IMG/VR virus record: IMGVR_UViG_3300010399_000048
Coordinates: 1 to 47,082 of that record
Direction: 5' to 3' (one strand)
Origin: a virus
Length of the DNA: 47,082 nt
This document shows positions 1 through 47,082 of the stretch, piece by piece (within the stretch, counting starts at the first letter, position 1; every line of letters starts with the position of its first letter). The notes below the pieces were generated by a model. That model ran no database searches and was not told where the DNA came from. It saw only the letters and a list, made by a program, of their open reading frames with translations. The position numbers were made by a program, and so were the translations under genes.

Positions 1-302
1 CTTGTCCCGCTACGGTACGACTAGATATGGTATGTGTACCATGTCCGTTTTTGTACCAACTTGGCAGGATCCAATCCCATTCTTGCCTTGTGTCCGAATT
101 TCCCTGTTTAATTCTCAAATTCCGATTTGCGCACATCTGTTCCGTTTTCACGTCATGTATGCACAACGTCTTTACGATCCTGATTGGCGTCTTTGGTACT
201 ATGTCCATTATAGCTCGCTGTCGAGCTAATGCACTGTCAGAAACTTGACAGTGAGTTATATATCCACATATGATGACATGCCCGAGAATGTCCTGTTTGG
301 TG
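1..302. other. Non-coding junction between two cassette groups
   Basis: I see no convincing gene. Bases 42-57 carry the usual ATGTCCG/T-rich boundary word of the cassettes, and on the minus strand bases 1-10 end in a GGGACAAG leader like the ribosome sites of the other cassettes, so another cassette gene probably starts just left of the window. Bases 104-128 match the element found at 3396-3419 and 5009-5032, which stands about 60-80 bases upstream of the first gene of each cassette group. Two hairpins lie at 211-228 and 232-253. Confidence 0.5.
211..253 (-). terminator. Paired hairpins downstream of the last cassette gene
   Basis: Two perfect adjacent hairpins: TAGCTCG/CGAGCTA with a 4-base loop (211-228) and CACTGTCA/TGACAGTG with a 6-base loop (232-253). 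They lie just after the stop of the minus-strand gene at 303-518 and could end or punctuate that transcript. There is no clear T-run, so they could equally be operators; the function is inferred from position. Confidence 0.4.
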
Positions 303-553
303 CTAGTCTAGGTCATACTCGTAGATTGGTACTACTCCGTAGTAGAATTCGGCATATCCGATAGGTTCATCCAGTTCGTCGGATTCGTCTTCAATTTCCA
401 CTCTGTGCGTTCCGACGTAATTGTCCGGTTCGCACGCATCGCACCCTTCACACTCTTCGTGCATTAAGCGCTGATTTTCCGCTTCTTCCAGAAAGTCACG
501 TTCCTGGTCATTGTCCATTTTTGCCCCTTATGTCAGGAGCATGTCATCATATG
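267..553. repeat. Private inverted repeat around cassette gene 303-518
   Basis: Arms at 267-281 and 539-553 are perfect reverse complements (15 bp, CATATGATGACATGC). Shorter than the arms of the other cassettes, and the ATGTCCG inner end is displaced, but it encloses the gene in the same way. Confidence 0.7.
303..518 (-). CDS. Small acidic cassette protein, 71 aa
   Basis: I do not recognise this protein. It is very acidic (runs such as EIEDESDELDEP) and contains a C-x2-C-x2-C cluster (CEGCDAC, about residues 23-29) that could bind a metal. The start is the ATG at 518, preceded on the minus strand by AAGGGGCAAAA. It is the last gene of the cassette group transcribed leftwards from about 3.4 kb. 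It is enclosed by a perfect 15-bp inverted repeat. The high acidity resembles small early phage proteins, including DNA mimics, but that is only a compositional hint. Confidence 0.7.
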   Translation of the reverse strand: MDNDQERDFLEEAENQRLMHEECEGCDACEPDNYVGTHRVEIEDESDELDEPIGYAEFYYGVVPIYEYDLD

Positions 554-554
554 A

Positions 555-931
555 GGATATACAACATTAGACCGGCATGTCTAATTTGTGCTTGTTATGC
601 GAGTTGTCCGACTTCCCACAGATTGTCACAGTTGTTATAGCTGTCTGTGGAATATTCGGCATTCTCGTGATAGTTGCACATTTGCACCCAATGTACCCTT
701 ACAATGGGATTGTGCAGCGTAGGCTGGGTTTGGATGATTCCTACGCATACGTCGAGTCTGTCCGGTTCGTCCCGAATGTCTGTGTTGAGCGATTCGCACG
801 GAAAGTACCCGTGTTCCTCGCAATCCTCTACTTCGTACCGTTTTACGATGGTTCCTACCCTAAGAGGCATTTTGTTCCCTGTCTCCCTTTTGTCCGTTTC
901 GAGAGACATGCCGGTTTAATACTGTATATCC
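555..931. repeat. Private inverted repeat around cassette gene 595-870
   Basis: Arms at 555-582 and 904-931, 28 bp, 25 of 28 positions complementary; the three differences are all transitions. The gene-proximal ends read CATGTCT and AGACATG. Confidence 0.85.
595..870 (-). CDS. Small cassette protein, 91 aa
   Basis: No recognised family. I chose the ATG at 870 (protein begins MPLRVGTIVKRY) because it follows the leader AGGGAACAAA at the spacing used by the other cassettes; the upstream in-frame ATG at 909 lies inside the right inverted-repeat arm. The N-terminal VGTIVKRY segment is reminiscent of the small beta-barrel start seen in the neighbouring gene at 2521-2733 (IGTRATYNDELY), which may mean a shared fold; this is a weak resemblance. 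The rest is rich in D, E, N and Y. Confidence 0.7.
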   Translation of the reverse strand: MPLRVGTIVKRYEVEDCEEHGYFPCESLNTDIRDEPDRLDVCVGIIQTQPTLHNPIVRVHWVQMCNYHENAEYSTDSYNNCDNLWEVGQLA

Positions 932-955
932 GATTGGACGGTAAAACGGCCAATT
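929..955. repeat. Repeated inter-cassette element, copy 1
   Basis: A 27-base element starting TCCGATTGGACGG and ending CCAATT recurs at 2176-2202 with 24 of 27 bases the same. Both copies follow the right arm of a cassette where the next cassette does not abut directly. It contains an ATTGG/CCAAT dyad. Possible internal promoter, operator or processing site. Confidence 0.5.
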
Positions 956-1018
956 AGATATACTATGATATTCCTTCTGCTACCATAGTATGCTATATGC
1001 TGACATGTCCGGATTTGT

Positions 1019-1156
1019 CTAGTTTAGACTGATTGGTGGGGGAATGTACTCATCTGTACATCTTGGCCAGAACATTACCCTTTCGGGTACTACGTTGGTT
1101 TTTGGTAACTTTCGTAGCCTTTCGTACATATCGGGCTTTTTGCGCCAAATACGCAT
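1019..1156 (-). CDS. Very small basic cassette protein, 45 aa
   Basis: Read by hand on the minus strand: protein begins MRIWRKKPDM and ends PPPISLN. It is preceded by the ribosome site GGAAAGGAACAAA directly before the ATG at 1156, the same layout as its neighbours, and followed by a stop at 1019. Unlike its neighbours it is basic and proline-rich, and I could not find a convincing inverted repeat around it. No family recognised. The good ribosome site and the gap it fills in the array are the main support. Confidence 0.6.
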   Translation of the reverse strand: MRIWRKKPDMYERLRKLPKTNVVPERVMFWPRCTDEYIPPPISLN

Positions 1157-1182
1157 TTTGTTCCTTTCCACATATATAGGTA

Positions 1183-1524
1183 GATCATACGGATTTAAAC
1201 GCCTATGTCCCTTTTTACTGGTTTTAGATCAGATCGACCGAAACGATCTCTTCGTCGAGAGTGTCGGCATTGTCGTATGTGCTCTCGATGTCGAAAATGC
1301 CGATATTCATAATTTCGCACTCTTTGAGCTGTTCGACCGAAATTTCCTTATCGTCGTCATCTTCCAGATAGTCCGCGATGTCCAACTCGTACGTGATTGT
1401 CGCGGTTCTGGTGATCTGAACCTTTTGTCCGGGTCGGAGGATTTCGTCGCTCTTAAGCCTAATGGCCATTTTTGTCTCCTTATATCCGTTTTGGGGAGAC
1501 ATAGGCGTATAGATCCGTATGATC
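1183..1524. repeat. Private inverted repeat around cassette gene 1224-1469
   Basis: Arms at 1183-1210 and 1497-1524, 28 bp with 25 complementary positions. Outer 12 bases perfect; differences at arm positions 13, 16 and 28. Confidence 0.85.
1224..1469 (-). CDS. Small acidic cassette protein, 81 aa
   Basis: No family recognised. Starts at the ATG at 1469 (MAIRLKSDEIL), directly after AAGGAGACAAAA, a strong ribosome site; the longer frame to 1502 would begin inside the inverted-repeat arm. The N-terminal part (about residues 1-30) alternates hydrophobic and polar residues as in a small beta domain; the rest is strongly acidic (YLEDDDDKEISVEQ and TLDEEIVSVDLI). One of the uniform series of minus-strand cassette genes. 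Confidence 0.75.
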   Translation of the reverse strand: MAIRLKSDEILRPGQKVQITRTATITYELDIADYLEDDDDKEISVEQLKECEIMNIGIFDIESTYDNADTLDEEIVSVDLI

Positions 1525-1527
1525 CTG

Positions 1528-1799
1528 AGACATCCTACTTTAGACCGTCATGTCCGTTTTGTTGTCTTATCCGGCTGCCCATTCCATTTCTGTCGTATCG
1601 CACGTTGTGTCACAGTAATGGGCGTCATAGTAGAAATTGTCCGTTTCTGGGTAGATTTCGTCCTCTTCGAACTCTTTGTAATCATTGTCCGTTAAGAGGA
1701 TAATTCGCGTTGCGTCGTACTTGTCCCAAAAGCGCTGTTCGTCCATTTTGTGCTCCTTGTCCGATTTCGTCGGACATGACGGTTTAGAGCAGGATGTCT
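1528..1799. repeat. Private inverted repeat around cassette gene 1567-1746
   Basis: Arms at 1528-1556 and 1771-1799, 29 bp with 26 complementary positions; all three differences are transitions at positions 10, 13 and 16. The right arm abuts the left arm of the next cassette with no spacer. Confidence 0.9.
1567..1746 (-). CDS. Small acidic cassette protein, 59 aa
   Basis: Found by reading the minus strand between the arms. Begins MDEQRFWDKYDATRIILL at the ATG at 1746, after AAGGAGCACAAA, and ends EMEWAAG. Very acidic, with a tyrosine-rich middle and two cysteines five residues apart near the end (YCDTTCD is C-x3-C). No family recognised. Its place between perfect-fitting arms and ribosome site make it a real gene in spite of its size. 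Confidence 0.7.
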   Translation of the reverse strand: MDEQRFWDKYDATRIILLTDNDYKEFEEDEIYPETDNFYYDAHYCDTTCDTTEMEWAAG

Positions 1800-2168
1800 G
1801 ATATAGTGGCTTTAGACGGGTATGTCTGATTTGTCAGGTTTTTGTTACTTTACGGTGATTTTGCCGCTTGGCAGCCTTTCGACCGTTGCGTACCACTTGC
1901 GAGAAGTGTACGGGTTCGGACCGGTTACGGTGTATTTGACGTCGTTTGTCGCCAAATCGTCGCCCTGCCACACAATGCCGTCATTGCCCATCGTTGTCTC
2001 GTAAAGTTCGACTTCGCTGGGGTTTGCGGCGATTGCGTCCTTAAGTGCCTTTTTGGTCGGAATGTCCGATCCGTCCGACTTATTCCTTGCGCCTACATTG
2101 ACCCACTGTGCCATGATTTACCCCTATGTCCGTTTTTGGCAGACATACCCGTTTAGAGCCACTATATC
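1800..2168. repeat. Private inverted repeat around cassette gene 1845-2114
   Basis: Arms at 1800-1828 and 2140-2168, 29 bp with 27 complementary positions; the two differences (positions 13 and 16) are transitions. Confidence 0.9.
1845..2114 (-). CDS. Conserved small phage protein, 89 aa
   Basis: A well-formed small protein (MAQWVNVGARNKSDGSDIPTK at the start) with a helix rich in alanine and lysine (TKKALKDAIAANP), then a beta-rich half ending TSRKWYATVERLPSGKITVK. I have the impression of similar small hypothetical proteins in actinobacteriophages, but I cannot name a family or function. The start at 2114 follows the ribosome site AGGGGTAAATC. Same cassette format and strand as neighbours. 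Confidence 0.75.
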   Translation of the reverse strand: MAQWVNVGARNKSDGSDIPTKKALKDAIAANPSEVELYETTMGNDGIVWQGDDLATNDVKYTVTGPNPYTSRKWYATVERLPSGKITVK

Positions 2169-2175
2169 ACGGATG

Positions 2176-2202
2176 TCCGATTGGACGGGAAAAGCCCCAA
2201 TT
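2176..2202. repeat. Repeated inter-cassette element, copy 2
   Basis: Second copy of the TCCGATTGGACGG...CCAATT element at 929-955. It is followed by CTATGTCATGACAT (2227-2240), a dyad also present at 3659-3672, so the gap between cassettes 1845 and 2288 holds a regulatory-looking insert. Confidence 0.5.
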
Positions 2203-2246
2203 GTTCATTCTAAGGTAATTCCCTCCCTATGTCATGACATCCTACA

Positions 2247-2475
2247 GATAGTCCAGACATAGACGGATATGTCCGTTTTGTCAGCTTTTAGCTACAACGG
2301 TGGCATTTGCCCTTTGCGTCCAGAACTCGACACCTTTGGCAGGTCTTGCACTTTCTGCCCCTCAATGTCGCAAATGTCCATTCTGCGATGGCTAATTCCC
2401 AAATGTCCATATCTATCCCCTTTTGTCCGTTTTTGTTAGGAGATATCGGACATATCCGTTTATGCCTGGACTATC
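2247..2475. repeat. Private inverted repeat around cassette gene 2288-2410
   Basis: Arms at 2247-2275 and 2447-2475, 29 bp with 27 complementary positions; differences are transitions. The first 10 and last 13 bases of each arm are perfect. Confidence 0.9.
2288..2410 (-). CDS. Tiny zinc-ribbon-like protein, 40 aa
   Basis: Read by hand: begins MDIWELAIAEWTF and carries C-x2-C-x2-C at residues 21-27 (CKTCQRC) and C-x2-C at 36-39 (CHRC), the pattern of a minimal zinc ribbon. Start at 2410 after GGGGATAG. It is one of the smallest genes in the array and lies centred between 29-bp inverted-repeat arms. A nucleic-acid or protein-binding role is likely for a treble-clef or ribbon this small, but no partner is visible. 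Confidence 0.65.
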   Translation of the reverse strand: MDIWELAIAEWTFATLRGRKCKTCQRCRVLDAKGKCHRCS

Positions 2476-2476
2476 T

Positions 2477-2786
2477 AGTACGTACCGGTTTAGGTGGACA
2501 TGTCTCTGATGTCCGATTTGTTACTGGATGGTCAGGAAGTCTGATTTGACCGAAAAGGTCGGAAAGCCCAAATCCTCACCATTGTCGTCTATGCGGAGAA
2601 TGGTGCAGATTGTGGTGATTTCGACTGAATGTCCGATATCCTCCTGGTATGTCTGGGTTGAGAGGATTGTGTACAGTTCGTCATTGTAGGTCGCCCTTGT
2701 CCCGATTTTCGGGATTTCAACCGAAATGTCCATCTTGTCTCCAATGTCCGCTTTCGGAGACATGTCCACTTAGACCGATACGTACT
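2477..2786. repeat. Private inverted repeat around cassette gene 2521-2733
   Basis: Arms at 2477-2505 and 2758-2786, 29 bp with 26 complementary positions; all differences transitions. Abuts the arms of both neighbouring cassettes within one or two bases. Confidence 0.9.
2521..2733 (-). CDS. Small cassette protein, 70 aa
   Basis: No family recognised. Begins MDISVEIPKIGTRATYNDELY at the ATG at 2733 after TTGGAGACAAG; a further in-frame ATG at 2769 lies in the arm and is rejected. The alternation of beta-like segments (ATYNDELYTILSTQ, VEITTICTILRID) suggests a small all-beta domain such as an SH3-like barrel, which is an inference from pattern only. Confidence 0.75.
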   Translation of the reverse strand: MDISVEIPKIGTRATYNDELYTILSTQTYQEDIGHSVEITTICTILRIDDNGEDLGFPTFSVKSDFLTIQ

Positions 2787-2787
2787 G

Positions 2788-3048
2788 AATCATCCAGGTA
2801 TAGGCGTGTATGTCCGCTTTTGTCTACGGTTAGGCGGTTTTGACGGTTATGTCTGCGATGTCGATGTTGTCGTAGAAGTCCACAATCTCATCCTTGTGAA
2901 GATTGTGGAGAATGTCCAGAATGTCTTCTCTGGTCATTTTGTGCGTTGTGTCCAGTCCTGTACCTTGTGCGTTGATTTCTACGATAAAGTTCATTTTGTC
3001 TCCAATGTCCGGAAATGGGCGGACATACACACTTATGCCTGGATGATT
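2788..3048. repeat. Private inverted repeat around cassette gene 2830-2994
   Basis: Arms at 2788-2816 and 3020-3048, 29 bp with 26 complementary positions; differences at positions 12, 16 and 18, all transitions. Confidence 0.9.
2830..2994 (-). CDS. Small cassette protein, 54 aa, paralogue of 4028-4222
   Basis: Begins MNFIVEINAQG at the ATG at 2994 after TTGGAGACAAA. Its C-terminal half (REDILDILHNLHKDEIVDFYDNIDI) matches the C-terminal half of the protein at 4028-4222 (RKDIVDILHHVSKSDIHDFADDLDI) at about half of the positions, so the two are paralogues in separate cassettes. The shared part looks like two short amphipathic helices. Function unknown. The flanking arms of the two paralogues are different, so the arms are not simply inherited by duplication. 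Confidence 0.75.
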   Translation of the reverse strand: MNFIVEINAQGTGLDTTHKMTREDILDILHNLHKDEIVDFYDNIDIADITVKTA

Positions 3049-3051
3049 CTA

Positions 3052-3381
3052 ACTTATCCGGTTTTATACCCTCATGTCCGTTTTTGTCTAGATTAGTAGG
3101 TTACGAGTATATCGTCCCATTCGAGCCTTATGGCCGCTTCGACCAGTTCGGGTGAATAGTAGAAATAGTCCGGGTGATCCCGGTCTAGCTCGTATTGTCC
3201 CATTTTGGGAGGCTTCACCACGATTGGCTCGATTTGTCCCTCATTGCGCAGTCTGTCCATTTGGCGCTCAATGTCCCGCTTTGTGCAGGTTCTGGCGGGA
3301 CGCACCGTATAGGGGTGTATATGGTATATGTCCATTTTTGTCCCCTCTTGGGAGGACATGAGGGCATAGAACCGGATAAGT
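3052..3381. repeat. Private inverted repeat around cassette gene 3093-3335
   Basis: Arms at 3052-3079 and 3354-3381, 28 bp with 26 complementary positions; both differences transitions. The outer 12 bases, ACTTATCCGGTT, resemble those of cassette 4643-4987 (ACTTATCCGGTC), the other first gene of a group. Confidence 0.9.
3093..3335 (-). CDS. Minimal ParB/Srx-fold protein, 80 aa
   Basis: Begins MDIYHIHPYTVRPARTC at the ATG at 3335. Residues 24-45 (RQMDRLRNEGQIEPIVVKPP) match the ParB/sulfiredoxin N-terminal domain signature, in which a helix is followed by G-x-I/L-x-P-I/V-V-V; the end (VEAAIRLEWDDILVTY) fits the helix-strand that follows the GERR region. The catalytic-box region G-E-R-R itself is replaced (YFYYSPELVEAA), so CTP/ATP hydrolysis is doubtful. 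It is the first gene of its cassette group. In phages such proteins may nick or bind DNA, or regulate host genes. Domain call good, function unknown. Confidence 0.65.
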   Translation of the reverse strand: MDIYHIHPYTVRPARTCTKRDIERQMDRLRNEGQIEPIVVKPPKMGQYELDRDHPDYFYYSPELVEAAIRLEWDDILVTY

Positions 3382-3393
3382 CCTATTCTGTCA

Positions 3394-3656
3394 CTGTTTA
3401 GTTCTCAAAGACCGATTTCGGACGATCCGTGACATTTTCCCGATCTGCCGGGATTTTCCGTGTTGTCCGATTTCCCCGTTTCCTGCTACTTTAAGTGTAG
3501 CTCGGCCTGGTTTGGCACGAAATATCAGGATATGTCCGTTTTGTCATCTTATTTCCGGTCGAAAAATATCCCACTAAAACCGGACATATGATGACATGTC
3601 GGATAATACCACAGAAAAACGGAAAAACGGACATTGATCTGTGACTTGCGTCACAC
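3394..3656 (-). promoter_or_regulatory. Long leader/promoter region of cassette group 303-3335
   Basis: No gene. On the minus strand it reads: CRP-type operator (3655-3640), a TATTAT box near 3606, CATATGATGACATG dyad (3584-3597), a TTTCCGGTCGAAAA block (about 3552-3565), and finally the element at 3396-3419 about 60 bases before the first ATG. The same elements in the same order occur at 5009-5258 ahead of the other group, so the two leaders are diverged duplicates. Where transcription starts cannot be told from sequence alone. Confidence 0.55.
3640..3655. promoter_or_regulatory. CRP/FNR-type operator, TGTGA-N6-TCACA
   Basis: TGTGACTTGCGTCACA is a perfect match to the half-sites of the CRP-family consensus and also fits GTG-N6-GNCAC reported for Streptomyces Crp. 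It lies about 300 bases upstream of the first gene of its cassette group and directly upstream of a TATTAT box. Host CRP/GlxR-type binding is inferred. Confidence 0.6.
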
Positions 3657-3696
3657 CACTATGTCATGACATGTACGAAATGTCTGGGAGAACCCA

Positions 3697-3984
3697 GATC
3701 ATCCGGGTATAAGAGTGTATGTCCGGATTGTGCTAAATGAGTGAAAGGAACCTTTCGTACGCTTCTGCGAAATCTGCGGTAGAATGTACGGGTATGTCCT
3801 TTTCGTCATCTTTGTCTGGAGTGTCGTTTATGACCAGAACGTACAGATTGTCCGTTTCGATCAGAATGACCGCTATGCCAGGATTGTCCTTTTTGTTACC
3901 ACATGCACACATTCTTGGCATTTTAACTCCTTATGTCCGATTTTGTGTGTTTTGTCGGACATACACTCTTATACCCAGATGATC
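3697..3984. repeat. Private inverted repeat around cassette gene 3733-3921
   Basis: Arms at 3697-3725 and 3956-3984, 29 bp with 28 complementary positions, the best-matched pair in the array. Confidence 0.92.
3733..3921 (-). CDS. Small cassette protein, 62 aa
   Basis: No family recognised. Begins MPRMCACGNKKDNPGIAVILIE with C-A-C near the N-terminus; a hydrophobic beta hairpin (GIAVILIETDNLYVLVIND) and an acidic linker are followed by a helix (ADFAEAYERFLSLI). Start at 3921 after AAGGAGTTAAA. Last gene of the cassette group that begins at 4931. Confidence 0.75.
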   Translation of the reverse strand: MPRMCACGNKKDNPGIAVILIETDNLYVLVINDTPDKDDEKDIPVHSTADFAEAYERFLSLI

Positions 3985-3987
3985 CCG

Positions 3988-4275
3988 GATCAGCCACTTA
4001 TGTCCTGCCATGTCCGTTTTTGTCCGATTATTGGAACATTCGTCCGAAATCTACGGTAATGTCCAAATCGTCTGCGAAGTCATGAATGTCCGATTTGCTA
4101 ACATGGTGGAGAATGTCCACTATGTCCTTTCTGTCCAAAACGCGCGTTGTGGTAATTTCGTCCCCTTCGCCCGTTTCGCCCAGCTCTGTCTCTATACATA
4201 CCCAAAAACAGGTTTTTGCCATTTTTGTCTCCTATGTCCGATTTGTCAGACATGGCAGAATATGAGTGGCTGATC
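3988..4275. repeat. Private inverted repeat around cassette gene 4028-4222
   Basis: Arms at 3988-4016 and 4248-4275; 24 of the 28 aligned positions are complementary, and all differences are transitions in the centre and at the inner end. Only three bases separate it from the arm of the preceding cassette. Confidence 0.88.
4028..4222 (-). CDS. Small cassette protein, 64 aa, paralogue of 2830-2994
   Basis: Begins MAKTCFWVCIETELGE at the ATG at 4222 after TAGGAGACAAAA. Residues about 30-55 (DRKDIVDILHHVSKSDIHDFADDLDI) are the paralogous helical segment also found in the gene at 2830-2994; the N-terminal strands differ. Function unknown. The pair shows duplication and divergence of cassette contents within one array. 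Confidence 0.75.
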   Translation of the reverse strand: MAKTCFWVCIETELGETGEGDEITTTRVLDRKDIVDILHHVSKSDIHDFADDLDITVDFGRMFQ

Positions 4276-4277
4276 CT

Positions 4278-4640
4278 GATCTATGCGGATTTAGGTGGAC
4301 ATGTCTGTTTTGGTCTAGATCAGACCGATTTTCCAGGGTTCGACCTCTAATGTCGCATTTGGGTCGATTACGGTGTAATTGCCCGATTCGTCACCATTGA
4401 AGACGATTTCGGTGATTATGACCGTATTGCCCGAGTTGGGCATTTCGAGAACTATGTACGAAGGGCACGGTTTGTCCGTTTCGCACCTTATGCAGAATTC
4501 CTCCTGGAATCCCACCATTGTCCCGTATTCTACTCTTTCGTCCATTTCGCCCATTCTGCCTACATATGCGTAGGTTGTCATGGTTTGTCTCCTTATGTCC
4601 GTTTTTTTGGGAGACATGTCCACTTAGATCCGCATAGATC
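4278..4640. repeat. Private inverted repeat around cassette gene 4315-4581
   Basis: Arms at 4278-4306 and 4612-4640, 29 bp with 27 complementary positions; differences at 13 and 16 only, both transitions. The inner part GTGGACATGTCT is also shared with the arms of cassette 2521. Confidence 0.92.
4315..4581 (-). CDS. Small cassette protein, 88 aa
   Basis: No family recognised. I start it at the ATG at 4581 (MTTYAYVGRMGEMDERVEYG) after AAGGAGACAAACC; the longer frame to 4623 enters the arm. A C-x2-C pair sits at about residues 30-33 with a third cysteine five residues later (CIRCETDKPC), and the middle is rich in beta-type segments (YIVLEMPNSGNTVIITEIVFNG). Possibly a small metal-binding beta domain. 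Confidence 0.72.
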   Translation of the reverse strand: MTTYAYVGRMGEMDERVEYGTMVGFQEEFCIRCETDKPCPSYIVLEMPNSGNTVIITEIVFNGDESGNYTVIDPNATLEVEPWKIGLI

Positions 4641-4642
4641 CT

Positions 4643-4987
4643 GACTTATCCGGTCTTAGCACCCTATGTCCGTTTTGACTGTTTAGTCTTCGATGTCCGT
4701 TATGGCTGCTCTGGGGTTAAAGCGGTATTCGAGCTGGTTTGCGTTGTATGCGGCTATTGCGGCTTTTAGCGTGGTTTCGAACGTTATGCGGTCTATGACC
4801 ATTACGCCCGACATGTCGCATGCGTCCCAAGTGTCGCAAATGAGCGAGTATGGGAGACCTAGGTCGGTTTCGGCTGCTTTGCCTAGTTCGTCCGCAATGT
4901 CCAAATTGGCTATTTCGCGTGGAACACGCATCTTGTCTCCTAATGTCCGCTTTTGTCCGGACATAGGATGTTAGGACCGGATAAGTC
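4643..4987. repeat. Private inverted repeat around cassette gene 4683-4931
   Basis: Arms at 4643-4672 and 4958-4987, 30 bp with 27 complementary positions; all three differences are transitions. Confidence 0.92.
4683..4931 (-). CDS. Small cassette protein, 82 aa
   Basis: No family recognised. Begins MRVPREIANLDIADELGKAAET at the ATG at 4931 after TAGGAGACAAG. Mostly helical in appearance, with two cysteines (LICDTWDACDMSG) and an alanine-rich helix (FETTLKAAIAAYNANQLEYRF). First gene of the cassette group running left to 3733, immediately downstream of the long leader at 5.0-5.26 kb. Confidence 0.75.
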   Translation of the reverse strand: MRVPREIANLDIADELGKAAETDLGLPYSLICDTWDACDMSGVMVIDRITFETTLKAAIAAYNANQLEYRFNPRAAITDIED

Positions 4988-5006
4988 CTATTTTTCCTCT
5001 TTTTCC

Positions 5007-5258
5007 CCTGTTTAGTTGTTAAATAACGATTTGGTTGGATTTCCCCGGTTTTTCGGAAGTGTCCGAAATTTCCGTTTCCGCCCTTTGGTACCCTTCCAGT
5101 ATACAGGGGGGGCCTTTGCCCGTATATATCGTATATGTCCGTTTTATGACGATATTTCCGGTCGAAAATTATGCGCACATATCATCATATTCCCGATAAT
5201 TCGGACATATCCGTGCAAAAACGACATATGGGAAGTTGATCTGTGATCTGCGTCACGT
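5007..5258 (-). promoter_or_regulatory. Long leader/promoter region of cassette group 3733-4931
   Basis: Non-coding. It repeats, in order, the elements of the leader at 3394-3656: CRP-type operator (5257-5242), CCGAATTATCGG (near 5200), ATCATCATAT dyad, TTTCCGGTCGAAAA block (5157-5170) and the 24-base element at 5009-5032 upstream of the first ATG. A TATACT box (near 5100) follows a CCCCCC run. Transcription starts cannot be fixed from sequence. Confidence 0.55.
5242..5257. promoter_or_regulatory. CRP/FNR-type operator with one half-site mismatch
   Basis: TGTGATCTGCGTCACG: nine of ten half-site bases fit TGTGA-N6-TCACA, and it fits GTG-N6-GNCAC exactly. Same place in its leader as the operator at 3640-3655. 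Confidence 0.55.
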
Positions 5259-5269
5259 AAGGGGGTATA

Positions 5270-5411
5270 TATGATGATAAATCGGACATATCCGGAATAT
5301 CGGGTGCACTATTATGATGATAAAATAGGACATATCCGTATAATCCGGACTGTGATCTGGGTCACAGATCCACTTCTCAATGATGATAAATCGTATATTT
5401 CGGACATATGG
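5270..5411. repeat. Three direct repeats of an ATGATGATAAA...GGACATAT unit
   Basis: Copies begin at about 5270, 5313 and 5381, each with ATGATGATAAA followed by a GGACATAT(CCG) word; an inverted, weaker copy lies at about 5177-5213. They flank the CRP-type site at 5351-5366. Iterated operators of a phage regulator are the simplest reading; iterons are the alternative. Confidence 0.55.
5351..5366. promoter_or_regulatory. CRP/FNR-type operator, TGTGA-N6-TCACA
   Basis: TGTGATCTGGGTCACA, perfect in both half-sites, with the spacer start TCT as in the classical CRP consensus. A TATAAT hexamer lies at 5339-5344 on the plus strand, just beside it. Third site of this kind within 1.8 kb. Confidence 0.62.
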
Positions 5412-5640
5412 TCTCATTGTAGTCAAGATCAACATTTTTCGGAAATATCATGATTTTTGGTGTATTTGGGTTGAAAAAGGGAAAATCGTCTTAAAATGGA
5501 AAAATCACGCCAAACCAGTTCAAAACTACAAAAATCCGGACATTTCATCGTTTGTCGGATAAATCAAGATCAACTACTACAAAATATGACAAAAAACGCA
5601 AAAGCACATAAAACGTTGCCAAATATAGCAAAATATACTA
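5412..5640. other. AT-rich non-coding stretch
   Basis: I see no gene with a ribosome site. The word CAAGATCAAC occurs twice (about 5424 and 5566), and scattered TCGGA/TCCGGACAT words continue from the cassette region. It leads into the low-complexity block that follows. Confidence 0.5.
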
Positions 5641-6675
5641 TATTGGACTAATATACATAAATTGGACTAATGGAACTTTTTGGCGCAAACGGAACTAATA
5701 CACATAAATTATAGCATAAGCACACTAATACACACGAAATATACTATAACGGTAATATCATAGCATAATGGACAAAGTACTCATACTATAGCATAATATA
5801 CTATAACAGTCATAATATAGCATAATATAGCATATTGGACATTTAGTATAAGAGTTACTAATATACATAAATCGGACATACAGAACTAATATACATGATA
5901 TATAGCATAATAGTCATACTATAGCATAACATACCAAAAGTTACTAAACATACTATATTGGACATATAGTATAAAAGTAATAAAACGGTAATACTATAGC
6001 ATAATATACTAAAAGTTACTAATACACACAAATCATAGCATAATATACTATATTGGACTAATAGAACTAATGCACATAAATCATAGCATAACATACTATA
6101 TTGGACTAAATATACTAAAACGGACATTTGGTATAAAAGTTACTAATACACATAATATATACTAAAAGTTACTAAATATACTAAAACGGACACAACGGAC
6201 ATATGTCACAAATAGAACTAATATACATAATATATAGCATAATATACCAAATATGTACAAAACGGACACACCGCACACAAAACGGACATTTAGTATATAT
6301 GTTATAAATAGAACTAATACACATAAATAGAACTAATATACATAATATATAGCATACTATACTATATTGGACTAATACACATAAATAGAACTAATACACA
6401 TAAAGTATATGCTAATATACCATATAGTACTATAACAGTCATAGTATAGCAAAACGGACATATAGAACTAATATACATAATATATAGCATACCATACTAT
6501 AACAGTAATAGTATAGCATACCATAGTATATTGGACATATAGAACTAATACACACATACAGTAGCATATCATACTATAACAGTAATACTATAGCATAGTA
6601 TACCATACCATACCATATAGGACTAATGCACATAAAATATATGCTAATATACTATATTGGACTAAACGGACATGT
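5640..6675. repeat. About 1 kb of AT-rich word-repeat DNA
   Basis: The block is assembled from a very small vocabulary repeated in irregular order: ACTAATACACATAAA or ACTAATATACATAA, TATAGCATAATATACTAT, TTGGACTAA and GGACATATAGAACTAA. Copies are near-identical yet not arranged as a fixed-length tandem array. Frames crossing it code only for repetitive Y/L/V/C strings without ribosome sites, so I treat it as non-coding. It sits between the leftward cassettes and the rightward late operon. Candidate roles: replication origin, a dense binding array for an AT-seeking host or phage protein, or a packaging-related site. Confidence 0.75.
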
Positions 6676-6762
6676 GAGTCATAATATGAAAAACTATATT
6701 AATTTTCTCAAAAGGGAAAAATCGGACACGGCAGGGCTCACGAACATTGGGAAGAAAATAAG

Positions 6763-6778
6763 TGTCAACGTGTTGACA
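6763..6778. promoter_or_regulatory. Palindromic operator 1 upstream of late operon
   Basis: TGTCAACGTGTTGACA is an inverted repeat with a single central mismatch, sharing half-site GTTGACA with the perfect palindrome 36 bases downstream. Probably a binding site for a dimeric regulator of late transcription. Confidence 0.6.
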
Positions 6779-6797
6779 AAGATTGAGCCATTTTTAG

Positions 6798-6815
6798 GTG
6801 TCAACATGTTGACAC
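6798..6815. promoter_or_regulatory. Palindromic operator 2, perfect 18 bp
   Basis: GTGTCAACATGTTGACAC is a perfect palindrome. Centre-to-centre distance to operator 1 is 36 bases. A third half-site, GTTGACAC, lies at 6864-6871. TTGACA within each site could also serve as a -35 box, so binding here would block RNA polymerase. Confidence 0.65.
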
Positions 6816-6895
6816 AATTATGTTTTCTACAAAAATAGGAGAGGCAGAAAGATCTGTAGACTCGTTGACACAGTGTACAAAAGAGTTGATCTTGG

Positions 6896-6901
6896 TATGA
6901 T
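6896..6901 (+). promoter_or_regulatory. Putative late promoter, extended -10 TATGAT
   Basis: TTGG-TATGAT gives the TG-N-TATRAT form of an extended -10 element 25 bases upstream of the first late ATG and 25 bases downstream of the operator half-site TTGACA at 6865-6870. The optimal 17-base spacing to a -35 box is not present, so this is tentative. Confidence 0.35.
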
Positions 6902-6925
6902 AAGCGTAGAGAGGAGGTGTCGTCA

Positions 6926-7246
6926 ATGGTCGAATATCCAGAATGGGATCCAAATCAAGCACTCAAGAACATGACTATGGAAAAAGCCCTGGAAGGTCTA
7001 GACAACAATATTGCCGTAGCCAAGAGACTTTTCGAAGAAAATCTACCTCTCTCTGTAATGTCTATCTGCCATTTAGCAGTTAATAGTGGAAACGAAGGTA
7101 TCAGATTCAACGCTGCTAAGTACGTGGTAGATCGTACTATGGGTCCTGCTGAGAAGTCTTACGCTCCTGACGGACAGGAAGCTTGGAAGACTGTGTTTGA
7201 CAGCGTGCTTACTGAGGCAGAAGGATACCTGTCTAGAGAGGATTAA
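6926..7246 (+). CDS. Terminase small subunit (putative), 106 aa
   Basis: First gene of the late operon. Begins at the ATG at 6926 (MVEYPEWDPNQALKN), eight bases after AGAGGAGG. The stretch NSGNEGIRFNAAKYVVDRTMGPAEKS (about residues 52-78) resembles the central helix-turn-helix/oligomerisation part of phage small terminases and packaging-initiation proteins, where N-A-A-K-Y-V-x-D-R-x-M/L-G-P is common. The place ahead of the large terminase gene fits. The product would bind the packaging site and hand DNA to the motor. The family assignment is by resemblance, not by a decisive motif. Confidence 0.6.
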   Translation: MVEYPEWDPNQALKNMTMEKALEGLDNNIAVAKRLFEENLPLSVMSICHLAVNSGNEGIRFNAAKYVVDRTMGPAEKSYAPDGQEAWKTVFDSVLTEAEGYLSRED

Positions 7247-7251
7247 GTAAT

Positions 7252-7752
7252 ATGCCTCTACGACCAATTAGACCTGGTGATACTGTAATTTATAGGAATG
7301 CATCGGGTCAGACCGCCAATGTTATCATAACATCAGGGCAGATGATAGCGCCGTATGCTCCCACTGCGGTGGGGTCTGGGACCGGCGGAACGTTGGCAGC
7401 AGCTACTTATAACTACAAGCTAACATATACCGTAAACAGCGTCGAGTCTGCTATGAGTGCAGCCACCACAAACGTTGTAACAACCGGTGCCACCAGCAGT
7501 ATTACCCTAACGTGGCCGGCAGTACCAGGTGCGTCTAATTACAAAATTTATGGACGCACCGGTGGATCCTTCTTGCAGATGTTTTCCGGAACTGCACTAA
7601 CTTTCCTTGATGATGGTTCTGGAACACCTACTGGTGCAGGACCAACCACTACTGGCGCCGCTAACTTTACTGTTCCTCACGAAGTTACTGGTGCTACAAA
7701 GACTGGGATTCTGCCAGGAACTACTGCTGGGACTTACGAAGCACGATGGTAA
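7252..7752 (+). CDS. Fibronectin-III-like virion protein, 166 aa
   Basis: Begins MPLRPIRPGDTVIYRNASGQ. Residues about 45-110 form a fibronectin type III-like domain (AATYNYKLTYTVNSVESAMSA, then ITLTWPAVPGASNYKIYGRTGG), as found in many decoration and tail proteins where it binds surface carbohydrates weakly. The rest is small-residue and threonine rich. Its location between the terminase genes is unusual for a tail protein and suggests a capsid decoration or fibre role. Stop overlaps the start of the next small gene (TAATG). Confidence 0.6.
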   Translation: MPLRPIRPGDTVIYRNASGQTANVIITSGQMIAPYAPTAVGSGTGGTLAAATYNYKLTYTVNSVESAMSAATTNVVTTGATSSITLTWPAVPGASNYKIYGRTGGSFLQMFSGTALTFLDDGSGTPTGAGPTTTGAANFTVPHEVTGATKTGILPGTTAGTYEARW

Positions 7753-7877
7753 TGCTTGGAAAGCTAGGATGGCGTGGTCAATGCTCATGCTGCAATGGTC
7801 CTAGATCTAGAAAGCAAATACGTGCTGAAGAAAAAAGGAGGTGGAAGAAGGAATGGCAGTATATGCAAAGGAACTAA
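7752..7877 (+). CDS. Tiny basic cysteine protein, 41 aa
   Basis: Begins MLGKLGWRGQCSCCNG at the ATG overlapping the stop of the preceding gene, and ends within the start of the next one. It has a C-x-C-C cluster at residues 11-14 followed by a strongly basic, tryptophan-containing helix (RKQIRAEEKRRWKKEWQYMQ). Small proteins with such a Cys-cluster plus basic helix are common between packaging genes of actinobacteriophages in my experience; function unknown. The double overlap supports expression by translational coupling. Confidence 0.55.
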   Translation: MLGKLGWRGQCSCCNGPRSRKQIRAEEKRRWKKEWQYMQRN

Positions 7878-8173
7878 CCAGAGCTAGAGTACTATATGAG
7901 GATCATACACTCATAGCAGCATCGGCGTCGGTGAACTCTGGGTTTATACGGTTACCGGCCAAGACAGTAACTGTGACAAAGGTTCACACTACTGGTACTT
8001 ACGCACTATCCATTGCGTGGTCAATGGATGGCACGAATACTGCTTTTACGACCACTCCAACCATGGTGGACAATACGCCGCAGACGCTAACAGCACTTGC
8101 GCCGTATGCTAAATTTACCATTACATGTACCGTGACACAGTTTACAGTCCACCAGACTACAATAATGACATAG
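7853..8173 (+). CDS. Small beta-rich virion protein, 106 aa
   Basis: Begins MAVYAKELTRARVLYEDHTL at the ATG at 7853, after AAAGGAGG and GAAGGA. Threonine-rich beta segments (PAKTVTVTKVHTTGTYALSIAWSMDGTNTAF) point to a beta-sandwich, most probably a capsid decoration or minor virion protein. No family named. It lies between two very small genes and upstream of the terminase large subunit. Confidence 0.55.
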   Translation: MAVYAKELTRARVLYEDHTLIAASASVNSGFIRLPAKTVTVTKVHTTGTYALSIAWSMDGTNTAFTTTPTMVDNTPQTLTALAPYAKFTITCTVTQFTVHQTTIMT

Positions 8174-8183
8174 GAGGAATACA

Positions 8184-8339
8184 ATGTTTGCAGTGATAGC
8201 ACTTATAATTTTTATTCTCGCACTATTCAAGGTCCATATTGGTAGTATAGATCTTGTGATTCTAGGACTTGCATTTATAGCTGCTCATCTAGCTTTTGGA
8301 GTGGCAATTCCTTTACTACCACCGCGGCGTCAACCGTAG
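8184..8339 (+). CDS. Small membrane protein, 51 aa, two TM helices
   Basis: Begins MFAVIALIIFILALFK after TAGGAGGAATACA, an excellent ribosome site. Two hydrophobic helices (about residues 2-16 and 24-45) separated by a short polar turn (KVHIGSID), with a basic tail (PPRRQP). The topology resembles small membrane proteins often found beside terminase genes in actinobacteriophages. A lysis or membrane role is possible; nothing in the sequence decides it. Confidence 0.6.
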   Translation: MFAVIALIIFILALFKVHIGSIDLVILGLAFIAAHLAFGVAIPLLPPRRQP

Positions 8340-8402
8340 ACTCAATCTCTTTTCGCCTGTGGAGTCTCGTATTAAGGGTGCGATGCATATCGAAGGTGCT
8401 GA

Positions 8403-9824
8403 ATGAAAGAAATTGATTTAACCAGAAAAGTAGTATCTAAGGAAAAATACTTTGCTTTAATTGGATATAAGCCACATGAGAAGCAAGTACTGTACCACCA
8501 AAGTAAGTCTAGGTTTAAGATTCCAGTGTGTGGTAGACGCTTTGGTAAAACCTTTATGGTTGCCAAAGATACAGAGCCCATGCTTATGGTACCGAACAGA
8601 AGAATTTGGATTGTAGGTCCAACTTATGACCTTGGTGAAAAGGAGTTCCGGGTAATTTGGGACGATATGATTTTAAAGCTTGGACTCGGAAAAGACAAAG
8701 GGGTAAAGAAATCCTATAACAAGCGTGCTGGCGATATGAAGATAGAGTTTCCATGGAAAACAACTATTGAAGTTAGAAGTGCTGATAGACCAGAAACTTT
8801 AGTCGGTGATGGCCTCGACTATGTCATAATGAGTGAAGCAGCTAAGCATTCTAAGGAAACATGGGATAGGTTTATCCGGCCGGCGTTGGCTGATAAGCGT
8901 GGCGGTGCCACGTTTGGCACAACACCAGAAGGTCAGAACTGGATATATGACCTCTGGCAGTACGGTAGGAATCCTACATTTCCGGAGTACGAGTCTTGGA
9001 GATTTCCGTCTTGGGAAAATCCAGAGGTATACCCACTAGGTAGAACAGACCCTGAGATTCAGCAACTAGAACGGACAATGCCAACTGAATATTTTGAACA
9101 AGAAATTGCAGCAGACTTTACATCCTTTATGGGTAAGATCTACTCAGAGTTTGATGAGCAGATTCATGTAAGGTCTGTCAAATATAATCCAGCATGGAAA
9201 AACTACATAGCATTTGACTTTGGATTTGTTAACCCATTGGCAGCGATTGAATTCCAAGTGGATCCATGGGATCGGATTCATGTATGGAGAGAACATTATA
9301 AGCCAGGATGGATATTAGAAGACCATCTTAGGTTTATGAAAAACCGTGAGCAACCAAGCGGATATAAAATTGATTTGACCTTTGGTGATGCCGCGGATCC
9401 TGAGGCTGTAACAACTATTTGTTACAAGTTTGCACCGTGTGTAGCTAAGCCGGAGAGTAAGACAAATTGGCGTGAAGGTATTGACTTAGTCAAAAGCTTT
9501 TTGAAGACGAGAACTGTCGGAGAAGCAGACGAATTCGGAACTCCAGTCGACGAACCATGGATGTATGTAGACCATTCATGTATTAACACTATTCGAGAAT
9601 TTAACAACTATAGATCTGATGAGCCCAAGGGTAGCAGGCCAAGAAACCCACGCGAAGATGCACAGAAATATGACGATCATGCATTGGACGCATTGCGGTA
9701 TGGAATTATGCATATCTTTAAGCTTGGTGTAACCATGAAACTGTCTGACATAGTAGATATTAAAGCTATGAGTCAACTACCAGAGACTGGATACTTTGTG
9801 TCTGGCAGGATGAGATTCTCATGA
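8403..9824 (+). CDS. terL: Terminase large subunit, 473 aa
   Basis: ATP-driven DNA-packaging motor and nuclease. Walker A is CGRRFGKT at residues 43-50, Walker B is LDYVIMSEA (138-146), the coupling motif is TFGTTPEG (170-177). The RNase-H-like nuclease domain follows with acidic residues D272 (IAFDFGF), D329 (FGDAAD) and D425 (YDDHALDALRY). Length is normal for the family. The ATG at 8403 follows GAAGGTGCTGA. It docks on the portal encoded at 10169-11626. All key residues are present, so the protein should be active. Confidence 0.93.
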   Translation: MKEIDLTRKVVSKEKYFALIGYKPHEKQVLYHQSKSRFKIPVCGRRFGKTFMVAKDTEPMLMVPNRRIWIVGPTYDLGEKEFRVIWDDMILKLGLGKDKGVKKSYNKRAGDMKIEFPWKTTIEVRSADRPETLVGDGLDYVIMSEAAKHSKETWDRFIRPALADKRGGATFGTTPEGQNWIYDLWQYGRNPTFPEYESWRFPSWENPEVYPLGRTDPEIQQLERTMPTEYFEQEIAADFTSFMGKIYSEFDEQIHVRSVKYNPAWKNYIAFDFGFVNPLAAIEFQVDPWDRIHVWREHYKPGWILEDHLRFMKNREQPSGYKIDLTFGDAADPEAVTTICYKFAPCVAKPESKTNWREGIDLVKSFLKTRTVGEADEFGTPVDEPWMYVDHSCINTIREFNNYRSDEPKGSRPRNPREDAQKYDDHALDALRYGIMHIFKLGVTMKLSDIVDIKAMSQLPETGYFVSGRMRFS

Positions 9825-9922
9825 TGTTCACACTAGGAATCCTTGTAGGTGCTATTGTTACAGTTGTTTCAGTATGGGTCGGATGCCTGTATTTTGGATA
9901 TAAGATGTGGAACAACTCATGA
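9824..9922 (+). CDS. Tiny membrane protein, 32 aa
   Basis: Begins MFTLGILVGAIVTVVSVWVG; its ATG overlaps the terminase stop (ATGATG) and its stop overlaps the ATG of the next gene (ATGA). One transmembrane helix fills most of it, ending in YKMWNNS. The two-sided overlap argues that it is translated. Function unknown. Confidence 0.5.
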   Translation: MFTLGILVGAIVTVVSVWVGCLYFGYKMWNNS

Positions 9923-10179
9923 GTAAAGAAGCATATGAAAAGCTAGAAGCTCATATTAAAGACTTTCTTGTTGGTATGGACGATGGCGCAGCTAAGGGCA
10001 TAGTTCTAAATTGGGTACTACTTATAGATTACGTACCGTCTACTGGTGATTCTGACACATCTGGTTTTGCGTTGTACTACAAAGATGGCAGTGTCAGGTG
10101 GACAAGTGCTCTTGGACTGTCAAAGATGTGGCAAATGAGAATGGAAGAAGAGTTTAAGGGAGCGGATAATGAGCGATGA
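9919..10179 (+). CDS. Hypothetical protein, 86 aa
   Basis: Begins MSKEAYEKLEAHIKDFLVGMDDG at the ATG overlapping the previous stop. It has an acidic helix, then hydrophobic strands (IVLNWVLLIDYVPSTGDSD), a beta hairpin (SGFALYYKDGSVRWTSAL) and a final helix (KMWQMRMEEEF). The arrangement resembles the small DUF7213-like proteins I associate with actinophages, but I am not certain. It overlaps the portal start by 11 bases, so it is probably coupled to portal translation. Confidence 0.5.
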   Translation: MSKEAYEKLEAHIKDFLVGMDDGAAKGIVLNWVLLIDYVPSTGDSDTSGFALYYKDGSVRWTSALGLSKMWQMRMEEEFKGADNER

Positions 10180-11626
10180 TGTCATTGAGCAGATAGAAGC
10201 TCATGTCCGCGCCAAAGAACTTACAATGCGTGAGGCTTTGGAAAAGTATGAGCTCATAGAGGCTCATTATGATCCAGTTAATGGGTCATTCCTTGTCATG
10301 GCCGAGCGTGATCCTAAGATGAACGTATCCACAGGGATACGTGAGTTCGGATACACCTCTATGAGCCCATGGACTGCATGGACTCGTGATGAAAGAGTAT
10401 CCGAACTACGTGATAAGACTGGTATTCGAACATACTACGACATGAAGCGTGCTGATGGCACGGTGCGGGGTGCCCTACGTTTGGTAAAAACACCAATTAT
10501 GGCAGCACGATGGTTTGTCGAGCCAGCATCTGATTCCACAATAGACAAGAACATTGCTGAATTTATTGAGGATAATCTCTTCAATAAGATGACGTTACCA
10601 TGGAGCAGAACAGTCGAAGATGCTCTGCTCATGTGCGAATACGGATACTTCCCACTTGAGAAGGTATTCCGGCTAGATCCGGACGGTAAGATAAGATTAT
10701 CAAAACTTGGACCAAGACATCCACTTGATATTCGTGAGTGGATATATGACATCAATGGTGGACCAGATGGCATAATTATGGAGGCCACAGAGGCAACAGG
10801 CTGGGAAACGATAGATATACCGATTGAAAAGTTAGTCGTCTTCGTCCTCGAACAAGAGGGTGGAGACATGCGTGGCATATCATTGCTAAGATCTGCATAT
10901 AAGCATTACTACTACAAGGATACACTGTATAAGATTGATGCTATTCAGAAAGAACGTCATGGTATCGGCGTTCCGATTATTAAGCTGCCATTAGGGTTCA
11001 GCGAAGAGGATAAGAGAGTTGCCGAGGATCTAGGACGCAATCTTAGAACTAATGAGCGTGCGCACATTGTAGCGCCAGAAAACTGGACGATTGAATTTGC
11101 AAAGCTAGAAGGTCAGCCGGTTGACTGCCTGCCGTCTATTAAACATCACGATGACAGAATTATGACCAACATCTTGGCGCCGTTCTATGATGACAGTACC
11201 GCAAAAGAAGATTCAATGAGTATGTTCTTCAAGGCAACCAGGTACATAGCTAGTACAGTGTCAGAAACGTTCAACCATTTCTTAATTCCACAACTTGTTG
11301 ACTTTAACTTTGCACGTGGTGGGTATCCAAAACTCAGAGCACGTCGCATAGGCGAATATGAGGACCTTCGTACTATGTCATTCGCTTTCAGAAACTTTGT
11401 TGGCGCCGGTGCTGTGCTACCAGACGACATGCTTGAGGCATTCCTTAGAAGAGAGATGGATCTCCCACCGGCCGATGAGGCTACTAAGAGATTGCCACCA
11501 GCACCACAAGGACCAGGAGCACCTTCAGCACCAGAACCCGCACCTGTTGGTCCTCCACGTCAAAGTCCAAAAGCTCCTACTGGTCCAGGACGTTCAAATA
11601 GTGGACGGGATGCGAGTGGTGGGTAA
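10169..11626 (+). CDS. Portal protein, DUF935/Mu gp29-like, 485 aa
   Basis: Dodecameric DNA-entry ring at one capsid vertex. Family features: the N-terminal stretch before VRGALRLVKTPIMAARWFVEPAS (about residues 99-121), the EDALLMCEYGYFPLEKVF segment, GGDMRGISLLRSAYKHYYYKDTLYKIDAIQKERHGIGVPI (about 228-270), and the long alpha-helical stem region; these fit the DUF935 portal group. The C-terminus (about 440-485) is a proline-rich disordered tail. Length is typical. Follows terminase as in most siphoviruses. Confidence 0.85.
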   Translation: MSDDVIEQIEAHVRAKELTMREALEKYELIEAHYDPVNGSFLVMAERDPKMNVSTGIREFGYTSMSPWTAWTRDERVSELRDKTGIRTYYDMKRADGTVRGALRLVKTPIMAARWFVEPASDSTIDKNIAEFIEDNLFNKMTLPWSRTVEDALLMCEYGYFPLEKVFRLDPDGKIRLSKLGPRHPLDIREWIYDINGGPDGIIMEATEATGWETIDIPIEKLVVFVLEQEGGDMRGISLLRSAYKHYYYKDTLYKIDAIQKERHGIGVPIIKLPLGFSEEDKRVAEDLGRNLRTNERAHIVAPENWTIEFAKLEGQPVDCLPSIKHHDDRIMTNILAPFYDDSTAKEDSMSMFFKATRYIASTVSETFNHFLIPQLVDFNFARGGYPKLRARRIGEYEDLRTMSFAFRNFVGAGAVLPDDMLEAFLRREMDLPPADEATKRLPPAPQGPGAPSAPEPAPVGPPRQSPKAPTGPGRSNSGRDASGG

Positions 11627-11896
11627 ATGACTGAAATTGTCAATCAACTTTATGTAGACAACTATGATGATGGATGCTTATTTGTTGCAGTTGTAAATAA
11701 GACTAATGGTGGGCGCTATATATTCGATATGTCTGGATCTGAGTTTGATCGTTTTGTAGAGCAAATGCTAGAACATCAACGAGAAAGTAGAGAAATGCGC
11801 AAACATCATAATGATTCTAGACATATTAAAGACTGGAAGCGTGATGTGTATAATCAAATAGTGGACGGAAATCCCAAGAATGTGATCAACCCATGA
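11627..11896 (+). CDS. Hypothetical protein, 89 aa
   Basis: Not recognised. Begins MTEIVNQLYVDNYDDGCLFVAVVNKTNGGRYIFDM and has a beta-rich first half, then a charged helix (MLEHQRESREMRKHHNDSRHIKDWKRDVYNQIVDG). It starts one base after the portal stop (TAAATG) and its stop overlaps the next start, so it belongs to the morphogenesis operon. Nothing indicates a structural role. Confidence 0.5.
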   Translation: MTEIVNQLYVDNYDDGCLFVAVVNKTNGGRYIFDMSGSEFDRFVEQMLEHQRESREMRKHHNDSRHIKDWKRDVYNQIVDGNPKNVINP

Positions 11897-12078
11897 GAAA
11901 TGTTTGCAATCTCTGTAAAGAAGACTTTGACACATCACTTGCACATCACTACATGTTATTTCATCCAACAGAATATTCTTATGATCCCATAGAAACTTGG
12001 CCAGACGGTACTTTTGTTTACGGGGACGCTACGCTGACCACACTCGATTTTAATCACGGAGGTGAAAATGAGACCTGA
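11893..12078 (+). CDS. Small C2H2-type zinc-finger protein, 61 aa
   Basis: Begins MRNVCNLCKEDFDTSLAHHYMLFHP: C-x2-C at residues 5 and 8 and histidines at 18-19 and 24 give a classical C2H2-like finger. The rest is acidic and aromatic. Overlaps the preceding gene (ATGA) and the following one by 11 bases. Small zinc-finger proteins occur in many actinophage head operons without a known role. Confidence 0.6.
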   Translation: MRNVCNLCKEDFDTSLAHHYMLFHPTEYSYDPIETWPDGTFVYGDATLTTLDFNHGGENET

Positions 12079-12334
12079 ACCGGTTCTCTCAGTGCGTCAG
12101 CGGCGTTTAATGGAACGCTCGCCTGATGTGGTGTCAGTTCGTCAACGCGAACGTATCGACATGAGTGAACGTATGACAAAGGGTTTCAAGAATAACGCAC
12201 AGCGTATTGCGAAGCGGCAAGGTATACCCTATGATAGGGCTGCCGCCATTCTGGCTTCAGCCAGCCGGCGAGCAGGAAACGCCGCTAGGCGTAAGAATCC
12301 CCGGCTGAATAAGGTAAAGGGGAAGGCGGAATGA
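12068..12334 (+). CDS. Small basic head-operon protein, 88 aa
   Basis: Starts at the ATG at 12068 after GGAGGTGAAA. Strongly basic and helical; the C-terminal part (KGFKNNAQRIAKRQGIPYDRAAAILASASRRAGNAARRKNP) resembles small basic proteins often encoded just upstream of capsid protease genes in actinophages. Possible DNA- or capsid-binding accessory protein. The stop overlaps the protease start (ATGA). Confidence 0.55.
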   Translation: MRPEPVLSVRQRRLMERSPDVVSVRQRERIDMSERMTKGFKNNAQRIAKRQGIPYDRAAAILASASRRAGNAARRKNPRLNKVKGKAE

Positions 12335-13446
12335 CGGTCAAAGCTTCTTACTTTATCGATGTATCGGGTCTACAACTATCCGAAGCAGATGACAAGACCA
12401 CATGCTGGGTACATGCTCTCCCAATTGGAAACTATAAGCATCCAGTATATGGAGACATGAGCATTACGGCAGATCGTGTTAAGAGATTTGCTGATAGTGT
12501 TAAGACCAAGGTTCGTGGTATTGATCCTAGCATTAACTACGGCCACAATGGCGATGGTGAAGCTGCTGGATGGGTTAAAGATGCCGAGAATCGTAACGAC
12601 GGTCTTTGGTTGCTAGTTGAGTGGACCAAGACTGCTGTTCAGAAGCTAAAGGAAAAGGCATACAAGTTCTTCTCATCTGAGTTTCACGATGAGTGGACTG
12701 ATGCACAGGGCAATAAGCATACCGATGTAATTTTCGGTGGTGCCCTGACTAATCGTCCTTTCATGAAGGACTTGGTCCCAGTAAATCTGTCTGAAACCAC
12801 AGTAGATACTGCTTATGAGCTCGTGTCTGCGATTACTGGTTCCAGTGTAGACTCCTTGAAGGGGGGTAACATGCCGCTAAGCGAAGAGGATCTCAAGAAA
12901 ATTGTCGATGGTGTAGCTACCAAGCTTTCTGAGAATAAAGTAACGGATCCGGGAGTGAAAAAGCTAACGGATATTCCGGAACTTAAGGCCCTCGCAGAAG
13001 AGAATCCTACGGTTGCAACGCTAATCAAGTTTGTTGAGACTCAGAATCTTGAGCTTGCAACTAGCGCGAAGTCCCTCAAGGAGGCAGACATCGCAGCTAA
13101 GCTCTCTGAGTTCGACAGATCAAAAATTGTTCTTACGCCAGTTGCCCGTAAGCTTGCACAGGATATCATGATGGAGCTCGATGAGCACCTGATTGAGCCA
13201 TTCTGGAAGCTAATGGAAGCAATGAAGCGTGGTAACTCATTCCTAGTAGAGCTAGGCGAGCGTGCAGGAGCAACTGTTAATTACGGATCTCACAAGAGCG
13301 CTGTAACTCAGTTCAACGAGCTTTCAAACAAGCTCAAGACTGAAAAGAAGCTTTCTGATGCAGATGCGTACGAGCAGGCTGCAAGTGAGAACCCAGCTCT
13401 TTATGCTAGCTACCGCAAGGAGCTAATGGAAGGAGCTGACCGGTAA
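12331..13446 (+). CDS. Mu gpI-like capsid protease with scaffold domain, 371 aa
   Basis: Capsid maturation protease fused to scaffold. Residues about 1-165 match the Mu-like gpI protease family (SINYGHNGDGEAAGWVKDAENRNDGLWLLVEWT, then YKFFSSEFHDEW and GGALTNRPFMKDLVPVNLSE). From about residue 181 the protein turns into a charged helical scaffold (MPLSEEDLKKIVDGVATKLSE...). In Mu and lambda the scaffold is also made from an internal start; here there is a strong internal site at 12871. The protease cleaves scaffold and head proteins in the procapsid. Confidence 0.82.
   Translation: MTVKASYFIDVSGLQLSEADDKTTCWVHALPIGNYKHPVYGDMSITADRVKRFADSVKTKVRGIDPSINYGHNGDGEAAGWVKDAENRNDGLWLLVEWTKTAVQKLKEKAYKFFSSEFHDEWTDAQGNKHTDVIFGGALTNRPFMKDLVPVNLSETTVDTAYELVSAITGSSVDSLKGGNMPLSEEDLKKIVDGVATKLSENKVTDPGVKKLTDIPELKALAEENPTVATLIKFVETQNLELATSAKSLKEADIAAKLSEFDRSKIVLTPVARKLAQDIMMELDEHLIEPFWKLMEAMKRGNSFLVELGERAGATVNYGSHKSAVTQFNELSNKLKTEKKLSDADAYEQAASENPALYASYRKELMEGADR
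12871..13446 (+). CDS. Probable separate scaffold protein by internal start, 191 aa
   Basis: Same frame as the protease. The ATG at 12871 is preceded by AAGGGGGGTAAC, a ribosome site as strong as those of real genes. The product would be the C-terminal 191 residues, a helical acidic protein ending in ENPALYASYRKELMEGADR, equivalent to lambda Nu3 or the Mu scaffold, which are made this way. Expression is inferred from the site and from family precedent. Confidence 0.6.
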   Translation: MPLSEEDLKKIVDGVATKLSENKVTDPGVKKLTDIPELKALAEENPTVATLIKFVETQNLELATSAKSLKEADIAAKLSEFDRSKIVLTPVARKLAQDIMMELDEHLIEPFWKLMEAMKRGNSFLVELGERAGATVNYGSHKSAVTQFNELSNKLKTEKKLSDADAYEQAASENPALYASYRKELMEGADR

Positions 13447-13889
13447 TGGCAGGTTCTGGTTCTAATTTTGTACTTGACAAGGGCTATCTGGTTCTGTCAA
13501 CTTACAATTCATCAGCAGCAGCCGGTGTTACTGCATACCGTTGCGTTACAGCGAATACTACAACAGGTGTCATTGACCTTAATGGTACTGCCACTGCTGC
13601 AACTACAGGTATTGTGCAGGAAAACGTAGATGCCGCAAAGGTTGCTACTGGCAAGGTTGTTGCTAATGTTCGTGTACTGGGAATCTCAAAGGTGCGTGTT
13701 TCTGACACACCTGGGTCTATAGTAATTGGATCTAAGGTTGCGCCTAGCGGTACCGGCGCAAATGTTGGTGGTGTAAAGCTAGCAGTTTCAACAAACATAC
13801 CAGTTGGAATTTGTGTAGGTCTTACTGGTACTGTTGCCGCTGGTGATCTTATCGATGTTCTCCTAACGCCAGGTATGGCAGCAATCTAA
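13446..13889 (+). CDS. Capsid decoration protein, DUF2190-like, 147 aa
   Basis: Small-residue- and valine-rich beta protein of the kind that sits between scaffold and major capsid genes. Segments such as VTAYRCVTANTTTGVIDLNGTATAATTGIVQENVDAAKVATGKVVANVRVLGISKVRVSDT and the closing VGLTGTVAAGDLIDVLLTPG match the DUF2190 pattern of capsid-stabilising proteins. Overlaps the protease stop (TAATG). Probably binds the outer capsid surface. Confidence 0.75.
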   Translation: MAGSGSNFVLDKGYLVLSTYNSSAAAGVTAYRCVTANTTTGVIDLNGTATAATTGIVQENVDAAKVATGKVVANVRVLGISKVRVSDTPGSIVIGSKVAPSGTGANVGGVKLAVSTNIPVGICVGLTGTVAAGDLIDVLLTPGMAAI

Positions 13890-13911
13890 TACTGAAGGGA
13901 GGGAAAGGTAA

Positions 13912-14892
13912 ATGCCAGCTTATAACCCTACTGGTTCCGGCAACGTTCACATTGATCAGATTCTGACTCAGATCAGTGTTGGTTGGCCGAATAACGGGCT
14001 TGTCGGAAGCAACTTATTGCCTCCAGTTACAGTTAGGAAGCAATCTGACAAGTACTACATCTTCGGCCGCGAAGGTTGGCTTCCGGAAGACGACAACCGT
14101 GCGCCCGGTTCAGTGGCTAATGAAGTTGTCGGGCTAGCAGTGTCTACTGACACTTACTACGCTCGTGAGCACTCTCTTCAGATTGCTGTAACTGATGAGG
14201 AACGCGAGAACGTCGACTCACCACTCGCGCCGGATCGTGACGCTACCGAAATGGTTACGTCTAAGATCATGCTCGGCCGTGAGGTTGCCATAAAGACACT
14301 TGTTACAACCACTGCAAACTATGCATCTGGATTGTCAACAACTCTTTCTGGTGCGGCTCAGTGGAACTCTGCTAACTACGCAACGTCTGACCCAATTTCA
14401 GATCTGCGTGTTGGTAAGACCGCGGTTCACGCTCGTATTTTCCAAGAGCCAAACACTCTGGTAGTTCCTTACCAGGTTATGACTGCTCTTGAGGATCACC
14501 CAGACTTCCTAGAACGTATCAAGTATTCTGAGCGTGCTATCTTTTCGCCAGAGCTACTTGCGGCGGTTCTAGGATTTGAGAGAGTTGTAGTTCCTGGTGT
14601 TGGTATTAACAGTGCTAATCCAGGCGCAACTGCATCTCTTGGCTACCTGTGGGGCAAGGATGTCGTAATGGCATGGGTGCCTCCACGTGCTGGTCTAAAG
14701 ATTCCTGCATTCGGATATGAGTTCGTTTGGGGAAACCAGTACGTTGACAGGTGGCGTGAGGAACCTCGTAAGTCTGACCTGATCAGAGCTTCTCGTCGCT
14801 ATGACCTTAAGCTTGTTGCTCAGGGTGACCCTGGTTCTTCTGACGCTGGTAAGGCTATTGCCGGCTACGTAATCAAGGCAGCAATTGCCTAA
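13912..14892 (+). CDS. Major capsid protein, 326 aa
   Basis: Located after scaffold and decoration genes, with a strong ribosome site (GGGAGGGAAAGGTAA). Family features include the N-terminal arm (NVHIDQILTQISVGWPNNGLVGSNLLPPVTVRKQSDKYYIFG), a helical spine region (DATEMVTSKIMLGREVAIKTL), and the P-domain-like end (YEFVWGNQYVDRWREEPRKSDLIRASRRYDLKLVAQ). Fits the HK97-fold capsid group seen with gpI-like proteases. Forms the icosahedral shell. Codon use is less AT-biased than in the flanking genes, as expected for a highly expressed protein. Confidence 0.85.
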   Translation: MPAYNPTGSGNVHIDQILTQISVGWPNNGLVGSNLLPPVTVRKQSDKYYIFGREGWLPEDDNRAPGSVANEVVGLAVSTDTYYAREHSLQIAVTDEERENVDSPLAPDRDATEMVTSKIMLGREVAIKTLVTTTANYASGLSTTLSGAAQWNSANYATSDPISDLRVGKTAVHARIFQEPNTLVVPYQVMTALEDHPDFLERIKYSERAIFSPELLAAVLGFERVVVPGVGINSANPGATASLGYLWGKDVVMAWVPPRAGLKIPAFGYEFVWGNQYVDRWREEPRKSDLIRASRRYDLKLVAQGDPGSSDAGKAIAGYVIKAAIA

Positions 14893-14903
14893 TAGGAGTA
14901 GTT

Positions 14904-15239
14904 ATGGCTAAGAAGCTTTATGCAGTTACTAATATCAAGCTGTCGTCAGACAAGTCCTACAAGGCTGGGGAAGAAATAGACCCTAGCGAGATAAAAGATG
15001 CTCTCGGCAATGACATGGATAAGGTAAAGGAATTATTCGATGCTGGTGCTCTTGAGGTTAGAGAGACGGAAGACACAAAAGAGGCTTCTGAAGAGGAAGC
15101 ACCAGTAACTACTGAAGAACCAAAACCCACTGAGAATCCAGAAACGCCAGAAATCACTGAGAATCCAGAAGCACCAGTTAGCCCAAATCCTTCTGAAACT
15201 CCTAACGTACATGGTGATCAGCCTAAAGTTAATGAGTAA
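14904..15239 (+). CDS. Small head protein with acidic Pro-rich tail, 111 aa
   Basis: Begins MAKKLYAVTNIKLSSDKSYKAGEEID, a short N-terminal module like those in small capsid-associated proteins directly downstream of the major capsid gene. Residues about 55-111 are a disordered P/E/T/N-rich tail with near repeats (TENPETPEITENPEAP), coded by a 15-base direct repeat (ACTGAGAATCCAGAA at about 15131 and 15158). Probably a head accessory protein. Confidence 0.6.
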   Translation: MAKKLYAVTNIKLSSDKSYKAGEEIDPSEIKDALGNDMDKVKELFDAGALEVRETEDTKEASEEEAPVTTEEPKPTENPETPEITENPEAPVSPNPSETPNVHGDQPKVNE

Positions 15240-15241
15240 TC

Positions 15242-15697
15242 ATGCCAAGAATTACTACTGCTGATGCTCAGGGGTGGGGCGAGCGTACTAAGTTGAAGCT
15301 TAGTACGCTCGATACCGATCTTCTGGATCAGATCGAATCTGAAATTCTTGCCAGAATTAATTCTGTATACGATACCTCTCTGTGGACTGATGAATCAAAT
15401 ACGCCAAGGCTGATACGTACAATAATATCCAAAATGTACGTATCTTGGATATACAATAGGCAGTATAGTGAAAATCAGTCTGAAACAAATGAGTATGCTA
15501 AGCTATTAATTGACAATGCAGAAATGCTAATAACAGGCATCCTTGATGGAACCATAGAAATAGTGGATCCAGGAGTTATTCCAACAACAGCGCAGGTTGC
15601 ATCATTTTACCCTAATGATGTTTCATCTGCTCAACTACCAACTGCGGAAGATCCATCACTAGGACCAGCAAAATTCTCAATGGGTAAGGTCTTTTAG
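15242..15697 (+). CDS. Head-tail connector (DUF1320/gp6-like), 151 aa
   Basis: Helical protein (TKLKLSTLDTDLLDQIESEILARINSVYDTSLW... IRTIISKMYVSWIYNRQYSENQSETNEYAKLLIDNAEMLITGILDG) that fits the small adaptor proteins which attach to the portal ring (Mu gp36/HK97 gp6-like). Position directly after the capsid genes is right. An almost perfect 13-bp inverted repeat lies in the coding sequence at 15280-15311. Confidence 0.7.
   Translation: MPRITTADAQGWGERTKLKLSTLDTDLLDQIESEILARINSVYDTSLWTDESNTPRLIRTIISKMYVSWIYNRQYSENQSETNEYAKLLIDNAEMLITGILDGTIEIVDPGVIPTTAQVASFYPNDVSSAQLPTAEDPSLGPAKFSMGKVF
15280..15311 (+). repeat. Perfect 13-bp inverted repeat inside a gene
   Basis: CGAGCGTACTAAG (15280-15292) and its reverse complement (15299-15311) around a 6-base loop, codons 14-24 of the connector gene. 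It would form a strong mRNA hairpin. No T-run follows. Confidence 0.8.
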
Positions 15698-15698
15698 A

Positions 15699-16436
15699 AT
15701 GACAGGCCCTGTTGATCCTTTTGGTGGGCCTAGTGCGGAGCAGATATCCGAATCTGCTTCTAAGGTAAGATTTGGAATTAAGTTCTCAGGAACTAGCGCA
15801 GCAGATTTACTGCTTGGTAGGGTTGTTGAAGAACCAAGGATGTGGGCATCGCCAGAATTTGGTGGTGCTGCATTCAATAGACAAGCATTAATTCTGGCAA
15901 GTGACATAGACAGGCTCGGTGTAGATATAAGATCCTTTAAGACACCATTAAGGCGCGCAGTTGAGCAAGTTATGATTCCATCAATTGCAAAAAATTTTGA
16001 CGTTGGTGGAAGGCCAAGATGGGAACCTCTAGCGCAAGGGACTATTGACAATAGAGGAAGTGCTGAGCCAGTTCTGGTACAAACCGGAAGACTAAGAAGA
16101 ACTGCCAAACAGAAAAATATGTGGAAGTACAATTGGACATCGTCACTAAATGCTCCGTCGTCAGTGGAATTCAGTGAAGCAGAACTAAAAAAGAGAGTGC
16201 CATATGGCGTCTTTCATCAATTTGGTGCGTTCAATTTTAGTGACAGAATGTCTAGGAGAATATTAGCAGCAGGTGGAATTCCGTCAGGTGATCCACAGTG
16301 GCGACTGCCACAAAGAATGTTCGTAACAATGCGACCAGAAGATCAGGTTGAAATTTATTCTATATTCTACCAGTGGCTTGTTGAGCGTACTGATTACCAT
16401 TATTATGGTTTTGGTACCAAGCCTGGGAGAAGATAA
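15699..16436 (+). CDS. Virion morphogenesis protein, Mu gpG/HK97 gp10-like, 245 aa
   Basis: Minor tail/tail-completion protein. The core NFDVGGRPRWEPLAQGTIDNRGSAEPVLVQTGRLRRTA (about residues 105-145) is the signature of the phage virion morphogenesis family (Mu gpG, phage_tail_S), and VPYGVFHQFGAFNF (about 168-181) is its second conserved block. It helps join head and tail. Starts one base after the connector's stop. Confidence 0.8.
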   Translation: MTGPVDPFGGPSAEQISESASKVRFGIKFSGTSAADLLLGRVVEEPRMWASPEFGGAAFNRQALILASDIDRLGVDIRSFKTPLRRAVEQVMIPSIAKNFDVGGRPRWEPLAQGTIDNRGSAEPVLVQTGRLRRTAKQKNMWKYNWTSSLNAPSSVEFSEAELKKRVPYGVFHQFGAFNFSDRMSRRILAAGGIPSGDPQWRLPQRMFVTMRPEDQVEIYSIFYQWLVERTDYHYYGFGTKPGRR

Positions 16437-16882
16437 TGACGCATACTGACAACGATACAGTACTAGCTCTTGCTATACGCGATATAATAGAAGCAAATAA
16501 AGGCGCATTGGGACTTGACATTGTCTTATATGGATATCATAATTTGATTCCAACGTCTACAGCGGCTGTTGTTATGGCGCGTGGTAAAACACGCGCTCTT
16601 GCTGGTGTTCAGGGTCCTGGTGGACGTACATTAAATAATCTTATGATCGGAATTGATATACACAGATCAAAAGTTGGGGATGAAGAAACAGAACGTATTG
16701 CTGTTGATGAGACAGCTACAACATTAGAAGATTTAATTAATAATGACACAACTGTTGGTGGACTCATAATACATGGATTCTTCGATCGTGTTGATCGTGG
16801 TGACACTTCCTTCATGAATGGTTCTATGTTCAGAACCGTAGTTATGTCATATACTGGCACGACTAAAACATTAATTCAGTAG
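16436..16882 (+). CDS. Tail terminator-like protein, 148 aa
   Basis: Alpha/beta protein (TVLALAIRDIIEANKGALGLDIVLYGYHNLIPTSTAAVVMARGKTRALAG...GIDIHRSKVGDEETERIAVDETATTLEDLINND) in the slot between the gpG-like protein and the tail tube gene, where tail terminator proteins lie. The fold pattern (helix, strand, long hairpin, helix) fits gpU/gp11-type terminators. Overlaps the previous stop (TAATG). Assigned by position and pattern. Confidence 0.6.
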   Translation: MTHTDNDTVLALAIRDIIEANKGALGLDIVLYGYHNLIPTSTAAVVMARGKTRALAGVQGPGGRTLNNLMIGIDIHRSKVGDEETERIAVDETATTLEDLINNDTTVGGLIIHGFFDRVDRGDTSFMNGSMFRTVVMSYTGTTKTLIQ

Positions 16883-16890
16883 GAGGCATC

Positions 16891-17076
16891 GTGCAGTACG
16901 AGGTTATCTCCGATCAGCCTTGTCTGATCGATGCAATTGGGGAAATGAAACCAGGCGAGCCTGTTCTTATAGATGAAGACGGTGCTAAGTATTTTGAAGC
17001 ACTTCATGGACACAAAATTACACGGTCTAATTTTCCAGAGTATGTTAAGATAACCGTCATACTGTCTGAGGAGTAG
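16891..17076 (+). CDS. Small hypothetical virion-operon protein, 61 aa
   Basis: Starts at GTG 16891 after GTAGGAGGCATC. Begins MQYEVISDQPCLIDAIGEMKPGEPVLIDEDGAKYFEALHGHKI, a small beta domain resembling the short modules that follow capsid and terminator genes and may act as tail or head accessory. A short CGATCAG/CTGATCG hairpin lies in its coding sequence. No family named. Confidence 0.5.
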   Translation: MQYEVISDQPCLIDAIGEMKPGEPVLIDEDGAKYFEALHGHKITRSNFPEYVKITVILSEE

Positions 17077-17079
17077 ATT

Positions 17080-18009
17080 ATGGCAGTTGGTATCGGAGCC
17101 TCTGGTATAGGCGGTTTAGCATTTGAAGTAACGCCTGGAACCTATGTTGCTCCTACTAAGTTCTTCCCTTTTAATAGTGAAACGCTTGCTATTCAGCAGG
17201 AAACAGTATTCAGGCGTCCAATTCGTCAGAGTGCTGATATAATTGGTGCTGTTCCTGGAAACTTCCATCCACAGGGCGATATTGAGATGGAAGCGCTTGA
17301 GGATGTACTAATCTACTTCTTATATGCTTCTAGGACATCAATTGTCAAATCTGGATCTACTAACTTTACATACACTGTAACGCCAACAGCAGCAGCGGTT
17401 CCAGCCCGTACGCTGTCTCTTACAATAGTAAGAAATGGCATAGTGTTTGGTTACACAGGTATGGTTACGTCAAGCTTTGGTTTTGGTATAGCAGATGGAC
17501 TTCTAACATTTAAAACTACAGTGCTTGGTAGGGATGAGTCAACACAGTCATCCCCCACTGCTACTTGGCCCACATCAACTCCTTTCGGCGCTGGTATGTA
17601 TAGTGTTGAAGTTCCTACTGCGACACCTGTTCTTGATACTGATACCTTTGAGTGGAATGTTGATGACGCCGGAACTGCTCAGTTTAGGCTAAAGTCAACA
17701 GGCAGAGGTGCTCAGTTTATCAACTATGGAGAGCGCGCTTCTACTATTACTATGGAGCGCGATTTCGAATCAAGAACTGATTATGATGCATTCAAGGCGA
17801 CTACTTCTCAAAGTATAACAATTTCTGCTACTAGAACAGCCAACAACTCTGTCACACTACTTGCGCCTGTGGCCATTAAGGATACTTATGAAGTTGGCCT
17901 TTCTGGTCAGGGTGATCTGGTAAGAGCGCAAATTGCATATCAGAATGCAATCGATGGAACAGGTAAGTCTTGGCAGATTACTGTTAAGACACAAGAGGAT
18001 ATAACGTAG
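17080..18009 (+). CDS. Major tail tube protein, 309 aa
   Basis: Polymerises into the tail tube. The length and beta-rich pattern fit siphovirus tail tube proteins, as do the N-terminal GASGIGGLAFEVTPGTYVAPTKFFPFNSETLAIQQETVFRRPIRQSADIIGAVPGNFHPQGDIEMEAL region and the internal duplication of strands, and it directly precedes the frameshifted chaperone pair. Ends with QGDLVRAQIAYQNAIDGTGKSWQITVKT, typical of the closing strand. High confidence in role by context. Confidence 0.85.
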   Translation: MAVGIGASGIGGLAFEVTPGTYVAPTKFFPFNSETLAIQQETVFRRPIRQSADIIGAVPGNFHPQGDIEMEALEDVLIYFLYASRTSIVKSGSTNFTYTVTPTAAAVPARTLSLTIVRNGIVFGYTGMVTSSFGFGIADGLLTFKTTVLGRDESTQSSPTATWPTSTPFGAGMYSVEVPTATPVLDTDTFEWNVDDAGTAQFRLKSTGRGAQFINYGERASTITMERDFESRTDYDAFKATTSQSITISATRTANNSVTLLAPVAIKDTYEVGLSGQGDLVRAQIAYQNAIDGTGKSWQITVKTQEDIT

Positions 18010-18017
18010 GAGTTCCA

Positions 18018-18398
18018 ATGCCTGTCGCAACAGTTGGCGATTTTGACAATACACGTCATGAATTAAAGACTGCTCCCCCAGACGGATATGTCGTAATTCG
18101 TAGACTGAGTTATGGAGAATCTCTTAGAAGAGAAGCGCTCTCTACTAATTTTACGGTAGATGGAAATTCAAATGCAAAAGACTTCGTAGGTAATGTTAAA
18201 ATAGACCAAGAGGCCGTTGCACAGTTTGATTTCGAACACTGTATAGTGGAGCACAATTTGACAGATAAAAATGAGAAGTTATTAAACTTTAAGAACCCAG
18301 CAGACCTGGCTAAGTTAGACAGAAGAGTTGGAAAAGAGATTGGTGACCTGATTGATGATATGAATAACTTTGAGGAGGACGAAGAAGTAAAAAACTAA
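18018..18398 (+). CDS. Tail assembly chaperone (gpG equivalent), 126 aa
   Basis: Binds the tape measure protein during tail assembly. Contains the helical C-terminal half (NEKLLNFKNPADLAKLDRRVGKEIGDLIDDMNNFEEDEEVKN). The last codons are GTA-AAA-AAC-TAA, which contains A_AAA_AAC, the classical -1 slippery heptamer, directly before the stop. The following gene is in the -1 frame, so a fusion product is expected as in lambda gpG/gpGT. Confidence 0.85.
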   Translation: MPVATVGDFDNTRHELKTAPPDGYVVIRRLSYGESLRREALSTNFTVDGNSNAKDFVGNVKIDQEAVAQFDFEHCIVEHNLTDKNEKLLNFKNPADLAKLDRRVGKEIGDLIDDMNNFEEDEEVKN

Positions 18399-18429
18399 TT
18401 ATGGAGGTACGGAAAGTAATTTTCGTACC
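18389..18429 (+). promoter_or_regulatory. -1 programmed frameshift signal with stem-loop
   Basis: Slippery site A_AAA_AAC at 18389-18395, a 10-base spacer (18396-18405) that includes the stop, then a 10-bp stem (18406-18415 pairing with 18420-18429, one G-T wobble) closed by a GTAA tetraloop (GNRA type). This is the textbook arrangement for -1 ribosomal frameshifting. Confidence 0.85.
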
Positions 18430-18631
18430 AACGTCAAGAGTACATAATCTTACTGTGAATACAGTCAATTTAATACGAATGTGCCAAGATATGCATACCT
18501 TACCAAAATCAGGAGGATTATACGATCAGGACGTGCTATTCATATATGTGCTTAAGTACTACCTAGAATGGCAGAGCCAACGTGCTGAGCTAGATGGGAG
18601 GAAAGCCAATGTTCAAAGTAGCATTGGGTGA
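18401..18631 (+). CDS. Frameshift extension of tail chaperone (gpGT equivalent)
   Basis: Reads in the -1 frame relative to 18018-18398 and is probably translated mainly as the C-terminal part of the fusion after slippage; its own ATG at 18401 lies between slippery site and hairpin. The 76-aa stretch (MEVRKVIFVPTSRVHNLTVNTVNLIRMCQDMHTLPKSGG...LKYYLEWQSQRAELDGRK) is helical with aromatic residues, typical for the T domain that recruits the tail tube protein. Confidence 0.8.
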   Translation: MEVRKVIFVPTSRVHNLTVNTVNLIRMCQDMHTLPKSGGLYDQDVLFIYVLKYYLEWQSQRAELDGRKANVQSSIG

Positions 18632-18657
18632 AATCCCTAAGTTTAGTGGTGAGTGCT

Positions 18658-21285
18658 ATGCCATTTAGTGCTACTAGGGAACTTTGGTTAGTATTAAAAG
18701 CACGTGATGAAGCCAACCGCGCTCTACGTTCCTTTAGTGGGAATGTTAGAAACGCTGCACGTCAGGTTCAGATGGCTGAAGCTCTGGCTGGTAAGGCTGA
18801 TGCCCAGAGACTTTTGAGAGTACAAAAACTTCGTGGTGCAACAGCAGCAGAAATAGCAGATACAAAAAACCTAATTGATTCATATGATAGACAGTTTAGA
18901 TCTCTAAAGGTTCTTGATGCTCAACAAGAGCAACACAGAAACACATTGATGAAGTACAACCAGCAGCTAAACAGTGTATCTGCAACTGCTGCAACTGCTG
19001 GTATTGTTCTAACGAGTCTCGGTGTTGGATCTATGTTTGCTATAAAGGGCATCATAAATTCAGCTATCGTATATGAGAACCAAGTTAGAAAGACTTTAAC
19101 TCAGGTTGATGGGTTCAAAACTTCTATTGAAGAATTATCACAAATAGGTCTTACTGTAGCTCGTAACGTAGCTGTTCCATTTGAACAGTTGCAGTCCTCA
19201 CTTTATGACATCTTTTCATCAACTAATGCTAATGCTAAACAGGCATCGATTCTTTTGGAAGCTTTTGCCAAGACTGCTGTTGCTGGTCAGGTTGATCTAC
19301 AAGATGCTAGTCGTGGTACCATTGCTATTCTAAATGCATTCAACATACCATTCGAAAATGTAAATAGAGTTCTAGACATTCAGTTCCAGTTGGTGCGTAA
19401 GGGTGTCGGTACATACGAGGAATTCTCCAAGGTCTTTGGAAGAATTGTACCTTCAGCAACACGTGCGGGTCAGAGTTTCGAAACTGTATCTGCTATGCTT
19501 GCATACTTGACTCGTAATGGTCTTAGCGCCGCCATGGCTGCCACGTCAGGTGCTCGCGCTCTTGATGCATTTTCTCATCCTAAAGCCGTAGCTAACCTTG
19601 AAGCTTTGGGTATCAAGATGCGAGATGTCAAGGGTAATCTGTTACCACTTGTGGACATTTTAGATCAGTTACGTAGTAACATTATGAAGTTACCACCTAC
19701 GGAACGTGTTGCGGCACTTGTTGATATTTTCAAGGGTGCCGGTGGAACTATTCAGGCAAGAAGATTCATCGAGCAAGTTCTTCTCAGACCTGGAGAGCTT
19801 GAGGAATTTAAGGGATTCCTCAAGGATATGCAAAACTCTGCCGGAGCTTTTGGCTCAGCTTATGGAGAGATGGCTGATACCGCTGCTTCTAAGAGCCAAT
19901 TGCTAGCTAACAGATGGGCAGCAGTAAAAGTAGCTGCTGGTAATGCATTGATTCCAACCTTTATGAAGGTTGTGGATTGGCTAGGTAGAATTTTTGAATG
20001 GTTTAACAAGCTACCAAAGAAGCAGCAGGAACTTATAACAAAGATAGTAACAATGGGAGCTGTATTAACTACAGTTCTAGGTTTGTTACTGCTTGTGGTG
20101 TCAGGTTTGGCAGCACTTGGTGCTGCTGTTGCAGTTGCCGGATCATCTGTATTTATTGTAACGGGTGCAATAATTGGATTGATAGCTGCATTCGCAGGGT
20201 TAGTTGCTGTCATATACGCTGCTTGGAAAAATAGCGAACAGTTCAGAGATTTAATTAACGATCTCATTGTTGACGGTAAGAGATTATATACAGAGTCAAT
20301 ACTACCAACTGCAAAGGGTATAAAAGATTCATGGGATAACTACATGGCTCCGGCCTTTGAGAGTTTAAGAAAGGTTATCGAAGAAAAGATTCTTCCAATT
20401 GTTAGAGAACTCACTCAGCACTTTATGGACGAGTTCTTACCAGCAGCTAAAGAAGTTGGGAATTGGATAAAAGAAAACTTTAATGCAGCATTCCAAGCTA
20501 CTGCAAATATAATCAAGGCAAATCTCATACCAGTTATCGTTTCATTAACAGACTGGTACCACAGGCACGAAGGTGCGGTTAAGAACGTAATAGATATTGT
20601 TGTTTGGCTTGGTAAGGAAATCCTTAAGTTTACTGTTACTTTTGTGGGACCACTTATACTTGCTATAGGCGCACTAGTGCTTATATTGACAACTACTGTT
20701 AATATGTTTATATTCGCTACTGAGGCAGTAGGTTATATAATTCAAAAGGTCAAGGAATTGATTCATTGGATAAGTGGCCTCTCAGATTCCTTTGGCGGAA
20801 TTATTGGTGTAATAAGCAACACGTTCGTTAAAGTACAAACGAGAATATCAATGATGAAAGATAGTGTTATTGCGTTTTTCAAAAATTCCGCAACATGGCT
20901 ATATGATGCTGGTAAAGATATGATAATGGGACTAGTAAATGGTGTCAAGGACAAAGCCAAAGATGCGATTGATTCAGTCAAGGCTGTTGCTAGTGGAATT
21001 CTAAGAGGTGTTCGAAACGTATTCGACTCACATTCACCATCAAGAAAATTTATGAAAATTGGTAGAGATGCAATGGCCGGCTTTATGTTGGGGTTCAGAG
21101 GATTATCTACCGCTGTTCCAACTGCAATGGGAAACATTGTAAAGACTATGAGAACAGATAATGTTATAGGTGGTTCATCTGGTGCTGGAAGCAACGTTAA
21201 TCAAACTGTAAATGTGTACACACAAGAAATAGATCCAAGGAAGCATTCACAAGAAATTGGATTCCTGCTTGGTGCGAGGGTCTAA
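18658..21285 (+). CDS. Tape measure protein, 875 aa
   Basis: Sets tail length and fills the tube before DNA ejection. N-terminus MPFSATRELWLVLKARDEANRALRSFSGNVRNAARQ matches actinophage tape measures. A TP901-type core follows (GFKTSIEELSQIGLTVARNVAVPFEQLQSSLYDIFSSTNANAKQ, ALEALGIKMRDVKGNLLPLVDILDQL), with hydrophobic segments at about residues 107-138, 485-545 and 665-705 that probably cross the host membrane. C-terminus VNQTVNVYTQEIDPRKHSQEIGFLLGARV is usual. The frame is open from GTG 18628 (overlapping the chaperone stop), a possible alternative start 10 codons upstream. Confidence 0.9.
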   Translation: MPFSATRELWLVLKARDEANRALRSFSGNVRNAARQVQMAEALAGKADAQRLLRVQKLRGATAAEIADTKNLIDSYDRQFRSLKVLDAQQEQHRNTLMKYNQQLNSVSATAATAGIVLTSLGVGSMFAIKGIINSAIVYENQVRKTLTQVDGFKTSIEELSQIGLTVARNVAVPFEQLQSSLYDIFSSTNANAKQASILLEAFAKTAVAGQVDLQDASRGTIAILNAFNIPFENVNRVLDIQFQLVRKGVGTYEEFSKVFGRIVPSATRAGQSFETVSAMLAYLTRNGLSAAMAATSGARALDAFSHPKAVANLEALGIKMRDVKGNLLPLVDILDQLRSNIMKLPPTERVAALVDIFKGAGGTIQARRFIEQVLLRPGELEEFKGFLKDMQNSAGAFGSAYGEMADTAASKSQLLANRWAAVKVAAGNALIPTFMKVVDWLGRIFEWFNKLPKKQQELITKIVTMGAVLTTVLGLLLLVVSGLAALGAAVAVAGSSVFIVTGAIIGLIAAFAGLVAVIYAAWKNSEQFRDLINDLIVDGKRLYTESILPTAKGIKDSWDNYMAPAFESLRKVIEEKILPIVRELTQHFMDEFLPAAKEVGNWIKENFNAAFQATANIIKANLIPVIVSLTDWYHRHEGAVKNVIDIVVWLGKEILKFTVTFVGPLILAIGALVLILTTTVNMFIFATEAVGYIIQKVKELIHWISGLSDSFGGIIGVISNTFVKVQTRISMMKDSVIAFFKNSATWLYDAGKDMIMGLVNGVKDKAKDAIDSVKAVASGILRGVRNVFDSHSPSRKFMKIGRDAMAGFMLGFRGLSTAVPTAMGNIVKTMRTDNVIGGSSGAGSNVNQTVNVYTQEIDPRKHSQEIGFLLGARV

Positions 21286-22139
21286 TGCCACTTGACGATT
21301 ATACATTTAAGCTTAGTGATTCAGGTGTAGTCCTGAACACAGATTTAACGTCCCTTCCATTTGTCGACATAGACAAAGTCGTTGGGTTAGATTCCGCACC
21401 ATATCGTGAAACAACACGTGATCATGAAGGTACAGATGGTGGATTTATAGATGCTGAATTTGAACGTGGGAGAGAAATTTTCTTAGAGGGAACTGTGTAT
21501 TGTACTGTTGGCAGCGAAGAAACATACATGGACTCTTTAAAACAAAATTTCGCGCCGGTGACTACTCCAATACCTTTTTACTTCAAGGCTCCTGGTGTTA
21601 ACGAGCGAGTAATATTTGTTAAGTCTAGAGGAGCTACATACGATTGGGACCAACTTAGAAGGATAGGAGCTACAAGAATACAATTTAAGATGTATGCTGA
21701 AGATCCAAGAATCTACAACAACAGCTTATTAAGTGTAGTCATACCATTTGGTGGATCGGCGACAACTGGAATTGGCTTCAACCTAAGTTTTAACATGGAC
21801 TTCGGCGCAGCTATACCACCTAATGGTAGTTTTATATTTAATGGTGGAAATAGGCCAACACCTGCAACAATGACGATAACTGGCCCCGCTGTGGACCCAA
21901 GGATTATAAATGACACCTTGAGCAAAAGTTTAAATTTTACAATAACACTTGGAGGTTCAGATAGTTTAGTGGTAGATCTAGCTAATAGGACAGTTAAGCT
22001 AAATGGCTCAACAAACATGAGGAATGCACTCACAACATCTGACTGGTTTTTATTTGATCCTGGTAATACATTTATTAGATTCGGTGGGACATCAGGATCT
22101 GGAACACTGACTGTTTCGTACAGATACGCTTGGAGATAG
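21285..22139 (+). CDS. Distal tail protein (Dit-like), 284 aa
   Basis: Follows the tape measure as Dit proteins do and overlaps its stop (TAATG). N-terminal DYTFKLSDSGVVLNTDLTSLPFVDIDKVVGLDSAPYRETTRDHEGTDGGFIDAEFERGREIFLEGTVYC is the Dit belt-domain pattern, and PRIYNNSLLSVVIP (about 139-152) followed by a beta-sandwich half completes the two-domain layout. It would form the hexameric ring linking tail tube to tail tip. Confidence 0.75.
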   Translation: MPLDDYTFKLSDSGVVLNTDLTSLPFVDIDKVVGLDSAPYRETTRDHEGTDGGFIDAEFERGREIFLEGTVYCTVGSEETYMDSLKQNFAPVTTPIPFYFKAPGVNERVIFVKSRGATYDWDQLRRIGATRIQFKMYAEDPRIYNNSLLSVVIPFGGSATTGIGFNLSFNMDFGAAIPPNGSFIFNGGNRPTPATMTITGPAVDPRIINDTLSKSLNFTITLGGSDSLVVDLANRTVKLNGSTNMRNALTTSDWFLFDPGNTFIRFGGTSGSGTLTVSYRYAWR

Positions 22140-22140
22140 T

Positions 22141-23259
22141 ATGACCGAGTATACTAAGCCTGGATGGCTACAGAACGCAGGCGCAACTCACACTGCTGAG
22201 CAGATGAGAAACTATGTTCTTGCTGGCTTAGTTGCTGGGACTCAAGGTGCAACATCTCTGCAAACTAGAGGTGGAGTGAATCCAGTATTGGGTAGCGAAC
22301 TTTCTGTTACTCAGACAGGTTCACCTTCAATGGCTGTTATTGTTAAATCTGGAATAGCAGTTGTGCCAGGGACAGAAAATGCTAAGCAGGGCGGGTATGG
22401 TGTTGGAAATGACGCCGACTTAACTCTTTCAGTTACTGCTGCTCATGCCACGCTGGCTAGAATCGACATTGTAGTTTTCAGGGTAAGAGATTCAGCATAT
22501 TCTGGCATTACTGACAGCGCAGTATTAGAGGTTGTTGCTGGAACACCTTCTGGGTCACCAACCGCACCAGCAACACCAGCTAACTCATTACTTCTTGCAG
22601 AAGTCGCTGTAGCTGCTGCTGCAACTTCTATCACTAATGCCAATATAACGGACAAGCGCATTTGGCTAACAGGTTCTGGTGGTGTTATTAAGTGTACTAG
22701 CACTACAAGACCTGCTGCTAATACTGTAGTAGAAGGTCAACTTATATGGGAAGATGACACTAACAAAGTTTTTGCTACTACTGACAGTGGTACTACGTGG
22801 GCGTATATAGGCGGTAGTGCACTAACAGGTAGTATAGAAATTGGAGAAACTCGAATCGTAATTAAAACAGCAGATGAGACAGTAAACAACAGTGCCACAT
22901 TTCAGAATGATGATCACTTATTTCACTCGGTTGTTACTGGTACTTACTTCTTCCGACACCAATGGGTTTATAACACTGGAGCAACACCAGACTTAAAGAG
23001 TCAATACACAACCCCAGCCAGCACTACTATGAGATACTGGACACAGGCATCGATTAGTACACATGCGGCGTCCGGGTTGACTCAAGCCTCTAGCGTTATC
23101 TATGATGGGGATGGACAAGACGTTTCTGTGACTACGGCCGGCCGTATGACAATCACAACTGCTGGTACATTTCAATGGCAGTGGGCACAAAACACAGCAA
23201 ATGCATCCAACACCATAGTTAGAGAAGCAGCATACTTAGAAATTACGCGATTGACATAA
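22141..23259 (+). CDS. Minor tail/receptor-region protein, 372 aa
   Basis: Begins MTEYTKPGWLQNAGATHTAEQMRNYVLAGLVAGTQGATSLQTRGGVNPVLGSELSVTQTGSPSMAVIVKSGIAVVPG, the N-terminal module of many baseplate or fibre proteins that carry a beta-sandwich attachment domain. The middle (LTLSVTAAHATLARIDIVVFRVRD) and the C-terminal third (TNKVFATTDSGTTWAYIGGSALTG then a beta-jelly-roll-like region) suggest host attachment. A 14-bp palindrome TACGGCCGGCCGTA occurs at 23133-23146. Confidence 0.65.
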   Translation: MTEYTKPGWLQNAGATHTAEQMRNYVLAGLVAGTQGATSLQTRGGVNPVLGSELSVTQTGSPSMAVIVKSGIAVVPGTENAKQGGYGVGNDADLTLSVTAAHATLARIDIVVFRVRDSAYSGITDSAVLEVVAGTPSGSPTAPATPANSLLLAEVAVAAAATSITNANITDKRIWLTGSGGVIKCTSTTRPAANTVVEGQLIWEDDTNKVFATTDSGTTWAYIGGSALTGSIEIGETRIVIKTADETVNNSATFQNDDHLFHSVVTGTYFFRHQWVYNTGATPDLKSQYTTPASTTMRYWTQASISTHAASGLTQASSVIYDGDGQDVSVTTAGRMTITTAGTFQWQWAQNTANASNTIVREAAYLEITRLT

Positions 23260-23277
23260 CGTTGTGGAGGGAGTCAA

Positions 23278-24165
23278 ATGGCTCTCGTTGTCGTTGATGT
23301 AGAGAAACCGAAAGTACTTATTGGCCAAACCAATGGTAAATTATCGTCTTCTATATTGGTTTCCACGCCTGGCCTTGATGGTGGACCAACAGTTAAACTG
23401 GTTAACACAGCAGCTAGATGTTGGAGAGCATTAGCGTACAATGCTCAAAAATCTGGTGTTATTCTAAAAGCCACTAGCTCAGCAGACTCATACAGAAGTT
23501 ATGAAGTACAAAAGAGAACATTTCTTGAAAGGTATCAAGTAGATCCAACTAATAATAGCTATAGATGGTGGGATTCTGATAACTCTGGTAGACCAGAACG
23601 ATGGTGGAAGAAGGATAATGTCGCAACTGCTGCTGTTCCAGGAACATCCAATCATGGGTGGGGTTTGGCGGTAGATGTTGCCAATGCTTCTGGCACTAGA
23701 TTAAAGTGGCTAGAAATTAATGCAGAAAAGTTCGGCTGGTCATGGGAGACTGTGCCGGAAGAACCGTGGCATATACGTAACTTCAGTGGTGACAACATTC
23801 CAAGGACCGTGCTGGAATACGAGAAGAATAATCCAACCTCACCCGCATCACCACCGCAGAGTAATGGAGCATTAGATATGTTGATGTTAGCTAGAGTACC
23901 AGGTAACCCGGACACATACTGGCTCGGTGACGGATTCTTCCACCGCCAGCTATCCGGAGAAGACGCAGCCGGAACACTTACAGTACTGAGGATTCTGTAT
24001 AACAACCCATCGTTGCCGTACATGCAATGGCCGGGTGTTCCTGTTGAATCTGTACTTGAAAGAATAGGGCCAAAGGCTATACCAGAAGGAACTAACGGTG
24101 GAGCACTAATGCCGCACAATCACAATATATCCGGCACTTCAGGACCTGCACAACCAACTACTTAG
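23278..24165 (+). CDS. Endolysin, peptidase M15 (VanY/DD-carboxypeptidase type), 295 aa
   Basis: Cell-wall peptidase for lysis. The M15 active site is complete: zinc ligands H126 and D133 in SNHGWGLAVDV, catalytic E162 and third ligand H165 in EPWH. The region SADSYRSYEVQKRTFLERYQ before it is the usual lead-in. Residues about 180-295 carry a small C-terminal region (NGALDMLMLARVPGNPDTYWLGDGFFHRQLSGEDAAGTL) that may bind the wall; the extreme end is glycine/serine/threonine rich. It sits beside holin candidates at 24178-24958. Confidence 0.85.
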   Translation: MALVVVDVEKPKVLIGQTNGKLSSSILVSTPGLDGGPTVKLVNTAARCWRALAYNAQKSGVILKATSSADSYRSYEVQKRTFLERYQVDPTNNSYRWWDSDNSGRPERWWKKDNVATAAVPGTSNHGWGLAVDVANASGTRLKWLEINAEKFGWSWETVPEEPWHIRNFSGDNIPRTVLEYEKNNPTSPASPPQSNGALDMLMLARVPGNPDTYWLGDGFFHRQLSGEDAAGTLTVLRILYNNPSLPYMQWPGVPVESVLERIGPKAIPEGTNGGALMPHNHNISGTSGPAQPTT

Positions 24166-24177
24166 GAGTGAGCGTGC

Positions 24178-24447
24178 ATGCCAATTGAGGGAATCACCAT
24201 AGGTCAGTATGGGCCTTGGGGATTAGTGAGCATATTCTTTATGCTCGTTTTTCTTGGTGGTTTGATTCCTCGTTGGGTTCACAAGCAAAGAATTGAGGAC
24301 AAGGAAGAAGTAATAAAATATCTAAAGGAGATAGTAGACAAAAGAGATAAGCAGTTTGATGATCTAATTAGGCAAAACGAGGTAACTATTAAAATGCTAG
24401 AAGATATAAAGAGGGTGAGCACAGATCGAGAGGCGACGCGCGCATGA
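24178..24447 (+). CDS. Holin-like membrane/coiled-coil protein, 89 aa
   Basis: One hydrophobic helix (about residues 12-32, WGLVSIFFMLVFLGGLIPRWV) followed by a long charged coiled coil (RIEDKEEVIKYLKEIVDKRDKQFDDLIRQNEVTIKMLEDIKRV). Directly downstream of the endolysin. This is a common partner in actinophage lysis cassettes, holin or holin-associated. Its stop overlaps the start of the next gene. Confidence 0.6.
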   Translation: MPIEGITIGQYGPWGLVSIFFMLVFLGGLIPRWVHKQRIEDKEEVIKYLKEIVDKRDKQFDDLIRQNEVTIKMLEDIKRVSTDREATRA

Positions 24448-24632
24448 ATTTAAGAAGACTTTTGTGTATGCGATCAAAATCTCGTGATGAAATTAACGAG
24501 GTTAAGGAAAAATTTGAAGAAGTGAAGGCAGATGATATCAGAGTGCAGAGGTTAGGTAACCGTGTCGATAAAATGATGAGTGAGAACAATTTTGCACCAA
24601 CAATAATCAAAGCGCTTGGAGTACAAAAATGA
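24444..24632 (+). CDS. Small helical lysis-cassette protein, 62 aa
   Basis: Begins MNLRRLLCMRSKSRDEINEVKEKFEEVKADDIRVQRLGNRVDKMMSE; basic N-terminus then amphipathic coiled coil, ending FAPTIIKALGVQK. No membrane helix. It overlaps both neighbours (ATGA), so it is translated with the holin candidates. A small regulator or partner in lysis is possible; function unknown. Confidence 0.5.
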   Translation: MNLRRLLCMRSKSRDEINEVKEKFEEVKADDIRVQRLGNRVDKMMSENNFAPTIIKALGVQK

Positions 24633-24958
24633 ACGGATATAGGTTAGTATATTTTGTACTTGAGGCAATTGCTTTTTCTGGATGTGCGACGTTCGTAACA
24701 TGGTATCATTTCTCTACACACGGAGCGTGGAGAAAGGATGAAGCTGGTGTAATGCTCATGATGGTCTACAGCGATCTAGCCGCCCTTCTGCTGTGGATCA
24801 TGTTTACGCCAATGCTCATTCACTGGAGAATATACAGGCCGGTTACACTAACACTGTTTACACTCTTTAGTGCCTTTACATGGTGGCCATTGAGAGTGCT
24901 TTTAATAAGTCAGCGAAATGCTAAACGTGTTAAGGCAATAACAGATGACGGATTATAG
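24629..24958 (+). CDS. Membrane protein, three TM helices, lysis candidate, 109 aa
   Basis: Begins MNGYRLVYFVLEAIAFSGCATFVTWYHF and has hydrophobic helices at about residues 6-26, 40-62 and 70-92, with a basic tail (QRNAKRVKAITDDGL). Proteins of this layout between endolysin and tail-tip genes are often annotated as membrane proteins or holins in actinophages. Topology supports a holin-like role but no family signature is decisive. Confidence 0.55.
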   Translation: MNGYRLVYFVLEAIAFSGCATFVTWYHFSTHGAWRKDEAGVMLMMVYSDLAALLLWIMFTPMLIHWRIYRPVTLTLFTLFSAFTWWPLRVLLISQRNAKRVKAITDDGL

Positions 24959-26021
24959 ATATATCTTTGGGTCATTAAGAGACGAACGTATTGTTGCTGA
25001 GATTCCATTGTTTGGAACATACATGGATCTCGAAATGAACGTTGGTGGTCGTCTTGATGGTTCGTTTCAATTAGATCAGACTGGGATAGATAACGACACA
25101 TTATTAAGCGCTACAATACCTGGTAAAACATTTGTTTGTTGTGAACGTAATGGAATACCAATTTGGATAGGGTATGTTTGGAGTAGGACATATCAAAGCC
25201 AATCTAAATCAATTCAATTATTTGCAGAGAGCTTTGAATATTTTCCTACTCATCAATTAATAATACAGGATTATACAGCATCTGGCGAACAGTTAGATTT
25301 ATTTAGAGCATTATGGAATCAGATGCAGGCAGTTCCAGGCAGAAATGTGAATATATTCATTCCTACAGCAGCTAATCCACTTATTGTAAATAGAGACATT
25401 GATATACTAGCTACAGATTTTAAATTCTACGGAGAAGTAATGTCCAATTTATCAGACGGTGCTAATGGGTTTGATTGGACTATAGACGTAACTAAAGACG
25501 GTAATCTATATCGAAAAACACTAAGATATGGCTATCCAAGACTTGGAACTACAAATGCTGGTCTAGTTACATTCGACTACCCTGGTAGTATACTAAACTA
25601 TTATGCAACGGAGTCCATGGCTGCTGCTGGAACACATGTTTATGTAATTGGATCTGGTGAAGGATCAACACAGCCTACTGGCGCATCAGAAAATACTACT
25701 ATGATTTCTCAAGGGTGGCCTAGATGGGACATTGTTGTATCTCACAAGGACGCAACAAGTGGTCTATCAAGTCTAGCTGAGCAAGAAGGAACCAATAGAA
25801 GGCCACCAAGGTTAGTAATTAAGCCTAGTATGAAGGCCGATAAATCACCTGAATTTGGAAACTTTGGCATTGGAGATTCATGCACCTTGTCAATCCAGGA
25901 TCCTAGATTTCCAAGTGGATTCAGATTCTCTGCTAGAATTCTAAAATGGATATTGCAACCACAATCATCATCTAACACCGATGAATTTTCACTAGTATTT
26001 TCTGGGGATGAGGATTTGTAA
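24945..26021 (+). CDS. Tail-tip protein, ReqiPepy6 gp37-like, 358 aa
   Basis: Begins MTDYRYIFGSLRDERIVAEIPLFGTYMDLEMNVGGRLDGSFQLDQTGIDNDTLLSATIPGKTFVCCERNGIPIWIGYVWSRTYQ, the layout of the gp37-like tail-associated family (a hub-type protein of actinophages). Followed by a helical insertion (SGEQLDLFRALWNQMQA) and further beta domains. The closing QDPRFPSGFRFSARILKWILQPQSSSNTDEFSLVFSG matches hub proteins. Probably forms the trimeric tail tip below the Dit ring. Confidence 0.7.
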   Translation: MTDYRYIFGSLRDERIVAEIPLFGTYMDLEMNVGGRLDGSFQLDQTGIDNDTLLSATIPGKTFVCCERNGIPIWIGYVWSRTYQSQSKSIQLFAESFEYFPTHQLIIQDYTASGEQLDLFRALWNQMQAVPGRNVNIFIPTAANPLIVNRDIDILATDFKFYGEVMSNLSDGANGFDWTIDVTKDGNLYRKTLRYGYPRLGTTNAGLVTFDYPGSILNYYATESMAAAGTHVYVIGSGEGSTQPTGASENTTMISQGWPRWDIVVSHKDATSGLSSLAEQEGTNRRPPRLVIKPSMKADKSPEFGNFGIGDSCTLSIQDPRFPSGFRFSARILKWILQPQSSSNTDEFSLVFSGDEDL

Positions 26022-26836
26022 TGGGAACTAGAGGACGCTATAGAAACGATGATAATGTTGACTTAATTGAGCGTATCAGAGAGCTAGAAGAAAGGCTATC
26101 AAAAATAGAACGAACTAACCAGCTATCTTCATCCGCCATAAACTCTGGAAATCTGTACCTAAGAGGTGGTGGATTGGTAGTGAGTCGGGATGACGATTTT
26201 GCACAGGGTAGAGTGGTAATCGGATCCGACACGGCTGTTAACACAGAGCAAGGAATGATAGTATACTTACAAAGATCACAATCTGTTGAATCTCTAGGTT
26301 CTCCGGGCAGTCCTGGCTCCATTTTAATACAAATGACTACTGTTGAGGGAGAAGATCCAGGCTTTAATAAATTCCCAACATTTCAGCTATTCGATAAAGC
26401 AGGAAATACTCTTATAGCAGATACTGGTAACTCTCGTATGGGGTTTAGCGAACCAAGATTATCATATACGTGGTGGAGCCCAACGGCGTACACAACTACA
26501 ACAAGTGGCACTTTTTCAGGATTTGCACAAATGTACTGGTATCAGTATCATCCGCATCTTTCAATAAGTGTTTTTGTTCAAAACGACGTTGGTACTAGCA
26601 GTGACGTAAGAGTAGTTGATTTGAATTCGGGAAATGTATTAATATCAGAAAATGCAATAGCTGGCACAGGTGGAGCGGTCGGACCATTTCCGTTAAATGT
26701 AGATAGAGAACTAACATCTAATGGATTTGGTGTCAATGGCAGTGCCAATTGGCTTGAGGTACAACATCGTAGATCCGCTGGTGCTGGAAGTGCAAGAACA
26801 CTGATGGTTGACGCAGTCGCGCTAGATCTTTCGTAA
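26021..26836 (+). CDS. Minor tail protein, coiled-coil plus beta domain, 271 aa
   Basis: N-terminal coiled coil (NVDLIERIRELEERLSKIERTNQLSS, about residues 12-40) and then beta-rich collagen-like and sandwich segments (ESLGSPGSPGSILIQM). Ends in a jelly-roll-like domain. The overlap with the preceding stop (TAATG) and the presence of a trimerising coiled coil fit a tail-tip fibre. Role inferred from context. Confidence 0.6.
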   Translation: MGTRGRYRNDDNVDLIERIRELEERLSKIERTNQLSSSAINSGNLYLRGGGLVVSRDDDFAQGRVVIGSDTAVNTEQGMIVYLQRSQSVESLGSPGSPGSILIQMTTVEGEDPGFNKFPTFQLFDKAGNTLIADTGNSRMGFSEPRLSYTWWSPTAYTTTTSGTFSGFAQMYWYQYHPHLSISVFVQNDVGTSSDVRVVDLNSGNVLISENAIAGTGGAVGPFPLNVDRELTSNGFGVNGSANWLEVQHRRSAGAGSARTLMVDAVALDLS

Positions 26837-26847
26837 CGGAGAATTTG

Positions 26848-27210
26848 ATGTCCAACGCGACAATTCATGATACATTCATAGATCAGGGGTCCACTTTTGA
26901 GCTTAATATACAGGCTCAAAACTCGGATAAGAGTGTAATGGACCTGACTGGGTATGATGCCAGGATGCAAGTACGTGAGACGATAGATAGCTCTACCGTC
27001 TTACTATCTGCGTCCACAGGTGATGGGCGTATTACCATCAACGCTCCTGGTGGTATTGTGATGATACGAGTTGGCGCAGATGTTACAACGGTACTTACAT
27101 TTAATACAGCAAAGTATGATGTCGAGATATATAAGGCTGGGGATTTGACTACTGTGAAGAGACTCGTTCAGGGTAATATCTCATTGCATCCGGAGGTGAC
27201 TAGACCGTGA
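26848..27210 (+). CDS. Tail/fibre protein with BppU-like N-terminal module, 120 aa
   Basis: I use the ATG at 26848 after ACGGAGAATTTG. Two beta layers (DTFIDQGSTFELNIQAQNSDKSVMDLTGYDARMQVRETIDSSTVLLSASTGDGRITINAPGGIVMIRVGADVTTVL) resemble the baseplate upper-protein N-terminal (DUF2479/BppU) module. Small, alone it would act as an adaptor for the larger proteins that follow. Confidence 0.6.
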   Translation: MSNATIHDTFIDQGSTFELNIQAQNSDKSVMDLTGYDARMQVRETIDSSTVLLSASTGDGRITINAPGGIVMIRVGADVTTVLTFNTAKYDVEIYKAGDLTTVKRLVQGNISLHPEVTRP

Positions 27211-28070
27211 ATAGGCTTTTTGAAAAAGGACGTGAAGGCTTCCTGGATGGAACTTTGGACTGGGATACCCAAACGTTCTCTGCCGCACTACTAGACCTTG
27301 CAACCACTGATGTTGGTGTCAAGGCTATTACATCATCAACCAACGCAACTCCTATTGTGATGACAGTAACATCACATGGTTTTGCTAATGGTGATTTTGT
27401 CTATATTGACAATCACACTACAAACACAGCCGCAAATGGGTTATGGAAAATTGCCAACCAGGCAACCAACACATTTGAACTAACAGACCCTGTTACTGCA
27501 TCTAACGCCGTAGGTAACGGTGTAGGTGGCGCAACTGGATATGCTATAAACCTAGGCCCATCTGCTGCTGGTGATAACTGGGATGACTTTAACGGATCAC
27601 TAGTTGGTTCATTAGTCAACCTTACTTCTCCAACTGTTACTTCTGGTGTTGCTGACGCAGCAGACACTACATTTACGTCAGTATCTGGTGCCTCTGTGGA
27701 GGCAGTTGCTATAATTCGTGATACCGGTACACCATCTACATCGAGAATGGTTGCATTAATTACTGGAAAGCATATTGTTACCTGCGCAGTTCAAGCATCA
27801 GCATCGGCTACATCAATAGTAGTGGATAGACTCACTTATGCTATTCCAAATGGAACTGTGCTTGCATTCAGTAATGGTGCTTCTGCAACAATGACAGCAT
27901 TAGCCAACGCTGGGGACAGATCAATTTCTGTATCTGCATTAGCTGCGATTGTGACGGCTAACTCGCGAGCGCTAGCACCAGCTACTGGATCTGGATTGCC
28001 AGTGACACCAAATGGTGGAAACATTGTAGTGACATGGGATAATGGTGCCAACAGAATCTTCCAGTTGTAA
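27207..28070 (+). CDS. Minor tail protein, 287 aa
   Basis: GTG start at 27207 overlapping the previous stop. Contains the FCCH-like segment TSSTNATPIVMTVTSHGFANGDFVYIDNHTTNTAANGLWKIANQATNTFELTDPV (about residues 43-97), a fold found in many tail and adhesion proteins. Rest is small-residue-rich beta structure with SATSIVVDRLTYAIPNGTVLAFSNGASATMT. Probably fibre- or spike-associated. Confidence 0.6.
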   Translation: MNRLFEKGREGFLDGTLDWDTQTFSAALLDLATTDVGVKAITSSTNATPIVMTVTSHGFANGDFVYIDNHTTNTAANGLWKIANQATNTFELTDPVTASNAVGNGVGGATGYAINLGPSAAGDNWDDFNGSLVGSLVNLTSPTVTSGVADAADTTFTSVSGASVEAVAIIRDTGTPSTSRMVALITGKHIVTCAVQASASATSIVVDRLTYAIPNGTVLAFSNGASATMTALANAGDRSISVSALAAIVTANSRALAPATGSGLPVTPNGGNIVVTWDNGANRIFQL

Positions 28071-28081
28071 GGGGGTGCTAC

Positions 28082-28624
28082 ATGGAAATTTATATTCCAG
28101 AGCTTGTCAATCCTAATCAGACTGCCAGTGGCGCTGCCTTTGCCACATTCACAACTAAGAAAAGTGTCGACCCAACACCAATTCCAGTATTGGCTGCTGG
28201 AAGATTAACACGTGGTAGAAAACTATACATGTCAGCACGTGGAGAATATTCCACTACTGGTACTCCAACATTAACATGGGGATTCTGGTTCGGTAACCGT
28301 GCACTAACAATAACTGGAGATATTGCTCTCTCTTCAGTTATCACTACACCATCAGGTGCTGCTGCATTCCCATGGATAATGGAATGGCAGGGAGTATGCA
28401 CTGGTGAAGGAACATCCGGAACTCTACTTGGCCAGGGACATCTAATACAGGGAACATCGCTTACAGCGTTTTCGCTATTCCCGATTCCAATTACACAGGC
28501 ACTTCGCACTGTAACTATAGACACTACAATTGAGCGTGCTTTTGGTGTGTCTGCAACTTGGGGTACATCATCTGGCTCTAACTCAATTACCGTGAATGAA
28601 CTTCGCGTAATGCTTCTAAACTAG
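28082..28624 (+). CDS. Minor tail protein with beta-sandwich, 180 aa
   Basis: Begins MEIYIPELVNPNQTASGAAFATFTTKKSVDPTPIPVLAAGRLTRGRKLYMSARGEYSTTGTPTLTWGFWFGNRAL; the pattern (long beta strands, aromatic-rich) fits virion minor proteins that decorate the tail tip. Follows a GGGGGTGCTAC ribosome site. No receptor-binding motif seen. Confidence 0.55.
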   Translation: MEIYIPELVNPNQTASGAAFATFTTKKSVDPTPIPVLAAGRLTRGRKLYMSARGEYSTTGTPTLTWGFWFGNRALTITGDIALSSVITTPSGAAAFPWIMEWQGVCTGEGTSGTLLGQGHLIQGTSLTAFSLFPIPITQALRTVTIDTTIERAFGVSATWGTSSGSNSITVNELRVMLLN

Positions 28625-28635
28625 AGGAGAGGCTC

Positions 28636-28938
28636 GTGTCAATTGGATATCCAATAACGAAGGTTGACCTTGATAACACAATGGGTAGGCTTATAGTAGC
28701 ACTACGTGACAATTTTACAGCGTGTGCACAATTCAAAGCACTACTCGATGATTCAACTATATTGCCAGATAGCGTACTGACTTCAATGGGATATACAGCG
28801 GGAGAAATTACTCAAATTAGAGCATCGTTTACAGCAATGAATACACTATTCAATATATCAAAGGCTGCTGCTACTCAGCCGGCAACAAATGATTTTTGGT
28901 TTGATGCCAAGCGCCTTGCCGGACTGAACTTCCACTAA
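28636..28938 (+). CDS. Small tail-region protein, 100 aa
   Basis: GTG start at 28636 after GAGGAGAGGCTC. Helical protein (YPITKVDLDNTMGRLIVALRDNFTACAQFKALLDDSTILPDSVLTSMGYTAGEITQIRASFTAMNTLFNISK) resembling small proteins encoded between fibre genes; a chaperone for fibre assembly is one possibility. Ends ATNDFWFDAKRLAGLNFH. Confidence 0.55.
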   Translation: MSIGYPITKVDLDNTMGRLIVALRDNFTACAQFKALLDDSTILPDSVLTSMGYTAGEITQIRASFTAMNTLFNISKAAATQPATNDFWFDAKRLAGLNFH

Positions 28939-28957
28939 ATTAAGTAGGTGAACAGTT

Positions 28958-30838
28958 GTGGCATTGGCAATCGACGCATCAAGTCCGCCGATAGCCACAC
29001 AAACTGTTGGCACTACTGCTACTGTCACAACAGCAAGCTTTACACCACCTGATGGATCACTTTTGCTGGTAGTATGGTCCGGAAATACTATCTCTAACTC
29101 AAACCCCAGTGCACCATCTATAACAGACAATCTAGGTGTACATCTAACATATACACAAACAGATTGGCAGTCTAGAGCAGACAGTCCAACAGTTAACGGT
29201 CAAGCTGCTGCTTGGTGGGCTCCAATAGGTACCGGTGCAGCTATGACCGTTACTGTTACTACTGGTTCTGCTACTGGTGCTCGCGAAGCGGCACTTAAGG
29301 TATATGTCCTTACAGGACAAGATGCAGTAACTCCCATTGGTGCCCATGGTAAGAGCGGGTCTGCATCTGCTGGGTCAATTGCTCAGAGTTATACTGCCCA
29401 GTCCACTGGTGGCTGGGGATTCCTTGGCGATTGTGACTGGGACGACACTGGCGCGCATACTGCCGGTTCGGGATGTACTTATGCTAATGGTGGAACTGGA
29501 AGTATACCAGGACAGATTAGCTATGGATTTTTAAACCGTACTACAGCAGATGACAGCAATGGAGCCAGCAACTCTCTAAACGTTACTCTTGCTGGAACAT
29601 CTACAAATCTAAACTGGGTATACGTAGAAGTAAATCCGTCAAGTACAGCAGATCCAACAGTTATGTCGGAAAATCCAGTAAGGCTATCACTGGATTTCAT
29701 AACTACGATCTTGTTTTACCTTAATAGAGATTATGCGGCTAACCCAGAAATAGCTGCTTTTGATCAAAGCTCAAATGTGGATGGTATACCGTCCGGCGAA
29801 GTACTAGGAAACGCTGCTGTAACAACAACGTATACAATAAATGCTGGTGGAATACCGAGTAGTGAATCCACAGGAACCCCAGCAATAAATGCAACATACA
29901 CGATACCTGCAAGCGGAATACCATCACAAGAACGTTTAGGTTCACCTCCTCTAACTACTACTGTAACAGTATCACCCGGCGGAATACCAACCCAGGAGAT
30001 ATCTGGTAGTCCATCTATATCACTGGCTATTTCTGCATTTGGTATACCAACACAGGAGATAATTGGTTCTCCTGTCGTAGCACCAGGATCAGTTACAATA
30101 TCAGCATTTGGAATAACCTCATCGGAGGTTACGGGAAATGCTAATACTGGAACTAGTGTTAGTATATTTGCATTTGGAATACCGTCTCAGGAACGTCTTG
30201 GATCATCTGCATTAACTACAACATATACGGTTAATGCTAATGGTATTGTTAGTGGAGAGACACTCGGCGCCGACCAAGTAACATCGATATATACCATATC
30301 TGCAAATGGTATTCCATCAACAGAAAAACTTGGCTCTCCGTCATTCTCAGTCATAGTTTCTATAAATGCTGGTGGTATACCAAGTCAAGAGCAGACTGGA
30401 ACGCCAGCGGTAAACGCAACTTATACAATCAATGCTAACGGAATAGTAAGCTCGGAATCTGTAGGTAAGCCCGCTCTATCTTACATAATCATTCCGTTCG
30501 GTATCCCAAGCTCAGAGGCCATAGGAAAGCCGACTCTAGTCCCTGGCACCATTACCATAGCCATGCTTGGAATTAAATCAGGCGAGGCTCTGGGCACCCC
30601 CGACATAGTCGTGATGGCTCCAAGCGGCACAATCCAGGCGTATGGAATTCCTTCGAGTGGCCAAGTTGGAGCCCCATACGTAGGAGTCCTGGTAACCATA
30701 GATTTAGTTACCAGGACTCCCAGAGATATAATATATGTTGAACCATCAACAACTACTTTTGTAAGTAGAGATGATTTTGTTATTTATCTAGAGCCAACTG
30801 ATGTCGTATCAGATGCAGGACCTGAAACTGTTGATTAG
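28958..30838 (+). CDS. Tail fibre with 14 GIPSxExxG repeats, 626 aa
   Basis: GTG start at 28958. Residues about 1-230 are a lectin-like beta domain (PPDGSLLLVVWSGNTISNSN..., GWGFLGDCDWDDTGAHTAGSGCTYANGGTG). Residues about 270-595 are 14 copies of a 20-25-residue repeat with core G-I-P/x-S/T-x-E-x-x-G-x-P/A; similar repeats are known in phage fibres and likely form a beta-solenoid shaft. The C-terminus (ATRDIIYVEPSTTTFVSRDDF) may be the tip. Last gene of the late operon; its stop overlaps the converging minus-strand gene's stop. Confidence 0.7.
   Translation: MALAIDASSPPIATQTVGTTATVTTASFTPPDGSLLLVVWSGNTISNSNPSAPSITDNLGVHLTYTQTDWQSRADSPTVNGQAAAWWAPIGTGAAMTVTVTTGSATGAREAALKVYVLTGQDAVTPIGAHGKSGSASAGSIAQSYTAQSTGGWGFLGDCDWDDTGAHTAGSGCTYANGGTGSIPGQISYGFLNRTTADDSNGASNSLNVTLAGTSTNLNWVYVEVNPSSTADPTVMSENPVRLSLDFITTILFYLNRDYAANPEIAAFDQSSNVDGIPSGEVLGNAAVTTTYTINAGGIPSSESTGTPAINATYTIPASGIPSQERLGSPPLTTTVTVSPGGIPTQEISGSPSISLAISAFGIPTQEIIGSPVVAPGSVTISAFGITSSEVTGNANTGTSVSIFAFGIPSQERLGSSALTTTYTVNANGIVSGETLGADQVTSIYTISANGIPSTEKLGSPSFSVIVSINAGGIPSQEQTGTPAVNATYTINANGIVSSESVGKPALSYIIIPFGIPSSEAIGKPTLVPGTITIAMLGIKSGEALGTPDIVVMAPSGTIQAYGIPSSGQVGAPYVGVLVTIDLVTRTPRDIIYVEPSTTTFVSRDDFVIYLEPTDVVSDAGPETVD
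30683..30720 (+). repeat. Perfect 14-bp inverted repeat near end of fibre gene
   Basis: GGAGTCCTGGTAAC (30683-30696) and its exact reverse complement (30707-30720) around a 10-base loop, about 120 bases before the end of the late operon. Strong predicted hairpin in mRNA of either strand; no T-run after it, so a simple intrinsic terminator is not indicated. Confidence 0.8.
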
Positions 30839-31977
30839 CCACACGCCTGTGGGCGCACTACTGTAGGCTGCCAAGCACTATCTATTGTGACAATGTTAGC
30901 ACTTACCCACTCGACGGAGTTACATGATGGAACATCAACGGCGCCGTAGAACCATGAGCCATCAACAATCATTAGGTTTCTGACAACTCCGCCTACAGCT
31001 AATCTGAACGAGAATCCGCCACCACGCACCAGTAGGTTAGTTATATCTACTGGTGCGTTTCCGGCTCCAGACCAATCGAAGAATGGTGCTGTACCACCGC
31101 AACCATTTTGCTCATCAAGCCAAAGTGTGACGTTATTCACTGTGAGCGGTGGTGAATCATATCCTTGGATTGCATCTCCGTGCCACTCTCCACACGGTTG
31201 TGGAGGAGTTGCCCATGCGAAGGAATCTTGAATTACAACAGGGCCACAACCAGCATCACTACTGCCGCCTGACCGGAATCCTTCTTGCCTGTCCATAATC
31301 TTTACACGTCGAGCGGTGTAGCCACCAGGGCCAATTACTCCGTTCGCACCGTCGTTCGTACGAGGATTTGACTGTATGACAGACACATCCTCTAGTACCA
31401 ATCCATTGTAGCATACAGAGTTTTCCTCATTGTCAATTATTCCACCAACTACTTCAATTCTGCGAAGGGTTACGTTCAAAGCTACAATTTGAATGCTTCC
31501 GTTTACACGGACGTCTTCGTAGACACCTGGTGTTGTAATTCTCCAGTTTGTGTTTTTGGTAGTTTTTGGCACCCATCCACTGGGAACACCAGTACATGCT
31601 GGATTTGCTTGGCCAGTACATGAAGGTGTCGGAGTAGAACTTGGCGTAGGAGTTGGTGTAGGAGATGAACTAGGAGTGGGTGTTGGAATGGAAAGTATTC
31701 TACCGCCTTCATCAGCGACTCTTCCGCATGATCTAGCCCAACTTCTATCTGCACTAGACAGATTTCCCTTTAGTGCTGCATCACAAATTGCTCGCATCCT
31801 TGCAGCATCATCTGGTGTTGTACTGACAGCGGCGTAGGCCAACCCCGCACTTGCTATTAATAGCCCAATTGTGACGGGTGCAATTCTGGATATAAAGCCT
31901 CGACTATTTTTTGATCTAAGACTTCTAATATTCCAGACTCTTTTGGCTCGATGCTTTCCACTCACAACCTTCTCCAA
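30835..31977 (-). CDS. Signal-anchored beta-helix (pectate-lyase-like) protein, 380 aa
   Basis: Basic N-terminus then a hydrophobic helix (about residues 33-50, PVTIGLLIASAGLAYAAV) that would export or anchor the protein, a region with a helical C-D-A motif (residues 55-85), a disordered PTPTP linker (about 97-120) and a C-terminal parallel beta-helix-like domain (GVYEDVRVNGSIQIVALNVTLRRIEVVGGIID... RRVKIMDRQEGFRSGG... WHGDAIQGYDSPPLTVNNVTLWLDEQNGCGGTAPFF). Such domains in phages usually bind or cut polysaccharide. A 12-bp perfect inverted repeat lies at 31024-31058. A signal anchor is unusual for a virion protein, so a surface-exposed host-modifying enzyme made during infection is an alternative. 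Confidence 0.65.
   Translation of the reverse strand: MEKVVSGKHRAKRVWNIRSLRSKNSRGFISRIAPVTIGLLIASAGLAYAAVSTTPDDAARMRAICDAALKGNLSSADRSWARSCGRVADEGGRILSIPTPTPSSSPTPTPTPSSTPTPSCTGQANPACTGVPSGWVPKTTKNTNWRITTPGVYEDVRVNGSIQIVALNVTLRRIEVVGGIIDNEENSVCYNGLVLEDVSVIQSNPRTNDGANGVIGPGGYTARRVKIMDRQEGFRSGGSSDAGCGPVVIQDSFAWATPPQPCGEWHGDAIQGYDSPPLTVNNVTLWLDEQNGCGGTAPFFDWSGAGNAPVDITNLLVRGGGFSFRLAVGGVVRNLMIVDGSWFYGAVDVPSCNSVEWVSANIVTIDSAWQPTVVRPQACG
31024..31058 (-). repeat. Perfect 12-bp inverted repeat inside a gene
   Basis: ACGCACCAGTAG (31024-31035) and its reverse complement (31047-31058) around an 11-base loop inside the beta-helix gene. One of several intragenic hairpins of similar size in this genome. 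Confidence 0.75.
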
Positions 31978-31987
31978 TCAAGAATGG

Positions 31988-32212
31988 TTAGTTATATTCG
32001 GAGTTCGCGTGTTTAGCGAACCTCGTGTTCGACATCGCATCCTTAATTTCTTCGTCAGTTGCAGTTCTCAATATTATATCGAATATACAAAGTACCTTGC
32101 AGGCGGGACAAGAAAAGAAATCTCCAGGTTCTGGATTATTCTTTCCAGTTACCTTATCATATGTTGAGAACGTCCTGCCACAAGATGGGCAGACTACTGG
32201 AACCAAGTTCAT
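31988..32212 (-). CDS. Small zinc-ribbon protein, 74 aa
   Basis: Begins MNLVPVVCPSCGRTFSTYDKVTGKNNPEPGDFFSCPACKVLCIF with C-x2-C and C-x2-C pairs (residues 8, 11, 35, 38), a typical zinc ribbon, and a charged helical tail. It lies between the beta-helix gene and the resolvase, sharing a one-base overlap with the latter, so it may help a DNA-processing enzyme. Function not known. Confidence 0.65.
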   Translation of the reverse strand: MNLVPVVCPSCGRTFSTYDKVTGKNNPEPGDFFSCPACKVLCIFDIILRTATDEEIKDAMSNTRFAKHANSEYN

Positions 32213-32679
32213 TATGCCAACCTAATCGTACTCCGTAGTTTCTCTATCATATCATCAGACCATGTTTTATTAGTTTTTGATAGGTGTGTAAATAGTACTC
32301 TTAATGCATCCATCCCGTGTGGAATACCCTTTACATACATATCAAGTGCTTTAAGTTTTACATCTGTCCAAAATGCCTTACCGTCTGACGGATTTATTTT
32401 GTGAGTTGTCACTTGGTTCTGTTGGCCCCACAAGCATACCACACCGATAAACTCAACACCAGTGTATACTACACCAGAGTGACCTTGGCGATGGAGGAAT
32501 GCTTCGTAAATGATCGAGGTAGGTTTGATCTCGCAAAGGTGATCATAAAGCACTTCGTGCGGATGTGGATAATCGGTCAGATTTATTTGATAGGCCCGAA
32601 ACTTGTGATTAGACATTATTGCAAAGCCAGTTGTAGATCCAGGATCAATTGCTATTATACCCACAGGACGTCCTGCCAT
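32212..32679 (-). CDS. RuvC-like Holliday-junction resolvase, 155 aa
   Basis: RNase-H-fold resolvase. IIAIDPGSTTGFAIM (about residues 8-22) carries the first catalytic aspartate, SIIYEAFLHR (55-64) the glutamate, and PHGMDALRVLFTHL (about 128-141) the last acidic residue. Cleaves recombination or replication intermediates, e.g. branched DNA before packaging. Its start region overlaps the next gene; a GTG at 32664 is an alternative start. Confidence 0.75.
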   Translation of the reverse strand: MAGRPVGIIAIDPGSTTGFAIMSNHKFRAYQINLTDYPHPHEVLYDHLCEIKPTSIIYEAFLHRQGHSGVVYTGVEFIGVVCLWGQQNQVTTHKINPSDGKAFWTDVKLKALDMYVKGIPHGMDALRVLFTHLSKTNKTWSDDMIEKLRSTIRLA

Positions 32680-32855
32680 CCTTGGGTTCTAGCCCACGCG
32701 TTTACTCTTTCTACACATTCGTCACAACCGCAAATCTCGGCCAGCGGTATCTCATTGTGACACCCAAAGCAGTGATGAGTATCACCTTCGCGTATTAAGC
32801 AGCACTTACAGTTTGTGCAAAGTACATAAAGTGTTGCTTGAATTGGAACTGTCAT
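32655..32855 (-). CDS. Small cysteine-rich zinc protein, 66 aa
   Basis: Begins MTVPIQATLYVLCTNCKCCLIREGDTHHCFGCHNEIPLAEICGCDECVERVNAWARTQGW: a C-x2-C-x-CC cluster followed by H-H-C-x2-C and C-G-C-x2-C pairs, a dense arrangement that could bind two zinc ions. Overlaps the resolvase start by 25 bases. Function unknown; a nucleic-acid-binding role is likely. Confidence 0.6.
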   Translation of the reverse strand: MTVPIQATLYVLCTNCKCCLIREGDTHHCFGCHNEIPLAEICGCDECVERVNAWARTQGWQDVLWV

Positions 32856-32857
32856 TA

Positions 32858-33082
32858 TTACTCCACTAAGCTAGGATCGCCTTTTTTACCTGAAATTCCA
32901 GTTGCTCCTACTACTGACATAAGAAGCGACGTTACGGATGCGCCTACTGCGATCGGAAGCTTGTCTCCCCAGTTTGTACTAACAACATTGAATGCGTCAG
33001 CACCAGTTAGCGTTAGTAAAGAAGTTGCAAATGCACGTATTAGACGTTCAAGTGCTTGCTTCCAGAATTCCCACGTAAACAT
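32858..33082 (-). CDS. r1t-type holin from internal start, 74 aa
   Basis: ATG at 33082, nine bases after AGAAGGA. The product is a complete r1t-type holin of normal length with FTWEFWKQALER at its start, which is the usual N-terminus of that family. Holes made by holin release the endolysin encoded at 23278-24165. Expression from the internal start is inferred. Confidence 0.6.
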   Translation of the reverse strand: MFTWEFWKQALERLIRAFATSLLTLTGADAFNVVSTNWGDKLPIAVGASVTSLLMSVVGATGISGKKGDPSLVE

Positions 33083-33355
33083 AAAGTTTTTCCTTCTTAC
33101 TACTGGTAGAGGTTGAACATCAGATTTTATCAGTTTACTGATGGCTTGTATGCGAACGATTTGGCTATTTAATTCTGTTGCGTTTGGATGATTGCGCCAA
33201 GTCTCATAGTATATAAATGTGTTGTTATCAGCGTTGACACCCCAAAGCTTATGCGGTTCAGAAACGTATCTTGCATCATTGCCATTTGGATTAAGTCCGC
33301 TAATATTGCACCAGTGTACGAAATGTCGATAATTCTCAGCTAATACATATATCAT
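32858..33355 (-). CDS. Domain plus r1t-type holin in one frame, 165 aa
   Basis: Two regions in one uninterrupted frame. Residues 1-75 (MIYVLAENYRHFVHWCNISGLNPNGNDARYVSEPHKLWGVNADNNTFIYYETW) look like a small independent domain seen alone in actinophages. Residues 92-165 (MFTWEFWKQALERLIRAFATSLLTLTGADAFNVVSTNWGDKLPIAVGASVTSLLMSVVGATGISGKKGDPSLVE) match r1t-type phage holins, with membrane helices at about 105-120 and 134-152. A second start with AAGGA ribosome site exists at 33082. So the frame is either a fusion or two genes that share a frame. Confidence 0.65.
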   Translation of the reverse strand: MIYVLAENYRHFVHWCNISGLNPNGNDARYVSEPHKLWGVNADNNTFIYYETWRNHPNATELNSQIVRIQAISKLIKSDVQPLPVVRRKNFMFTWEFWKQALERLIRAFATSLLTLTGADAFNVVSTNWGDKLPIAVGASVTSLLMSVVGATGISGKKGDPSLVE

Positions 33356-33516
33356 ATCTTAAATATTCTGTTTAACCATGCAAGTGCGTGTTTGATTTGG
33401 GTAAAGGTTGATGCTGCTTCTATGTGTGAAGCCATTTTACAAACCGAGAATCCATTGATTATCATTATGGATTCTGTACCAATTTTTCCTCTATGCCAAC
33501 AAAATACGCATTTCAT
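33352..33516 (-). CDS. Small CxxC protein, 54 aa
   Basis: Read by hand: MKCVFCWHRGKIGTESIMIINGFSVCKMAS then a helix (IKHALAWLNRIFKI). C-x2-C plus a later cysteine suggest a small metal-binding knuckle. Stop overlaps the start of the following gene (ATGA). No family known. Confidence 0.55.
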   Translation of the reverse strand: MKCVFCWHRGKIGTESIMIINGFSVCKMASHIEAASTFTQIKHALAWLNRIFKI

Positions 33517-33698
33517 CCTACGTTCCTTACATTCATATGTTCTCTCATATTTGGTTTTGGTGGGTCTAGAGAATCTGCTATTGCTCGTAGCATTCCAGCT
33601 ATTACTATGCGATTATCAGACTGAGCTTCGTGTCTCGTTTCCCACGTTTCCGTATCATCATCGCTAACTGATTCTTGTATCACTACTTTAATCATCAT
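33513..33698 (-). CDS. Small acidic protein, 61 aa
   Basis: Begins MMIKVVIQESVSDDDTETWETRHEAQSDNRIVIAGMLRAIADSLDPPKPN. An N-terminal strand, acidic linker and a helix. Overlaps both neighbours (ATGA), so it is coupled translationally. Not recognised. Confidence 0.55.
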   Translation of the reverse strand: MMIKVVIQESVSDDDTETWETRHEAQSDNRIVIAGMLRAIADSLDPPKPNMREHMNVRNVG

Positions 33699-34129
33699 TC
33701 AACTTCCAATTCATAACTACGCACTCTAACGCCAAGCGTAGATGTGTAAGGATATAATGTCCTTGGAAAGTATATCGCTGGCTTAATATGCACTGTAAGA
33801 ACTGCGTCTTCAGATACCAGTTCTAATTTTGGTGGGTGGTTCCTAACAAATCTTCTAAACCACCACGAGTCCTTATAGTGGTCCTTGAACATATCCCACC
33901 ATGTGCAATGTTTTGTATACGTTATAGTTTTCGTAGACGATATTGATCTTTCTTCTAACTTATCAGCCAGTACCTTACATTCTATTCTAAAGACCATTCC
34001 TCTGATTATATCAGTTATTACATCAACTTCAAACTTAGGGCTTAGATGACGTAGTTCTTCGTGACTAAGAAGAAACTGATAAGCTATTTTCTGCCAAGTT
34101 AATATTCTATCCCCATTGCTGATTACCAT
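33695..34129 (-). CDS. Hypothetical protein, 144 aa
   Basis: Begins MVISNGDRILTWQKIAYQFLLSHEELRHLSPKFEVDVITDIIRGMVFRIECKVLADKLEER; mixed alpha/beta, with tryptophan- and aromatic-rich middle (TWWDMFKDHYKDSWWFRRFVRNHPPKLELV) and closing strands. Reminiscent of a conserved actinophage hypothetical but I cannot name it. Stop overlaps the start of the next gene. Confidence 0.5.
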   Translation of the reverse strand: MVISNGDRILTWQKIAYQFLLSHEELRHLSPKFEVDVITDIIRGMVFRIECKVLADKLEERSISSTKTITYTKHCTWWDMFKDHYKDSWWFRRFVRNHPPKLELVSEDAVLTVHIKPAIYFPRTLYPYTSTLGVRVRSYELEVE

Positions 34130-34392
34130 GAATGTTCCAGCTTCTGAATCACATGTTTAACTCTAAGATTACCATGCCTGTATTCTGGTCCGCCACCGTT
34201 TGTTACCTTGAACCAACCACTTCCATCTTCGTCATCAATATAGAATGTTTGTCCGTTGTATATTACTTCAACTGCAAATCTTTCTTTTCCAATTAGATCG
34301 CGTGCCCAATAGCTTGGGAATTCTGGAGCATCATCTACTATAACTAGAACTCTAGTTGCACTACAGGGCTCGTAATTCCACTCAGTCTTCAT
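34123..34392 (-). CDS. Hypothetical small beta protein, 89 aa
   Basis: Begins MKTEWNYEPCSATRVLVIVDDAPEFPSYWARDLIGKERFAVEVIYNGQTFYIDDEDGSGWFKVTNGGGPEY; an N-terminal part that resembles small regulators and a SH3-like beta half (VIYNGQTFYIDDEDGSGWFKVTNGG). Starts after AGGTACTAACCC. Function unknown. Confidence 0.5.
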   Translation of the reverse strand: MKTEWNYEPCSATRVLVIVDDAPEFPSYWARDLIGKERFAVEVIYNGQTFYIDDEDGSGWFKVTNGGGPEYRHGNLRVKHVIQKLEHSW

Positions 34393-34405
34393 GGGTTAGT
34401 ACCTA

Positions 34406-34810
34406 TCAACGTGTGACCCAACTGATGATGGCTACAATTATAGCGGCACCGGCTATTAGGTAACTTAAGAATGAGTTTAAACCTCCTGAACGTCCTTCGG
34501 TCTTATCAACTCTTGTTGCAAGTTCTTGTACTCTATCAGTTACAGATTTTAATTGGGCATCGAACTCAGTTCTAGAAATAAACGTTGCGGCCTGATCTGA
34601 TAGGGTCTGACGGAATTCGTTTACTCCTTCAAAACGTCGCTCATTAGCAGTTTCTGCCTTGCTAACTGCTTTTTCTGCTGCTAGAAGCGCGGCTGCTATC
34701 GCACTTGACTGAGCTTCAAAACGTTGCTGATCACGTAAATCCTTATCCGCTAATCTTATATCAAAATGTTCACCCAAAGTCTCTACAGTCCAGCCCTCTA
34801 CACTTACCAT
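34406..34810 (-). CDS. Coiled-coil protein with C-terminal TM helix, 134 aa
   Basis: Long charged coiled coil (FDIRLADKDLRDQQRFEAQSSAIAAALLAAEKAVSKAETANERRFEGVNEFRQTLSDQAATFISRTEFDAQLKSVTDRVQELATRVDKTE) ending with one hydrophobic helix (about residues 110-130, FLSYLIAGAAIIVAIISWV). Such tail-anchored coiled-coil proteins are often called holin- or lysis-associated in actinophages, and the holin lies 1.3 kb downstream. An alternative is membrane anchoring of replication. Confidence 0.6.
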   Translation of the reverse strand: MVSVEGWTVETLGEHFDIRLADKDLRDQQRFEAQSSAIAAALLAAEKAVSKAETANERRFEGVNEFRQTLSDQAATFISRTEFDAQLKSVTDRVQELATRVDKTEGRSGGLNSFLSYLIAGAAIIVAIISWVTR

Positions 34811-34833
34811 ATATCACCTACAATTCACTCAGT

Positions 34834-35022
34834 TCATAGATTGATCCTACTATCTGGATCATCCCATTGTAGGACATTACGGTTGTGGAATGCTACCAAG
34901 CAGTTGACTAGCCATTCCAGTGCATCTTGATCAGGGCATGTAGCTACGTGAGTACGATGCCCAATATAATCTTGAGTCCATAATTCTAGATCTCTGATCC
35001 TGAAGCACATGAACGGTGTCAT
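34834..35022 (-). CDS. Hypothetical protein, 62 aa
   Basis: Begins MTPFMCFRIRDLELWTQDYIGHRTHVATCPDQDALEWLVNCLVAFHNRN with two cysteines spaced widely and aromatic-rich text. No recognised family. Sits between the TM protein and the polymerase block. Confidence 0.45.
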   Translation of the reverse strand: MTPFMCFRIRDLELWTQDYIGHRTHVATCPDQDALEWLVNCLVAFHNRNVLQWDDPDSRINL

Positions 35023-35130
35023 TTACAGCTCACTCTCATCCTCGTTTTTATCAATTGGTATATCTTTCAGTAGAAGGAATATTGCAGCGAATGATAAAAC
35101 CGTGTTCCATACTATTAGAAAAATTATCAC
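35023..35130 (-). CDS. Tiny membrane protein, 35 aa
   Basis: Read by hand: GTG start at 35130 immediately after the polymerase stop with GGAGTGAG upstream; MIIFLIVWNTVLSFAAIFLLL forms one transmembrane helix, followed by an acidic tail (KDIPIDKNEDESEL). Small but with a good ribosome site and coupling to the polymerase gene. Function unknown. Confidence 0.5.
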   Translation of the reverse strand: MIIFLIVWNTVLSFAAIFLLLKDIPIDKNEDESEL

Positions 35131-37422
35131 TTATAACTCACTCCAACGTGTTCCGAACTTAACATCCACAGCGAATGGGACGTAGTTAGTAAATGCTAAT
35201 CCTGCATCCACCATGGTTTTAGTAGCAATTGCAGCCACTTCATCTCTGTCTTTGGTTTTGCATTCAAGGTAGAGTGCGTCGTGGACGGTGAGTCTAATTG
35301 TTGCCAAGTCGTGTATTTCTTTCTGCAATTTGATAAGTGCCGTGACGCAAATATCCGAGGCAATCGATTGTGGCAAAAATGACAGAGCTTCATTTATGAC
35401 ATCCGATTTATTCTCATTAGTTATGAGCCAGAACGATCTCTTCCTACCAAACGGAGTAATGAGATCTTCGCCCGATAAAACCTTGTGGGTGATCGATGCC
35501 TGCCACGCGACTGTCGCAGGTATGAGTGCCTTAAAGTTCTTAAGAAGTTCACGTCCTTCTTTCTCCGACATCTTCAGTTCTTGAGCAATGGCAACAGGAC
35601 CACGACCATATGCAAGTCCATAAAATACGGACTTTATCTTAACACGTTCTTCGTTGCCATGATTTCCAACACCCCATAGTTGGTCACACATGTCGCCGAA
35701 AATATCTTTGGTTGGATCACGGAACAGTCCGGCTAAGTATTCGTCTTGTGCGAGTGTGGCAATAACACGACCCTCTGCCTGTTTGTAGTCGGCCTGTATA
35801 AATACACTGTCGGACCCTTCAACCACAAATTGTTTTTTGATACGTTTGTCACGAGAAATATTTTGTAGATTAGGGTTTTTCGACGCGAGTCTGCCCGACG
35901 TTGTGCCATGCAGGCTGTATGTTGTGTAGACTTTGCCATCGTATACTCTCTTGGCTAGACCTTTAACATATGTACCGTACAGCTTTGCCCGCTTCCTGTG
36001 GAGCAGTAGCTTCTCAATAAAGAGAGCTGGCTTGCCTTTGATGTGTGGAAGCATAGCTGCTAGTACATCTGCTTCGGTAGATGTAACGATCACATCATTT
36101 TCTTCAAAGTATCTTTGTATTTGTTGAACAGATCTTGGATTTATAGTTCTGTCAGCAATATCATTTATTTCAAGTTCAAGTTGATAAAGTTCCTTGGTAA
36201 ATTCCTCTGTGAGATGACCATTGTATTCTGTATCAAAGTGTATACCAGCATGTTCCAACCATTTAAGTGCATTCGCTGCTTTAATTAAGAAACGATGTAC
36301 GCCTTTCTCACGATCAGACATGACTGATTCAAAGTATTCATAGAGATCCCATGTGCAAGCGACATCAAATGCATTATATTTGTAGAGTACATTACGCGGT
36401 ATGTCAGCATAGTTGCCGCCTCGCGGTACATACTTTCTGATCTCTTCTTCGTAATCCGGTGCACCAAGTTTTTCAATAGCCAGCTTTTTAAGCCCATGGT
36501 GACCTGGTCTCTCGTCCATAGAATATGACATGAGCATTGTATCGCCATATAACTCAAGCGGGCCAACTACAGGGTATAGTCCACCCAAGTCAAATTTTCC
36601 ATTATGTGCAACGAGTCTTTTTGATCTGAGCAGGCGTCCCAAGTCATTGCGTATTTCTGTTCTCTCAAGTTCACTTCCACCCAGAACCACTGCCCTTCCC
36701 TTTGCATAAGCAATTCCCAGGCATAGTAGATCATAGTTCTCTGGGTGGACAACAGTGGTATCCTTGTCAATGCCCGTCTCAATATCGATAACGAGGTGGT
36801 TTTGTACTCCGTGTAATCTTCTGATTGCCTCTCTAATGTCACTTCCATTTGTAAAGACTCTGTAGTTAGGCTCAGGCCAAGTAACATTTGTCCAACCATT
36901 CAGTTTTGCGACATCGGAAACAAATGACGGGAAATTATCTGGACTTCTTAAGCAATAGGCAGGATGCCAAGTTGCTATAACTTCTTTAGATCTATCTTCT
37001 ATGTAAGGTTTTGGTCCACCAATTCTTAAATTAGTAATTGTTTTCTTAGTTTCAATTAGATTTGTGGCTGCCGTACCACCAACAGCCAGAATTTTAGTGA
37101 TCCCCCCGGCTGCAAGCTCAGCGTCCAAGCGAGGCTTGCACGCAGCGATCGCAGCCTTCGGTGGGTCGTCGTTATTCTCAGGTCTGCACAGACAAACGTT
37201 TGTTATCATAACGTCTTGTCTTTGTATACCGTGGTAATCTAGAACTTGATCTAACAGTTTACCTGATGGACCAGTAAACGGTATACCATTCTCTGCTTCG
37301 TAGGCACCCGGAGCTTCACCGACAACGGCAATATGTGATCTCGGTGTTAAGTTTTGCGTAGGAACGAACGGATCATCAATGAACGGACATTCTTCGCAAA
37401 TAGCTAATGGGTGCTTCCTCAT
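35131..37422 (-). CDS. Uracil-DNA glycosylase/DNA polymerase A fusion, 763 aa
   Basis: Residues 1-190 are a family-4/5-type UDG: GEAPGAYEAENGIPFTGPSGKLLD (35-58), TNVCLCRP (74-81), WHP (152-154), and cysteines C9, C12, C79 and C95 for the expected 4Fe-4S cluster. Residues about 205-370 are a 3'-5' exonuclease: DIET (213-216), HNGKFDLG (273-280), YNAFDVACTWD (349-359). Residues about 370-763 are a family A polymerase: motif A DYKQAEGR (545-552), motif B RVKIKSVFYGLAYG (593-606), motif C VHDALYLE (713-720). All key residues present, so synthesis, proofreading and uracil excision are expected in one protein. Starts at 37422. Confidence 0.92.
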   Translation of the reverse strand: MRKHPLAICEECPFIDDPFVPTQNLTPRSHIAVVGEAPGAYEAENGIPFTGPSGKLLDQVLDYHGIQRQDVMITNVCLCRPENNDDPPKAAIAACKPRLDAELAAGGITKILAVGGTAATNLIETKKTITNLRIGGPKPYIEDRSKEVIATWHPAYCLRSPDNFPSFVSDVAKLNGWTNVTWPEPNYRVFTNGSDIREAIRRLHGVQNHLVIDIETGIDKDTTVVHPENYDLLCLGIAYAKGRAVVLGGSELERTEIRNDLGRLLRSKRLVAHNGKFDLGGLYPVVGPLELYGDTMLMSYSMDERPGHHGLKKLAIEKLGAPDYEEEIRKYVPRGGNYADIPRNVLYKYNAFDVACTWDLYEYFESVMSDREKGVHRFLIKAANALKWLEHAGIHFDTEYNGHLTEEFTKELYQLELEINDIADRTINPRSVQQIQRYFEENDVIVTSTEADVLAAMLPHIKGKPALFIEKLLLHRKRAKLYGTYVKGLAKRVYDGKVYTTYSLHGTTSGRLASKNPNLQNISRDKRIKKQFVVEGSDSVFIQADYKQAEGRVIATLAQDEYLAGLFRDPTKDIFGDMCDQLWGVGNHGNEERVKIKSVFYGLAYGRGPVAIAQELKMSEKEGRELLKNFKALIPATVAWQASITHKVLSGEDLITPFGRKRSFWLITNENKSDVINEALSFLPQSIASDICVTALIKLQKEIHDLATIRLTVHDALYLECKTKDRDEVAAIATKTMVDAGLAFTNYVPFAVDVKFGTRWSEL

Positions 37423-37426
37423 TAGA

Positions 37427-37708
37427 CTACCTCAGCAGTATGAGAGAAATAAGCGAGATGACAGATAACCTTGATATCATATTTCTATTTGTTGATAGGA
37501 ACGTTGCAAATCTGCTGTATCCGACATACACATATCCTGCAAGTGCAATTAACAGCAGAATTACTCTTATAGAATTTGGCTTCATCAAGAACGTAATTAT
37601 GGGTCCTGACTTGCGATGTCTTGGAGGATACAGGTACCTATCCATTAATCCAATATCTCGTGGTATATGAACTCCACCAACTGCGTTCATATAAAGATGA
37701 TTAGCCAT
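37427..37708 (-). CDS. Small membrane protein, 93 aa
   Basis: N-terminal soluble part (GGVHIPRDIGLMDRYLYPPRHRKSG) then two hydrophobic helices (PIITFLMKPNSIRVILLLIALAGYVYVGY and MISRLSVISLISLILL). It precedes the polymerase gene in the transcript and overlaps nothing. Function not known. Confidence 0.5.
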   Translation of the reverse strand: MANHLYMNAVGGVHIPRDIGLMDRYLYPPRHRKSGPIITFLMKPNSIRVILLLIALAGYVYVGYSRFATFLSTNRNMISRLSVISLISLILLR

Positions 37709-37712
37709 TTTA

Positions 37713-38009
37713 TCATTCCTCTACGAATTCTGCTGCTTCTGAGTATAGATATCCATTGTCTGTTTCTATATCACATCCCACCCAAGCTATAGCACTATTG
37801 CTCCCATATACAGACAATGTTTCGTTAGCTATTGCCTTGCATAGTTTGCTGGCACCATCGTTATCGGCCGTACTATGTTTATTAGTAACAGCACGTACAA
37901 AGTTTTTTAGCTGTATTATGTTTAATTTCATATCATCTGAGCTTGGACCATACAATCTTACAACAACTGTACAATCAGCCCTTCTATCTCTAACGCCTAT
38001 ATAGGCCAT
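37713..38009 (-). CDS. Hypothetical protein, 98 aa
   Basis: Begins MAYIGVRDRRADCTVVVRLYGPSSDDMKLNIIQLKNFVRAVTNKHSTADNDG; alpha/beta with a central helix and a closing strand (IAWVGCDIETDNGYLYSEAAEF). Not recognised. Located between polymerase-block and primase-helicase genes. Confidence 0.5.
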   Translation of the reverse strand: MAYIGVRDRRADCTVVVRLYGPSSDDMKLNIIQLKNFVRAVTNKHSTADNDGASKLCKAIANETLSVYGSNSAIAWVGCDIETDNGYLYSEAAEFVEE

Positions 38010-38020
38010 TGCTTTCTCCG

Positions 38021-40225
38021 TTAAAGTTGCACAAAGTATCTAGGTTCACCTCTGGCAGATACCTTCCTGACAAGTCTCCTTTGTTCCATTGTCGAGAATA
38101 GTAACTCAGCCCTTTTTGCAGTTAGTTTGTATATTGACATAATTCTTGATCTTGGAATTCCAAGGTCTCCTGCGTTGGTTATTGTCTTAACAATTGCTTC
38201 TATTGTACGCTCATCATTACTTAAGCCAATACCATTTACAATTTCGCTTGCATATACATGCCACGACTTGCAGTAGTAAAGTGCGTGTAGTAAATCTTCA
38301 AGCTCAACTGTAACGTCGCCTGCTCTACTTCTAGATGCAGCTATGAGCATTGCCGCCTTTAATGTTGATTTAGCTAATCTATCATAGACAGGTGTTAAGT
38401 GATTCAAACCACTGTCTAGTGCTGCCTTTGTCATAGTATTTTCGAATTCATTATATCTTAACCAGGCGGCCTTTGTAAGATAAGCCTCAAAAGTTGGAGG
38501 AACTGTGCCTACGCCTCTTACAACTCTTGGCATATTGTAGTGATCATAAAGTACGGCCATCTCATTTTTGATCATTTCACGTTCTTCACTATTGACATCC
38601 ACAGGAGGGCCAACCGGACGAATCCTAGAAGGATCCGGCTCTGCTGTTATGAGAATAAACCTTGGTATAAATCCACTACTTACATGTTCTTCAGTTAATA
38701 GGAACTGAGTCTTAGTTTTAACACCGCCTACGAACATAATAAATATTGGATAGTCTACCCTGATTTCTTCCCGTCTGAGCAAACGCTTTATAGACTTACC
38801 ATCGTATAGCTTTGTGAACATTTCAGACATGCCAGCCATATAATCTTTGGATGACATTACCTCTAGGAGCCCAGTAAATTCGTCACGATAATAAATCGAA
38901 GAACGCTTTGGTCTTTTGCTTAATGCTGTTGTTATACCTTCTACGGACCCATCAGTTGCTAGAATTGCTTCGTCATCAACTTCTTTTAGCAAGTCGACAG
39001 CTAAATCCATAGCTGTTGTTTTTCTAGTTAACGTTGTGTCTGCAAGTATCATGAACCATATGTTTGGAATTATGTTGCCAAATGACGTTTGCAGTTTATA
39101 GTTATTGGAGAGTATAGAGCTTAGTATTACAAATGCCCCAGCTTGGTGATACTGAATTGCAGCATCCGTTGCCTTTGTCGCCCATTTAATATAGCGTTCG
39201 ACAAATGTCTCTCGACCTTGTACTATTCTTACTTCCTCTTCAGTTATTATTTCTGGAGTTACAAATGTAGGAGTTGGTGCTAGGTTGTGTTCTTCTACAT
39301 CAACTACATATGCCTTCTTTACCTCGGCCCATAGTTCACCCTCGGGCCGACCATCTCTTCTGTACTTATTGCATTGGGCACCTTTAGCAACTGAGTATGT
39401 TTCTTCAATTGTTAAGCCAGCTTCGACACAAAGTTTTTCTAGGTTCCATAGTAAGTTCGACCAATCGTCATCTGGTGCTGGCACATTTGAGTACAGACCG
39501 AAAACATTATGATTGATCTTACTACTGTATCTTTGAAGTATGTCCAATGGGTCTTCTTTTGGAAGATCTATGTCCATTGGTTTCGGATCGGATGCAAATT
39601 TTAGGTTCTGAACTTCAGGATATACGTTGAAATCAGATACTCTGAACAGAGAGGTTGTTGTGTTAACTACAACGACAACCGGCGCCGTCTGAAGGTCACC
39701 ATATTTGTAGTTCGGAGTGTAAGGAATTCTTAGAAGTCTACTTCTGTTCCAACATCCGATATCAGCGCCTTGATCCTTGTGGAAGTAAGCAATTCTTCTG
39801 CTTACATCTTCTGCAATGTGAGGCGCTTGTGGTTCTTCGAATCTCCAGTACCCTTGGAATTTCCCACTCGAAGATTGTACAGTTATGCTAGGAGTAATTT
39901 GTAGTACAGTAGGTGGGCAGGTGTCCAAGTCAGCCCACGCCGTGGGGCATGAAATTACATTATTGTAGTCCCGTTTTTTAGATCCTAATAAATTTGGGCA
40001 AAAATATGCATGTAAGAGTTGTTGACAATTAGCATCTACTGACGCACACATTTCATCTAGTTGTCTTGGATATTCGAAGAAAGTCTCAGTCATCCTTAGA
40101 CTGGTGTGATTCTTGTAGGCTATACATACATAGCCTTCAGCTTTCCCGAATATAAGCTTGAAAAAATCACGCCTTTGTTCCACGGTATGGTTTATTATAT
40201 CGCGGAAGGAGGCGTAATTTGCCAT
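38021..40225 (-). CDS. Primase-helicase (RepB/AEP-like primase plus DUF3987-like helicase), 734 aa
   Basis: N-terminal half contains a primase-polymerase-like catalytic region (PTAWADLDTCPPTVLQITPSITVQSSSGKFQGYWRFEEPQ, about residues 91-130, and ADIGCWNRSRLLRIPYTPNYKYG, about 150-176), typical of RepB/AEP primases. The C-terminal half carries a DUF3987-like helicase: NIIPNIWFMILADTTLTRKTTAMDLAVD (about 380-410) with a shifted Walker A, RDEFTGLLEVM (about 450-460) as Walker B, and HVSSGFIPRFILITA (sensor region). It would load on forks and prime synthesis for the fused polymerase. The unusual Walker A (ADTTLTRKTT instead of GxxGxGKT) deserves note. Confidence 0.78.
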   Translation of the reverse strand: MANYASFRDIINHTVEQRRDFFKLIFGKAEGYVCIAYKNHTSLRMTETFFEYPRQLDEMCASVDANCQQLLHAYFCPNLLGSKKRDYNNVISCPTAWADLDTCPPTVLQITPSITVQSSSGKFQGYWRFEEPQAPHIAEDVSRRIAYFHKDQGADIGCWNRSRLLRIPYTPNYKYGDLQTAPVVVVVNTTTSLFRVSDFNVYPEVQNLKFASDPKPMDIDLPKEDPLDILQRYSSKINHNVFGLYSNVPAPDDDWSNLLWNLEKLCVEAGLTIEETYSVAKGAQCNKYRRDGRPEGELWAEVKKAYVVDVEEHNLAPTPTFVTPEIITEEEVRIVQGRETFVERYIKWATKATDAAIQYHQAGAFVILSSILSNNYKLQTSFGNIIPNIWFMILADTTLTRKTTAMDLAVDLLKEVDDEAILATDGSVEGITTALSKRPKRSSIYYRDEFTGLLEVMSSKDYMAGMSEMFTKLYDGKSIKRLLRREEIRVDYPIFIMFVGGVKTKTQFLLTEEHVSSGFIPRFILITAEPDPSRIRPVGPPVDVNSEEREMIKNEMAVLYDHYNMPRVVRGVGTVPPTFEAYLTKAAWLRYNEFENTMTKAALDSGLNHLTPVYDRLAKSTLKAAMLIAASRSRAGDVTVELEDLLHALYYCKSWHVYASEIVNGIGLSNDERTIEAIVKTITNAGDLGIPRSRIMSIYKLTAKRAELLFSTMEQRRLVRKVSARGEPRYFVQL

Positions 40226-40245
40226 TATATCTCCCTCCGGTTAGA

Positions 40246-40282
40246 GAAACCCTAGTATAACACTAGGTTATACTAGGGTTTC
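40246..40282. repeat. Perfect 16-bp hairpin between SSB-like and primase genes
   Basis: GAAACCCTAGTATAAC (40246-40261) and its exact reverse complement (40267-40282) around a 5-base loop. It lies in the gap between the stop at 40292 and the ATG at 40225. Could be a weak terminator, an operator, an attenuator or an RNA-processing site; only a short run of T follows on the minus strand. Confidence 0.85.
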
Positions 40283-40291
40283 CTACAGATA

Positions 40292-40750
40292 TTACGGAAG
40301 GATGGAAGTATCGCCAGTCTTCTGGGTCACCCCGGCTGGCTGATATCCCTTTACCTCAAAACGTTCTGGCATATCGCGGCCAGTGTCAGGGTCTGTGGAA
40401 GCAGGCTTCTTTTGACCACGAACTACTATGGTCTTGCCTTCTAATTCTTCAACATCAGGAACGGTTATATCGCCTGCGGTAACGTCGTAACCAAGGGCTT
40501 TCATAATTTGAGACAATGAATACAGCGCACCCTCGAACAACATAACTGTGCCGTAAATGCTACGACCAGCAAACTTGCCCTCTTGGACAACAAAGCGAAG
40601 CTTCCAGTAAGGCTTGCCAACATTCTTCTTGCCAGGCTTTACTTCTTCAACGCTTCCTTCTACTATATTGCAAAGATATTTACCGCTTGGCAGAACGTCA
40701 AGAGACGTAGATTCTGCTTCCTGTGAGGATATATTAACCTTCAGAGCCAT
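40292..40750 (-). CDS. DUF669-like single-strand-binding protein, 152 aa
   Basis: Begins MALKVNISSQEAESTSLDVLPSGKYLCNIVEGSVEEVKPGKKNVGKPYWKLRFVVQEGKFAGRSIYGTVMLFEGALYSLSQIMKALGYDVTAGD, the DUF669 OB-fold pattern; family members act with Sak4-type recombinases and bind single-stranded DNA. Sits immediately beside the Sak4-like ATPase and overlaps its stop region, so they form one unit. Disordered acidic/proline-rich tail at the C-terminus. Confidence 0.75.
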   Translation of the reverse strand: MALKVNISSQEAESTSLDVLPSGKYLCNIVEGSVEEVKPGKKNVGKPYWKLRFVVQEGKFAGRSIYGTVMLFEGALYSLSQIMKALGYDVTAGDITVPDVEELEGKTIVVRGQKKPASTDPDTGRDMPERFEVKGYQPAGVTQKTGDTSILP

Positions 40751-41543
40751 TTAGAGATCCTTCTCTTACAGCATTCCAGATTTCAGACATTGTTGGATTT
40801 TGTAGCGTTAAGGGCAGTTTATCAGTTCTATCTTTTGCAACTGTGTCTTCCGTCTGCCCGCATAGCAATACCCTCGTATTAACCCCCTCTATATCTTTCA
40901 TGTAGAGATAAGTTACAATATCGAGGAATCCAGCTACTTCGTCGGCAACCTTACCTGATAGCGATGGCTTCCTACGAGTGGCGCCCGTTTTCATGTTTTT
41001 GTCTGATTTAGAAAGTGCAGTAAAAATGGTGTTCACCGGAAGGTCTCTAAATAATCTTACAAATCTGCGTATTTGTTCGATATTGATATTCCACTCGCGA
41101 ATACCAGCAACGTCCGATGGTTCTTCATTCTCTTCTATCTTAGCCTTGAGAATTTTGTCCATCGACATCTTCTGACACTCAGTGAGACTATCAATAACGA
41201 TAGTACTAAAACCGTGTGAGCCAGCGTATAGTTCATTGTAAAGAGATGTCATCTCGGGCCATGATTTTACCCGAACGACTTCAACATCTGAATAGCGAGA
41301 ACGTAATGAGAGTGTTCCACCCTCAACGTCGACGAATAGCACACGGCGCATTTCTGGTACTGCATCGGCTGAGCCGGCTAGTGTAGTTTTTCCGGAGCCA
41401 GATTCTCCATAAACGAGCATGTTAAAGAATGGTGCACTTTCTTTAACTCGTTTGATTTGCAGACCTGCAATGCTAGCTAGAGACACAGCAAATCCCTTTT
41501 GTCTTGTTTGTCCGGATATGTCACCATTGCCAATCATTTTCAA
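40734..41543 (-). CDS. Sak4-like RecA-fold ATPase (AAA_24), 269 aa
   Basis: Single-strand annealing or recombination ATPase. Walker A GESGSGKTT at residues 46-54, Walker B STIVIDSL at 113-120, and the AAA_24-type NTIFTALSKSDKNMKTGATRRKPSLSGKVADEVAGFLDIVTYL block (about 174-216). Works with the DUF669 protein encoded next to it and the Cas4-like nuclease at 43150-44397 in phage recombination. Starts at 41543, or at 41537 (in-frame ATG two codons later). Confidence 0.82.
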   Translation of the reverse strand: MKMIGNGDISGQTRQKGFAVSLASIAGLQIKRVKESAPFFNMLVYGESGSGKTTLAGSADAVPEMRRVLFVDVEGGTLSLRSRYSDVEVVRVKSWPEMTSLYNELYAGSHGFSTIVIDSLTECQKMSMDKILKAKIEENEEPSDVAGIREWNINIEQIRRFVRLFRDLPVNTIFTALSKSDKNMKTGATRRKPSLSGKVADEVAGFLDIVTYLYMKDIEGVNTRVLLCGQTEDTVAKDRTDKLPLTLQNPTMSEIWNAVREGSLNGSEG

Positions 41544-41593
41544 CAGATCTGATTAGCATACCATGTGAGATCCGTATGACACAAGACTAGGCT

Positions 41594-41815
41594 TTATTCA
41601 CACGTGTCTATGAGTGTCGACCAGTCTGGCTCAAGGTATATCATCTTTGATGGAAAATGTACTCGGGAGACAGTTGCTATCACTGTACGAGAATTGTCTT
41701 CGTCATACAGTTCGTATTCGTCACCTACCATAGGATATACAGGTTCATCTACGTCACTAAAAAATACAGATTGAGTGTTTGCAACATTATCAGAATTCCA
41801 CTTAGCCCTTATCAT
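41594..41815 (-). CDS. Hypothetical protein, 73 aa
   Basis: Begins MIRAKWNSDNVANTQSVFFSDVDEPVYPMVGDEYELYDEDNSRTVIATVSRVHF at the ATG at 41815, whose start overlaps the preceding stop (ATGA); the upstream in-frame TTG start is less likely. SH3-like beta pattern with an acidic surface. No family recognised. Confidence 0.55.
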   Translation of the reverse strand: MIRAKWNSDNVANTQSVFFSDVDEPVYPMVGDEYELYDEDNSRTVIATVSRVHFPSKMIYLEPDWSTLIDTCE

Positions 41816-42051
41816 TTCTTTGGCCTGTGCTGACAATCACATTGATTAGAGCCCATACACTTATCGTGCATTTCACCCTTACAATTACTACATACAAACC
41901 TCATGTATGACCTCGTCCTGGATAGATTATCCTTTATGGTAGATCTAACGTACTCACTTACTGTGCATTCATGCAATTTTGCAAGTGTGCGTAGATTTTC
42001 CATATCTGCATCTGTTATTCTTACAGATAAGATCACATCTCTCTTTGTCAT
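41812..42051 (-). CDS. Ribbon-helix-helix protein with cysteine tail, 79 aa
   Basis: N-terminal DVILSVRITDADMENLRTLAKLHECTVSEYVRSTIKDNL (residues 5-43) is a ribbon-helix-helix DNA-binding fold. The C-terminus has C-x2-C followed by C and C-x-C (CSNCKGEMHDKCMGSNQCDC), a probable zinc site. A transcriptional regulator is the natural reading; zinc-tailed ribbon-helix-helix proteins are uncommon. It overlaps both neighbours by four bases. Confidence 0.7.
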   Translation of the reverse strand: MTKRDVILSVRITDADMENLRTLAKLHECTVSEYVRSTIKDNLSRTRSYMRFVCSNCKGEMHDKCMGSNQCDCQHRPKK

Positions 42052-42476
42052 TCTATCTCCACCGAACCATCAGGCCAGATTTTAATTATCAATTTATTGT
42101 TTGCTCTGGCATATCTAATAGTTGCCCATGTACCGGAATGTAGCTTTTCAAAGAATGTGTCTGGGATTCCTATAAGAGCATGACACTCACTAGCTATATC
42201 AGCGTTACGCTCTAAGTATTCTCTAGGCTCTCGGATTTCGTGATTGCCTATGCCGGTGAAAGCTCTCAGAGAAGCACCTATTGGTGGATGGCATATTATC
42301 TTATATCCGAATTCAGCACCTAACAAGAATGATACTTCGTCGGCACCGATACAATCGCCATGATGTAGCACAGGATTTGATGTTAACTCAGACCAAAGCC
42401 TCATCAAGGATTTTAGTGATGTATATTGGTTTTCCGTTATTGAACTTCTTCGTCCTGTTATTCCAAGATGATTCAT
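42048..42476 (-). CDS. SLOG-fold protein (DUF2493/YspA-like), 142 aa
   Basis: Begins MNHLGITGRRSSITENQYTSLKSLM and contains HHGDCIGADEVSFLLGAEFGYKIICHPP (about residues 38-65), the SLOG signature of nucleotide-binding DprA/YspA-related proteins; ECHALIGIPDTFF follows. SLOG proteins bind nucleotides or nucleic acids and are found in stress and defence contexts. The role in a phage (nucleotide sensing, DNA processing) is not known. Coupled to its neighbours by ATGA overlaps. Confidence 0.7.
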   Translation of the reverse strand: MNHLGITGRRSSITENQYTSLKSLMRLWSELTSNPVLHHGDCIGADEVSFLLGAEFGYKIICHPPIGASLRAFTGIGNHEIREPREYLERNADIASECHALIGIPDTFFEKLHSGTWATIRYARANNKLIIKIWPDGSVEIE

Positions 42477-42643
42477 TGTTCTAGTTCTCGTATTCTCGCT
42501 GCTAGGACAGCAGCTAAATTAGAAACTGCTTCCAATATAGAAGGTCCGCTAGCATCGTAATCTCCGTCAACAGCAGATACACACCATTTACATGTATCAT
42601 CATACCAAATGTAAATCCCCTCGTGGCATACGTTAGTTTCCAT
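42473..42643 (-). CDS. Small protein with cysteine pair, 56 aa
   Basis: Read by hand: METNVCHEGIYIWYDDTCKWCVSAVDGDYDASGPSILEAVSNLAAVLAARIRELEQ. C-x2-C in CKWC plus an earlier C-H suggest a possible metal site; a terminal amphipathic helix follows. Stop overlaps the SLOG gene start. No family known. Confidence 0.55.
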   Translation of the reverse strand: METNVCHEGIYIWYDDTCKWCVSAVDGDYDASGPSILEAVSNLAAVLAARIRELEQ

Positions 42644-42851
42644 TTAGCACTTCCAATGTTCTTTTAGCTTGTTCAATTGACTCTTCTATTTTAAGAATAA
42701 TCAGATCAAAAGCACCATCGTCATTTTGTTCGTCGCCTATGTCTTTGAGGACATCCTCCATTGCAAGAATATAACCGTGAACGTACGCAATGGTTTCAGG
42801 ATATGATTGCGGAGAGTGTTTGATAGTTTCCCACTTTGTGTGTCCACTCAT
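42633..42851 (-). CDS. Small helical protein, 72 aa
   Basis: Begins MSGHTKWETIKHSPQSYPETIAYVHGYILAMEDVLKDIGDEQNDDGAF and ends in a helix (LIILKIEESIEQAKRTLEVLNGN). Mostly helical and acidic; no recognised domain. Overlaps neighbours on both sides. Confidence 0.5.
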   Translation of the reverse strand: MSGHTKWETIKHSPQSYPETIAYVHGYILAMEDVLKDIGDEQNDDGAFDLIILKIEESIEQAKRTLEVLNGN

Positions 42852-43153
42852 GGCAAACTCCCTATTACCTTATCTATGAACTTATCTACGCGCTTGCGTT
42901 CGTTCAAATAATCTTCACGCAAGGTGCGTACGTCGGATACACCACCGTAATGCACATTCAGAGCTTCCAGCAACTCGCGAGCCAGATCGTCAGGAATTCT
43001 AATTGCCGGCTCGATATAGGTTGCTTGTGGTGCAATCTCGTATTCTACCTGTATTGGCTTGGCAACTAGTAGTCCACTATCAGTCTTCTTACCAAAAGTT
43101 AATGAGACGCTATTATAGAGTGCATTTCTATCTACATGTACTTTCCATGTCAT
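42848..43153 (-). CDS. Hypothetical protein, 101 aa
   Basis: Begins MTWKVHVDRNALYNSVSLTFGKKTDSGLLVAKPIQVEYEIAPQATYIEPAIRIPDDLARELLEALNVHYGGV; beta-rich first half and a helical tail rich in arginine and lysine (REDYLNERKRVDKFIDKVIGSLP). Not recognised by name. Its start overlaps the nuclease stop region, so it is coupled to it. Confidence 0.5.
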   Translation of the reverse strand: MTWKVHVDRNALYNSVSLTFGKKTDSGLLVAKPIQVEYEIAPQATYIEPAIRIPDDLARELLEALNVHYGGVSDVRTLREDYLNERKRVDKFIDKVIGSLP

Positions 43154-44397
43154 TCTGTACTCGCAGGTTTCTCTTCGTAATAGTGGACGGGGCGCCTTTC
43201 GAATAGATTCTCAAACATGTATTCCACATCTTCACCCATGTTCGTTCCGATACATGGTTGTTGGAATAGGCATGTTGGGCAGCTAAACCTACCAGCCTGC
43301 GGGTATATGCGCGGTGCACCAACAATGTCCATACATTCATATGCTATATTTAATCCAGCATTTTTTAGTTCATTTGTGTTACGATGAATCTGGTGACGCT
43401 GTGTAAACTTAGGTCCATCTATTTTGAGCCATTCGAGGTATTCATCATAGAGTCCCATGTCGTATGCTTCGAAATCCTCAGCCTCTACGACTTCCTTGAA
43501 TATCTTTACACTGCTAAGATTCTGTTTGTTAGTGCTGAACATTCTGCCCTTGTAAGCACGCTGCAATCTTTCTGGTGCTTTAGGCCATGACTTCTTGAAC
43601 TCTACGTATACGAACCCAGCAATGTCAATACCCATGCTCCACAGAGCCCAGGCATACGACGTGATTTGATCATCTAACTGAAGGAACGATGCTTCCTTAT
43701 CTTCGTCTAAGATTCTGCTAGTTGTCTTCCAATCCGCAATCCAGTATCTATCATGCTGATCCTTGAAAAGCGCGTCCAACCTACCGCCGTATGTTACCGG
43801 AAGACCTGGCCATTTTTCTTTATCAAGTGATACTAACATATCGAAGTTGAAGTACTTACGTACTCTATCAACCAGTTGATTTTTAAATTGGAAATCCTTG
43901 ATCTTCTTTTGACATCGTTCACATTTGCAAAAAACTGGGTTCCCATTCTCGTCTTTAATGGGAACTTCAAACGCAACTTCTACCTCAACTGGCGTCCAGT
44001 CTGCATCGTACAGTGGAGCAACATCATCAAAGTAGTAGCTTAGCATATTGTTACCAAGTTCAACGCGATCTCGGTATCGAGCAGTAGTCTCCCAGCTTGG
44101 ATCACCATTAAGTCTCTTGTATTCTTTAAACTGTGCATCACAAGAATGCTTAAAAGCAACCATGGCTAGTTGTCGTGCAGTTTCCTTGTCATGCCATGTC
44201 TCCGGTTGGTAGTAATATTCCATAGCCTTATGGAATGCTACACCAAACTCAAGAGGTTCTGGCGTTACCAGAGGATAGAACATTCTGCGATAAGTCCAGT
44301 CCCAACGGCGCCGGCAAGACCGGAACGCACGCCTCTCTGACGTGTGTACAGAATGAACTAACTTGTTATCGATGTACCACTGAGTGTCCATGCTCAT
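43150..44397 (-). CDS. Cas4/RecB-family PD-(D/E)XK nuclease with Fe-S cluster, 415 aa
   Basis: Recombination exonuclease. Motifs: GVAFH (52-56, first conserved block), GRLDAL (205-210) with D208, IADWKTTS (220-227) with D222 and K224, and the cluster cysteines C28, C373, C376 and C382 (SCPTCLFQQPC). An extra C-x-C-x2-C knuckle (157-162, CKCERC) is inserted before the catalytic region. The start is the ATG at 44397. It belongs to the phage recombination set with Sak4-like ATPase and DUF669 protein. Confidence 0.85.
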   Translation of the reverse strand: MSMDTQWYIDNKLVHSVHTSERRAFRSCRRRWDWTYRRMFYPLVTPEPLEFGVAFHKAMEYYYQPETWHDKETARQLAMVAFKHSCDAQFKEYKRLNGDPSWETTARYRDRVELGNNMLSYYFDDVAPLYDADWTPVEVEVAFEVPIKDENGNPVFCKCERCQKKIKDFQFKNQLVDRVRKYFNFDMLVSLDKEKWPGLPVTYGGRLDALFKDQHDRYWIADWKTTSRILDEDKEASFLQLDDQITSYAWALWSMGIDIAGFVYVEFKKSWPKAPERLQRAYKGRMFSTNKQNLSSVKIFKEVVEAEDFEAYDMGLYDEYLEWLKIDGPKFTQRHQIHRNTNELKNAGLNIAYECMDIVGAPRIYPQAGRFSCPTCLFQQPCIGTNMGEDVEYMFENLFERRPVHYYEEKPASTE

Positions 44398-44575
44398 TCA
44401 ATATACCATTCAATCTTGAGGTTACTGAACCAAGTTCCCACTGTGCCTTATTCTTTGCTTTCATATTGTGGTTCAACAGACTTAGTAGGTGAGTGCAAAG
44501 TGAAAATAGTTCGTCCGCTTCCTTGTTAAGTCTAACAATTTCTGATTGATAATCCATCTCATTCTCGGCATTCAT
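44366..44575 (-). CDS. Coiled-coil protein, 69 aa
   Basis: Begins MNAENEMDYQSEIVRLNKEADELFSLCTHLLSLLNHNMKAKNKAQWELGSVTSRLNGILNEHG; heptad-like leucine and isoleucine spacing over most of its length suggests a coiled coil or helical hairpin. Overlaps the nuclease start by about 30 bases and the preceding gene by ATGA. No named family. Confidence 0.5.
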   Translation of the reverse strand: MNAENEMDYQSEIVRLNKEADELFSLCTHLLSLLNHNMKAKNKAQWELGSVTSRLNGILNEHGHSVVHR

Positions 44576-44892
44576 TTTGAATCTTCCTTATTACTTATAA
44601 AATCAACAGTACATCCGATGGCTTCTGCCAACCTGTCCTTTATTTCTTTGTACTTAGGTAAATATCCAATTCCGTATTCCGACGCCAACTTGTCAAATTC
44701 TCTAAATATACCAATGATATCATTGATTACGTCTAGGCTATCTGATCCCTCTACATACAAAAATATTTGATCTGCTAAAGGACTATACCTGACATTTGTT
44801 ATTGGCATTATTAGTGTTGTATCTGATACCTTTACAACAACCTCATTATTCCTGCGCTTGCTTAATAATTCTACTAACTTATCTCTCCTCAT
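44572..44892 (-). CDS. Hypothetical protein, 106 aa
   Basis: Begins MRRDKLVELLSKRRNNEVVVKVSDTTLIMPITNVRYSPLADQIFLYVEGSDSLDVINDIIGIFREFDKLASEYGIGYLPKYKEIKDRLAEAIG; a helix, a beta hairpin and a long helical tail. Looks like a small alpha/beta regulatory or accessory protein. Not recognised. Confidence 0.5.
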   Translation of the reverse strand: MRRDKLVELLSKRRNNEVVVKVSDTTLIMPITNVRYSPLADQIFLYVEGSDSLDVINDIIGIFREFDKLASEYGIGYLPKYKEIKDRLAEAIGCTVDFISNKEDSK

Positions 44893-45109
44893 CGGCTTCC
44901 ACTATCTCCCAATTGTCAATCCTAGATACATATGTATCAGCCAACTCATAGAGTTCTACATCGCCATTTTCCACATCACACTTATCAATTTCAAGAGCTT
45001 CTTCAAGTGAATGAATATTGGATGTAGAATACATATCAGAACTGAGGTTTGGTACATATTCCCAAACCTCAGTTCGTGTTAATCTAATCTTTCTTCCCAC
45101 CAAAGTCAT
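44879..45109 (-). CDS. Hypothetical acidic protein, 76 aa
   Basis: I use the ATG at 45109 (MTLVGRKIRLTRTEVWEYVPNL), which leaves only a short overlap with the preceding gene; a longer frame to 45160 would overlap it more. The protein is acidic in its second half (ALEIDKCDVENGDVELYELADTYVS). A perfect 14-bp inverted repeat lies in its coding sequence at 45039-45075. No family named. Confidence 0.5.
   Translation of the reverse strand: MTLVGRKIRLTRTEVWEYVPNLSSDMYSTSNIHSLEEALEIDKCDVENGDVELYELADTYVSRIDNWEIVEADEER
45039..45075. repeat. Perfect 14-bp inverted repeat inside a gene
   Basis: GAACTGAGGTTTGG (45039-45052) and its reverse complement (45062-45075) around a 9-base loop, within codons near the start of the gene at 44879-45109. 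Same size class as the hairpins at 15280, 30683 and 31024. Confidence 0.8.
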
Positions 45110-45239
45110 CCAAATCTCTGAGTCTTGCTGGACCCTTACATGTAGAGTTCTTATCATCATAGCGACGTATGATTAGACATACCGAACAATGTTTATGCTT
45201 TATTACTGCGTTTGGTTCTGCCCATTCATGTCTAGTCAT
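45084..45239 (-). CDS. Small basic zinc-knuckle-like protein, 51 aa
   Basis: I use the ATG at 45239 (MTRHEWAEPNAVIKHKHCSVCLIIRRYDD), which overlaps the helicase stop by a few bases. C-S-V-C plus a later cysteine and two histidines (HKHCSVC) suggest a zinc knuckle; the tail is charged (PARLRDLDDFGGKKD). Likely coupled to the helicase gene. Confidence 0.5.
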   Translation of the reverse strand: MTRHEWAEPNAVIKHKHCSVCLIIRRYDDKNSTCKGPARLRDLDDFGGKKD

Positions 45240-46632
45240 CTTCATCATCGTCTTCGTCGATTGTAATAAGCTCATCACTATCGTCGTCGCCAATAAGCTT
45301 CTTGATCCAGGACCACTTTTGTAGTAGTCTCTTGGCTCGCTTAATGTCTACAGTGTGACGCGATCGGATGTCGATAACCTGCACAGCATTAGGCTGCCCG
45401 ATCCTGTGGAGTCGGTCCTCGGCCTGAACATTAATCGATGGGGACCAGCCACGGTCGGTAAAAATCACAATTGAGGCTGCCGTCAAAGTAATACCTACAC
45501 CACCAGCAGCTATAGTTCCCGCAAATACTTGAAGTTTGCCAGCTTGGAAATCATCTACTATTTTCTCGCGGTCCTTAGCGCTGGTGTCTCCAGTATAGAT
45601 ACCGTGAGAAATCTTAGCTTTTTCCAATCTCTTTGCTAGCAGTTTGATCATTTGTGAGAATTGAGAAAAGACTACAATGGGTTGCCTTGTGTCTGCTATC
45701 AATTCCATCACTGCATCGAGCTTACTTGATGGTTCTGACAAATGCATCTTGCCTGTGGACTCGTCTACCTCAGCGAACGCACAGGCAAATTGTTGTAGTC
45801 TTGTAAGTTGTGCAATAACCACAGGAGCACTAATTGGTTCACGTTCGTGCTCACCTACCCATGCAAGCATTTGCTTGCGCATAGATTCGTATGCGCGTTC
45901 TTGCATTGGGCTCATGTCCACATCTATAGTAGTATAATACTTATCTGGAAGATCTGGTAATACGTCTTCTTTTTTCCTACGAATGTAGAATCCATCCATC
46001 TGTTTATGAAGTTCATCTACATAAGCAATTCCTACTACCTGTCTATATCCATTGTAAGTATTGAATACGATGTGTCTATTGAAATAGGTCCAGTATGAGG
46101 ACCAGAATTTTGGATACAACCAATTTAATATGCTCCACAGGTCATCTGGCTTATCGAATGCTGGAGTGCCAGACAGACCAGTGCGATTATCACCCTGTAT
46201 CTTCTTCAGAGCAACAGTTTGTTTCGATTTCCTATTCTGAATGGAATGTATCTCGTCACCGATTATGTGAAACCATCTTCTTTTTGCTAGTTCAGGCATG
46301 AGCCTAAGTGCTGGCCAGTGGCAAATAAACACATCACCATCACCGGACAATACAGCATCTATGAATGGCTGTCTCTTTTTGTTGTCAATTGCTACTATAT
46401 TGAGAGATGGAGCCATAGCTTCCCAGTGATTTTTCCAGGATGGAACAACTGCCAATGGTGCTACTACCAATGTTTTGAGAATTTCTGTTTCTGGAAGAGT
46501 GGCACGTCGGTGCAAGTCTAATGATATTGCTTGTACGGTTTTACCCAATCCCATATCATCGCCAAGCAAGATACATCTTACGTTTCGAAAGTTTTCTACA
46601 GTATATCGTTGAAATGGGTACAATTCCAGCAT
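45232..46632 (-). CDS. SNF2/superfamily-2 helicase, 466 aa
   Basis: Starts at the ATG at 46632, eight bases after AGGAGG; the GTG three codons earlier sits on the ribosome site and is rejected. Motif I GDDMGLGKT (24-32), II DEIH (126-129, variant of DEAH), III GLSGTP (152-157), V/VI ITLTAASIVIFTDRGWSPSINVQAEDRLHRIGQ near residues 385-417. The C-terminus is a very acidic tail (DDDSDELITIDEDDDEDD). ATP-dependent DNA translocase; in phages SNF2 helicases often serve recombination or replication-fork remodelling. Confidence 0.85.
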   Translation of the reverse strand: MLELYPFQRYTVENFRNVRCILLGDDMGLGKTVQAISLDLHRRATLPETEILKTLVVAPLAVVPSWKNHWEAMAPSLNIVAIDNKKRQPFIDAVLSGDGDVFICHWPALRLMPELAKRRWFHIIGDEIHSIQNRKSKQTVALKKIQGDNRTGLSGTPAFDKPDDLWSILNWLYPKFWSSYWTYFNRHIVFNTYNGYRQVVGIAYVDELHKQMDGFYIRRKKEDVLPDLPDKYYTTIDVDMSPMQERAYESMRKQMLAWVGEHEREPISAPVVIAQLTRLQQFACAFAEVDESTGKMHLSEPSSKLDAVMELIADTRQPIVVFSQFSQMIKLLAKRLEKAKISHGIYTGDTSAKDREKIVDDFQAGKLQVFAGTIAAGGVGITLTAASIVIFTDRGWSPSINVQAEDRLHRIGQPNAVQVIDIRSRHTVDIKRAKRLLQKWSWIKKLIGDDDSDELITIDEDDDEDD

Positions 46633-46649
46633 TCTTTTCACCTCCTTAC

Positions 46650-46856
46650 TTAGTATTCGTCATCTAGAAAACTTGGTGACCAGTGTGCGGTGCCACCAGA
46701 ATCATCTTTTATTTCAAATAATCCCATAGCTGACAAAGCACGCCCACGATGCCATTCGTATTTTATACCGTCAACTTCTAACTTTATGCTATGTATGTTA
46801 TCGTCAGCTATTGTTATAGCCATGCCGTCTTTTGTTACTCTTTCTGTGACGCTCAG
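46650..46856 (-). CDS. Small protein with CTG start, 68 aa, paralogue of 46874-47074
   Basis: Frame reads (CTG)SVTERVTKDGMAITIADDNIHSIKLEVDGIKYEWHRG...LFEIKDDSGGTAHWSPSFLDDEY. The CTG at 46856 stands nine bases after AGGAGG. The next in-frame ATG (46823) lacks a ribosome site. It aligns with the adjacent protein at 46874-47074 along its whole length (VKDGM, VDG, G-L/F-F-E/Q-I-K/R-DD), and that homologue's N-terminal 11 residues match the CTG-started region. Tandem duplicate of unknown function. Confidence 0.6.
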   Translation of the reverse strand: MSVTERVTKDGMAITIADDNIHSIKLEVDGIKYEWHRGRALSAMGLFEIKDDSGGTAHWSPSFLDDEY

Positions 46857-46873
46857 TGTGTTTCACCTCCTAC

Positions 46874-47074
46874 CTAATCATCTTCTAGTAGATCTTGGCT
46901 CCATAACGTAGTTGCTTCAAAGTCATCTCTTATCTGAAAGAATCCAAGTGGAATGCTATCATTGATTGCATCATATGTTGATGTTACACCGTCAACTACT
47001 ATTTCCATTCTTATAATAGTATCGTTCCATGCTTCAATTTTCATTCCATCTTTTACGTAAGTGCTGATCTCCAT
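46874..47074 (-). CDS. Small protein, paralogue of 46650-46856, 66 aa
   Basis: Begins MEISTYVKDGMKIEAWNDTIIRMEIVVDGVTSTYDAINDSIPLGFFQIRDDFEATTLWSQDLLEDD at the ATG at 47074. Clear tandem paralogue of the gene at 46650-46856. The ribosome site lies at the window edge, so the true start could be further right. Small beta domain in appearance; function unknown. Confidence 0.6.
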   Translation of the reverse strand: MEISTYVKDGMKIEAWNDTIIRMEIVVDGVTSTYDAINDSIPLGFFQIRDDFEATTLWSQDLLEDD

Positions 47075-47082
47075 AACTTAGC

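Follow-up and report, generated by a model that had tools for sequence, protein, structure and literature searches.

The window, by which we mean the whole 47,082-nucleotide stretch of viral DNA that was analyzed (IMG/VR record IMGVR_UViG_3300010399_000048), carries a phage mRNA operon that is probably built like an rRNA operon, with a boxA leader followed by helices that each enclose a gene, and the phage seems to make these mRNAs the way bacteria make rRNA. Between positions 255 and 4987, 13 small genes each lie within their own matched inverted repeat of ~28-30 bp. An inverted-repeat finder returned 13 enclosing pairs, with arms of 27-31 nt, complementarity of 89-97% and inter-arm distances of about 160-320 nt, whereas 300 dinucleotide shuffles of positions 200-5100 gave 0 with the same finder; a sense-specific finder run over the whole window gave 14 hits on the sense strand and 0 in shuffles. 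A reading of this DNA made from the letters alone (hereafter the sequence-only reading) had claimed that 13 of 14 consecutive small genes are flanked in this way and had asked how the arms compare with shuffled sequence, and the results agree with it on both points. The remaining gene (~1019-1156) has no clean arm pair; its flanks resemble, by eye, a decayed pair with a deletion in the 5′ arm. The arm lengths of ~28-30 bp given in that reading stand, except that its single 15-bp arm does not, the first pair being 255-281/539-565 (27 bp). Its picture of cassettes abutting almost arm to arm applies to 41 of 81 gaps, where neighbors are -1 to 5 nt apart, but in the window three junctions leave 315, 76 and 251 nt between cassettes, and the last two cassettes, 12 and 13, overlap by 11 nt. 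Wherever an array cassette could be given a strand with confidence, it points in the same direction as the others.

From the outside toward the gene, the arms follow the plan that had been proposed: a private block of ~12 bases, a T/A-rich core, ~4-5 private bases, and ATGTCC/T. For comparison, we used a first set of 94 cassettes from the window and related uncultured IMG/VR phages, and a test set of 49 independent cassettes whose arm sequences and G+C are unlike those of the first set. The two arms of a pair agree at 0.95 in the outer block, compared with 0.41 between an arm and the other cassettes of its phage; for the inner variable bases the values are 0.94 and 0.34, as expected from the claim that arms match within and differ between cassettes. 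The match is not one of exact complements, however: the private blocks pair, while two fixed core positions differ. The T/A-rich core present in every arm would suit convergent sense and antisense promoters or operators, with the pairing incidental, as had also been suggested; given the private within-pair match and the absence of -35/-10 conservation in 86 aligned arms, we regard this explanation as extremely improbable. No per-cassette promoter was found. The coordinates of the array and its leaders are given in the table.

Table. Features of the cassette array and its leaders in the window.
Feature	Position	Strand	Remark
-10-like hexamer TATACT	5098..5103	-	probable block 1 promoter (inferred); 81 nt upstream of boxA-like motif
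rrn boxA-type leader motif TTTAACAACTAAACAGG	5006..5022	-	first stalk 18 nt further on; motif precedes bacterial 16S rRNA
Cassette 1, 5′ arm	4958..4987	-	
Cassette 1, gene	4683..4931	-	82 aa
Cassette 1, 3′ arm	4643..4672	-	
Cassette 2, 5′ arm	4612..4640	-	
Cassette 2, gene	4315..4581	-	88 aa
Cassette 2, 3′ arm	4278..4306	-	
Cassette 3, 5′ arm	4249..4276	-	
Cassette 3, gene	4028..4222	-	64 aa
Cassette 3, 3′ arm	3987..4014	-	
Cassette 4, 5′ arm	3956..3984	-	stalk without core mismatch
Cassette 4, gene	3733..3921	-	62 aa
Cassette 4, 3′ arm	3697..3725	-	
-10-like hexamer TACACT	3494..3499	-	probable block 2 promoter (inferred)
Block 2 rrn boxA-type leader motif TTGAGAACTAAACAGTG	3392..3408	-	next stalk 10 nt further on
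Cassette 5, 5′ arm	3354..3381	-	
Cassette 5, gene	3093..3335	-	80 aa; weak ParB_N match
Cassette 5, 3′ arm	3052..3079	-	
Cassette 6, 5′ arm	3019..3049	-	
Cassette 6, gene	2830..2994	-	54 aa
Cassette 6, 3′ arm	2787..2817	-	
Cassette 7, 5′ arm	2757..2786	-	
Cassette 7, gene	2521..2733	-	70 aa
Cassette 7, 3′ arm	2477..2506	-	
Cassette 8, 5′ arm	2447..2476	-	
Cassette 8, gene	2288..2410	-	40 aa
Cassette 8, 3′ arm	2246..2275	-	
Mid-array spacer	2170..2245	-	promoter-like ATGACA-17-TAGAAT and AATTGG...CCAATCGG element
Cassette 9, 5′ arm	2140..2169	-	
Cassette 9, gene	1845..2114	-	89 aa; distant homologues in Streptomyces phages
Cassette 9, 3′ arm	1799..1828	-	
Cassette 10, 5′ arm	1771..1799	-	
Cassette 10, gene	1567..1746	-	59 aa
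Cassette 10, 3′ arm	1528..1556	-	
Cassette 11, 5′ arm	1498..1524	-	
Cassette 11, gene	1224..1469	-	81 aa
Cassette 11, 3′ arm	1183..1209	-	
Gene without clean arm pair	1019..1156	-	flanks 5′ CTACCTATATATG, 3′ CATATAGCATACTATGGTAG; decayed-pair look, by eye
Cassette 12, 5′ arm	904..931	-	
Cassette 12, gene	595..870	-	91 aa
Cassette 12, 3′ arm	555..582	-	11-nt overlap with next 5′ arm
Cassette 13, 5′ arm	539..565	-	
Cassette 13, gene	303..518	-	71 aa; very acidic
Cassette 13, 3′ arm	255..281	-	
Third boxA-like motif (11/12)	102..118	-	beyond array; reads off left end

The arms act as RNA elements, not as DNA elements. When orthologous cassettes were compared, their arms had diverged to 55% identity, and 1070 pair positions had changed on both sides yet still paired, against 47 that were broken; judged from these alignments, the predicted stalk structure is shown to be conserved while its sequence turns over. 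Moreover, stray mismatches outside the core are mostly G.U wobbles, and this on the gene-sense strand only. On that strand we counted 75 G.U and 7 A.C under a core definition that drew in part on the mismatch classes; a class-free definition gave 70 G.U and 21 A.C outside the core (p=2.5e-7), and counting by fixed position, at all but -10/-7, gave 59 and 9. The same bias appears outside the core in the 49-cassette test set (66 G.U vs 18 A.C, p=1.3e-7; 54 vs 16 after removal of six cassettes of doubtful strand). In addition, the folding check that had been proposed for this region came out in favor of pairing, 12 of 13 stalks being closed when the 4.9-kb sense transcript was folded in silico. 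A mutational strand bias (sense C to T) was rejected as the cause of the G.U excess, since the sense strand is A-rich with a GC skew near 0 and the core positions carry the opposite mismatch class; plain repeats are likewise ruled out by the strand-specific wobble and the covariation.

Because a G.U wobble bias is a property of RNA, these results argue against another meaning considered in the sequence-only reading, in which the arms are DNA ends at which exchangeable gene cassettes recombine or transpose. That explanation could draw on the inverted arms round each gene, on a TTTAGA core in direct orientation and on a gene content and order that vary among phages, but the mismatches follow one-strand RNA wobble and switch to the other class within the core, the confidently stranded cassettes share one direction, the arms of orthologues have diverged as described, and the direct core lies within flanks that are inverted. 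We assign it almost no probability.

At the center of the stem, two positions lying two base pairs apart are kept mismatched as C.A/A.C. Positions -10/-7 carry 114 A.C and 0 G.U in 82 cassettes, and the core positions of the test set 37 A.C and 3 G.U, so that both rules, wobble outside the core and C.A/A.C within it, repeat in the independent 49 cassettes. About a third of the first-set stalks have only one of the two core mismatches, and a few have neither. The core geometry is kept under complete turnover of the flanks, 57% G+C phages included, and the stem halves on either side of it are symmetric (14 and 15 bp). By its sequence, the core is two-fold symmetric, with 5′-C-N-N-A on each strand and two C.A mismatches 2 bp apart, and would act as a signal. 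RNase III acts on long-range duplexes and leaves 2-nt 3′ overhangs (PMC11780869), and the predicted 14+15 bp symmetry is compatible with a staggered RNase III cut of this kind.

In 20 of 28 arrays a boxA-like motif precedes a stalk at close range, mostly 3-24 nt, and none is antisense. A search of 151 Chloroflexota genomes with the array-derived motif placed it immediately before 16S rRNA at 18 of the 20 loci inspected, so the conserved leader motif is, by sequence, an rrn boxA-type element. In the Chloroflexota rrn operons the motif itself supplies the 5′ strand of the 16S stalk, and boxA is within the helix in the rrn stalks examined; in the phages, in contrast, it stands mostly just outside the first stalk and is not part of the helix, and later cassettes have no motif of their own. 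In L019, L020, L021, L026, L029, L050 and L126, similar TANNCT hexamers precede the motif by 72-100 nt, and in the window the TATACT and TACACT hexamers probably mark the promoters of blocks 1 and 2.

Based on this layout, we propose that a promoter and the rrn boxA-type leader would start a long minus-strand transcript in which each small gene would be looped out by a 28-30 bp "leader-trailer" helix that belongs to it alone, the helices tiling the transcript end to end and the private arm sequences letting each 5′ arm find its own 3′ arm. As has been suggested for rRNA, a NusB/NusE-boxA elongation complex would withstand early termination and help the 5′ arm meet the 3′ arm as the latter emerges. 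The stalk would then be cut at or near its symmetric core by a dimeric RNase acting on double strands, for which host RNase III is the likeliest candidate, and the resulting single-gene mRNAs would have their two ends held together by the inner half of the stalk. No recognizable RNase III gene was found in the phages tested, and the host would therefore have to supply the enzyme. Pairing and leader are established computationally, and the cutting by host RNase III is what we infer; hence, of the sequence-only proposal that RNA pairing insulates each ORF for cleavage by RNase III, the delimiting of each ORF stands (wobbles, covariation, core and boxA) and the cleavage keeps the rank of a proposal. 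We lean slightly toward a general phage system, in which boxA-Nus transcription, a private helix and a dimeric nuclease would free an end-paired small mRNA; the symmetric CNNA/CNNA core would then be an RNA processing signal of a new kind.

Counting against this mechanism are the lack of a phage RNase III, the stalks that miss one or both core mismatches, the position of boxA outside the first stalk, its absence before later cassettes, and a further property of the core. At RNase III sites of Bacillus subtilis, more than 90% of the positions next to the cut are paired (PMC11780869), whereas a central cut would place the C.A mismatches beside it; the cut may lie elsewhere in the stalk, or the mismatches may block it. 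If they block it, a 30-bp duplex would be kept from RNase III and the stalks would remain uncut, the loop hiding its ends from exonucleases and switching translation: as long as the 3′ arm has not been transcribed, the 5′ arm would pair at its end with the 5′ UTR near or over the Shine-Dalgarno (SD), and the 3′ arm of the finished gene would then capture the 5′ arm and open the ribosome site. A second private hairpin, local to the start of the cassette, in which the inner part of the 5′ arm meets the 5′ UTR (the own combination is better than the chimeric one in 74 of 92, p=2.6e-9), a probability of the SD being unpaired of 0.54 with the 3′ arm and 0.41 without (p=9e-5), and the division of the duplex by the mismatches into two ~13-bp helices are all consistent with such a switch. 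However, the SD effect is modest and in many cassettes opposite or absent, a simple interruption would not call for a C.A/A.C pair fixed at a single symmetric site, and the rrn-type leader is less well explained, so that we hold the uncut switch to be rather unlikely. Less likely still is recognition of the symmetric CNNA/CNNA core by another nuclease or by a phage or host RNA-binding protein: the persistence of its geometry while the flanks turn over fully, also at 57% G+C, would fit, but no candidate protein was found, and RNA ligase and RNase III families are absent from the tested phages.

The rRNA-like operon that we favor can be compared with several known systems. The 16S and 23S leader-trailer helices (25-40 and 27 bp) contain RNase III sites, with boxA in the leader (PMC10250234, PMC6614801). 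As in these, complementary flanks in the phage close a long loop, the helix varies in sequence yet covaries, and a boxA-type motif stands in the leader of the arrays; unlike in rrn operons, the loops are protein-coding genes, many in tandem with a helix each, and the stalks have a symmetric C.A core. In phages of the T7 type, early polycistronic mRNA is processed by RNase III at local hairpins between genes. The stalks resemble these in that host RNase III would presumably divide early phage mRNA into pieces of one gene each and in having stems with internal mismatches, but their strands sit on opposite sides of a gene. In the Staphylococcus aureus icaR mRNA, the 5′ and 3′ UTRs pair into an RNase III substrate, and a single short anti-Shine-Dalgarno match represses one gene (PMC3868564). 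The likeness, which on the RNase III side presupposes the proposed cutting, is that the two flanks of one mRNA pair; in contrast to icaR, the phage stalks form a tiling array with a core, the arms end before the SD, and the SD is on average more open, not less, with the 3′ arm present. The SAS/ESAS elements of cluster K, named earlier as the closest system, are also repeated, gene-linked and associated with inverted repeats in phage genomes, but the comparison fails on location: the 17-bp inverted repeats of ESAS lie upstream of the conserved 13-bp SAS with a spacer of mostly 4-13 bp, both in front of the gene, and follow one consensus per genome (PMC3203893), whereas the phage arms flank the gene left and right, at a median distance of 274.5 nt from each other. 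Finally, integron or pdif-like cassettes have shared sites on which a recombinase acts, unlike the private arms with their strand-specific wobble.

Gene-enclosing stalks are known for rRNA precursors, but we know of no operon with one per mRNA, and searches of the open-licence literature found no gene-enclosing private repeats in phages. If our model is true, phages have reused the rRNA plan to break up one polycistronic RNA into several messages, each protected at its ends and tunable on its own, and this offers a natural model for designing bacterial mRNAs whose ends are paired. The core would be a possible new RNase III recognition code, which the covariation set of ~143 stalks makes directly testable. 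The model further suggests a use of the rrn boxA complex in the long-range folding of mRNA, which bears on the debated role of this complex in rRNA.

Searches of the small genes against Pfam and PHROGs gave no confident match, and Rfam gave no hit in the window, the enclosed units being ORFs and not rRNA; a nucleotide search of the phage collection with positions 1-7000 gave no match. No second array, only isolated pairs, was seen in the scanned genome pieces. Arrays are absent from the scanned parts of the cultured phages Krampus, Wollypog, Papyrus and Yappy (distant terminase or primase) and from the Streptomyces phages BillNye, Ankus, Byblos and DekoNeimoidia, picked by a distant homologue of the cassette-9 gene and scanned in some cases in part, which have at most isolated enclosing pairs. 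They are also absent from relatives G011 and G013-G016 and from 36 of 55 more distant terminase loci, some of these sequences being too short to span the array position. Among phages that have arrays, the gene content and order of the cassettes differ while the flank format persists, which is what the sequence-only reading had proposed to look for. With regard to the host, the nearest cultured relatives are actinophages, and one terminase relative (65%) is located in a SAR202 (Chloroflexota) MAG contig.

By gene content the window, a 47-kb virus record, belongs to a tailed phage; it encodes the terminase large subunit, portal, major head protein, tape measure, DNA polymerase, primase, helicase and exonuclease, with structural genes running rightwards and replication-type genes leftwards. 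The sequence-only reading had described small genes each enclosed by a private inverted repeat, and we found such repeats, of 27-31 bp, around 13 of the 14 genes of the window array, while the same finder returned none in 300 dinucleotide shuffles. We refer to a gene with its 5′ and 3′ arms as a cassette, and to the helix formed by the arms as a stalk. Neighbours often abut, 41 of 81 stalk-to-stalk gaps measuring -1 to 5 nt. The stalks of the last cassettes overlap by about 8-13 nt, as they also do at the array ends of other loci (L019, L020, L026, L029, L030 and L050), so that in several phages a single outer block is contested by adjacent stalks. Between the array, with the leftward replication-type genes, and the rightward structural genes lies an AT-rich region in which imperfect repeats are numerous (TATAGCATAATATA, ACTAATACACATAAAT, TTGGACTAA) and which may serve as a replication origin or in regulation.

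Relatives were retrieved either with a DNA pattern derived from the 5′ UTRs or through the terminase. The flank format, which had been put forward as a trait to look for in related phages, recurred in many of them as the same kind of array, located upstream of the terminase gene and on the opposite strand to it. Over 94 cassettes, the outer block agreed at 95% within a pair versus 41% with the other cassettes of the same phage, and the inner variable bases at 94% versus 34%. Between orthologous cassettes, 1070 pair positions had changed on both sides with pairing kept, 116 had changed on one side and still paired, and 47 were broken, all counted pairwise rather than as independent events. More distant phages (L038, L055, L126, L129, L141, L158 and others), with G+C up to 57%, display the same arm format in different sequences. 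The arms are thus conserved as structure, not sequence. Isolated gene-enclosing pairs were also seen in the cultured Streptomyces phages Ankus (L176) and DekoNeimoidia (L178), both of which carry a gene distantly homologous to that of cassette 9; these pairs may be due to chance or represent a sparse form of the stalk system.

An arm mismatch that reads G·U on one RNA strand reads A·C on the other. After alignment of the arms at the inner ATGTC and summation over positions, sense-strand mismatches outside positions -10 and -7 comprised 59 G·U versus 9 A·C, and the reverse held at these two positions (0 G·U versus 114 A·C). When only spacing, and not mismatch class, was used to define the core, the first set (cassettes of the window and of related IMG/VR phages) gave 70 G·U versus 21 A·C outside it (p=2.5e-7). 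A second, independent set of 49 cassettes with other arm sequences, retrieved only once the mismatch rule had been formed, gave 66 versus 18 outside the core (p=1.3e-7), or 54 versus 16 upon removal of six cassettes of doubtful gene strand, and 3 versus 37 within it. The arm structure is therefore RNA, on the sense strand. A strand-specific pattern of this kind would not arise from DNA recombination or from a protein that binds DNA; a sense-strand C-to-T mutation bias could give the G·U excess but would leave the reversed core unaccounted for, and no matching skew is seen on the sense strand. Folding, proposed earlier as a check, closed 12 of 13 stalks in the minimum-free-energy structure of the 4871-nt sense transcript, the one left open overlapping its neighbour by 11 nt.

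The two fixed core mismatches lie three positions apart, leaving two base pairs between them, and the core reads 5′-C-N-N-A-3′ on both strands (mostly CUAA or CUUA/CAAA), making the signal two-fold symmetric. Measured from its centre, the stem has a median length of 14 bp on the outer and 15 bp on the inner side, with wobbles concentrated 3.5-6.5 bp away on both sides and rare beyond. RNase III is homodimeric and makes its two cuts 2 bp apart, and the core geometry would be as expected for such an enzyme. The main rival explanation has the same RNA left uncut as a closed loop with a translation switch, in which the mismatches would be there to escape RNase III. At its inner end, the 5′ arm pairs better with its own 5′ UTR than with those of other cassettes in 74 of 92 cases, and the Shine-Dalgarno sequence is somewhat more open with the 3′ arm than without it (0.54 versus 0.41). 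Start codons, preceded by a Shine-Dalgarno sequence, typically lie about 24-25 nt past the 5′ arm, and the 3′ arm typically begins 7-14 nt past the stop codon; three first-set cassettes hold more than one short frame. The array proteins of first-set phages are small and acidic (medians 76 aa and pI 4.46) with almost no family matches, and are perhaps host-takeover or DNA-mimic proteins.

No conserved promoter was found in the arms. A leader precedes the first stalk of a block. In 20 of 28 arrays a boxA-type motif, CGTNNCTTNANAACTNAANAGNG, occurs, mostly 3-24 nt ahead of a stalk and never on the other strand; in about half of the arrays a TANNCT hexamer lies some 70-100 nt before the motif. We searched for the motif core in 151 genomes of Chloroflexota, a phylum reached through a SAR202 MAG holding a related terminase, and found exact matches in 23. 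At 18 of 20 loci examined, the 5′ end of a 16S rRNA follows shortly after the motif in the same orientation; of the two exceptions, one is truncated by the end of its contig. These matches characterize the phage leader, by sequence, as of the rRNA leader type. In these rrn operons the motif itself forms the 5′ strand of a stalk of about 28 bp closing the 16S rRNA, in agreement with the published picture, in which 16S leader-trailer helices of 25-40 bp covary instead of being conserved, boxA precedes boxC by a fixed 18-19 nt in Enterobacteriaceae, boxC lies inside the helix, RNase III cuts the helix, and a Nus complex is thought to hold its 5′ strand for pairing (PMC10250234, PMC6614801). Leader regions also contain three copies of palindromes like TGTGAnnTGnGTCACA, resembling CRP-type operator sites, and mid-array gaps a second conserved element, often GTATGCGTATGC-like and followed by (G)TCCTnAAnAATTGGACATTTC...AGTCGG.

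Positions of the array and associated elements in the window and compared loci
Feature	Position	Strand
Array of 14 small genes	window 255-4987	minus
Overlapping stalks at array end	window 539-582	
AT-rich repeat region	window about 5580-6700	
Leader palindromes	window 5241-5256, 5350-5365, about 3640-3656	
Second mid-array element	L019 4429; L020 4495; L021 978 and 2254; L028 189	minus
Second mid-array element	L029 3749 and 5483; L030 4071	minus
Second mid-array element, diverged	window 2170-2245 and 932-1000	
Isolated pair, Ankus	L176 4027-4514	
Isolated pair, DekoNeimoidia	L178 13395-13770	

Based on the pairing, its strand, the core and the identity of the leader, all shown above, we infer that one or a few promoters would start a polycistronic RNA, on which a boxA-Nus complex would keep RNA polymerase processive and perhaps help the arms to pair. 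Folding would then place every gene in a loop that its private helix closes. A dimeric nuclease, RNase III of the host or another, would recognize the symmetric core of the helix, and cutting would free short mRNAs with ends still paired via the inner half-helix. Single parts are familiar from rRNA processing stalks, boxA, RNase III-cut phage mRNA and 5′-3′ UTR pairing, and the phage array would work like an rRNA operon; however, its units are ORFs and its boxA lies outside the helix, so it does not belong to that family. In the open-licence papers searched, we found no description of the whole, an mRNA operon in which each gene has a private leader-trailer helix and the symmetric mismatch core is conserved.

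Actinobacterial leaders read GAACUCAA, and the motif is AACT[A/C/T]AA in the phages versus mostly AACTGAA in Chloroflexota. This wording, together with the nearest cultured relatives, favours an actinobacterial host without settling the matter. The 6-kb contig L116, placed in the same bin as a SAR202 (Chloroflexota) genome, carries a terminase gene whose product shares 65% identity with that of the window; the contig may be either a pointer to the host or mis-binned.
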